Below, piece after piece: positions 1 to 36,379 of a DNA stretch of 36,379 bases; positions within the stretch are counted from its first letter, which is position 1; each line of letters opens with the position of its first letter. The stretch comes from Ferroacidibacillus organovorans. Its GTDB lineage: Bacteria; Bacillota; Bacilli; Alicyclobacillales; SLC66. A program made the translations under genes and the position numbers. The notes under the pieces were generated by a model. That model made no database searches. It was not told the DNA's origin and was given only the letters and a program-made list of their open reading frames with translations. The stretch spans positions 1 through 36,379 of the forward strand of contig NZ_LSUQ01000025.1 in assembly GCF_001642725.1 (NCBI RefSeq), given 5' to 3'.

Positions 1-1
1 C

Positions 2-259
2 ACTTTTCTGAAGAATCCCTTTGCAAGCAAGAGACGAAAGGGCGAGTGTCGTTTTGGTACGGATTTTTTCATTTATCGATTTTGGACGGGACATGAGGAT
101 TTTAAGGAACATGGACAGGCCCGAAAGCGTACAAGCGTGACAAGCTCCAAAATCCTTATCGATCGCGCGAAGGACAAGCGATCCTCGAACAAGCTGTGGT
201 ATACGAAAGCCTGTTTTCCCTTGAAGGGATTGGGTAGTCAAGCCTGTGTTATTGGGTAG
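2..259 (+). CDS. partial ORF of unknown function, 5' end outside window
   Basis: An 85-codon reading frame is open from base 2 to a TAG at 257-259, with no start inside the window, so it could be the C-terminus of a gene that begins upstream. The translation is basic (many K and R) and includes FFIYRFWTGHEDFKEHG. I do not recognise the family. Everything from here to about 1.1 kb consists of short frames on both strands, which suggests a decayed mobile or plasmid-like segment, so this may be a relic and not a working gene. Confidence 0.25.
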   Translation, partial: TFLKNPFASKRRKGECRFGTDFFIYRFWTGHEDFKEHGQARKRTSVTSSKILIDRAKDKRSSNKLWYTKACFPLKGLGSQACVIG

Positions 260-598
260 GTAAGGTAGGATGATTCGGTAGGCAGCGTCAACGCGTTTAC
301 ACGTTTGTTTGGATAAACGGTTTTGAGGCCTGATGGGGTAAGTGCTTTTAGGATGACGTAAACTGAGCTTGTCGCCGTGTGGGTGGATGTAAACGGAAAC
401 GGATGATGAAGACGTATCCGTGGACGTTTCGCATCATCGACCAAGGTGATGTCCAATTTGACATTTACGTTTGTGAAGAGGTTTGCGAGAAAAAGGTGAC
501 AAGCTGGAGGGTCTAAGTGATCGGACAAGCGAGTAGGTATAGAGGGAAATTGAAAAAAGGCGGTGTCTTTCAAGGTGAAAAAACACCCTGGTTCTCTC

Positions 599-835
599 AT
601 GGATCAAATTCCTGCATCCGCTCGCGCCCTGGTCGAACAATTTGATGAAACAAAAAGAAAAGGGAGTTCTTTTGAAAAACAGCACGTACGACAAACCTTT
701 TGGGTTCGCCGCGATCTTGCGAAACGGGTGGATGAATTGTGCAAAACGCGAAGTGGGAATGGTTTTTTCCTGATCAACGTGATCAAACGAAACTCTGGAA
801 CTCAGAAAAAACACGTTTTCACACGAAAACATTAA
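599..835 (+). CDS. small basic protein, possible ribbon-helix-helix-like remnant
   Basis: The frame is open from 563; the ATG at 599 gives a 78-residue protein beginning MDQIPASARALVEQF. The middle part, RQTFWVRRDLAKRVDEL, resembles the DNA-binding start of small RHH/CopG-like proteins on Firmicute plasmids and phages, which usually continue with a glycine-rich turn and a second helix. Here that continuation (KTRSGNGFFLINVIKR) is plausible but then degenerates. An overlapping frame to about 930 also has protein-like stretches, which suggests frameshift decay. No strong ribosome binding site is seen. The assignment is weak and rests on motif resemblance only. Confidence 0.3.
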   Translation: MDQIPASARALVEQFDETKRKGSSFEKQHVRQTFWVRRDLAKRVDELCKTRSGNGFFLINVIKRNSGTQKKHVFTRKH

Positions 836-974
836 AATTGGGAATGGGTTGCGTAAATTCCAGTCTGCTCAGGGGTGCATTGAGTATTTTATTGAACAGT
901 ACCCTTATTGGAGGAAGATCGGGAAGTTTTAGGCCAAATTAAAAATAGGTGAGTCCATGGTAGGAGAAGATAAA

Positions 975-1085
975 ATGCTGAGCAACGGAAAGATTTCTCA
1001 GCGCCTTCATTCGATTGAGTTAAACTGCAATCGAGAGATGGTTCGCAATGATCGATTCGTGATCGCTGTATGGTTTTATCGATAG
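975..1085 (+). CDS. 36-residue small ORF, unknown function
   Basis: ATG at 975 preceded by TAGGAG at 961-966, a good Shine-Dalgarno at 8 nt spacing, and ending at TAG 1083-1085. The product begins MLSNGKISQRLHSIEL and ends VIAVWFYR. It has no signal peptide and no family I recognise. The ribosome binding site is the main reason to list it. It lies just upstream of the small secreted peptide gene and could belong to the same unit, but a terminator-like hairpin separates them. Confidence 0.3.
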   Translation: MLSNGKISQRLHSIELNCNREMVRNDRFVIAVWFYR

Positions 1086-1173
1086 GGTGTCACCCTGCAA
1101 TTTCCTTGACTTCAGGATTGCAGGCATAAAAGAGAAAGGATGTATGGCGTAACAGAATGTGCGTCATGACGAA

Positions 1174-1205
1174 CCTGCCATGCGCGTGGTAGGCTCCTTT
1201 TTGTG
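1174..1205 (+). terminator. terminator-like hairpin
   Basis: CCTGCCA at 1174-1180 pairs with TGGTAGG at 1187-1193 (seven pairs, one G-T) over a 6-nt loop, followed by CTCCTTTTT. Just before it, CGTCATGACG at 1162-1171 is a perfect 10-bp palindrome, and CCTGCAAT/ATTGCAGG (1094-1101 and 1117-1124) is another inverted repeat. It would end transcription of the 36-residue ORF upstream. Confidence 0.45.
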
Positions 1206-1236
1206 CTTTGATACGATTTACAAAGGGAGCTGTGTC

Positions 1237-1347
1237 ATGCGATCTTTTAAGAAGGGCTCGGCGACACTGGCTCTTGCGATGTTGACGACATCGATCAGTC
1301 CAACGTTTGCCTCTACGAGACCAGTGCAGATCGAAATAATTAACTGA
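1237..1347 (+). CDS. 36-residue secreted peptide precursor, Phr-like
   Basis: ATG at 1237 follows AAAGGGAGC (1221-1229) at normal spacing; a longer in-frame start at 1159 has no such site. The product has a textbook Sec signal peptide: basic MRSFKKG, hydrophobic ATLALAMLTTS, then ISPTFA, a likely signal peptidase cleavage site, leaving the 11-residue tail STRPVQIEIIN. This size and plan match precursors of exported signalling peptides of Firmicutes (the Phr/PapR type), in which the C-terminal residues are the signal. No Rap- or PlcR-like receptor gene is in the window, so a signalling role is inference; a small toxin or bacteriocin-like peptide is the alternative. It ends 34 bp before the tracrRNA promoter of the CRISPR locus. 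Confidence 0.5.
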   Translation: MRSFKKGSATLALAMLTTSISPTFASTRPVQIEIIN

Positions 1348-1380
1348 AATTTATAATTAATAATAAACGGCGAAGTGTGC

Positions 1381-1409
1381 TTGATTTTTCGAAGAATTAA
1401 TCGTATTAT
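1381..1409 (+). promoter_or_regulatory. tracrRNA promoter
   Basis: TTGATT at 1381-1386 and TATTAT at 1404-1409 are separated by exactly 17 bp, a good sigma-A type promoter. The predicted start, about 1416, falls just before the region complementary to the CRISPR repeat transcript, as expected for a tracrRNA. No separate promoter is seen between the tracrRNA and cas9, so cas9 may be expressed by read-through. Confidence 0.7.
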
Positions 1410-1415
1410 TCTTTT

Positions 1416-1530
1416 GAGGGATTTATATCACATCGAGAACTGCGAGGTTGCCATAATAAGGCAATATGCCGCAGAGCACTGACCCGTAGCCTTTAATGGT
1501 TGCGGGTCATCTCATTTTATGAAATGAATC
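1416..1530 (+). ncRNA. tracrRNA of type II-C CRISPR-Cas9
   Basis: Bases 1424-1456 closely match the + strand of the array repeat (for example CACATCGAGAACT is identical, then GCGAGG against ACGAGG). They are therefore complementary to the crRNA if the array is read on the minus strand. The anti-repeat is followed by the usual tracrRNA parts: a short nexus-like stem GGCA-ATA-TGCC at 1460-1470, then a hairpin with TGACCCG (1480-1486) paired to CGGGTCA (1503-1509) and an inner GCC/GGT stem, then TCATTT/AAATGA at 1512-1527. The order and the CTGACCCG segment resemble the GeoCas9 tracrRNA as I remember it. No T-run follows the last hairpin, so the 3' end is uncertain. The RNA guides RNase III processing of pre-crRNA and loads Cas9. 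Confidence 0.85.
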
Positions 1531-1552
1531 TATGCTTTGGGGGGACACAGTC

Positions 1553-4500
1553 ATGAGTTACCGGATTGGACTTGACGTTGGGATTACATCGGTTGGTTGG
1601 GCTGTCCTGGAACTGACAACGAGCAATGAAGGTAAAAGAAAACCATGTAGAATCATTGATCTAGGAGTTAGGATTTTTGAAGCAGCAGAAGATCGTGGGG
1701 AGTCACTGGCATCTCCACGTAGATTAGCGAGAAGTTCTCGACGCCGCTTACGCAGACACAGGCATAGAATAGCTCGAATCAAACAGTTGATGGATAGACG
1801 AGGTATTATGCCAGTCCCGGAAATCGAGAAAATGTATACGACTGCCAACTCAAAACGGCCCGATGTCTATCAACTTCGTGCCGAGGCACTGGATAGGCTA
1901 CTTAATAATGAAGAGTTTGTTCGAGTTCTCATACATATTGCACAAAGGCGTGGATTTAAATCCAACCGTAGCTCGGAGTTACTCGAGGGAGAGACTGGAA
2001 AATTGCTCAAGGCAGTGCGAGACAATCGGGAATTCCTACGCCAGTCTGGATATCGCACGGTGGGAGAGATGTTGTTTCGGGACAGCCGATTTACCCAAAA
2101 ACGCAATAAGCCAGGAGACTATCGCCATACAGTCGGGCGTGACCTGCTGCTGGAGGAGATTCGTTTAGTCTTTGCTGCACAGAAACAATTTTCTAACCCA
2201 CACGCCTCTCAAAACTTTCTTGAGGAATACCTGTCTATATTCGCTTCCCAGCGCAACTTCGATAGCGGTCCTGGAGGAAACAGCAGGTATGCTAACTTAA
2301 TCGAGGGTATGATAGGAACATGTACTTTTGAGAGAAGCCAGAAACGCGCGCCTAAAGCCTCCTATGCCTTTGAGCGTTTTAATCTTCTAACTAAGCTCCA
2401 GAATATGAGAATTTCCCACAGGAATGAGGATGGGACTCGCAAATCTGAAAACCTGTCTGACGATCAAAAGAGACTAATCATCGATTTGGCACACCAAAAG
2501 CAAGTCCTAACTTATACGGATATTCGTAAATTATTAAAATTGGATGAAAATTCCTCTTTCACTCCCTTGACTTATGGAAATGCAAGGGCTCGAAAGGAAG
2601 TGGAGAAAAGCAAATTCGTTTCGATGCCGTTTTATCATCAAGTAAAAGCATCTTGGCAAAAAAATGGGCTCGACATGGCTACTCTAACTCCAGAACGACT
2701 AGATGAATTCGGCTGGATTTTGTCAGTATGGAAAAGTGACGAAAACCGAAGAACTAAACTTGCCGCCTTGGATCTCTCATCAGAGGAAATAGAAAGCTTA
2801 CTTCCCATTGGAACTGGTAAATTTGGCCACCTATCCTTTATTGCACTTCGCAAGTTAACACCCCTGCTCGAACAGGGGTTGGACTATGATAAAGCTTGCT
2901 CATCTATTGGCTATGGCCAAAGTGAATTTCTTGGCATTGAAAAGACAAATCGCCTCCCCCCGGTTAGTCATGAACAGATTACCAATCCGGTGGTTCTGCG
3001 TGCACTTTCGCAATCGGTGAAGGTAATAAACTCGATCATCCGCGAACACGGAATACCCGAATCTGTCCACATAGAACTTGCTCGTGAGATGTCTAAGACA
3101 TTTGACGAAAGAAACCAACTGACAAAATTACGGAATGAAAACGAACGTACTAACAATAAGGTAAAACTTGAGATTGCTAATATGCTTGGTGTTTCCAAGG
3201 TGTCTCCTATTGATATTGTTAAGTTCAAGCTCTACTTACAACAGCAAGAGCGTTGTTTATACAGCGGAGAATCGTTTGACCGCTCACGATTATTTGAGCC
3301 AGGCTATGCAGAAGTGGACCACATTATCCCTTACAGTATCTCATTTGATGATAGTTACAATAACAAGGTTTTGGTTAAGACTGGCGAAAACAGGCAAAAA
3401 GGTAATAGAACCCCAGTTGAGTATCTCGGTGTGGATCCGGCTCGCTTAGCCCGTTACATCGCTCTAGTAGACAGCCTGCACTTGCCGAGACCAAAGAAAA
3501 ATAATTTACTGCGTGATCTATCAAAGGACATCGTAGAAAGAGAAACATTTAAAGAGAGAAACCTTCAGGACACCCGTTATATTACAGTGGAATTGGCTTC
3601 TCATATCGAGCGTTATCTCTTATTCGACATGGCTAATTCCACTCAGATAAAGCGAGTGGTATCCGTAAACGGTCCTGTCACGGCATTCTTTCGTAAACGA
3701 TGGGGTCTCAGAAAAGACCGTGAACTAGGAGACCTACACCATGCTCAGGATGCCGTAATTGTGGCGTGTGTTGGTGACGATCTCATACAACGTGTGTCCA
3801 AGTACGATAAATTCAAGCGGAGTTACTTAGCTAACCCCAAAGTATTTACAAAGTCATTCGACAAGCAGACGAACACGGTAAGATATGTGGACAATCAGAC
3901 TGGAGAGCTGTTTACTTGGGATAGCTTTGATGATACACACCTTGCCCTAAAGGATAATCTGTTCCCACAGGCATGGCCTCGATTTCGCGATGAACTACTT
4001 GCACGACTGTCTCCTGACCCGACTTACGCTGTCCACATGGCCAATATTTCCAACATATCGAAAGACTTAATGCCCGTTTTCGTTTCCAGGATGCCTAATC
4101 GAAAATGTACTGGACCCGCCCATAAAGAAACAGTGAAGAGTCCAAGACAACTTAGTGACGGAGTAGTCATTTCTAAAGTGAGCCTATCGGAGTTAAGACT
4201 CGATGGCGAGGGCGAAATCGAAGGATATTACAATCCTCAAGACGACACTGTGTTATACGCTAAACTTCGTCGTCTTCTACAAGAGGCAAACGGCAACGCC
4301 GAAAAGGCATTTGCCTCACCTGTATACAAGGTATCAAAAGATGGAAAAACGTCTACACTGGTTAATAAAGTAAAATTATCAGAGAAGGCCAGCTATGGTG
4401 TAATGGTCCACCAAGCACGCGGGGTGGCAACTAAACCCTCAATGGTACGTGTTGATGTATTTATAAAAGAAGGGCGTTTTTACTTAGTCCCGGTTTATGT

Positions 4501-4885
4501 TCCAGACATTGTACGCGGACTTCTTCCGACGAGAGCTATTACGCCCGGGAAGATCTATGAAGAATGGAGAGTGATTGATAGTTCTTTCAGGTTTCAATTT
4601 AGTCTTTATCATAACGACGTGATCAAGGTAAAACCCAAAGGAAGAACCGTCATTAAGTTTAAAGATGGCACAGAACGATTGCTTGGAGAAGAAATTGTCT
4701 ATTACAAATCAACAAACATAGCCAACGGAAGCATTTTTGTAAAAACGCACGATGACGCTGGGGAAGTCAAGAGTTTAGGTGCCAAAACGCTGACTATTTT
4801 TGAAAAATACAACGTCGATTACTTGGGTAGGTTGACGAAAGTTCATGACGAGTCAAGACTGGAGTTTAAGTTAAAAGGGAGATGA
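1553..4885 (+). CDS. cas9: Cas9 endonuclease, type II-C, GeoCas9-like
   Basis: RNA-guided DNA endonuclease that cuts both strands of invading DNA using crRNA and tracrRNA. The start chosen is ATG 1553 (MSYRIGLDVG) behind a GGGGGGA site at 1539-1545; an in-frame ATG at 1532 adds only seven residues. The protein has 1110 residues, in the compact II-C range. Visible parts: RuvC-I with catalytic D8; arginine-rich bridge helix about 55-80 (SPRRLARSSRRRLRRHR); REC lobe about 85-490; RuvC-II with E508 in HIELARE; HNH with EVDHIIPYS, D589 and H590; RuvC-III with HHAQDAVIVAC, H729 and D733; then the wedge and PAM-interacting region to the end. All nuclease residues are present, so it looks active. Many segments match GeoCas9 as remembered. 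cas1 starts 6 bp after its stop. No csn2 or cas4 is present, which fits II-C. Confidence 0.96.
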   Translation: MSYRIGLDVGITSVGWAVLELTTSNEGKRKPCRIIDLGVRIFEAAEDRGESLASPRRLARSSRRRLRRHRHRIARIKQLMDRRGIMPVPEIEKMYTTANSKRPDVYQLRAEALDRLLNNEEFVRVLIHIAQRRGFKSNRSSELLEGETGKLLKAVRDNREFLRQSGYRTVGEMLFRDSRFTQKRNKPGDYRHTVGRDLLLEEIRLVFAAQKQFSNPHASQNFLEEYLSIFASQRNFDSGPGGNSRYANLIEGMIGTCTFERSQKRAPKASYAFERFNLLTKLQNMRISHRNEDGTRKSENLSDDQKRLIIDLAHQKQVLTYTDIRKLLKLDENSSFTPLTYGNARARKEVEKSKFVSMPFYHQVKASWQKNGLDMATLTPERLDEFGWILSVWKSDENRRTKLAALDLSSEEIESLLPIGTGKFGHLSFIALRKLTPLLEQGLDYDKACSSIGYGQSEFLGIEKTNRLPPVSHEQITNPVVLRALSQSVKVINSIIREHGIPESVHIELAREMSKTFDERNQLTKLRNENERTNNKVKLEIANMLGVSKVSPIDIVKFKLYLQQQERCLYSGESFDRSRLFEPGYAEVDHIIPYSISFDDSYNNKVLVKTGENRQKGNRTPVEYLGVDPARLARYIALVDSLHLPRPKKNNLLRDLSKDIVERETFKERNLQDTRYITVELASHIERYLLFDMANSTQIKRVVSVNGPVTAFFRKRWGLRKDRELGDLHHAQDAVIVACVGDDLIQRVSKYDKFKRSYLANPKVFTKSFDKQTNTVRYVDNQTGELFTWDSFDDTHLALKDNLFPQAWPRFRDELLARLSPDPTYAVHMANISNISKDLMPVFVSRMPNRKCTGPAHKETVKSPRQLSDGVVISKVSLSELRLDGEGEIEGYYNPQDDTVLYAKLRRLLQEANGNAEKAFASPVYKVSKDGKTSTLVNKVKLSEKASYGVMVHQARGVATKPSMVRVDVFIKEGRFYLVPVYVPDIVRGLLPTRAITPGKIYEEWRVIDSSFRFQFSLYHNDVIKVKPKGRTVIKFKDGTERLLGEEIVYYKSTNIANGSIFVKTHDDAGEVKSLGAKTLTIFEKYNVDYLGRLTKVHDESRLEFKLKGR

Positions 4886-4891
4886 CGGACC

Positions 4892-5815
4892 TTGTCGCAT
4901 CGGCATGTTTTGATTAGTAATCCGGCTAAACTATCGAGTCGAAATGAACAGTTAGTTATTCGACCCATTGTAACTGACGCTAGTGGAGATACGTACACCA
5001 TTCCACTTGAGGACATACGATCGGTAATGCTGGAGGACAGGGCGACTATTGTCACGTCTGCCCTGTTATCTAAACTTGCGGAGTTTAACATATCTCTATA
5101 CACTTGCGACGAGAAACATCTGCCTAACGGAGTTATGATTGCCTACAACCAACACTCCCGTGCACTAAAAGTGTTGAAATCACAGTTGCACATGAATCGC
5201 CCATTTGCCAAAAGACTTTGGCAATCTATTGTCAAACGCAAGATTGAGAATCAGGCTGGGTGCTTAGAACAAGCGGGTTGTCAAGGCGGTTCCCGCCTTC
5301 GTACTCTCGCTCGTACTGTTGAGTCCGGGGATCGCTCTAATGTAGAATCCCACGCAGCAAGACTCTACTTTCAATCTTTATTCAGCGAGTCGTTTGTACG
5401 TAGAAACGACGATTTTGCTAACTCCGCAATGAATTATGGGTACGCTATTGTAAGGGGTCAGGTTGCCCGAGCGCTATGCTCTTATGGCTATCTCCCGTCC
5501 ATCGGCCTACATCATCATAGCGAGTTGAATAATTTCAACCTAGCCGATGACTTCATGGAACCGTTTCGTCCTATCGTTGACTTGCTTGTCGCAAGCGAAC
5601 TGACTGGAGACGAGCATGATGATCTCACACCGCGCCATAAGCAATGCCTATATGGCGTGCTGGCTCAAGAAGTACTTGTCAACAATCAAAAGTTTAACGT
5701 TACTGCTGCGATCGATGTAATGGTTTCAAGCTTTACTCATTCAATTTCAACCCTAGACCCAGGAGACCTGCTTCTGCCATCCATCACAGCGATTAGGACG
5801 GAGGTCTATGAGTAA
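4892..5815 (+). CDS. cas1: CRISPR integrase Cas1, type II
   Basis: Metal-dependent integrase subunit of the Cas1-Cas2 complex that inserts new spacers. Start is TTG at 4892, directly after cas9, with GGGAGA at the cas9 3' end as ribosome binding site. The 307 residues match the family length. The N-terminal beta domain begins MSHRHVLISNPAKLSSRN, typical of type II Cas1. Catalytic candidates are E152 (in VESHAARLYF), H208 (in GLHHHSELNNFN) and the acidic pair in ADDFMEPFRPIVD (residues 219-230). It overlaps cas2 by 8 bp, so the two are translationally coupled. All key motifs are intact. Confidence 0.95.
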   Translation: MSHRHVLISNPAKLSSRNEQLVIRPIVTDASGDTYTIPLEDIRSVMLEDRATIVTSALLSKLAEFNISLYTCDEKHLPNGVMIAYNQHSRALKVLKSQLHMNRPFAKRLWQSIVKRKIENQAGCLEQAGCQGGSRLRTLARTVESGDRSNVESHAARLYFQSLFSESFVRRNDDFANSAMNYGYAIVRGQVARALCSYGYLPSIGLHHHSELNNFNLADDFMEPFRPIVDLLVASELTGDEHDDLTPRHKQCLYGVLAQEVLVNNQKFNVTAAIDVMVSSFTHSISTLDPGDLLLPSITAIRTEVYE

Positions 5816-6128
5816 TTACATGAGACTTCTCGTATTGTTCGATTTACCTGTCGGCACGGGGCTCGAGCGCAAGGCAGCGTCTCGATTCCGTACTTTTCTA
5901 CTCACAGACGGCTACTACATGATTCAATTTTCATGTTACTGTCGAATTTGCGGGAGTTTCGAGATAGCCGATAAGCACGAACGTCGTTTAGAAGCAAACC
6001 TACCAGTAAAGGGGTCGGTCCGAAGTCTAGTTGTGACGGAGAAGCAATTTTCAAGAATGAAAATTCTTGTGGGAGAACACGTCTCCAATGAGGTGAAAAT
6101 TCACAGTGAGCAACTTGTGCTTTTTTGA
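5808..6128 (+). CDS. cas2: CRISPR adaptation protein Cas2, type II
   Basis: Small ferredoxin-fold partner of Cas1; in the Cas1-Cas2 complex it serves as the structural bridge for spacer integration. The ATG lies inside the end of cas1. The 106-residue product begins MSNYMRLLVLFDLPV, with the conserved aspartate at D12 after the first beta strand, then RFRTFLLTDGYYMIQFSCY, the usual second strand and helix. The ending EQLVLF fits short type II Cas2 proteins. Two cysteines in CYCRIC (44-49) are slightly unusual. It is the last cas gene; the array begins 98 bp downstream in the opposite transcriptional direction. Confidence 0.94.
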   Translation: MSNYMRLLVLFDLPVGTGLERKAASRFRTFLLTDGYYMIQFSCYCRICGSFEIADKHERRLEANLPVKGSVRSLVVTEKQFSRMKILVGEHVSNEVKIHSEQLVLF

Positions 6129-6226
6129 AAAACGACTGAGCATAACCTTGTGGATAGTTCCCAAGTTGCTTTTTAACTCAAAAAAACTGCCAAAATACCC
6201 TTCAAAAGCGGGATTTTAGCAGAGGT
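6129..6226. other. cas2-array spacer: leader-like region with array terminator on minus strand
   Basis: This 98-bp stretch separates cas2 from the first repeat. Read on the minus strand, GGGATTTT (6210-6217) pairs with AAAATACCC (6192-6200) with one bulged A; five bases later comes a run of seven T (6180-6186 on +). It therefore looks like a terminator for the array transcript, in keeping with an array read towards cas2. Type II-C systems may acquire spacers at this cas-proximal end. The only variant full repeat lies at the far end, which fits the far end being older, so the stretch may also serve as the integration leader. That last point is inference. Confidence 0.45.
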
Positions 6227-9200
6227 ATTATACCACATCGAGAACTACGAGGGAGCGATAACACACGCCCGTGGCGGTGTTGGACGGTGTTTATTATACC
6301 ACATCGAGAACTACGAGGGAGCGATAACTCTACGAACGGTTGGATGATCTCGAGGTTTATTATACCACATCGAGAACTACGAGGGAGCGATAACTCTCGA
6401 GCTCTTGAAGATAGGATAGTTCTAATTATACCACATCGAGAACTACGAGGGAGCGATAACATTGCAATCAGTAGTGTTGGGAGCATTACGATTATACCAC
6501 ATCGAGAACTACGAGGGAGCGATAACACTATGTTGAGGCTGTTAACCCTGCTTATGATTATACCACATCGAGAACTACGAGGGAGCGATAACAGTGTTGC
6601 TTCTGGCAATTCAAGATCATAAATTATACCACATCGAGAACTACGAGGGAGCGATAACTCCAGAAAACAGCTTGCAAGCATTGCAAAATTATACCACATC
6701 GAGAACTACGAGGGAGCGATAACACGACTACTACGATCCTGAGTCGGAGAAGAATTATACCACATCGAGAACTACGAGGGAGCGATAACCCAGATTGCGT
6801 GATCGCAAGTGACTGGAATATTATACCACATCGAGAACTACGAGGGAGCGATAACCCATTGATTCGGCCTTGTTTTATCGCTTCGATTATACCACATCGA
6901 GAACTACGAGGGAGCGATAACATAGGAGCCGGAACTGTAACAAACTCTTCTATTATACCACATCGAGAACTACGAGGGAGCGATAACCATGGGGTTTCCT
7001 TCTTTCGGGTGGTTTGTATTATACCACATCGAGAACTACGAGGGAGCGATAACTAACGGTTCCAAGACTGTCCACGATCTCCGATTATACCACATCGAGA
7101 ACTACGAGGGAGCGATAACACACTGACCGATATCCACACAGGCGATACATTATACCACATCGAGAACTACGAGGGAGCGATAACTTGAGACTCTCATGAT
7201 CGGTTGGTCAATGAATTATACCACATCGAGAACTACGAGGGAGCGATAACAAGATCTTTTGGGTTGTCATAGGACAAATGATTATACCACATCGAGAACT
7301 ACGAGGGAGCGATAACGTCACGCAAACAATAGGGCTTGCGGATAACATTATACCACATCGAGAACTACGAGGGAGCGATAACGGAACTGCAACAACGGCG
7401 AGTGCTACTGTATTATACCACATCGAGAACTACGAGGGAGCGATAACATAGGAGCCGGAACTGTAACAAACTCTTCTATTATACCACATCGAGAACTACG
7501 AGGGAGCGATAACTGCATCAACCCTTTGACCGTTTGCGCTACGATTATACCACATCGAGAACTACGAGGGAGCGATAACAATAACGTGGTGGCGGCGATT
7601 AACGGCGCGATTATACCACATCGAGAACTACGAGGGAGCGATAACTCGCTAGCACATCCGCACTGCTGTCTGATATTATACCACATCGAGAACTACGAGG
7701 GAGCGATAACAGCGCACGTCGAATTTGTTGCCGCGATGAAATTATACCACATCGAGAACTACGAGGGAGCGATAACCTGCATTTGTCACGCTAGGATACG
7801 CTTTGTATTATACCACATCGAGAACTACGAGGGAGCGATAACCCCCGGCTGCACGCCTTTTGCAACCCCACTATTATACCACATCGAGAACTACGAGGGA
7901 GCGATAACTACACGTTTGCGATACAAAATGCAGAAGGGATTATACCACATCGAGAACTACGAGGGAGCGATAACACCCGGCTGGATCAAGTCAAGTCCCG
8001 GCAGATTATACCACATCGAGAACTACGAGGGAGCGATAACTACAAGTAGAAAGGGGCGTGAAGTATTTGAATTATACCACATCGAGAACTACGAGGGAGC
8101 GATAACCATCTCTGTCGCTTTGTTCGCGCCAGACGCATTATACCACATCGAGAACTACGAGGGAGCGATAACTCTTCTTCGTCGACATCCAACTCTTGGA
8201 GATTATACCACATCGAGAACTACGAGGGAGCGATAACCGTGGAGGCTGTCTAGGATCGCGCGATGGCATTATACCACATCGAGAACTACGAGGGAGCGAT
8301 AACCGCATCGGCGTCAAACCCGCGGACCTTGAAATTATACCACATCGAGAACTACGAGGGAGCGATAACAGTAGGCGATCCGATGTTAAACCCCGTGCCA
8401 TTATACCACATCGAGAACTACGAGGGAGCGATAACTCTATAAAGGCGGTAACTTTTTAGTACAAAATTATACCACATCGAGAACTACGAGGGAGCGATAA
8501 CCTGAGCTCGTGGAACGTTTGCGCGTGCCCATTATACCACATCGAGAACTACGAGGGAGCGATAACCATCAAAGCGATGGGTGTTAATTTTTCGATATTA
8601 TACCACATCGAGAACTACGAGGGAGCGATAACTTGCGGTCACATCAGGAATTTACAAAGGACATTATACCACATCGAGAACTACGAGGGAGCGATAACAC
8701 CAGTCTTGAAGAAGAGATGAAACGAGCAATTATACCACATCGAGAACTACGAGGGAGCGATAACTGCGGTCTCCGTGTATTGTGTACATTGACGATTATA
8801 CCACATCGAGAACTACGAGGGAGCGATAACCGGAGAAGACAAGATAACAAATTGATCGCCATTATACCACATCGAGAACTACGAGGGAGCGATAACATGG
8901 ACAAGCAGAGTCTTTTAAGAGGTCGCATTATACCACATCGAGAACTACGAGGGAGCGATAACCGGGGCTCATCCCTCGATCAGGCAACACAAATTATACC
9001 ACATCGAGAACTACGAGGGAGCGATAACTTCATCACCGCGTCATCGACAACAATCGGCATTATACCACATCGAGAACTACGAGGGAGTGATAACAAGTAA
9101 CTTATTCTCGTCAGGATACAAGTTATTATACCACATCGAGAACTACGAGGGAGCGATAACAGATGAGGCGGGCGACCGAGTGGGTGGAGCATTATACCAC

Positions 9201-9340
9201 ATCGAGAACTACGAGGGAGCGATAACTCTCCGCGTTCGATGTTCGCGACGGACTGCATTATACCACATCGAGAACTACGAGGGAGCGATAACCTGGTTGG
9301 ACAGCAGGAAATTGTCTTTGATATTATACCACATCGAGAA
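6227..9340 (-). CRISPR. type II-C CRISPR array, 47 full repeats plus a half repeat, 47 spacers
   Basis: On the + strand each 36-bp repeat runs from ATTATACCACATCGAG to GAGGGAGCGATAAC. Full repeats start at 6227, 6293 and so on to 9257. The last repeat (9323-9340) keeps only its first 18 bp and is cut by the IS. Spacers are 30 nt, except six of 29 nt (after the repeats starting at 6623, 7084, 7347, 7610, 8137 and 8466). I saw one repeat variant: C to T at 9088. The sense strand is minus: the crRNA repeat then begins GTTATCGCTCCC, pairs with the tracrRNA anti-repeat, and ends TGTGGTATAAT. That end is an extended -10 box (TGnTATAAT), so transcription can start inside each following spacer. Two spacers are identical (6922-6951 and 7448-7477). 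Apparent reading frames across the array arise because the 66-bp unit is a multiple of three. Confidence 0.98.
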
Positions 9341-9380
9341 TGGAACAGTATCATTTTAGTTGAGTCGACAAACTCGTAAT
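9341..9380. repeat. IS3 element left inverted repeat
   Basis: Begins TGGAACAGTATCATTTTAG and ends AAACTCGTAAT; pairs with the right end at 10777-10815. The start coincides exactly with the break in the CRISPR repeat. Confidence 0.85.
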
Positions 9381-9418
9381 TCTGGACAGAATGATAAAAA
9401 AAGGAAGAAGGAATCCAG

Positions 9419-9706
9419 ATGCGAGTGTACGATAAAGAATTCAAAGAAGAAGCATTAAAATTATCTTATGAAATCGGGCCCACAGCGGCCTCCGAACAAC
9501 TGGGGGTTCCACCCACAACGCTGTACACATGGAGGGGTCAAAGCAAGAAGCATGGATCCTTGGCATTTGTAGGGAGTGGCCACCAGCGCATAGATCCGAA
9601 AACTGCCGAAATGAAAGGGTTGGAGAAAAAGATCAGGGAACTGGAATCCGCCAATGATATCCTGAAAAAGGCGTTAGCTTTTTTCGCAGAGAGCCAAAAG
9701 AGGTAG
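9419..9706 (+). CDS. IS3 transposase OrfA (helix-turn-helix subunit)
   Basis: 95 residues starting MRVYDKEFKEEALKL behind AGGAAGAAGG. The first 50 residues form the transposase helix-turn-helix (GPTAASEQLGVPPTTLYTW) that binds the inverted repeats. The C-terminal part (MKGLEKKIRELESANDILKKAL) is a leucine-zipper coiled coil typical of IS3 OrfA. The TTTTTTC heptamer in frame at 9679-9685 would shift ribosomes to the -1 frame and make the OrfAB fusion, which is the active transposase in this family; OrfA alone usually acts as a repressor. Confidence 0.92.
   Translation: MRVYDKEFKEEALKLSYEIGPTAASEQLGVPPTTLYTWRGQSKKHGSLAFVGSGHQRIDPKTAEMKGLEKKIRELESANDILKKALAFFAESQKR
9679..9685 (+). promoter_or_regulatory. 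programmed -1 frameshift heptamer
   Basis: In the orfA frame the bases read gcT TTT TTC, a standard X XXY YYZ slippery sequence. The -1 frame is open from here through the orfB start, reading REPKEVAARDLFRF across the junction, so an OrfAB fusion is possible. Frameshifting of this kind is known for IS3-family elements. Confidence 0.7.
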
Positions 9707-9717
9707 CTGCACGAGAC

Positions 9718-10605
9718 TTGTTTCGTTTTATAGGGATTCAAAAGAAAAAAGACGAAGCCAAGCACAGTGTAAAGGAAATGTGTAAGGTTTTGCATGTCAG
9801 CGAAGCCGGTTACTATCGCTGGCGGCGCACTCAAAACAGTCCCTATAAATATGATGATCTTTTGGCGAAGATCCGTCAGATTCGTGCAGAAAACAAGGAC
9901 TATGGAACGTACCGCATCTTTTTGGCCTTGCAACTGTTCCACAGCTATACCGGTACCTATTATGTGGTTCGGAGACTTTGCAAAACGCATCAGTTGATGC
10001 TGAAGAAGAACCATCATGCCAAGGGAACGACCAAGGCTGACCCTGCTGCACAAGCGAGCGAAAACCTGATAAAGCAGGATTTCACTGCCACGGCTCCCAA
10101 TCAAAAGTGGCTGGGGGATATCACGGAGATCCCCACGGCGGAGGGCAAACTGTATGTCAGCGCCGTTTTGGATTGTTATGATGGCGCGATTGTAGGATTT
10201 AAGATGGCGGACAACATGAAAGCCGAACTCTGTGTCGCGTCATTCACCTTGGCTGCCCAAAAACATCAAGCCTTTGGCATGACGTTTCATAGTGACCGAG
10301 GAAGTCAATACACCAGCAAGATGTACCGAGAAACCTTGGCCAGGTTTGGTGCAGTGCAAAGTATGAGTCATACCGGAAGATGCTATGACAACGCCAGAAT
10401 GGAATCCTTTTTTGCCACGCTGAAAAAAGAGTGCATTTACAAGGTTAAAACAGAAACATTGAAGATGGAGGTGGTCAAAAGCATGGTTTTCCGATTTGTC
10501 GAAATTCACTATAACCGGAAACGAATTTACACAACCAACGATGGTTATCCACCTTTGATGAAACGTCGTCAATATTACCGAGACCAGCTGTCCAAGGTAG
10601 TCTAA
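9718..10605 (+). CDS. IS3 transposase OrfB (DDE catalytic subunit)
   Basis: 295 residues from a TTG at 9718; in practice mostly made as the OrfAB fusion. An N-terminal HTH_21-like segment (KHSVKEMCKVLHVSEAGYY) precedes the integrase core. The DDE triad is D134 (WLGDITEI), D193 (FHSDRGSQYTS) and E229 (YDNARMESFFATLKKE); the 35 residues between the second D and the E are the usual IS3/retroviral spacing. It catalyses strand transfer of the element. No internal stop or frameshift is seen, so the enzyme looks functional. Confidence 0.94.
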   Translation: MFRFIGIQKKKDEAKHSVKEMCKVLHVSEAGYYRWRRTQNSPYKYDDLLAKIRQIRAENKDYGTYRIFLALQLFHSYTGTYYVVRRLCKTHQLMLKKNHHAKGTTKADPAAQASENLIKQDFTATAPNQKWLGDITEIPTAEGKLYVSAVLDCYDGAIVGFKMADNMKAELCVASFTLAAQKHQAFGMTFHSDRGSQYTSKMYRETLARFGAVQSMSHTGRCYDNARMESFFATLKKECIYKVKTETLKMEVVKSMVFRFVEIHYNRKRIYTTNDGYPPLMKRRQYYRDQLSKVV

Positions 10606-10620
10606 AAAGCGGGTAGCTAA

Positions 10621-10656
10621 GGTCTTGCTCCAACCATCTGTCGCAAGACCGTTTTT
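10621..10656 (+). terminator. terminator after IS3 orfB
   Basis: GGTCTTGC (10621-10628) pairs with GCAAGACC (10643-10650), followed by GTTTTTC. It lies 15 bp after the orfB stop, inside the IS. A second hairpin, ATTTTCCAGA/TCTGGAAAAT at 10695-10704 and 10713-10722, follows without a T-run. Confidence 0.7.
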
Positions 10657-10776
10657 CATTTTGTTTAGGGATTCATTCGTCAAGGTCAGGTCGTATTTTC
10701 CAGAAAAGTACGTCTGGAAAATCTCCACCTTACCCTTGACTTCACTCACAACCCCTAGGCGTAGCCATGAATCGGT

Positions 10777-10815
10777 ATTACGAGTTTCGGGACTAAACTA
10801 AATTTGACAATTCCA
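10777..10815. repeat. IS3 element right inverted repeat
   Basis: The reverse complement begins TGGAATTGTCAAATTTAG and ends AAACTCGTAAT, matching the left end over about 40 bp with a one-base gap. It sets the right boundary at 10815. Confidence 0.85.
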
Positions 10816-10926
10816 AATTTGAAAAGAGAATTTTGGGCTTTGACGCGATGTGGTCCGAGTGGTGTAAAAGGGACATCAAGCGTTTGCGTGGATTTTCGCG
10901 CTCGCATTTCTGTGGTAGAAGGTGGG

Positions 10927-10952
10927 TCCCCCGCGCGGTGCGGGGGATTTTT
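10927..10952 (+). terminator. strong terminator with no clear upstream gene
   Basis: TCCCCCGC (10927-10934) pairs with GCGGGGGA (10940-10947), followed by TTTTT. Only about 110 bp separate it from the IS end, and I see no convincing gene there. It probably terminated a gene whose body was removed when sequence beside the IS was lost. Confidence 0.7.
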
Positions 10953-11004
10953 ATGGTTGGCGGGAGGAAGATTGTCGCGGCATCGCGAGAAAGTGGCATT
11001 GGCG

Positions 11005-11166
11005 ATGGAACATGTAGAAATCAAGATCGTAAAGGATCAAATGGAATACGAGGTTGCGCGCGATCACCAGAAAGGTCTTGATAATACCAGTGAACTGTGG
11101 GGTGTGATGGACGAAGATGCATGGAACACGCTCCGGTTCCTTTCCTTCAGAATTATAGCGCAATAA
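11005..11166 (+). CDS. 53-residue small protein, unknown function
   Basis: ATG at 11005 gives a charged product beginning MEHVEIKIVKDQMEYEVARD and containing ELWGVMDEDAW, ending FRIIAQ. Composition is protein-like, but there is only a weak GAGAAAG site upstream and no family I recognise. The frame is open further upstream through the terminator at 10927, so the upstream part is probably chance. It could be a small accessory gene or a fragment left beside the IS. Confidence 0.35.
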   Translation: MEHVEIKIVKDQMEYEVARDHQKGLDNTSELWGVMDEDAWNTLRFLSFRIIAQ

Positions 11167-11253
11167 CGCAATGGTTTAGACAAGCCCCACAATGCATAAC
11201 CATGGTGCACTCAGGTCGAATCGCTATTGCAGATAAGCTTCCTTTAGTCCCAT

Positions 11254-11282
11254 AAAGAAATCCCTCCCGATTTACGGAGGGA
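11254..11282 (-). terminator. terminator of the APH-family gene
   Basis: On the minus strand TCCCTCC pairs with GGGAGGGA across a 7-nt loop (positions 11261-11282), then TTTCTTT. It lies 11 bp past the stop of the kinase-fold gene. Confidence 0.75.
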
Positions 11283-11292
11283 CTGTCGAAGG

Positions 11293-12294
11293 TTAATTCC
11301 AAATGTCCACGATAGGTGTACCATTTTCAATTCTCATCTTTGCTTCAGAGATGAAATCTTTTCCCCACTGATTCAACTCTGATACATCGGGATGGTTTTT
11401 GTACATGCCAACATATACGATAATTTCCCGTAAACGAAGGAATAATGGGATTTGCATCATCCAGTATTTATCAATTTCGTGTTCTTGAGAATACCCCTTC
11501 ATGAAATGCTCCATGAAGCGACTTGCCTGAGATTCACGAAGTTCCCTTCCGTCATCTCCTCCATAGACATACACCAGGTAGTACATCTGAGTGACGATAT
11601 CATTTATAAACCAACTGTACTGTGCTTCATCAAAATCAAACAAAACAACCCGTGAGCCATCTACCCTAAAATTACCCACATGGACATCCCCATGCGTAAG
11701 TCCAAATGATTGGCGTTCTGCAGGTAGTGCCTGAATGTTACTGATAGTGTTCCTACATCCCTCGAACATATTGACTTGATCACTAGGAACAAATCCATGG
11801 ATGTTTGTCAGATAAAAGTTGTCACGCCATTCTCCACGCTGAACCCTCTTAGAGGAAGGTAAGAACGACTTGGACACAGCGTGCAGCCTGCCAATCGCTA
11901 CGCCACAATTGTAGTACAGTTCGTAGTCATGTAAACAATCAGGATAAGGAACAGACCTGCCTTCTGCTTTTACAAACGATGCAACAGTGAAGCCCGAACC
12001 ATGTTGTCCAACAAATTCAGCCAAGTTTCCCCTCACGGATGCAACTGGAGCAGACACTGCCACTCCATTCTTCTTCAAGTAGAGAAGCCACTCAAGTTCG
12101 CCTCTCACTAAATTGACGCTTCGATGTGCGCTTGGTGTAAAACGAAGAATATAGGTTTTTGCGCCACTTTGATATTCATAAACAAAGTTCATCGACCCAT
12201 GACATGGAGTCAATGATTCTAGTGATACACCAAATAAAGAGGCTCCATAGCCAACTATATCGCCGGTGAACTGTTGCAGAAGATTCTTCTCCAA
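11293..12294 (-). CDS. aminoglycoside phosphotransferase/homoserine kinase-fold protein
   Basis: Likely ATP-dependent small-molecule kinase of the APH (protein-kinase-like) superfamily, 333 residues. Start is TTG at 12294, supported by GAGAGGAG 7 nt upstream. The N-lobe has the beta strands around YQSGAKTYILRFTP. The catalytic loop is HGDVHVGN at 201-208 with D203 as base, and the metal-binding DFD is at 220-222. Similarity looks closer to the SrkA/homoserine kinase type II branch than to named resistance enzymes, so an antibiotic substrate cannot be claimed. It is monocistronic with its own terminator. The 219 bp upstream (12295-12513) hold its ribosome site but no promoter I can name. Confidence 0.8.
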   Translation of the reverse strand: MEKNLLQQFTGDIVGYGASLFGVSLESLTPCHGSMNFVYEYQSGAKTYILRFTPSAHRSVNLVRGELEWLLYLKKNGVAVSAPVASVRGNLAEFVGQHGSGFTVASFVKAEGRSVPYPDCLHDYELYYNCGVAIGRLHAVSKSFLPSSKRVQRGEWRDNFYLTNIHGFVPSDQVNMFEGCRNTISNIQALPAERQSFGLTHGDVHVGNFRVDGSRVVLFDFDEAQYSWFINDIVTQMYYLVYVYGGDDGRELRESQASRFMEHFMKGYSQEHEIDKYWMMQIPLFLRLREIIVYVGMYKNHPDVSELNQWGKDFISEAKMRIENGTPIVDIWN

Positions 12295-12513
12295 ACTTAT
12301 TCTCCTCTCTAAAGATGTTGTTAGAGGGGGACGTTGCGTAGTTTAATGCACCTAAAGCAATGCATTCTTGTCACTCCTTCCATATCTCAAAACATCATGA
12401 TGATAATTTTCTTCAGCATAACTGCCCAAGTGCGACACAACCTTTGCGTACCTCGAACTGCATAATCATAAAAGACCAGACGAGACATCATTCTTCATAC
12501 GATCCTACGCCCG

Positions 12514-13101
12514 TTATCCGAATAACAAAAGCTCTACTTGTGGTATCCACGTTCCGAATTCATCTGCTTGTAAGGTCATCCATCCCAATTCAATGGCCGG
12601 TATGAAGTTTTTCTCTTGGTCATCAACGAATAAAACAATCTGTTCCGCATCAAGTTTATTTGCCAATACGTCATATATCTCACGGTGCGGTTTGCAACAC
12701 CCTACGTCACTGGATATGGTAAAAGTTCTTATGTATTTGCGTACAGTGGCCAAGGGTTTCATAAGCCATTCGGTACGATGGTTACTTAATAGATGGATGT
12801 CTGCTATCTCGCTCCATCTTGCCAAATGGTTCAAAGCTGGCAATGGTTGAAGGCTTGATTGTAAAGAGTCTTTGGCGTTGTTCAAGTTGACAGTTGGGAA
12901 TGTCACACATAGCCGATTCCAAAATTCTTCTTCCGTAAATGCACCAGTCCATAACTGTTCTCGAACGTTGACCTTAAAATCCGAGACTAGGTCTTCATAC
13001 GAAATACTTGCGCTATCTGATAACAGTTGCCAAAATAGGGGTGACATATTGGTAATCAGCACTCCCGCAATATCTAGAACGAGTTGTGGCTTATTGCCCA
13101 A
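12514..13101 (-). CDS. HAD-superfamily hydrolase
   Basis: Haloacid dehalogenase-fold protein, 195 residues from a TTG at 13101 with GGGAGG 7 nt upstream; an in-frame ATG at 13116 has no such site. Motif I is LVLDIAGVL with nucleophile D10. The usual second aspartate (DxD) is replaced by A12, as in DxG/DxA subfamilies, so the leaving-group chemistry may differ from ordinary phosphatases. Motif II is LSNHRTEW, motif III the lysine in CCKPHREIYDVL, motif IV FVDDQEKN. The cap is a helical insert after motif I. The substrate is unknown. The 218 bp upstream, to the end of the GNAT pseudogene, contain nothing I can identify. Confidence 0.8.
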   Translation of the reverse strand: MGNKPQLVLDIAGVLITNMSPLFWQLLSDSASISYEDLVSDFKVNVREQLWTGAFTEEEFWNRLCVTFPTVNLNNAKDSLQSSLQPLPALNHLARWSEIADIHLLSNHRTEWLMKPLATVRKYIRTFTISSDVGCCKPHREIYDVLANKLDAEQIVLFVDDQEKNFIPAIELGWMTLQADEFGTWIPQVELLLFG

Positions 13102-13319
13102 AACCTCGCCTCCCATCCCATTATCTCAGCATGATTTCATATCGCCATTACGAACTGAAGATTCCTGCCCGAATGCACATGAGTCATCGCGGTGACACTC
13201 TGCATAATCACGCGCTGGTCAAGCGATGGTGATATTGCTTTTTTCCACACCTGAAAGCTGAAGGACAACAGGGGTAAATTTGCATCTATTTGTGTATCTA
13301 AGATTACGGTAAGGATCGA

Positions 13320-13721
13320 TCAGGTTTTCCTTCGAATGATCCAGGCATTTTCCGCTTTATCAAAACCAACCGTCGGATAATATGTCATTGCCGTAGGGGC
13401 AGACAATAACAATAGCGATACTTGGTCAGATCATCGTAACTGTGTTTGACGAATCAGTTCTTTTCCGACACCACACCGTTGATAATCCTTGTCAACGGCC
13501 AAATCGGACAAGTAACAACAAAAGCAGAAATCAGTCAGTGAACGAGCCATTCCGACTAATTTTGCTCCGTCCCAAGCTGTGATGATAAGGTTTCCGTGAT
13601 CGATCATCTTTTGTATACGTTCCACATCAGCCGTCGGTCGATTGATTCCAGAGCGTTTGAAAACATCCGCGACCTCTTCTCCAGTTATTGGTGCATTGAA
13701 GTGATATTCGATCGAAGACAA
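13320..13721 (-). pseudogene. GNAT acetyltransferase with in-frame stop
   Basis: Acetyl-CoA-dependent N-acetyltransferase interrupted by one nonsense codon. Start is TTG 13721 behind AGAGGAGG (7 nt), giving MSSIEYHFNAPITGEE. The acetyl-CoA loop is intact in VDKDYQRCGVGKELI. After RQTQLR a TGA at 13431-13433 stops the frame, but the same frame continues for 36 more codons with the expected C-terminal half: VSLLLLSAPTAMTYYPTVGF and WIIRRKT, to a TGA at 13320. No shift is needed, so this is a recent point mutation, unless the stop is read through. The truncated product lacks the last beta strands and is probably inactive. Confidence 0.8.
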
Positions 13722-13776
13722 TTTCAATCCTCCTCTTTTTACCACACAACAATCATTCAACGCGCTGTGGATTCGC

Positions 13777-14196
13777 TCATTCGAGGTATTCCTCCGATCG
13801 AATGGGATTCAAATAGCGGGCCATGGATGTCTTAGCTTTCTTTAATCCCACACTCCGATAAAAATCTTCGTTCCCTGTCGTAGAAATGAGATGGACGCAT
13901 GAAATGTCTTGCAAATGCTGAAGGAGGTCGTTCATGATCAATCTTCCGATGCCCATGCCTTGGTAATTTGAATGGACCACAACGTCATAGATGGCTGCAT
14001 TAAAAACGCCGTCGGATAGCGCCCGGCCAAAGCCGATGACACGATCATTGTCCATCGCGAGGGTGACATGCGTGCTGGCGTTGAAAATTTTCGTGATGAT
14101 GTCTGCGTTATGTGTCATCCAGCCGACGGATGCATAGACGTCTTGCAGTTCCTCCGGGTTGACGGAAGGGAAGTCATTGTGTAGCTTGATGTTCAA
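13777..14196 (-). CDS. GNAT family N-acetyltransferase
   Basis: 139-residue acetyltransferase. Start is TTG at 14196 with CGGAGGG 7 nt upstream (a GTG at 14217 is in frame but unsupported). Core features: VTLAMDNDRVIGFGRALSD (beta 2-3), then VVVHSNYQGMGIGRLIMNDLL, the Q/RxxGxG acetyl-CoA site, then NEDFYRSVGLKKAKTSM, the C-terminal strand with the usual FY..VGF-like motif. The substrate is unknown. It sits head-to-tail with the broken GNAT downstream, and the two are similar in plan, so they may be diverged duplicates or arrive together on an accessory cassette. Confidence 0.85.
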   Translation of the reverse strand: MNIKLHNDFPSVNPEELQDVYASVGWMTHNADIITKIFNASTHVTLAMDNDRVIGFGRALSDGVFNAAIYDVVVHSNYQGMGIGRLIMNDLLQHLQDISCVHLISTTGNEDFYRSVGLKKAKTSMARYLNPIRSEEYLE

Positions 14197-14370
14197 TCGT
14201 AACCCTCCGTTTCGCACAATGCGGGATGATGGAACCGTTCAGAACTGCTTTTATGGCATTAAGAATACGAGGGAATGCTGTATTTTGTCGTATTATCTAT
14301 GATTATTTATACAATTCGATTGGTTTGCTTTCTTGAACATCAGCTCCCTTTAGAGACAGAAGAGAGTGAA

Positions 14371-14655
14371 TTACAGCAATGCTTTAGTGAAAAGTATCTC
14401 CAACGGTTTGCTGTGCAACAATAAACAACCTGCGTCTCGATACCCTAACTTTCTATAGAAGTGCTGAGCATCTTCATTCGACAATGTTGATGTCATCACG
14501 AGATCAAAACCTTTTTGTTTCATTTCATTTTCCCAGCAGAGAACAGCTTGCTACTCCACGCCGTTTCCTCGATGCTTCTCGTCAACCCAAATCATGTTTA
14601 TGAATGGTGTGTTGTCCCAAAAGTGCCCATACCTAATGTTTAAGAACACGACATA
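14371..14655 (-). pseudogene. fossil GNAT acetyltransferase fragment
   Basis: The minus frame from 14655 to the TAA at 14371-14373 reads NIRYGHFWDNTPFINMIWVD, then EKHRGNGVE, then a TAG at 14551-14553, then QAVLCWENEMKQKGFDLVM and NEDAQHFYRKLGYRDAG. These are the beta 3-4, acetyl-CoA loop and C-terminal motifs of a GNAT enzyme. The first 40-60 residues are missing and one stop lies in the cofactor loop, so it is dead. It is not visible as a long open frame because of the stop. It abuts the next GNAT gene (14661), which suggests that a deletion joined two neighbouring genes. Confidence 0.8.
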
Positions 14656-14660
14656 TCAAT

Positions 14661-15179
14661 TTACAAATCGATCCAAAATCGTAGTAGAACATTTCCGTTT
14701 TCTTCAAAGTAGCTTGTATCCTGAATCCCACCATTGTTTCGTATTGTCTTTTCAGAGCCTGTATTATCCTTATGGCAAATGACTAAAACTTTTTCTATGC
14801 CTAACTCACTTGCCTTTAGCAATGACAGAGCTAATAGCTTTGTAGCGTACCCTTTTCGTCTCTCAGAAGGTCGAATGCCATACCCAATGTGACCGAAAGT
14901 CGTAAGACTGTGACGGATATTTACTGACCCGACAACCTTTCGGGAGTCAGTTATCAACCAGTATGTTGAAGAAGGTATCCCTCCATCGGGCAAATACTCT
15001 ACTTTCTCGTTATTTAACAAGGATTTAATCATCTTGTGAAAATCTGCAGGGTCTTTGGAAATCACCCATGGTGCCATACCTTCCAACTCTTCACCACCAT
15101 TTACCCACTCCTCATAGAAGGAGATATACTCATTTTGTAAGTCAATAGACGGTCTGCATAGATGTACATTCTCCCCCAT
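14661..15179 (-). CDS. GNAT family N-acetyltransferase, RimJ/YjiG-like
   Basis: 172 residues from ATG 15179 with GGGGGTTG upstream. The layout is that of the larger GNAT group acting on small molecules or protein N-termini: LCRPSIDLQNEYISFYEEW at the start, TYWLITDSRKVVGSVNIRH in the middle, then YGIRPSERRKGYATKLLAL (acetyl-CoA site) and KVLVICHKDNTGSEKTIRNNG. The sequence is intact. The substrate is unknown. It is the only one of the four GNAT genes here with a normal ATG start, and it is unlike the other three in sequence. Confidence 0.85.
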   Translation of the reverse strand: MGENVHLCRPSIDLQNEYISFYEEWVNGGEELEGMAPWVISKDPADFHKMIKSLLNNEKVEYLPDGGIPSSTYWLITDSRKVVGSVNIRHSLTTFGHIGYGIRPSERRKGYATKLLALSLLKASELGIEKVLVICHKDNTGSEKTIRNNGGIQDTSYFEENGNVLLRFWIDL

Positions 15180-15673
15180 TGTTCAACCCCCAGAAAGTTT
15201 TTCCATAACCAGTTAATATCCGAAAACCAATTCCCGATATAATCCCAATATAATTGATTAGATTGTTATTTGGAGATAACCTCCTGTTAGTTCCAGAACA
15301 GTCAGATTGATCTTGTACATGATTATACACCGAAGTAATTCGTTGGGGGCGACCTCTGTCGTGTTCAAACACTGTTGCCAAAATCGTGTAGGCTTACTTA
15401 GAAAGCGGACGCGATAGTACACACGGTGTCCGTCTATAAGAAAAATTAAAAGTACATGGGTAAAATGATTTTTTGATCCAAAAGAAGCCTCGAGGATGTT
15501 AAGTTGACGATGATACTGAAAACGATTTTCTGGGGAATCAGGAGATTTGCAAGTGAAGATTATTCGTTGCATCTCTATCTGTGCGGATTATTTTTTAAGT
15601 TAAAAATTAATAATTTTTTTGGTTAATATTGAATTTTAGGTGACCTCTCTTATGATTTAACTCTCCCGTTTGT
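15180..15673. other. 494-bp AT-rich stretch without a firm gene
   Basis: Between the GNAT and histidine phosphatase genes. The only sizeable frame is on the minus strand (15258-15572, listed separately). The right part around 15590-15660 is very AT-rich (TTAAAAATTAATAATTTTTTTGG). No RNA gene or terminator is recognised. Confidence 0.5.
15258..15572 (-). CDS. doubtful 104-residue ORF
   Basis: An uninterrupted frame beginning MQRIIFTCKSPDSPEN, with FTHVLLIFLIDGHRVYYRVRF in the middle. It has no clear ribosome binding site (only GATAGAG at close range) and no recognised family. An overlapping minus frame exists at 15142-15381. It is listed because it is the longest frame in a gene-free gap; it may be chance. 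Confidence 0.2.
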   Translation of the reverse strand: MQRIIFTCKSPDSPENRFQYHRQLNILEASFGSKNHFTHVLLIFLIDGHRVYYRVRFLSKPTRFWQQCLNTTEVAPNELLRCIIMYKINLTVLELTGGYLQITI

Positions 15674-16267
15674 TCAATTAGATTCAGAAATAGTTTTATC
15701 ACCAAATGTCCCGATTTTTTCTATCCCGTTGATATTCTCATTTTTGAAGCTGAGTTTGTAGATGTCAGGCTTGGGCAAGTGTCGAAAGAAGTTAAAGTCA
15801 AATCGGGAGTCGTAGTGGTGCATGATGATTGTCATGATACCTCCATGAATCCCAATTGCCACTCGTTTACCGTTATGTTTTTGAAGTACTTCGTTCATTG
15901 CACTAATTCCACGTCGTTCAACGTCTCTAATCGATTCACCACCTGGGAGTGCAAATTCAGGTTCTATAAAACTTCTCTCGATGGCTTCTAAAGGGTCGGT
16001 GACAATGTAATCGGATTGTGCAAATTTCCGTTCTCGAAACCGTTCGTCCAAGTCGATTGTCACCCCAAGCCTGGTGGCTGTACCTTTGATCGTTTGAATT
16101 GCCCTTACGTATGGACTCGAACAAACCATTTGAATACGTTCTTTCATTAGCAATTCTGTCACAGTCAATGCATCGATACGTCCACGTTCAGAGAGCGTAC
16201 GTGTCTCTTCGTCTCCAGAGGAATAATCCGAATCAGCATGACGCACAAGATAGATTTCAGTTATCAC
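15674..16267 (-). CDS. histidine phosphatase / phosphoglycerate mutase family
   Basis: Acid phosphatase-fold enzyme, 197 residues from GTG 16267 (10 nt after AGGAG); a GTG at 16274 is only 1 nt from the same site. The RHG-type motif is YLVRHADSD with R9 and H10 as the phosphorylated histidine, followed by LSERG and SSPYVRAIQT. The second histidine is H141 in GIHGGIM. The HAD variant of the RHG motif is common in small-molecule phosphatases of Bacilli; the substrate is unknown. Its 5' end abuts the truncated ABC gene, 2 bp away, so a deletion has placed it in that operon or it has lost its own promoter. Confidence 0.82.
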   Translation of the reverse strand: MITEIYLVRHADSDYSSGDEETRTLSERGRIDALTVTELLMKERIQMVCSSPYVRAIQTIKGTATRLGVTIDLDERFRERKFAQSDYIVTDPLEAIERSFIEPEFALPGGESIRDVERRGISAMNEVLQKHNGKRVAIGIHGGIMTIIMHHYDSRFDFNFFRHLPKPDIYKLSFKNENINGIEKIGTFGDKTISESN

Positions 16268-16268
16268 T

Positions 16269-16463
16269 TCAAGCACTCTCCTTTTCTCGGTCTTGCCTAA
16301 GTAGCGTGGATAAAATTTTTAAAATGGTTGTTTTTCCCGCGCCGTTTGAGCCAAGCAGAGCGAAAATACTGCCCTGTTTCACTTCGAAATCTACACCGTT
16401 CAAGACATGGAGCTGTTTGTAGGACTTCTGAAGTCCTTTCACTTGGATTGCCAAGTCTTGCAT
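16269..16463 (-). pseudogene. truncated ABC transporter ATPase (N-terminal fragment)
   Basis: From ATG 16463 (AAGGG upstream) the frame gives MQDLAIQVKGLQKSYKQLHV, then the Walker A motif LLGSNGAGKTTILKIL, then stops after LRQDREKESA: 64 residues instead of about 300. The Q-loop, ABC signature and Walker B are all missing, so it cannot hydrolyse ATP as a transporter. The break joins it to the histidine phosphatase gene. In related operons a PadR regulator and a prefix-domain protein precede an ABC ATPase and a permease; here the permease is gone too. Confidence 0.85.
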
Positions 16464-16476
16464 ACTTTGCACACCC

Positions 16477-17343
16477 TTAGATAACCGTGACGTTTGATAG
16501 ATCGCATCCTATGCCTTTAAGCGAAGCAAAGGTCAACTTATCCAACATCGCTCCGTCAAAGCAGATGGTTTTGATGGCACGGTAGTATTTTTTGGACCAG
16601 GTAAATCCGGAAAGGAAGGATACGTTTCTTAATGTCGCACCTCGAAACGAAACGTCGTTCAGTGCAGATTTATCAAACTTGACACCGATGAAGGTTTGCC
16701 CGTCAAGACACATGCCTCGCAGATCGGAATACTTGAAATCAACGCCATGAAAGATGCAATTCTCAAAGGTCGTTTTTCTGAGGTCAGTCATGGTCAATTT
16801 GGCATCAGTCAGTTTAACATCGATGAACATTGCGCCTTTCAAACTTGACATGCTCACGTTTGTACGTACGAAAACGGATTTGCGGAAGCTTGCATCCGTA
16901 AGGTCAGAGGTGGAAAAGCTACAGTCAGTTAGATTTGCTCTGTCAAAATTGGCTTCTCGCACATCGCTGGCTTCAAATGAGCTACTGGTCAAGTCTGCGC
17001 CAGCAAAATTGGCACCGCGCAACGCGCTCGCTTTGAATTTTCCTTTGTGAGCGCTCACGCCCGCAAAGTCACTCTCTTTCAGATTGCTCGCGCTGAAATT
17101 TATCAGCACCTGACGCTCCAGTGAGTGGGAGAGGTTGGCGACCTCCTGTACCGTTTGCTCAATGTCGCCAATGCTGTCAAGGGTCATTTCAAAAGCTGTA
17201 TCATCATCCTTGCCTTCGGCTTTGAGTTCACGAAAGCGCTCCTGCAAATCGGAGAGTAGGTCAGCCTTTAGTTCGGTAACGCTTTTTATTCCATCGTAGG
17301 GCGCGAATAAATCGTTTAAATAGTTCGTCAGTTTATCATGCAT
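16477..17343 (-). CDS. HAAS-like prefix domain plus pentapeptide-repeat protein
   Basis: 288 residues from ATG 17343 (AGGAG 10 nt upstream; longer in-frame starts overlap padR). Residues 1-75 (KLTNYLNDLFAPYDGIKSVT, LLSDLQERFRELKAEGKDDD) resemble the HAAS/permease-prefix domain of PadR-linked proteins. From about 85 to 280 there are roughly 35 five-residue repeats of the A(D/N)LxX type (SALRGANFAGADLTSSSFEA), which form a right-handed quadrilateral helix. It lies between padR and the ABC fragment, as one operon. Such proteins accompany PadR/ABC export systems; a transport or regulatory accessory role is inferred. With the transporter truncated, its job may be lost. Confidence 0.75.
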   Translation of the reverse strand: MHDKLTNYLNDLFAPYDGIKSVTELKADLLSDLQERFRELKAEGKDDDTAFEMTLDSIGDIEQTVQEVANLSHSLERQVLINFSASNLKESDFAGVSAHKGKFKASALRGANFAGADLTSSSFEASDVREANFDRANLTDCSFSTSDLTDASFRKSVFVRTNVSMSSLKGAMFIDVKLTDAKLTMTDLRKTTFENCIFHGVDFKYSDLRGMCLDGQTFIGVKFDKSALNDVSFRGATLRNVSFLSGFTWSKKYYRAIKTICFDGAMLDKLTFASLKGIGCDLSNVTVI

Positions 17344-17357
17344 AACGTCAAATCTCC

Positions 17358-17687
17358 TTACAATAAGATGTCGAGCACGCGTTTTGCGTACTCCCAATTG
17401 TTTTTGTTGCTGGCGTAAGTAGCCCTACCCTTTTCGGTTATCCGAAAGTACTTGCGCCGTCCCCCCTGAGATTCATCGCCCCAATACCACTCGATGTCAC
17501 CATCTGCCTCCAGCCGCCGGACGCTTGAGTACATCGTAGCTTCTTTCAACTCATACTCACCATCTGAACGCTCGGCAATCCGTTTGACAATTTCGTAGCC
17601 ATAGCGGTCAGCTTCGGATAAGAGTCGCAAAATCATCGTATCGGTGTGTCCTCGCAGCAGGTCAGATGTGATTTTATTCTCACTCAT
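17358..17687 (-). CDS. PadR family transcriptional regulator
   Basis: 109 residues, ATG 17687 behind GAGGTGA. Winged helix-turn-helix typical of PadR subfamily 2: LRGHTDTMILRLLSEADRYGYEIVKRI, then ELKEATMYSSVRRLEADGDI and the wing GGRRKYFRITEKG, with a short C-terminal helix for dimerisation. It probably represses its own operon (this gene, the pentapeptide protein and the ABC remnant) and responds to a toxic compound. The promoter is at 17708-17736. Confidence 0.9.
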   Translation of the reverse strand: MSENKITSDLLRGHTDTMILRLLSEADRYGYEIVKRIAERSDGEYELKEATMYSSVRRLEADGDIEWYWGDESQGGRRKYFRITEKGRATYASNKNNWEYAKRVLDILL

Positions 17688-17707
17688 ATCGTCACCTCGA
17701 CATCGGC

Positions 17708-17736
17708 ATCATACATCACATTACTATATCAGTCAA
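17708..17736 (-). promoter_or_regulatory. padR operon promoter
   Basis: On the minus strand TTGACT (17731-17736) and TATGAT (17708-17713) are exactly 17 bp apart, about 20 bp before the padR start codon. The spacer contains GATATAGTAATGTGATG, which could hold a PadR operator. Confidence 0.8.
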
Positions 17737-17795
17737 TATACTTTGTTAGCTGTTTTACAGTGCGTAATTTAAACGGCGTCGTTTTATAACTAAAA

Positions 17796-17843
17796 CAAAA
17801 CCCGTTATTCCGCTGACGAAAATCAGCAGAATAACGGGTTTTG
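17796..17843. terminator. long bidirectional terminator hairpin
   Basis: CAAAACCCGTTATTC(C)GCTGA pairs with TCAGC(A)GAATAACGGGTTTTG, about 20 pairs with a single mismatch and a short CGAAAA loop. A or T tracts flank both sides. It lies between the small membrane protein gene and the padR promoter and would insulate padR from upstream transcription. Confidence 0.8.
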
Positions 17844-17863
17844 GGGGTGTTTTCAGCATGTAG

Positions 17864-17882
17864 GCGGAGAATTTTTACTTGG
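17864..17882. repeat. 19-bp copy of the exporter gene's terminator arm
   Basis: GCGGAGAATTTTTACTTGG here is identical to 18501-18519, where it is the right arm of a terminator overlapping the 3' end of the drug exporter gene. The two copies flank the small membrane protein gene in direct orientation. Confidence 0.75.
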
Positions 17883-17912
17883 CGACAAGATTTCGACTCT
17901 GGTTTGTCTCCA

Positions 17913-18416
17913 TTACATCGTGTGAATTGCTTTTTTAACTCGATAAACTCGGCCTCGTATGACGAAACAGTAAATAACACCTAGGAGTGCCCCTGATATG
18001 CCTTGAATCGATGGGTAAAGATAAGACGGAAATGGAACATGAAATCCATTTTTGCTAATGATCAGGAAACCTAAGATTACAAAAAGTAACGTGTTCATTG
18101 AGAATTTCATTCTTCGATCGATTTCTTCACATGCTTCGAGAGCGACGGATGGTTGTTTCAATCCATTTTCAGCATCTCCCGCTAGAATGAATTCGACCAA
18201 TGCAGGGTTATATTTTTTCGATACATGAAGTGTTGATAATCTATGAAAAAATCTTCGGGTTGGGAATGTTTGGATCGTCAAACTTAAAAACCATGTGATT
18301 AGAAATAGTGCAAAGAAGATTAGGCCGATGTAGCCAACGTGCCAAATGCCGGAACCCATGAGACCCAGAAACGCAGTACCGATCATGCCATCGGATAGTA
18401 TGTTAACTGCCCCCAT
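17913..18416 (-). CDS. hypothetical membrane protein
   Basis: 167 residues from ATG 18416, chosen because GGGGGAT lies 9 nt upstream; in-frame starts at 18434 and 18449 are possible. Hydrophobic segments: MIGTAFLGLMGSGIW and VGYIGLIFFALFLITWFLS near the start, a soluble middle (RLSTLHVSKKYNPALVEFIL), then MNTLLFVILGFLIIS and ISGALLGVIYCFVI, so about four membrane spans with a cytoplasmic loop. I do not recognise the family. It is flanked by two copies of a 19-bp sequence, a possible trace of insertion. Confidence 0.6.
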   Translation of the reverse strand: MGAVNILSDGMIGTAFLGLMGSGIWHVGYIGLIFFALFLITWFLSLTIQTFPTRRFFHRLSTLHVSKKYNPALVEFILAGDAENGLKQPSVALEACEEIDRRMKFSMNTLLFVILGFLIISKNGFHVPFPSYLYPSIQGISGALLGVIYCFVIRGRVYRVKKAIHTM

Positions 18417-18479
18417 CAAACGCTGATCCCCCATACCCTCGCAGGGCAAAATTATGATTTACTTTAATATTACCACAAA

Positions 18480-18517
18480 AGTAAAAATTCTCCGCGCAGT
18501 GCGGAGAATTTTTACTT
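18480..18517. terminator. bidirectional terminator overlapping the exporter stop codon
   Basis: AGTAAAAATTCTCCGC (18480-18495) pairs with GCGGAGAATTTTTACTT (18501-18517) around a GCAGT loop, giving a near-perfect palindrome with A and T tracts on each side. The exporter's TAA stop (18512-18514) lies inside the right arm. Confidence 0.8.
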
Positions 18518-20227
18518 GGACTCAGTGGACGATTCGCTCTCGCGGTGGATATAGCGCTTGCCGCGAAAGAGAGAGACGACGGCGGCGATGAGGGACATGA
18601 TGAGCGAGACGGTGAAGGCGAGTACGAGACCGTGCATGAAGGGCTGCGCGATCAAGGTCGGAAAGAACCGCTGACCGACGACGATGCTCGCTTGGCTCGC
18701 TGGCATGTGCTGGAGAATTCCGAATTGCTGTAGGAGGTTTTGCAAAGGGTTATAACCGAGCAGCGCCGCAAAGAGCGAGGCGGTTGGCGGCAAATGGGAG
18801 ATTTGCACGGCGCCGGCAAGAGGGACGCCATGGCGTGTAAGTCCCGTCAGCATGGCGTGCGGCAACTTCTGTGCGAGTCCGGCAATCATGACGGAAAAGA
18901 AGAGTCCCATGCTGAGCATGGAGCCGGCGTTTGTGAAGGTGGAGCGCATCCCTGATCCGACGCCGCGATACTGCGGCGGGAGTGAATTCATGATGGCGGC
19001 GCTGTTCGGTGACGCGAAAAGACCCATGCCGGCGCCGATTATGAAAAGATACGTAAAAAACATCCACGGATTGAAATCCACAGGGAGTGTGGCCATCAGG
19101 AAAAATCCGAGGGCGGTAAGCACCATTCCAGAGGTGGCGAAGATGCGCGCGCCAAAGCGATCGGAGAGTATCCCGCTGACAGGGCCTGCGACGAGAAAGC
19201 CGATCATCTGCGGGAGGGTGTAGAGTCCCGCGATCAGCGGCGTTCGCGCGTAGGAGATGCCGTGCAGTGGGAGGTAGATCCCCTGCAGCCAGATGATGAG
19301 CATGAATTGAAGGCCTCCGCGCGCCAGTGATGCGAGCAGTCCGCTCAGGTTTCCTGCAGTAAATGGCCAGATCTTGAAGAGTTTCAGATTGAAAAGCGGT
19401 TGCTCAGTGACGTGTTCGATGAGGACGAAAAGGCCGAGCATAAGCACGCCGCCGATCAGCCCTGTGAGCACCCAAGGGTTGGTCCAGCCCATCGTGTGAT
19501 GGTTGTAGGGCATGATGCCGTAGGTGAGGCCGAGCATGATACCGAGAAGACCGAGCGTGAGCGTGATGTTGCCCCAGATGTCCAGGTGCTGTTTTGCCGC
19601 TTTCTTGTTGACTTCTTTGAGCGCGATGTAAGCCCACACGGTGCCCAAGAGCCCGACGGGGACGTTTACGAGAAAGATAAAGCGCCAGTTGCCCGTCGCG
19701 GCGAGTGCCCCGCCGATCAAAAGGCCGATGATCCCGCCGCCAACCGCGGCGACTTGGTTTAGTCCGAGCGCCAAACCGCGCTGGTTCTCGGGAAAGGCGT
19801 CCGTCAGGATGGCGGCGCCGTTTGCAAAGAGAAAACCGCCGCCGATGCCTTGAATGATGCGAAAGATGATCAGTTCGACTTCCCCCGCCGTCCCTTTGCT
19901 CCAGGTGAGCGCTGCGAGCACGGAGCCGATGGTGAAAATGAGAAATCCCATATTGTAAAGGCGCACGCGGCCAAACATGTCAGACAGGCGACCGAACAGC
20001 ACGAGCAATACGGTGGTCGCGATGTTGAAGCCGAGCAGCACCCAGAGCAGGAGCCCAGTTTGATTGCTGGCGAGTGGGTTGACCTTTAGTCCATTGAAGA
20101 TCACGGGGAGCGCGATGATCAGGATAGACTGATTGATCGTCGCCATCAAGACGCCAAGCGTCGTGTTGGATAAAGCGATCCACTTATAGTGGGGGCTCGC
20201 GGTCTTTGGTGTGGCGTCAGGCGACAT
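18512..20227 (-). CDS. MFS drug exporter, DHA2 (14-TM, EmrB/QacA) family
   Basis: Proton-driven multidrug exporter in the cytoplasmic membrane, 571 residues from ATG 20227 (AAGGAG 9 nt upstream; the frame extends to 20266 but would overlap the regulator's end). About 14 hydrophobic segments. Motif A is GRLSDMFGRVRLYNMG after TM2; the antiporter motif C region is GLNQVAAVGGGIIGLLIGG in TM5; a second motif A-like loop is GILSDRFGARI. A C-terminal tail (RGKRYIHRESESSTESK) is cytoplasmic. It is the second gene of a MerR-type regulator operon, 4 bp after the regulator's stop, so its substrate is probably the ligand that the regulator senses. Confidence 0.92.
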   Translation of the reverse strand: MSPDATPKTASPHYKWIALSNTTLGVLMATINQSILIIALPVIFNGLKVNPLASNQTGLLLWVLLGFNIATTVLLVLFGRLSDMFGRVRLYNMGFLIFTIGSVLAALTWSKGTAGEVELIIFRIIQGIGGGFLFANGAAILTDAFPENQRGLALGLNQVAAVGGGIIGLLIGGALAATGNWRFIFLVNVPVGLLGTVWAYIALKEVNKKAAKQHLDIWGNITLTLGLLGIMLGLTYGIMPYNHHTMGWTNPWVLTGLIGGVLMLGLFVLIEHVTEQPLFNLKLFKIWPFTAGNLSGLLASLARGGLQFMLIIWLQGIYLPLHGISYARTPLIAGLYTLPQMIGFLVAGPVSGILSDRFGARIFATSGMVLTALGFFLMATLPVDFNPWMFFTYLFIIGAGMGLFASPNSAAIMNSLPPQYRGVGSGMRSTFTNAGSMLSMGLFFSVMIAGLAQKLPHAMLTGLTRHGVPLAGAVQISHLPPTASLFAALLGYNPLQNLLQQFGILQHMPASQASIVVGQRFFPTLIAQPFMHGLVLAFTVSLIMSLIAAVVSLFRGKRYIHRESESSTESK

Positions 20228-20231
20228 CAGG

Positions 20232-20702
20232 TTATTCTCCTTCAGTTTCATTTTTGCGAAACCCATTCTCGCGAAAATAGAGGGATTTTTGCAGACGCTC
20301 TTGATAACGGTCGCGCATTGCAGTCACGCTTTCTATTTTTTCATCCATTTTTTCAATCAGTTGACGGAGCACCTCGATATAGCGATCGGTGTATTCCAGT
20401 TGTCTTTCGTGATCCTGCCTGTTCTGATGGAACGATTGTCGCAACGCATCGAGTGCCTGCTCGGCGTCGAGAATCTCGCGAATCTCTTGAAGCGAAACGC
20501 CTAAATTCTCTTTCAATCGAAGAATCTGCTGTAAGCGTTCCACCGTCTTCTGGTCATAGAGGCGGTGCCCGCCGCTGGTTCTTGAACTGGGCGCGATCAA
20601 CCCGACTTCTTCGTAATAGCGAAGTGTGCGCGGGGTTAGAGGAAGTTGGCGAAGGACGGCTTCAACAGTCAATTCACCAGGTTCTTGTTCTGTCACGGTC
20701 AT
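20232..20702 (-). CDS. MerR family transcriptional regulator
   Basis: 156 residues from ATG 20702 (AAGG upstream). Winged helix-turn-helix at the N-terminus: LTVEAVLRQLPLTPRTLRYYEEVGLI, then SGGHRLYDQKTVERLQQIL. A long dimer helix follows (HERQLEYTDRYIEVLRQLIEKMDEKIES). The C-terminus is short, with no large drug-binding domain and no cysteine set for metals. It controls itself and the exporter from the promoter at 20744-20772, where a 20-bp palindrome covers the -35 box, and perhaps also the divergent metallo-hydrolase gene. Confidence 0.9.
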   Translation of the reverse strand: MTVTEQEPGELTVEAVLRQLPLTPRTLRYYEEVGLIAPSSRTSGGHRLYDQKTVERLQQILRLKENLGVSLQEIREILDAEQALDALRQSFHQNRQDHERQLEYTDRYIEVLRQLIEKMDEKIESVTAMRDRYQERLQKSLYFRENGFRKNETEGE

Positions 20703-20743
20703 CACCGGCCTTGAGTGGAGTTGCAAGAAGCACCTAAGACACG

Positions 20744-20780
20744 ATAGTATACAAATACGCACCTGACGTCAACGTTAGGT
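20744..20780 (-). promoter_or_regulatory. regulator-exporter promoter with MerR-type operator
   Basis: On the minus strand TTGACG (20767-20772) and TACTAT (20744-20749) are 17 bp apart. The palindrome ACCTGACGTCAACGTTAGGT at 20761-20780 (8 of 9 bases match in each arm) covers the -35 box. CTAACGT-type dyads of this kind are known MerR-family operators. The site also lies 30 bp before the divergent hydrolase gene. Confidence 0.7.
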
Positions 20781-20809
20781 TTCGCGAAAACAAATCTTTG
20801 GGGTGAATC

Positions 20810-21544
20810 ATGAGAATCGCAGACGGTGTTGAAATGTTGGAGCTTGAAATGGTATTTGCGGGTAACGCGAGCGTGATTCATCCTACGCTTCTTTATGATG
20901 ACAAACACGCAGTTTTGGTTGACGTGGGTGTGCCGGGACAACTGCACGCCATTCGCGCAGCGGTCGAGAAGGCGGGTGTCCCTTTTGAGCGCATTGACGC
21001 GGTGATTCTCACCCATCAGGACATCGATCACGTCGGCAGTATCGAAGCGGTTCTAGGCGAGCTTGGTCAGTCCGTGGCGGTGTACGCGCACGCCGAAGAT
21101 AAGCCGTACATTGAAGGGGACAAACCGTCGATCAAGATGACCCCTGAGCGCGTGGCGCAGATGCTCGCGCGCCTGCCGGAAGACGCGCGCAAGCAGGCGG
21201 AGGCGATGTTTCTCCATCCGCCAAAGGCGAAGGTGACAAATGTTGTGGCGGACGGCGAGATTTTGCCGTTTTTTGGCGGGGTACAGGTGGTGTTTACACC
21301 GGGGCACACACCGGGGCACATCGCGCTCTATCATCTTCCGAGCAAGACGCTCATTGCGGGGGATTCTACGGTGGGTCGCGAAGGGAAGCTGCTCGGACCG
21401 AGTGCCCAAGCGACCCCGGATATGCCGATGGCGTTGGCGTCTCTAAAGAAGTTTACAGCGCTCGATGTTGCACAGGTGATCTGCTATCACGGCGGACTGT
21501 GCGACGATCATGTGAATGAACAGTTTCGCGATTTGACGAAGTGA
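20810..21544 (+). CDS. metallo-beta-lactamase-fold hydrolase
   Basis: 244 residues, ATG 20810 with GGGGTGA just upstream. Zinc-ligand motifs in order: LTHQDIDHVG (H69, D71, D73, H74; a HxDxDH variant of HxHxDH), FTPGHTPGHIALY, IAGDST and CYHGG. The insert between them (KMTPERVAQMLARLPEDARKQ) is helical. The fold covers lactonases, thioesterases and glyoxalase II-like enzymes, and the substrate cannot be told. It is divergent from the MerR/exporter pair across a shared operator, so it may degrade or modify the same toxic compound. A terminator follows at 21593. Confidence 0.85.
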   Translation: MRIADGVEMLELEMVFAGNASVIHPTLLYDDKHAVLVDVGVPGQLHAIRAAVEKAGVPFERIDAVILTHQDIDHVGSIEAVLGELGQSVAVYAHAEDKPYIEGDKPSIKMTPERVAQMLARLPEDARKQAEAMFLHPPKAKVTNVVADGEILPFFGGVQVVFTPGHTPGHIALYHLPSKTLIAGDSTVGREGKLLGPSAQATPDMPMALASLKKFTALDVAQVICYHGGLCDDHVNEQFRDLTK

Positions 21545-21592
21545 GTTGATACATGATGCGGCTGTTCGCGAAGTGAGTTGAAAGGATTCTTG

Positions 21593-21625
21593 GGGTGGAG
21601 ACGAAGGGGCGTCTCCACCCTTTTT
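21593..21625 (+). terminator. terminator of the metallo-hydrolase gene
   Basis: GGGTGGAGACG pairs with CGTCTCCACCC (loop AAGGGG), followed by TTTTT: a strong Rho-independent terminator. Confidence 0.9.
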
Positions 21626-21660
21626 CGATCTGCTACATTCTTGAGGTTTATCGTCTAATC

Positions 21661-21689
21661 TTGACATAGTAGTGTATCATGATTACTAA
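21661..21689 (+). promoter_or_regulatory. toxin-antitoxin operon promoter
   Basis: A perfect TTGACA (21661-21666), a 17-bp spacer and TACTAA (21684-21689). The palindrome ATCATGAT in the spacer is a possible autoregulatory site for the AbrB-like antitoxin. Confidence 0.7.
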
Positions 21690-21745
21690 GAAACCTGTTT
21701 TCTGTGTAAATGGAAAATCATATTCTGATTAAGGAGGCATACAAT

Positions 21746-22159
21746 ATGGAAACCCTATTGACGAAAGGACATACCGTGGAGGGGAAGTATTTGGATGCAA
21801 AACCCAAGGTTATCAGCGTCTCGAAAAGCCGCCAGATTACCTTGCCGATACAGTATTATCGCGAGCTTGGCATTCATGATGAAGTAGAATGTCTGTTGCG
21901 AAATGACGAAATTGTCATTCGACCAGTTCGACGTGGGGATGATTTCTCAGAAGAGATCCTCAAGGATTTGATTCAACAGGGATACAACGGGGAGGCGTTG
22001 TTAACAGAATTTCAGCGATTGCGCGATGGGATTCGTCCGGCAGTAAAACGAATGGTAGATGAGGCACATCAAGCTGCAAAAGATAGGATGGATAGCCGTT
22101 CTCCAGAGGAACAGCTTATCGAATTGTTTCGCGACGACAGCGTCGAACAGGGGGACTGA
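21746..22159 (+). CDS. AbrB/SpoVT-domain antitoxin
   Basis: 137 residues from ATG 21746, which has AAGGAGG 8 nt upstream (an in-frame ATG at 21710 lacks one). Residues about 23-60, KVISVSKSRQITLPIQYYRE and GIHDEVECLLRNDEIVIRPV, form a swapped-hairpin AbrB/SpoVT DNA-binding domain. The long acidic and helical C-terminus (DFSEEILKDLIQQGYNGEALL onward) would wrap and inhibit the toxin. It overlaps the downstream RelE-like gene by 4 bp. It probably represses its own promoter. Confidence 0.8.
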   Translation: METLLTKGHTVEGKYLDAKPKVISVSKSRQITLPIQYYRELGIHDEVECLLRNDEIVIRPVRRGDDFSEEILKDLIQQGYNGEALLTEFQRLRDGIRPAVKRMVDEAHQAAKDRMDSRSPEEQLIELFRDDSVEQGD

Positions 22160-22464
22160 TTTCCCTGATCCCCTTTTTTCACCGACCTCCTTTTGAACGA
22201 TACATCAAAAAACTAGTTGAAAAACCCTTGAAAAATCTTTTTCAGGAAGCGGTTATGGATATTCTCACTAATCCCTATTGTGGACAAATTAAAGTTGGAG
22301 ATTTACAGGGTTTTTGGGGATATGACATTCAGTACAAAGGTATAAATTATGAAATTGCCTATGTCATCATAGAAAATGATGACGGTTCACCACAGTCCGT
22401 TGTCTTTTATATGGCTGGAACACGCGAGAATTTTTGGAACGAAATTAAAAGATACTTACGATAG
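22156..22464 (+). CDS. RelE/ParE-like toxin with non-standard start
   Basis: The first ATG in frame (22255) is well inside the conserved domain. The frame is open upstream as IPFFHRPPFERYIKKLVEKPLK, which matches the start of RelE/ParE-like toxins paired with AbrB antitoxins. No ATG, GTG or TTG exists in that stretch. Candidates are CTG 22156 (the CTGA overlaps the antitoxin stop), ATT 22159 or CTG 22165, near AGGGGG at 22149-22154. The full product is about 102 residues: DILTNPYCGQIKVGDLQGFW, YEIAYVII, then the conserved ending AGTRENFWNEIKRYLR. It probably cleaves mRNA or blocks gyrase; a weak start would keep toxin below antitoxin. Confidence 0.75.
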   Translation: MISLIPFFHRPPFERYIKKLVEKPLKNLFQEAVMDILTNPYCGQIKVGDLQGFWGYDIQYKGINYEIAYVIIENDDGSPQSVVFYMAGTRENFWNEIKRYLR

Positions 22465-22599
22465 TACGCATCTTGAAGTTTGGTCAGGAAATTGACATAT
22501 GCCCAAATATTGTATCCTATTCATCGATTTACCAGTTTGGATGAAGCTGCGTGTAATCATGGGGACAGGTTAGATGTTCGTAGGGGGGAATCCATATCC

Positions 22600-23010
22600 A
22601 TGTCTGATCTGCCGAAGCATTATGTGTCAGCAGCCGTCGTCGTGATGAATGAACAGAGTGAAATGTTGCTCATCAAGGGACCGCGCAGAGGTTGGGAACC
22701 ACCGGGCGGCGTTGTTGAGATGGGTGAATCGATACGCGATGCAGCCGTTCGCGAAGTGAAGGAAGAATCCGGGTTTGACATCGAAATCACATCTTTTTGC
22801 GGAATCTATCAACACTTGACGAACGGCGTAGTGAACACCTTGTGGCTGGGAAAGCTGATTGGCGGGACGCCGCAAACATCGGATGAGAGCTTGGCGGTCG
22901 GCTTTTTTCCAGTGGATCGCGCGCTGGGCATGGTCACATGGAGTAATTTCCGCGAACGCATCGAACAAACCTTAGAAAAGCGTGCCCATCCCTTTTTTGT
23001 CGCTTATTGA
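22600..23010 (+). CDS. Nudix hydrolase
   Basis: 136 residues from ATG 22600 (GGGGGGA 10 nt upstream; the frame extends to 22480 without a better site). The Nudix box is complete at residues 37-59: GVVEMGESIRDAAVREVKEE then SGF, matching GX5EX7REUXEEXGU. It hydrolyses a nucleoside diphosphate linked to another group; housecleaning of oxidised nucleotides is typical, but the substrate is not shown. It appears to be a single gene between the toxin-antitoxin pair and the peptidase, with no obvious terminator. Confidence 0.92.
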   Translation: MSDLPKHYVSAAVVVMNEQSEMLLIKGPRRGWEPPGGVVEMGESIRDAAVREVKEESGFDIEITSFCGIYQHLTNGVVNTLWLGKLIGGTPQTSDESLAVGFFPVDRALGMVTWSNFRERIEQTLEKRAHPFFVAY

Positions 23011-23095
23011 TCCAATATTCGCGATGCTGTGATGAGATTAGCGATCATTGAAAATGAATTGAATCCTGTCTTGCGTGTGAAAGGCGGTCGCCCGA

Positions 23096-24490
23096 ATGGA
23101 AAACTGGAAGTCATTTCTCGAAGCCAATCAAGAGTCGTTTCTCGCAGATTTGATAGACTTTCTTCGCATTCCAAGCATCTCAACACTACCTGAGTATCAA
23201 GCCGAGGTTAAGCGTGCAGCCGAGTGGCTCGCATCCCGCATGGAATCAGCCGGGTTAGAGCATGTCGAAGTGCTCGCAACAGATGGGCATCCGATCGTTT
23301 ATGGCGACTGGCTACACGCAGAGAACGCGCCGACGCTTCTGCTCTATGGACACTATGATGTGCAGCCGGTTGATCCGCTTGAATTGTGGACGACGCCGCC
23401 GTTTGCGCCGGATCTTCGCGAGGGTCGGCTTTTTGCGCGCGGCGCAAGCGATATGAAAGGCAATGTCCTGGTGATGATCCACGCGATAGAGGCGCACCTG
23501 CGTACAACAGGTAAACTCCCTGTCAATCTGAAAGTTGTGATTGAAGGGGAAGAGGAAATCGGAAGCCGCTCGCTACCAAAATGGCTTGCGGAGCATCGCG
23601 ACAAGATCGCGTGTGACATCGCGGCGAGCGCTGACTCTGCGCAACTCGCGCTTCAAATTCCCACGCTCATTGTGGGGGCAAAAGGAATGTGCGGCTTCCA
23701 GATGGATGTGAAGACGGCGGAGAGTGACCTGCACTCTGGGCTGGCAGGGGGCGTTGTCCACAACGCGCTTCACGTCGCAGCACAGATTGTTTCGTCGATG
23801 CATGATGAGTCCCGACGCGTGACGGTGGCAGGATTCTATGATGACGTCGCGCTCCCCGCGCCTGACGAGCGCGCCATGTGCGCCCGCATGCCGCTTGGCG
23901 AAGATGACTTTCGCCGATCGATCGGCGTGAACCAATTGATCAGCGAACCTGGGTTTACTCCGATGGAGTCGACGTGGTTTCGCCCGACATTAGAAGTCAA
24001 TGGCATGTGGGGAGGATTTCAGGGCGAGGGTACAAAGACGATTATTCCCTGCGTCGCGCACGTAAAAATCACATGTCGACTGGTGGCCCATCAACAACCC
24101 GCGAAGATCATCGAGTTGCTCAAGGCGCATCTTGCGCGTGTGACGCCATCTGGCGTGGAGGTGCATGTGACACCGCTATTTGATATGGCGGACCCTTATC
24201 TCCTGCCGGAGGATCACCCCGCGACGAAGGCGGCGGATGCTGCGCTTCAGGATGTGATGGGGGGACACCCGATGCACATGCGAATGGGTGCAACCGTGCC
24301 GATTCTTGGCATGCTCAAAGAACTGCTGGGTGTGGAAGTGTTGTCGCTTGGCTTTTCCGGGATTCGCGACGGCATGCACGCGCCGAACGAGTCGCTCGAC
24401 CTCTCTTTTTATCGCGTGGGGGCGCACGTTTACGCGCGACTTTTTGAAACGCTTGCGACGTTGCGCGGCAGCTTGCACAGCTCAGACTGA
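23096..24490 (+). CDS. M20 family metallopeptidase (dipeptidase)
   Basis: Di-zinc peptidase of the M20A/CNDP-like group, 464 residues, the usual length. Metal and catalytic residues: H86 and D88 in LLLYGHYDVQP, D119 in GASDMKGN, the glutamates at 152-154 in IEGEEEIGS, an aspartate in AASADS and the late histidine in RDGMHAPNE. The dimerisation lid domain is inserted at about 190-300 (KTAESDLHSGLAGG). It cleaves dipeptides or N-acylated amino acids in the cytoplasm. The start is ATG 23096 with AAAGGCGG about 8 nt upstream. It runs tail-to-tail into the MFS gene (1 bp gap). Confidence 0.93.
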   Translation: MENWKSFLEANQESFLADLIDFLRIPSISTLPEYQAEVKRAAEWLASRMESAGLEHVEVLATDGHPIVYGDWLHAENAPTLLLYGHYDVQPVDPLELWTTPPFAPDLREGRLFARGASDMKGNVLVMIHAIEAHLRTTGKLPVNLKVVIEGEEEIGSRSLPKWLAEHRDKIACDIAASADSAQLALQIPTLIVGAKGMCGFQMDVKTAESDLHSGLAGGVVHNALHVAAQIVSSMHDESRRVTVAGFYDDVALPAPDERAMCARMPLGEDDFRRSIGVNQLISEPGFTPMESTWFRPTLEVNGMWGGFQGEGTKTIIPCVAHVKITCRLVAHQQPAKIIELLKAHLARVTPSGVEVHVTPLFDMADPYLLPEDHPATKAADAALQDVMGGHPMHMRMGATVPILGMLKELLGVEVLSLGFSGIRDGMHAPNESLDLSFYRVGAHVYARLFETLATLRGSLHSSD

Positions 24491-24491
24491 A

Positions 24492-25694
24492 TCATGAACT
24501 GAAGTGAGGTTCATCGCTCGCGACAGGATGCAAGCGGTTTTCCTCCATGCGCATGATCACGATGAGCATCGCAAAGAGGAGCAGTGCGAATCCTGTAAGA
24601 TTCCACAAATTGATCCGAATGGATTCGTGATCCATGAGCCACCCAAAGAGTGCGGGCATGAGCGCGCCGCCGAGGCCGGCAAACAGTGTGACAAGGGTTG
24701 TGACGCGCTGGTTTTGCCCCGGAAAAGCGTGATTGGCAAAGACCATGATGATGACAAAAATACCTGACATGCTCAGCCCGAGAAGAAATACGAAGATGAC
24801 GTCTGCCCACGGGTTTTGAATAAGCGCCAAGAGTGCGAACAAGACCATGGTGGCGCCAATGCTGATGAGAAGAAAGCGCGAGTAGGGCACGCGGCGTATG
24901 ACGCGCCCGGTAAGCGCGCGACCGATGACCATGGCGATCCAGAAAAGGGTGACCGTTAAGGTGGCCACGCTCGTTTTGATATGGATGTAGGAAATAAAGA
25001 TCGACGGGAGGAAGTTGTTCATACAGGATTCGAGCCCGACGTAGAGAAAAATCATGCCGACAAACACGGAGATGAGCAGAGTTTTAGCGCCTGCCCCTTG
25101 AACGGTGAGCGCTGCGCTGTGGGCGTCGCGCGGGCCAACGTGCGTGTCATGTTGCGCGTTGATCGGGATGAACATCCAGGCTAGGCTCAGTACGAGCGAG
25201 ATGATTCCAACGAGATAGAAGCCGAGATTCCAGTGGTGCCACGCGATGAATCCGCTGACGGCGAGCGGCATGATGAGCGATCCTGCGCCAAAGGTCACCT
25301 CCATCCGACTCATGACGACGGCGCGCCGACCTGCAAACCACTCCATGAGAGATGCCACGATCGTATTTTGCGTGCAGGCGAGGCCGAAGCCGTTCATTAG
25401 ACAGGTGACGATAATGATAGGCATGGGGGGGAGCATGGCCGTGACGATCTGCGCGATGGCGATACACAGGCTCGCCAAGACCAGCGTGTGTCGGTAGCCG
25501 ATGCGGCGCACGATGAGCGAAGACACCCCGACGCCGAGTAAGAAGCCGAAGAATTGCAGAAAGATGAGTTGTCCGCCCAGTGTGTACGAGACCCCGTAGT
25601 GCCTTAAGAAAACTACAAAGACGGACCCGAGTGACTCATTGGAGAGGCCATTCATAAGGTACATCCACGACGCCAATTGTACAAATCCGTTCAA
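24492..25694 (-). CDS. MFS transporter (12-TM)
   Basis: 400 residues with about 12 hydrophobic segments; TTG start at 25694 with AAGGAG 8 nt upstream, overlapping the HAD gene stop (TTGA). The loop after TM2, LIVRRIGYRHTLVL, is the reduced motif A of MFS. TM1 begins FVQLASWMYLMNGLSNESLG. It is the last gene of a DeoR-HAD-MFS operon, so a carbohydrate or sugar-phosphate-related substrate is plausible, but the sequence does not name it. Confidence 0.87.
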   Translation of the reverse strand: MNGFVQLASWMYLMNGLSNESLGSVFVVFLRHYGVSYTLGGQLIFLQFFGFLLGVGVSSLIVRRIGYRHTLVLASLCIAIAQIVTAMLPPMPIIIVTCLMNGFGLACTQNTIVASLMEWFAGRRAVVMSRMEVTFGAGSLIMPLAVSGFIAWHHWNLGFYLVGIISLVLSLAWMFIPINAQHDTHVGPRDAHSAALTVQGAGAKTLLISVFVGMIFLYVGLESCMNNFLPSIFISYIHIKTSVATLTVTLFWIAMVIGRALTGRVIRRVPYSRFLLISIGATMVLFALLALIQNPWADVIFVFLLGLSMSGIFVIIMVFANHAFPGQNQRVTTLVTLFAGLGGALMPALFGWLMDHESIRINLWNLTGFALLLFAMLIVIMRMEENRLHPVASDEPHFSS

Positions 25695-26515
25695 GCGTTT
25701 CTCTCCTTGTGCGCGAATTCTGCGGTGCAGTCCCGGTTGTAATGGTTCACAAAAGCACAGACGTCTGCCACGGAAGCGGTGACGTGGCGCGCCGCTTTCA
25801 AGACGGCGGGATCACTGTGAGACATGGCAAAGCTGTGCGGTGTCACCTCAAACATCGCGAGGTCATTAAACGAATCGCCGATGCAAACCATTTCTTCGCT
25901 TTGGATGTTGCGATGCTCGATCAGCGAGCGTAGGCCGACGCCTTTTGACACATGGCCTGGAATCACATCCAGACAGTCCCTATCTGCAATGACTGCGTGA
26001 AGCGCATTTGGAAAGCGTTCGAGGAGATGCGTGCGGAGTTTGTGAAGTGTGTCCAAATCCCCAAAAAAGCCGAACTTGCATGGCAGGGTACCCTGTTCAA
26101 ACAGGCGCTCCATCTCGGCACATTCACGAACAGGCATGAACATGCGGTCTCTCAAAGCTTGTGTGCTTTTGAGTGGCGGGATGTAGATTTGGTTGTCCGT
26201 GCAACTGACCGTGTAGGGGAGCGAACCGTTCGCTGCGAAGGAGAGCAACTGGCGTGCAAGTGTTAGATCAAAGCTCGCAGACGCAAGGAGACGCTCGTTG
26301 TGATCATAAACAAACGAACCATTTTGACTGACGCGATGGCAAGGGATGTCAAGACGTTTCGCGACCTCTTGCAGTTCAGGGTCCATGCGGCCAGATGCTA
26401 GACCAATTTCGATTCCTTGCTGGTGCGCTTGGCGCAGTGCAGCTACGTCGTTTTCACGGATTGCATCATCGATCCATAGCGTGCCATCCACGTCGCTTAC
26501 AATCAGTCGAATCAT
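25691..26515 (-). CDS. Cof-type HAD phosphatase
   Basis: 274 residues, ATG 26515, with AAGGAGG 7 nt upstream inside the end of the regulator gene (ATGA overlap). HAD type IIB (Cof-like) plan: motif I LIVSDVDGTLW with D8 and D10, motif II ASGR, a large C2 cap at about 80-190, then motif III lysine in VSKGVGLRSL and motif IV CIGDSFNDLAMF. Such enzymes dephosphorylate sugar phosphates and related metabolites. Coupling with a DeoR regulator and a transporter supports a role in sugar-phosphate handling. Confidence 0.9.
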   Translation of the reverse strand: MIRLIVSDVDGTLWIDDAIRENDVAALRQAHQQGIEIGLASGRMDPELQEVAKRLDIPCHRVSQNGSFVYDHNERLLASASFDLTLARQLLSFAANGSLPYTVSCTDNQIYIPPLKSTQALRDRMFMPVRECAEMERLFEQGTLPCKFGFFGDLDTLHKLRTHLLERFPNALHAVIADRDCLDVIPGHVSKGVGLRSLIEHRNIQSEEMVCIGDSFNDLAMFEVTPHSFAMSHSDPAVLKAARHVTASVADVCAFVNHYNRDCTAEFAHKERNA

Positions 26516-27291
26516 GAGCGATCCTCCTTGACCACGATCACGTGAACTTCAGATTCATCGAGTGCGCGCTGAAGCTCAACGCCTGGTTCCTGATCGGTAA
26601 CCAAGATGTCAATCGCCACCAAATCGGAAATCTTATGGAACAGACGCTTTCCGAATTTCGTGTGATCCGCGAGGACGATCACTTGGTCGGCGTGTCGGAT
26701 CATTTCGCGTTTAACGACGCCATCTTCTTCATGCGGATACGACAGCCCATCCCCAGTGATTCCGCAAGCCCCGAGAAACAGCTTGTCGACGTGGTACTCG
26801 GAGAGCTTTTCGAGTGTCGAGGCACCGTGTAAAAAACGGTGTGCACCATTTAAAACCCCACCCAAAACATGCACGGTGACGTTCTCTTTTTCTGACAAGA
26901 TGCTCGCGGCGTCGATCGCGTTTGTCACAACGGTCACGTTTCGCGCCGTCAAGCATTCTGCAACAAACTGTACGGTTGTCGATGCGTCCAGGATGATGAA
27001 TTCGCCGTCTGAAACGAGGGAAGCGGCGGCTCGTCCGATCTCTAATTTACCGAGTGATTCACGGTTCAGGCGCTCTTTATAGCCGTAAACCTCTTTTGAC
27101 AAGCTTGGCAGCATCAGGCCGCCGCGTGTTCGCACAACCTGTGTGGTTTCTGCAAGTTTCACAACGTCCCTGCGCGCTGTGTCGCGGGAGACATCGTAAA
27201 GCTCACAGATCGTTTGGAGTGTCACGCGGTGATGTTGATTCAGGTAACTCAGGATATGGACAAGTCGCTCCTCTTGACTAAGTGATTTCAA
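26512..27291 (-). CDS. DeoR family transcriptional repressor
   Basis: 259 residues from TTG 27291, chosen because GGAGG lies 8 nt upstream; an ATG at 27306 overlaps that site. N-terminal helix-turn-helix: RLVHILSYLNQHHRVTL, then ICELYDVSRDTARRDVVKL, the standard DeoR recognition helix. The C-terminal sugar-phosphate sensor (DeoRC) has ILDASTTVQFVAE and VTNAIDAASIL. It leads the operon and probably represses it until a phosphorylated sugar binds. The promoter is at 27315-27344. Confidence 0.92.
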   Translation of the reverse strand: MKSLSQEERLVHILSYLNQHHRVTLQTICELYDVSRDTARRDVVKLAETTQVVRTRGGLMLPSLSKEVYGYKERLNRESLGKLEIGRAAASLVSDGEFIILDASTTVQFVAECLTARNVTVVTNAIDAASILSEKENVTVHVLGGVLNGAHRFLHGASTLEKLSEYHVDKLFLGACGITGDGLSYPHEEDGVVKREMIRHADQVIVLADHTKFGKRLFHKISDLVAIDILVTDQEPGVELQRALDESEVHVIVVKEDRS

Positions 27292-27314
27292 GCGAAACAC
27301 CTCCATGTGTAAGG

Positions 27315-27344
27315 ATTATAAGTAAATATTTGAAAAAACGTCAA
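27315..27344 (-). promoter_or_regulatory. DeoR operon promoter
   Basis: On the minus strand TTGACG (27339-27344), 18 bp, then a perfect TATAAT (27315-27320), about 24 bp before the TTG start. The rest of the 190-bp divergent gap towards gerAA shows no second promoter I can name; a sporulation-type promoter for gerAA would not resemble this one. Confidence 0.85.
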
Positions 27345-27482
27345 GGTAATTTAAGTGATTATGCGTGTTTTTTAAGCAAAGCGAAGGTAAGTGTTTGACC
27401 GTGATGTTATTTCGATTGGTAAAAGGATAGAAGTGGACGGGTTGGAAACCCTAACTGCACGTCGTACTGTCAGGTGATTCTT

Positions 27483-29216
27483 GTGTTTTTGAGAATGAAA
27501 TATAAAAAAAGAGCGCAACAGAAAAAAACGCTTGCACCCCAAAATCATGATGAGAATCTTGTAAATCGTCAAGAAAACCGCATAAAAAACGAAAAAAGTG
27601 GAGATTCACAAAAACCGTCTGAATTTTTCCTGCACAGTGTATTTACCAAAGAATTAGAGCCCAATCTTGCACTGTTTGAGAATGCATTAGGATCAAACAT
27701 GGATTTGTTGATTCGCAGATTTACCATCGAGTTGAATGATGACTTGATCTCCTGCGGGCTCGTTCACTTGGATGGCTCCTCTTCAAAGACGGATATCAAT
27801 GATATTCTGGCCGCTCTGATGTTTACGATAGACCAGAGCCAGCAGCGAGGAACCTCCGCATTTCGCGTCATCTATTCGCAGTGCATACCGTACGCGGATG
27901 TTGCGATCAAAAACTCCCCGCGGGAAGCAGCCGATTGGATCATCGCTGGAAACTCCATCCTCTTCCTCGACGGATACGAAAGAGTCATAGGGCTGAGTAC
28001 CCAGGCTTTTAAAGAGCGCGCCGTAGAACAATCGCAAACAGAACAAGTGATCCAAGGTTCGCGAGAAGCGTTTATCGAATCGATCGGCACGAATGTTTCT
28101 TTAATTCGCAAGCGCATGCGGTCGACCGATTTAAAGGTGCATAAGATTCAAATCGGGGAAGAGACGGCTACGAATGTCGCATTCTGTTATCTAGAGGGGA
28201 TCGCGAATGAAGCGTTGGTAAACGAAGTTAAAAAGAGACTCGAGGTGGTGAAAACAGATTCTCTCTATGGGTCGGGGTATCTTGAACAGTTTATTGAGGA
28301 TAGCCCATTTTCGCCTTTTCCTCAGGTACAAAATACGGAACGCCCGGACAAAGCGGTGGCTTCCATTCTTGAAGGGCGTGTGGCGATCTTGGTGGATGGC
28401 TCTCCCTTTTGTCTGATCGTTCCAGCGGTTTTCTCTCAATTTTATCAGACGACGGAAGACTACGATACGCGGTTTCTCATGGCCAGTTTGATTCGCGCCA
28501 TTCGTTTGATTTCATTGTTGTTTGCGCTGATCTTCCCTTCGGTCTATGTCTCTTTGATTGAATACAATCCGGAAATGATCCCAACCAAATTTGCCGTCGC
28601 GGTGGCGGGTGGCCGCGCGGGCGTTCCATTTCCCGCTATTGTAGAGATTTTTGGACTTGAGATTATCATGGAAATTCTGCGTGAAGCGACGATTCGACTT
28701 CCGCAACAAATTGGCGGGGCGCTTTCGATTGTAGGCGTTCTCGTGATCGGTGAGGCTGCTGTGAACGCAGGATTTGTCAGCCCCATTACGGTGGTTGTCG
28801 TATCGCTCACCACGATTGGTTCATTTGCGACACCCGCCTATAATGCGGCCATTGCGCTGCGCATGTTGCGATTTCCTCTTATGATTATATCGGGAATCTT
28901 CGGACTGTATGGCGTGATGGTGGGCATTATTTTAATTACAAATCATTTGATTAAGTTGGAGTCCTTCGGTGTGCCTTACTTGAGTCCGCTCCTGCCTGGG
29001 AATAAATTCGGATTTTTTGATTCGATCATCAGAGCGCCCGTATGGATGATGTCCAAACGACCAGAACAATTGCAAACAGGGAAAGCGACACGCATAAAGG
29101 TCAATCAGGAAACCCTAAAAAACCAAAAAGGGCGTCCGCTAGCTCCTCAATACCAAAATATTTCTGAGAATTCCTCTACATCTTCAACGCCAAATGATGA
29201 ATCAAATCAACCATAA
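27483..29216 (+). CDS. gerAA: spore germination protein GerAA
   Basis: A-subunit of a Ger nutrient receptor in the inner spore membrane, about 577 residues. The start is uncertain: GTG 27483 has AGGTG 6 nt upstream; GTG 27474 and ATG 27495 are alternatives. The hydrophilic N-terminal domain has the family segments ELEPNLALFENALGSNMDLL and QSQTEQVIQGSREAFIESIG with RKRMRSTDLK. The membrane part starts near LIRAIRLISLLFALIFPSVY and continues through PQQIGGALSIVGVLVIGEAA. A serine/asparagine-rich tail follows. It is the first gene of a gerAA-AB-AC operon. Confidence 0.93.
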   Translation: MFLRMKYKKRAQQKKTLAPQNHDENLVNRQENRIKNEKSGDSQKPSEFFLHSVFTKELEPNLALFENALGSNMDLLIRRFTIELNDDLISCGLVHLDGSSSKTDINDILAALMFTIDQSQQRGTSAFRVIYSQCIPYADVAIKNSPREAADWIIAGNSILFLDGYERVIGLSTQAFKERAVEQSQTEQVIQGSREAFIESIGTNVSLIRKRMRSTDLKVHKIQIGEETATNVAFCYLEGIANEALVNEVKKRLEVVKTDSLYGSGYLEQFIEDSPFSPFPQVQNTERPDKAVASILEGRVAILVDGSPFCLIVPAVFSQFYQTTEDYDTRFLMASLIRAIRLISLLFALIFPSVYVSLIEYNPEMIPTKFAVAVAGGRAGVPFPAIVEIFGLEIIMEILREATIRLPQQIGGALSIVGVLVIGEAAVNAGFVSPITVVVVSLTTIGSFATPAYNAAIALRMLRFPLMIISGIFGLYGVMVGIILITNHLIKLESFGVPYLSPLLPGNKFGFFDSIIRAPVWMMSKRPEQLQTGKATRIKVNQETLKNQKGRPLAPQYQNISENSSTSSTPNDESNQP

Positions 29217-29242
29217 ATCACCTCATGTTAGGCGGTTAGCGT

Positions 29243-30400
29243 ATGACAGATCAAAGGAACAACAGTAGTCAGTCAATGAAACAAGAAAGTGAGAAACCGA
29301 AAGAAGCGTCTGTGATTCAATTAGCGATGTCGATCGGGACCGCGATCATTGGGGTGGGTTTGTTAGCGTTTCCGAGAATCACGGTGAATTATGTCATGAC
29401 GGCCGCACCCGCGGCGACCGCGATGGCCGTACTCTTTGTGCTTGGCATTGGAATACTTGTCGCGTACCTCGGAAGCCAATATCCTCAGCTTACGATGTTT
29501 GAATACGGGGATCAGTTGCTCGGTAAATGGGTGGGGTGCATCATCCATGCGCTGCTGAGTTTTTACTATCTTGAGCTGGCTGCTCTCGCTACACGCGAGT
29601 TCGGGGAAGTGGTGGTAACGTCCGTTTTGCAACGTACACCCGTCGAAGTAACGGTGCTGACGATGCTCATTCTCGCAGCGATTGCATCACGAAATAATGT
29701 TTTTGTCGTCATACGGATTCTCACGTATTACATGCCATGGGTGTACTTTCCAGTTATCGTCATTGTGTTGCTAACGCTCAAAGGAGGGAATGAACTAAAC
29801 CTTCAGCCGTGGTTTCACATCACCCACCCTATGAGTTTACTAAAAGCTGTTTTGACAATTTCGGCGCTGTTTCAAAACATCCTGATCGCAGGAATGTTTA
29901 TTCCATACATGATTCATCCAGAGCGAGCGTGGAAGGGCATTTTGATTGGCGTGGGTGGGGCGGGCTCACTCTATGTCATCTTAATGCTCGCAACGCTTGG
30001 GGTGTTTGGAACTGAGGAGATCAAACACATTCTCTGGCCGACACTTGATTTGGCAAAAACCGCGTCACTGCCCGTATTTTTTATTGAGAGGCTGGATCCG
30101 ATCTTTGTCGCGGTCTGGGTGACCGCTGTTTTTACAGGGATCCTCTCCTCATACTATTGTTCAATCCGCGGCATGGCGCACGTTTTTCAACTTTATGACC
30201 ATCGGAGCATGTCGATCTTTATCTTTCCCGTGATTTTTGTAATGTCTCTCTTGCCGAAAAACATCGCCAATCTATACACGATTGTTGAGATTGTCGGCCA
30301 ATTCGGCATTATCCTCACGATGGGCTACCCTGTTCTCCTTGTACTCATTCACCTCTTGAAAAAGGTACTTAAAAAAAAGAAGGTTTTGCGTCATGCGTAA
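29243..30400 (+). CDS. gerAB: spore germination protein GerAB
   Basis: B-subunit of the Ger receptor, 385 residues, an APC-superfamily membrane protein with about ten spans; in GerA receptors this subunit binds the amino acid germinant. ATG 29243 has AGGCGG upstream. The first span contains QLAMSIGTAIIGVGLLAFPR, the unwound helix typical of APC-fold proteins. The charged tail ends LLKKVLKKKKVLRHA. It overlaps gerAC by 8 bp, so the two are coupled. The germinant is unknown. Confidence 0.93.
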   Translation: MTDQRNNSSQSMKQESEKPKEASVIQLAMSIGTAIIGVGLLAFPRITVNYVMTAAPAATAMAVLFVLGIGILVAYLGSQYPQLTMFEYGDQLLGKWVGCIIHALLSFYYLELAALATREFGEVVVTSVLQRTPVEVTVLTMLILAAIASRNNVFVVIRILTYYMPWVYFPVIVIVLLTLKGGNELNLQPWFHITHPMSLLKAVLTISALFQNILIAGMFIPYMIHPERAWKGILIGVGGAGSLYVILMLATLGVFGTEEIKHILWPTLDLAKTASLPVFFIERLDPIFVAVWVTAVFTGILSSYYCSIRGMAHVFQLYDHRSMSIFIFPVIFVMSLLPKNIANLYTIVEIVGQFGIILTMGYPVLLVLIHLLKKVLKKKKVLRHA

Positions 30401-31592
30401 ATGGATTCGTTCCTCTGCGTTGATTGCTGTGTTGGTGGGTGGGGCGTCCCTGCTAACAGGTTGCTGGGACCGATTGGAGATTGAAGAGCGGGGAACCATT
30501 CTTGGGATTGCCATCGATCCTGTGAATGACGAGCCTCCAAAAAATATTACGGGTCCCCATGCGCGTGGTGTAGGGTACAGAATCAGTGCGCAAATTGCGA
30601 TTCCTGGACGCATTCCCCTCGGCCCGACGGCGGGAGGCGGCGGTAAAACAGAGCAACCTGTCTGGATTTTAAGCGCGACAGGAAAAACGGTGGATGACGC
30701 GATGGAGCGTTTGCAAGAAGATTTGGCAGACCGAATTTTTATTGGTCAAATGCGCATCATCATTGTCAATGAACAGATTGCTAGAACCACAGGTATGCTT
30801 GCGCTGCAGGATTATTTTCGGCGTAATGCAGAAACGCGCAGATTGATATGGATGATCATTAGTCACGGAGATGCAAAACAAGTGCTGCAAGCTTCTCCTA
30901 AGCTAGAACGCGTTCCCACACTTTATTTGGTTGGAACGATGGAACACGCGGTAACGCTTGGGAAAATTCCAAATGTATTTTTAGGAAACTATTGGTCAAC
31001 CTTGTCATCGTTTGGCCGCGAGCCTATTCTCCCTTTTATCACCGGCGAAGATAACCGGATTTATTTGGATGGATTAGCCTTATTCCATGGCGATAAAATG
31101 GTGGGGACGCTTAACACACTTCAAGTGGCTCCGTATATGGAGTTGACCAACCAAAAGCAAGCGGGCTACGGTTATTCTGTTCCTCTTCCTGATGAACCCA
31201 ATCAAAGCGCCACGCTTAAAGGCACCATTAGACACACGATCATCAAGTTGAAAATGAAACAGAACAAACCATTTTTTGATATCTATGTGATCATCAACGG
31301 GAACGTCCATGAGTTGACATCCTCAAGACATCAGCTAAGCAGTACGCTGATGGAAAAACTGTCTATTGAATCGGCACAATTTTTGCAAGATGGTCAGGTC
31401 AAATTTATAAAGAGAATGAAGCGGTTGGGGATTGATCCAATCGGATTGGGCGAGTATGTTCGCGCTCAGTATCCGGTCTATTGGAGTCATATCGAGACGA
31501 GAAATCGCTGGGATCAGGTATTCGCCAAAGATGCAACCATCCGTCTACACAATACATTCAATGTCGTTCGCTCCGGTCTTGCCCCACATTAA
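30393..31592 (+). CDS. gerAC: spore germination lipoprotein GerAC
   Basis: C-subunit of the Ger receptor, 399 residues. A lipoprotein signal peptide (MRKWIRSSALIAVLVGG) ends in the lipobox LLTGC with the lipidated cysteine at 24, followed by WDRLEIEERG, the hallmark start of Ger(x)C proteins. Domains 1-3 follow (TVDDAMERLQEDLADRIFIG near residue 100). GAAGG lies 9 nt before ATG 30393, inside gerAB. It ends tail-to-tail with the next gene, the two stops overlapping by 4 bp. Confidence 0.95.
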   Translation: MRKWIRSSALIAVLVGGASLLTGCWDRLEIEERGTILGIAIDPVNDEPPKNITGPHARGVGYRISAQIAIPGRIPLGPTAGGGGKTEQPVWILSATGKTVDDAMERLQEDLADRIFIGQMRIIIVNEQIARTTGMLALQDYFRRNAETRRLIWMIISHGDAKQVLQASPKLERVPTLYLVGTMEHAVTLGKIPNVFLGNYWSTLSSFGREPILPFITGEDNRIYLDGLALFHGDKMVGTLNTLQVAPYMELTNQKQAGYGYSVPLPDEPNQSATLKGTIRHTIIKLKMKQNKPFFDIYVIINGNVHELTSSRHQLSSTLMEKLSIESAQFLQDGQVKFIKRMKRLGIDPIGLGEYVRAQYPVYWSHIETRNRWDQVFAKDATIRLHNTFNVVRSGLAPH

Positions 31593-31882
31593 GTGATTGC
31601 GGACATGATCTGAATGAACGCGATGAGTAGAAAACCCCCAATCACATAAAATAAGGAAGCAAATTTCATAAAGCGAAGCTCGTATTTGGAGGGCTTCGGA
31701 CGTGGCGTTGTTCGCGAAGGTTGTCGTCCAGCAGAAGGAGAGGCTGTCTTGAAATAGGTTTCATTTGAGTCATCTGATGGGTGTTGGTTCTGAGGGGATG
31801 TTTCCTTCTCGCTTTTCTTTAATGGTCTATAATCCACGAAATACGTGATCAGTCCACAGAGTAAGAAGATCAATCCAATCAT
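31589..31882 (-). CDS. small two-span membrane protein
   Basis: 97 residues from ATG 31882. One hydrophobic segment at each end (GLIFLLCGLITYFVDY; SLFYVIGGFLLIAFIQIM) with a proline-, serine- and threonine-rich polar middle (PSAGRQPSRTTPRPKPSKY). The frame is open upstream to 32200, but that part reads like non-coding sequence. The ribosome site is weak, so the start is uncertain. I do not recognise the family. Confidence 0.5.
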   Translation of the reverse strand: MIGLIFLLCGLITYFVDYRPLKKSEKETSPQNQHPSDDSNETYFKTASPSAGRQPSRTTPRPKPSKYELRFMKFASLFYVIGGFLLIAFIQIMSAIT

Positions 31883-32083
31883 TGGGATATCACTTGTTAT
31901 TAAAATTTGAAGTAAAATATTTATGGAAGATCCCCCGCATTCAAGGTGGAATTTTATGCGTTTACTTCGTGACTCGAGTAAATCACGGATAGAATGCCCA
32001 ATTGCGCTCTTCCCATGCTGATCTTGATGAACGGTGCATGGTGGAGGCGGCAAACTTCTAGGGTGGCAAAAGCATGCTACTGT

Positions 32084-32137
32084 CGAGTCGAGTGAACCTT
32101 TGCTATGATGATAGGAAGGCAATCTCCGCTCGACTCG
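32084..32137 (+). promoter_or_regulatory. kdpD promoter with long inverted repeat
   Basis: TGC-TATGAT at 32101-32109 is an extended -10 box. The arms CGAGTCGAG (32084-32092) and CTCGACTCG (32129-32137) are perfect 9-bp inverted repeats, 36 bp apart, one on each side of the predicted start site. The -35 region is poor. This could be an operator or an RNA hairpin in the 5' leader. Confidence 0.55.
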
Positions 32138-32159
32138 ATTGAAAGACAAGGAGCATGAC

Positions 32160-33743
32160 ATGAGTGAATCGCCCGTGAAACCTTGGTTAAGCTTAAGCAC
32201 TCCGTATTCTGGTCGGCAAGGACAGGGGAGCGAAAAACAGCGCCGCAGTACATGGCGCTCGGATCGCTCCGTGTACCACTACGTGTTTGTGCTCGTGCTC
32301 CTTGGCGTGCTCACGTTGATTTTGTGGAATGTTGGGTGGCTTTTCAATCGTGTCAACATCGCGATGCTCTATCTTTTGCCTGTCCTATACAGCGCGCTGC
32401 GTTTTGGGCGGGGGCCAGCTTTTTTTGCGGCGAGCCTCGGCGTGGTTTTGTTCGACTTTTTCTTCGTTCCGCCTGTGCTGAACTTCTCCGTGAGCGATTT
32501 TCGCTACCTGATCTCTTTCAATGTGTTTCTCATGGTCGCAGGGCTTACGGCAACCCTCGCCTCTCGTCTGCGGGCTCAGTTGAAAGAAGCGACAAGGCGC
32601 GAAGAGCAAACGTCGATCTTGTATCGCATCAGCCGTCAGATGGTGTCGCTCACCGACCTCGCATCGATGATTGCGACACTCGAACAGCAGGTCTCAAACG
32701 CCCTGCACATGCCGGTTGTGATCGTGTTGCCACAGGCAGACGGGCGAATGGTCGTTGAAAAAACGGCAGATCACGCGTGGCTGAATGAATTGGATCAGAC
32801 GTTTGCGTCGTGGGCGTTTCATCACGGACAAATGTGCGGTCGCGGAACAGAGTATTTTAAAGAAGCGGCGGGACTCTACCTGCCGCTCAAAACGGAGGCG
32901 AACGTGTACGGCGTTCTCTGTATTCATATCGGTTTGTCAGTTCCGTCGCTTGACCTTGAGCGAATGACACTCGTTGAGGCGCTCTCAAGCCTTGCGGCCA
33001 TTTCGATCGCCCGCTTCAAACTCGAAGAAGAGGCGAAAGTGGCCCATCTCGCGGCAGAGTCCGAGCGCTTGCGAACGGTGTTGCTCGACTCGATCTCTCA
33101 CGAACTGCGCACGCCACTGGCCTCGATCATTGGCGCGGCGACAGGCATTCTCGAAGGCGAAGGCGTTCTTGACGTGGCGGATCATCGTGAGCTGATCGCG
33201 ACCCTTCGCGCAGAAGCTGTTCGCATGAATCGCCTGGTGACAAACCTGTTGAACATGGTGCGTCTTGAGAGCGGCATGATGCGCTTGCGCAAGCAGTGGT
33301 GTGACATCGAGGATCTGATCGGCGTGGCGCTACACCAACTGCGCGAATCCCTGGCGGAGCGCGAAGTGACCGTCGATCTTCCGGATGACCTGCCGGGCGT
33401 ACACGTTGACAGTGTCTTGATTGAGCATGTGCTGGTCAATGTGTTGAGCAATGCGATCAAATATTCCCCTGAGAAAAGTGAAATTGCGCTTCACGCATAC
33501 GTTGTCGATCACACGATGCGTGTCGCCATCAAGGATCAAGGCATGGGCATCGCGACAGAAGAGCGCGCGCGGATCTTTGAGAAGTTCTATCGTTCTCCGC
33601 GCAATAAGCACATCACGGGCACGGGACTTGGACTTGCCATCTGCAAAGGCATCGCGCTCGCCCACGGTGGGAACATCTGGGTTGAAGCCGCAGATTCTTC
33701 AGGCAGCACGCTGGTCTTGAGTCTGCCGCTCACTTCGCGGTAA
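32160..33743 (+). CDS. kdpD: KdpD-like sensor histidine kinase without the N-terminal KdpD/Usp domain
   Basis: Membrane sensor kinase for potassium or turgor stress, 527 residues from ATG 32160 (AAGGAG 6 nt upstream). Order: cytoplasmic N-tail; DUF4118 membrane block with four spans at about 40-135; GAF-like domain about 150-285; HisKA with phospho-acceptor H314 in SISHELRTPL; HATPase with the N-box NVLSNAIKYS and G-boxes DQGMGI and GTGLGL. E. coli KdpD is about 890 residues, with an N-terminal KdpD/Usp half of about 370 residues; that half is absent here. It pairs with kdpE, 38 bp downstream. Confidence 0.88.
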   Translation: MSESPVKPWLSLSTPYSGRQGQGSEKQRRSTWRSDRSVYHYVFVLVLLGVLTLILWNVGWLFNRVNIAMLYLLPVLYSALRFGRGPAFFAASLGVVLFDFFFVPPVLNFSVSDFRYLISFNVFLMVAGLTATLASRLRAQLKEATRREEQTSILYRISRQMVSLTDLASMIATLEQQVSNALHMPVVIVLPQADGRMVVEKTADHAWLNELDQTFASWAFHHGQMCGRGTEYFKEAAGLYLPLKTEANVYGVLCIHIGLSVPSLDLERMTLVEALSSLAAISIARFKLEEEAKVAHLAAESERLRTVLLDSISHELRTPLASIIGAATGILEGEGVLDVADHRELIATLRAEAVRMNRLVTNLLNMVRLESGMMRLRKQWCDIEDLIGVALHQLRESLAEREVTVDLPDDLPGVHVDSVLIEHVLVNVLSNAIKYSPEKSEIALHAYVVDHTMRVAIKDQGMGIATEERARIFEKFYRSPRNKHITGTGLGLAICKGIALAHGGNIWVEAADSSGSTLVLSLPLTSR

Positions 33744-33781
33744 GATAAGAGTCTCACGAGGAACGGAAGGATGGTCACAGC

Positions 33782-34498
33782 TTGACGGCCCACGGTGCGC
33801 GAATCCTCGTCATTGATGACGAGAAGTCGATTCGCAGGCTTTTAAAAGTCAATCTCCAGGCGCATGGCTACGCGATGTTTGAGAGCGAGTCAGGCGCTGA
33901 TGGCATTCTCAAAGCGAGTGAGATGCGCCCGGATTTGATCATCCTTGATCTCGGACTCCCAGATGTGGAGGGCCATCAGGTGCTCAAGCAAATCCGCGAA
34001 TGGTCCCGCGTTCCGATCATCGTGCTCACGGTGCGCGAGGATGTGGAAGAAAAGATCGCGGCGCTCGATCAGGGGGCGGATGATTTTGTCACAAAGCCGT
34101 TTGCACTCGGCGAACTTCTCGCCCGCATCCGCGTGTGGCTTCGCCATATTCCAAAACAAGAAGAGCCTGTTCTCACGTTTGGCGACCTCACGGTCGATCT
34201 CGCGCAGCGCTTGGTGCTGCATCATCAGCAACCGGTGAAACTCACACCGATCGAGTATGATCTTTTAAAGGTCTTGGTTCGCCACGCGGGGCGGGTGATG
34301 ACTCACCGACAGCTCTTGCAGGAGGTTTGGGGAAACTATAACGTGGATGAATCAAGTCACTATTTGCGCATCTATATCGGTCATTTGCGAAAGAAACTAG
34401 AGAGAGATCCAGCGCGTCCCTCTCTCATTCTCACAGAACCGGGCGTCGGGTATCGCTTTATCGTCGCGTATGAAGAAGAAACAAATGCCAAAGACTAA
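33782..34498 (+). CDS. kdpE: KdpE-like response regulator
   Basis: OmpR-family regulator, 238 residues from a TTG at 33782 (GGAAGGA about 10 nt upstream). The receiver has ILVIDDEKSIRRLL, phospho-acceptor D56 in LIILDLGLPD, and K in DDFVTKPFALGEL. The winged helix (LTPIEYDLLKVLVRHAGRVM, then YLRIYIGHLRKKLE) binds DNA as a dimer on direct repeats. It is expected to activate the kdpFABC promoter just downstream. Confidence 0.92.
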   Translation: MTAHGARILVIDDEKSIRRLLKVNLQAHGYAMFESESGADGILKASEMRPDLIILDLGLPDVEGHQVLKQIREWSRVPIIVLTVREDVEEKIAALDQGADDFVTKPFALGELLARIRVWLRHIPKQEEPVLTFGDLTVDLAQRLVLHHQQPVKLTPIEYDLLKVLVRHAGRVMTHRQLLQEVWGNYNVDESSHYLRIYIGHLRKKLERDPARPSLILTEPGVGYRFIVAYEEETNAKD

Positions 34499-34526
34499 AC
34501 GCGTTTCGCGATGAAACGCGTTTTTT
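34497..34526 (+). terminator. kdpE terminator
   Basis: AAACGCGTTTC (34497-34507) pairs with GAAACGCGTTT and a run of six T. It separates kdpDE from the structural genes, so the latter need their own promoter. Confidence 0.9.
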
Positions 34527-34589
34527 ACGGTTTTTTTACACGGGAGACGAATATCTTTACGGCATATTTACGTGTCGCAAAGCTACAAT
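34524..34589 (+). promoter_or_regulatory. kdp structural operon promoter with phased TTTAC sites
   Basis: TTTAC occurs at 34524, 34535, 34556 and 34567: steps of 11, 21 and 11 bp, that is, whole turns of the helix. OmpR-type regulators such as KdpE bind direct repeats at this spacing. A -10 box, TACAAT (34584-34589), follows with no good -35, as expected for an activated promoter. The first site overlaps the terminator's T-run. Confidence 0.6.
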
Positions 34590-34634
34590 GACGAAAGGTT
34601 TGTTTGTGTTGAGTGGATGGTGGAGGTGGTTAAT

Positions 34635-34718
34635 TTGGGAGATCTAATCTCTCTTTTGCTCTATGTCGCGGTCTTTTCTCTTTTTTTATGGCTATTTCGC
34701 ATTTTTGACAGGACGTAA
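34635..34718 (+). CDS. 27-residue membrane peptide upstream of kdpF
   Basis: TTG at 34635 behind GGAGGTGG (5-6 nt). The product is a single hydrophobic helix (LISLLLYVAVFSLFLWLFRI) followed by FDRT. It ends 12 bp before kdpF, with the kdpF ribosome site directly after its stop. It is too short for standard gene finding. It could be an extra KdpF-like stabilising subunit or a leader peptide; the good ribosome site supports translation. Confidence 0.6.
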   Translation: MGDLISLLLYVAVFSLFLWLFRIFDRT

Positions 34719-34730
34719 GGAGGAACCGGG

Positions 34731-34808
34731 ATGTGGGTCTTGTTGTTTGTCGCGGCGATCGTCATGGTCTATCTGACGTATGTGATTTTTCACCCAGAAA
34801 AGTTCTAA
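34731..34808 (+). CDS. kdpF: potassium-transporting ATPase subunit KdpF
   Basis: 25 residues with one membrane helix (MWVLLFVAAIVMVYLTYVIF) and the typical ending HPEKF. AAGGAGG lies 7 nt before the ATG. KdpF is the small lipid-like subunit that stabilises the KdpFABC complex. It precedes kdpA by 16 bp. Confidence 0.85.
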   Translation: MWVLLFVAAIVMVYLTYVIFHPEKF

Positions 34809-34824
34809 GAGGGAGCGACACGTT

Positions 34825-36379
34825 GTGACGGTTGCAGGTTCGATTGGCATTGTCGTCATCATAGGGCTCATTGTCGCGCTGAGCGTCCCGCTTGGCGTGT
34901 ATCTGTTTCGCACGTTTGCCAAACAGCAAAAAGCGTCCGAAGGATGGGCTGCACCTTTTGAAAAGGTGCTCTATCGGTTGGTGGGGGTAAACCCTTCCGT
35001 CCAGATGGATTGGAAGGCGTATTTGCGTGCGCTGATGCTGGTCAATTTCACCATGATGATTTTTGTCTATGTGATCTTTCGCCTACAAGGGGTGCTACCG
35101 CTAAACCCGGACCACATCCCCGGCATGAGTTGGGATCTGGCGTTTAACACGGCGGCTAGCTTCATCACGAATACGAACTGGCAGAATTACGCGGGTGAGA
35201 ACGCGATGTCGTATCTCGGGCAAATGCTCGCAATTACATATCTGCAATTCACCTCGGCGGCCACCGGGTTTGTCGCAGCCATCGCATTCCTGCGCGCGCT
35301 GATCTCTAACCGCGGCGAATCGCTGGGGAATTTTTGGATGGATTTCATCAAGATTCACACGCGCCTGCTTTTGCCCCTATCCATCGTTCTCGCGGTGGTG
35401 TTTGTGGGACTTGGGATTCCTGATACCCTGATGGGCGCGCAAGTGGCGCACACGCTGTCCGGCGGCACGCAGATCATCTCGCGCGGACCCGTGGCGTCGC
35501 TCGAAGCGATCAAGCAACTCGGCACCAACGGCGGCGGTTTTTTTAATGCGAACTCCGCGCATCCGTTTGAAGACCCGTCCGCATTCACGGGCGTCCTTGA
35601 GATGATCGCGATGGGCGTGATCTCGGCGAGCCTTCTGACACTGTTCGGGCTGATGATCAAAAATCGCCGCCAGGCGGTCGTGCTCTACGTGTTTTTGACG
35701 GCGATCTTGTTGATCGGGGCGTTTGTGATCTACGCAAATGAGACCGGGGGCAACCCGCTTCTCGCGCACGCGCTTGGCATCAAGGGCCCCAACATGGAAG
35801 GCAAAGAAATGCGTTTTGGTGAGGCGCTCAGCAGCGCGTTTACGGCGATCACCACAGCGTTTACGACGGGTGCTGTCAACACGATGCACGACAGTCTCAC
35901 ACCGCTTGGCGGGCTGGTGCCACTGCTTTTCATGATGTTCAACGTCATCTTTGGCGGCAAAGGCGTGGGGCTGTTGAACATCCTCATGTTCCTGATCATC
36001 TCTGTGTTTCTCTCCGGCTTGATGGTTGGGCGCACCCCTGAGATCTTTGGCAAAAAAATCGAGGCGCGCGAGATTAAGCTGGCGATGATCGCGATGCTTG
36101 TGCACCCGTTTATCATCTTATTTCCAACGGCGCTCGCACTTTCGCTGAAGGCGGGGACGTCATCGATTCTCAATCCGGGACTGCACGGTTTGACGGAGGT
36201 ACTGTACGCGTATTCTTCGACGGCTGCCAACAACGGCTCGGCGTTTGCGGGACTCAGCGGAAACACCGTGTTTTACAATGTCTCGCTCGGACTCGTGATG
36301 TTGCTTGGGCGCTATGTCTCCTTGATTGCGATGTTTGCGATCGCGGGGTCGCTCGCCAAAAAGCCGGTCATTCCAGAAA
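34825..36379 (+). CDS. kdpA: potassium-transporting ATPase subunit KdpA, 3' end outside window
   Basis: Channel-like potassium-binding subunit of the KdpFABC P-type ATPase. GTG start at 34825, GGGAG 9 nt upstream. 518 codons are visible of the usual 550-570, so only the last few dozen residues and kdpB/kdpC lie beyond the window. The four pore-loop regions are present: SFITNTNWQNYAGE, LGTNGGGFFNANSAHPFE, AFTTGAVNTMHDS and STAANNGSAFAGL. There are about ten membrane spans. No frameshift is seen. Together with KdpE upstream, it makes a high-affinity K+ uptake operon. Confidence 0.95.
   Translation, partial: MTVAGSIGIVVIIGLIVALSVPLGVYLFRTFAKQQKASEGWAAPFEKVLYRLVGVNPSVQMDWKAYLRALMLVNFTMMIFVYVIFRLQGVLPLNPDHIPGMSWDLAFNTAASFITNTNWQNYAGENAMSYLGQMLAITYLQFTSAATGFVAAIAFLRALISNRGESLGNFWMDFIKIHTRLLLPLSIVLAVVFVGLGIPDTLMGAQVAHTLSGGTQIISRGPVASLEAIKQLGTNGGGFFNANSAHPFEDPSAFTGVLEMIAMGVISASLLTLFGLMIKNRRQAVVLYVFLTAILLIGAFVIYANETGGNPLLAHALGIKGPNMEGKEMRFGEALSSAFTAITTAFTTGAVNTMHDSLTPLGGLVPLLFMMFNVIFGGKGVGLLNILMFLIISVFLSGLMVGRTPEIFGKKIEAREIKLAMIAMLVHPFIILFPTALALSLKAGTSSILNPGLHGLTEVLYAYSSTAANNGSAFAGLSGNTVFYNVSLGLVMLLGRYVSLIAMFAIAGSLAKKPVIPE

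Follow-up and report, generated by a model that had tools for sequence, protein, structure and literature searches.

What kind of CRISPR system does the region around cas9 of Ferroacidibacillus organovorans encode, and which base would its nuclease read at position 5 of the PAM? The window analysed here, a stretch of 36,379 nucleotides in all, holds in close succession a predicted tracrRNA, cas9, cas1, cas2 and a repeat array (Table 1), which together, as judged from their sequence, are a complete type II-C locus. We consider it fairly probable that this is a complete immune locus whose Cas9 prefers a purine at PAM base 5 (N4R...), and examine below how the anatomy of the locus, the relatives of the protein, the residues of its PAM-reading tip and the available protospacers bear on this reading.

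Table 1. Features of the type II-C locus of F. organovorans, in positions of the window
Feature	Position	Strand	Description
sigma-70-like promoter for tracrRNA	1381..1409	+	TTGATT - 17 nt - TATTAT; 9/12 consensus bases
predicted tracrRNA	1416..1519	+	anti-repeat 1422-1457, nexus stem, hairpin; both ends inferred
cas9	1553..4885	+	1110 aa; type II-C, AtCas9 clade; N1055 in the PAM tip
cas1	4892..5815	+	307 aa; type II cas1_NMENI, TIGR03639, 303.6 bits (cutoff 120)
cas2	5808..6128	+	106 aa; TIGR01573, 75.7 bits (cutoff 24.5)
leader adjoining cas2	6171..6226	-	hairpin, then seven T on the minus strand
CRISPR array	6227..9340	-	full 36-nt repeats (47) and a truncated one; 47 spacers, each 29-30 nt
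spacer 8	6724..6753	-	matches dnaB of a relative (29/30; 3' flank CACGATACAA); no other spacer has a credible protospacer
truncated repeat	9323-9340		18 nt; distal array end
IS3-type insertion sequence	9341..10816	+	1476 bp; cuts off the distal (oldest) repeat

The reading frame of cas9 is open from 1553 through the stop codon at 4883-4885 and thus encodes 1110 residues, which bears out the compact, uninterrupted enzyme of the original prediction; the ORF listing offers a longer in-frame ATG at 1532, and a G-rich stretch resembling a ribosome-binding site lies immediately upstream of 1553. The NCBIfam Cas9 model TIGR01865 covers residues 3-1092 of the protein (E 1.6e-228), and Pfam finds HNH_4, RuvC_III and Cas9_RuvC together with a REC-lobe domain. 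In an alignment of 36 full-length sequences, F. organovorans Cas9 included, which comprises the 41 loci minus five partial, split or far rows (L009, L025, L027, L034 and L035), the residues D8, E508, D589, H590, N613, H729 and D733 are invariant; among them are all five that had been claimed to be intact (D8, E508, H590, H729 and D733). We take D8, E508, H729 and D733 to belong to RuvC, and D589, H590 and N613 to HNH. By sequence, the protein is a type II Cas9, with HNH inserted in a split RuvC and every catalytic residue in place. Sequence and predicted model alike show a complete C-terminal domain and a complete bridge helix, the latter an arginine-rich helix at about 53-82 with low model confidence at 47-58, again as had been claimed. 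This AlphaFold model was built from 27 sequences (mean pLDDT 77.9, pTM 0.52), and because of its pTM its domain arrangement was kept out of the evidence. Its best fold matches are ThermoCas9, Nme1Cas9, GeoCas9 and BlCas9; AtCas9 structures are absent from the fold-match lists. A search of the host genome returned no second match to cas9. The IVYWREL fraction of the protein, 0.426, compares with 0.421-0.441 in five AtCas9- or GeoCas9-type proteins and 0.395-0.408 in three others, and is suggestive at most of a thermostable Cas9.

The enzyme had originally been described as GeoCas9-like, which holds in so far as it is a compact II-C Cas9, but its nearest characterized relative is a different one. 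The solved structure that is best by sequence is 21dz (1197 bits, residues 1-1108), followed by GeoCas9 and ThermoCas9 (786-793 bits) and by Nme1Cas9 (651 bits). Alanine stands in 21dz at residues 8, 617 and 640, matching the three changes made in the dead variant dAtCas9 (PMC12634846), and we therefore regard this structure as AtCas9. Residues 993-1142 of 21dz recur without a difference in the L040 protein, and we infer that the PDB entries 21dz, 21ea, 9wac and 9wad represent AtCas9 of Alicyclobacillus tengchongensis. F. organovorans Cas9 is 51-53% identical to AtCas9 and AtCas9-type proteins over the full length, with 1110 residues compared with 1146 in L040 or 1147 in AtCas9 (table of PMC10707453); no characterized Cas9 came near to identity with it. 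GeoCas9, ThermoCas9, AnoCas9 and CaldoCas9, from Geobacillus and relatives, are type II-C enzymes of the same fold with about 1082-1087 residues. Identity to the GeoCas9-type L074, which stands for GeoCas9 here as its C-terminus equals that of GeoCas9 as far as printed, is 37-46% by region and 30% in the tip, and identity to Nme1Cas9, which has the same architecture and the same PAM-reading site (H1024), is 34-39% in structural alignments.

Phylogeny leads to the same placement. In a quick tree of 41 proteins (805 columns, PAM-reading domain removed, 11 of the 38 inner branches weak), F. organovorans Cas9 groups with three AtCas9-type proteins, to the exclusion of the GeoCas9 type (SH-aLRT 100). 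Full-length relatives occur in three of the 58 other genomes of the order (G022, G027 and G029; 53% identity), with fragments in two more, while among 17 other genomes of the family one holds a fragment and none a full gene; in the class, 7 of 398 genomes match at E <=1e-150, the organism's own included. Among GTDB contigs, where records near this one may be left out, 36 loci matched, with a best segment identity of 44%. By resemblance, the AtCas9-type loci of three relatives share the order cas9-cas1-cas2 seen here. F. organovorans belongs to the order of the carrier of the thermostable AtCas9, and shares it with G022, whose Cas9 is AtCas9 or nearly so. No paper on F. organovorans Cas9 was found among the top-ranked titles of the literature searches.

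Upstream of cas9, the anti-repeat of the predicted tracrRNA has the same sense as the plus-strand repeats and differs from the repeat at 7 of 36 positions, so that the tracrRNA has the complementarity to the repeat that is characteristic of type II systems. The computed pairing of anti-repeat and crRNA repeat amounts to -48.6 kcal/mol, compared with -22.0 for the best of 500 mononucleotide shuffles, the fold of 1423-1520 has a z-score of -6.37, and a terminator-like hairpin at 1480-1509 is followed by a T-rich tail. A scan of the window at Rfam gathering thresholds returned 0 families. As sites similar to the putative tracrRNA promoter are equally frequent in shuffles (10 in the region and 10.3 in the shuffles), this promoter is argued from its position and not from its match. 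Downstream, a gap of 6 nt separates cas9 from cas1, cas1 and cas2 overlap, and 98 nt lie between cas2 and the array. Pfam found neither csn2 nor cas4 among 27 further ORFs of the window, and within the ORFs scanned the gene content is that of type II-C, with cas1 and cas2 but without those two genes.

The number of spacers agrees with the 47 originally counted: 46 lie between the full repeats and one (9293-9322) ahead of the truncated repeat. A duplicate pair (6922-6951 = 7448-7477) leaves 46 distinct spacers, and the full repeats are identical in 46 cases, with a single change in the remaining one (9059-9094). We assign the crRNAs to the minus strand, because only then is the tracrRNA complementary to them, because the crRNA-sense repeat (GTTATCGCTCCCTCGTAGTTCTCGATGTGGTATAAT) then ends in an extended -10 box (TGGTATAAT, closing all 47 full repeats), as in L061, the GeoCas9-type protein of G158, whose repeat also ends in TGTGGTATAAT, and because a hairpin with seven T lies just past the cas2-side repeat. 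This hairpin (6171-6227, raw MFE -16.3 kcal/mol, outside the loop range of 3-8 nt of the terminator scan) reads as an intrinsic terminator for transcription of the array, which would proceed toward cas2 from promoters within the repeats. A promoter inside each repeat is described as a feature of the type II-C family in PMC12080349, which also places the newest spacer at the last transcribed repeat and an extra repeat at the oldest end; by this layout, the newest spacers would adjoin cas2, and the repeat cut by the insertion sequence would be the oldest. The limits of this IS3-type element, which has transposase and rve domains and, as read from its ends, imperfect terminal inverted repeats, are those of its match to a second copy in the host genome (95% identical). 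As its ends show no target-site duplication, a deletion may have come after the insertion.

What does the tip of the PAM-reading domain suggest about specificity? Without gaps, the tip YYKSTN(1055)IANGS of F. organovorans Cas9 aligns with YYKTID(1017)SANGG of GeoCas9, YYQTID(1017)SSNGG of ThermoCas9 and YFAGAD(1089)ISGAT of the AtCas9-type L040, and asparagine thus occupies the site at which the AtCas9/GeoCas9 specificity group has aspartate (D1089 in AtCas9, D1017 in GeoCas9 and ThermoCas9). D1017 of ThermoCas9, together with methylation, is reportedly the subject of one paper. N1055 was equated with H1024 of Nme1Cas9 through L023, which has HRGT in its tip; D985 as a counterpart of Nme1 Q981 was dropped, as the printed alignment points to P998. 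For Nme1Cas9 orthologues, a group outside the AtCas9 clade and 59.6-70.4% identical to Nme1Cas9 in the set measured, PMC9433092 links aspartate at this site to C at PAM base 5, and histidine or asparagine to A/G; the PAMs given there are N4GATT for Nme1Cas9 and N4CC for Nme2Cas9. GeoCas9 (N4CRAA) and ThermoCas9 (N4CVAA, N4CCCA; both as listed in PMC10707453) have D1017 and fit this rule, with C at base 5. The PAM of AtCas9 is given as CNNA and RNNA (PMC12634846) or as N4CNNN and N4RNNA (PMC10707453), and AtCas9, though it has the aspartate, is reported also to take R provided that base 8 is A (PMC12634846). With N1055 in place of the aspartate, and asparagine going with A/G in the Nme1Cas9 orthologues, we predict N4R rather than N4C: by analogy, F. 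organovorans Cas9 would probably accept A or G, not C, at PAM base 5.

Matching the spacers and aligning the flanks, which had been proposed as a route to the PAM, yielded one credible family of protospacers, with A or G at base 5. Spacer 8 agrees with dnaB of G034, with A at base 5 of the 3' flank, and at 27, 26 and 26 of 30 positions with three more dnaB genes, with flanks CTCGG, CGCGG and CACGG and hence G; base 8 of the four flanks is C, G, C and T, and a fifth match lies in G007. The host's own dnaB, with G at base 5, is an unlikely source of the spacer because it agrees at only 24 of 30 positions. The four dnaB genes with these flanks and that of the host, five in all, encode YRDDYYDP[ED][ST]EK-like motifs (YRDDYYDPESEK or YRDDYYDPETEK). 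Base 5 lies opposite the third position of the codon for the tyrosine that precedes R, so that any dnaB with a YRDDYYDP-like motif should show a purine there; as homologous chromosomal genes, moreover, these protospacers count as one observation. The chromosomal genes are probably not the true source, which is likely to be a dnaB homologue on a phage or plasmid. A purine stands at base 5 for candidate spacers 8, 31 and 34, and a T for the fourth candidate, spacer 30, with spacer 8 alone being trusted. Spacer 31, matched in a gene of G030 read as LysR type (26/30, flank CTCGAAAA), was rejected for a stop in that frame, G030 holding a second, weaker match besides; the match of spacer 34 to Bacillus phage Jayan (25/30 at E 3, flank AGTAGCTC) was put down to chance; and spacer 30, which matches a pair of haloarchaeal plasmids (27/29 with flank CGCATTCC at E 0.07, 26/29 with flank CGCATTCA at E 3), was mistrusted for the host and the E values. 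While the spacer 8 family agrees with a purine, the weak plasmid match of spacer 30, with its T, speaks against it.

With all 47 spacers as the query, phages gave eight records at E <=10 (best E 0.3), in which H2-H7 cross from spacer into repeat and H8 represents 25 nt of spacer 34, and plasmids gave three, including one that probably represents another array (73% over 103 nt). Within the order, 36 of 59 genomes, the organism's own included, matched at E <=1, mostly by arrays or short pieces; up to five candidates were scored per genome, 5 of 10 in its own. The 398 genomes of the class, with up to two candidates scored in each, added a single new place, in G238, with no spacer within 6 changes, and exact-match scans of IMG/VR, which used a 22-nt piece of spacer 8 and seven degenerate 24-nt patterns, each for two spacers, and so covered 15 of the 46 distinct spacers, returned 0 matches. 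Turning to the arrays of relatives, L010, L060 and 18 spacers of L005, L011 and L013 found no match among phages, while L015 gave one record, L017 ten, L006 four and L003 one; usable protospacers came from L015 (one) and L017 (three records, two spacers). L015, with asparagine at the site, matches a faecal phage record at 28 of 32 positions, with flank GCAAGATA and G at base 5. L017, a gut relative whose aspartate would lead one to expect C, shows G in two phage records matching one of its spacers (28/30) and A next to the protospacer of a second (27/30), and the residue rule is therefore imperfect in the AtCas9 clade. The L017 records H13, H14, H18 and H20, in which no spacer has fewer than 7 changes, and the L006 record H23, which matches no spacer, were rejected as protospacers; H15-H17 are close relatives of H14. 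For G027, which encodes L039 with asparagine at the site, a search of the assembly did not find the array. Thus, the original expectation of a PAM different from those of known relatives is favoured by the deviating residue N1055 and weakly by one protospacer family, the PAM itself being a prediction.

The tip may also change faster than the rest of the protein. Across the 41 proteins, the base-5 site is D in 17, N in 13, G in 6, H in 4 and K in 1, and the tree, with the PAM-reading domain left out, requires 15 changes at this site, compared with a mean of 20.2 for shuffled labels. Up to residue 935, L039 and the AtCas9-type L040 share 99-100% identity, which falls to 78% in 1020-1080, with N in the one and D in the other; L016 and L017 are 94-99% identical outside the tip and 62% within it, and the GeoCas9-type L074 and L077 93-96% and 77%, while L002 and L006 (D and N) show a milder contrast (85-91% versus 79%). 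A published precedent is provided by GeoCas9 and CaldoCas9 (N4GNMA), in which, according to PMC8100143 and PMC5681539, a difference in the PAM-reading domain of otherwise nearly identical proteins changes base 5; L073, L077 and L078, with histidine at the site, may be of the CaldoCas9 type. Tentatively, we picture F. organovorans Cas9 as a nuclease of the AtCas9 clade whose PAM has a purine at base 5 (N4R, perhaps N4RTA), in a lineage that exchanges its PAM tip much faster than the rest of the protein.

How else could these observations be accounted for? A functional II-C Cas9 with a relaxed PAM like that of AtCas9 (either N4C or, given A at base 8, N4R), for which the change from D to N would not by itself be decisive, is an unlikely but serious contender: AtCas9 is the closest relative, R at base 5 is already part of its reported PAM, and the G and A found with L017 in spite of its aspartate suggest that other tip residues matter. 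However, the tip of F. organovorans Cas9 (1020-1080) is just 32% identical to that of L040, compared with 52-62% in the REC and nuclease parts, and the flanks of spacer 8, though of dnaB genes that are probably not its true source, lack the A at base 8 that AtCas9 is reported to need together with R. A GeoCas9-type PAM, N4CRAA, with the specificity of the known thermophilic enzymes, seems very improbable in spite of the resemblance of the two tips, as the base-5 site holds N, not D, and C is absent from base 5 beside the spacer 8 protospacers. Least probable in our estimate is a locus that is inactive in vivo, its array end damaged by the insertion sequence or its expression lost. The element does truncate the distal repeat, but this repeat lies at the oldest end and no listed spacer went with it, and cas9, cas1, cas2, the candidate tracrRNA and the 47 full repeats are intact.

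If the locus is indeed a complete immune system with a purine-preferring Cas9, Cas1 and Cas2 would add spacers at the cas2-proximal end of the array, and crRNAs would be made on the minus strand from promoters within each repeat and would pair with the tracrRNA predicted immediately before cas9. Guided by the resulting dual RNA, Cas9 would cut the protospacers with its HNH and RuvC sites, the PAM lying 3' of the protospacer and being read mainly at base 5 and beyond; with N1055 in place of the aspartate of GeoCas9, ThermoCas9 and AtCas9, a purine at base 5 would be most likely.

In sequence, then, the system is an ordinary type II-C system, and its Cas9 adds to the AtCas9 clade a new member of moderate divergence, for which a purine at PAM base 5 is a reasoned but unproven prediction. 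If this prediction is true, a compact Cas9 of 1110 residues would widen the targeting range of the thermophilic II-C toolbox. The natural set of D, N, H and G at one site provides a direct test of the Nme1Cas9 base-5 rule outside that group, and the comparisons made here add cases of the fast, localized change of the PAM tip that is already known from GeoCas9 and CaldoCas9.

Several pairs of otherwise near-identical Cas9 relatives differ strongly in the PAM-reading tip (residues 1020-1080): identity is 78% there versus 99-100% elsewhere between L039 and the AtCas9-type L040, 62% versus 94-99% between L016 and L017, and 77% versus 93-96% between the GeoCas9-type L074 and L077. Such a pattern suggests that the tip is either exchanged locally or changes very fast. 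For L017, from a gut clostridial II-C locus, two spacers match Microviridae (28/30 and 27/30), and the protospacer flanks, TGCCGCT and TTGTACT, make N4RCT a possible PAM of this system, despite an aspartate at the tip site that reads PAM base 5.

Within the order to which the window's genome belongs, short contigs of two other genomes (G002:C114 and G057:C86) carry partial matches to the window Cas9. A record labelled as an unverified phage, MT836720.1, probably terminates at a CRISPR repeat, since a 46-nt stretch within its last 60 bases matches, in 17 pieces, the CRISPR repeats of the L003 locus.

Coordinates of the features discussed
Feature	Location	Remarks
Duplicated spacer	window 6922-6951 and 7448-7477	identical copies, eight spacers apart
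Extra repeat and IS3-type element	window 9323-10816	repeat shortened to 18 nt
gerA-type spore germination operon	window 27474-31592	GerA, permease, GerAC; ordinary
L017 array	L017 14509-16850	protospacer phage records KT264812.1, MG945475.1, MG945386.1

Apart from one duplicated spacer, the window array is non-redundant. Downstream of the CRISPR locus lies a germination operon, and the remaining ORFs scanned between 11 and 36 kb belong to ordinary chromosomal families or to none. At the oldest end of the array, an IS3-type element has truncated the spacer-less extra repeat: read in crRNA sense, its 5' half is gone and the -10 box is retained, so that production of the extraneous crRNA should be abolished. 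Mutated extra repeats are described in PMC12080349, and the interrupted repeat is their natural counterpart.
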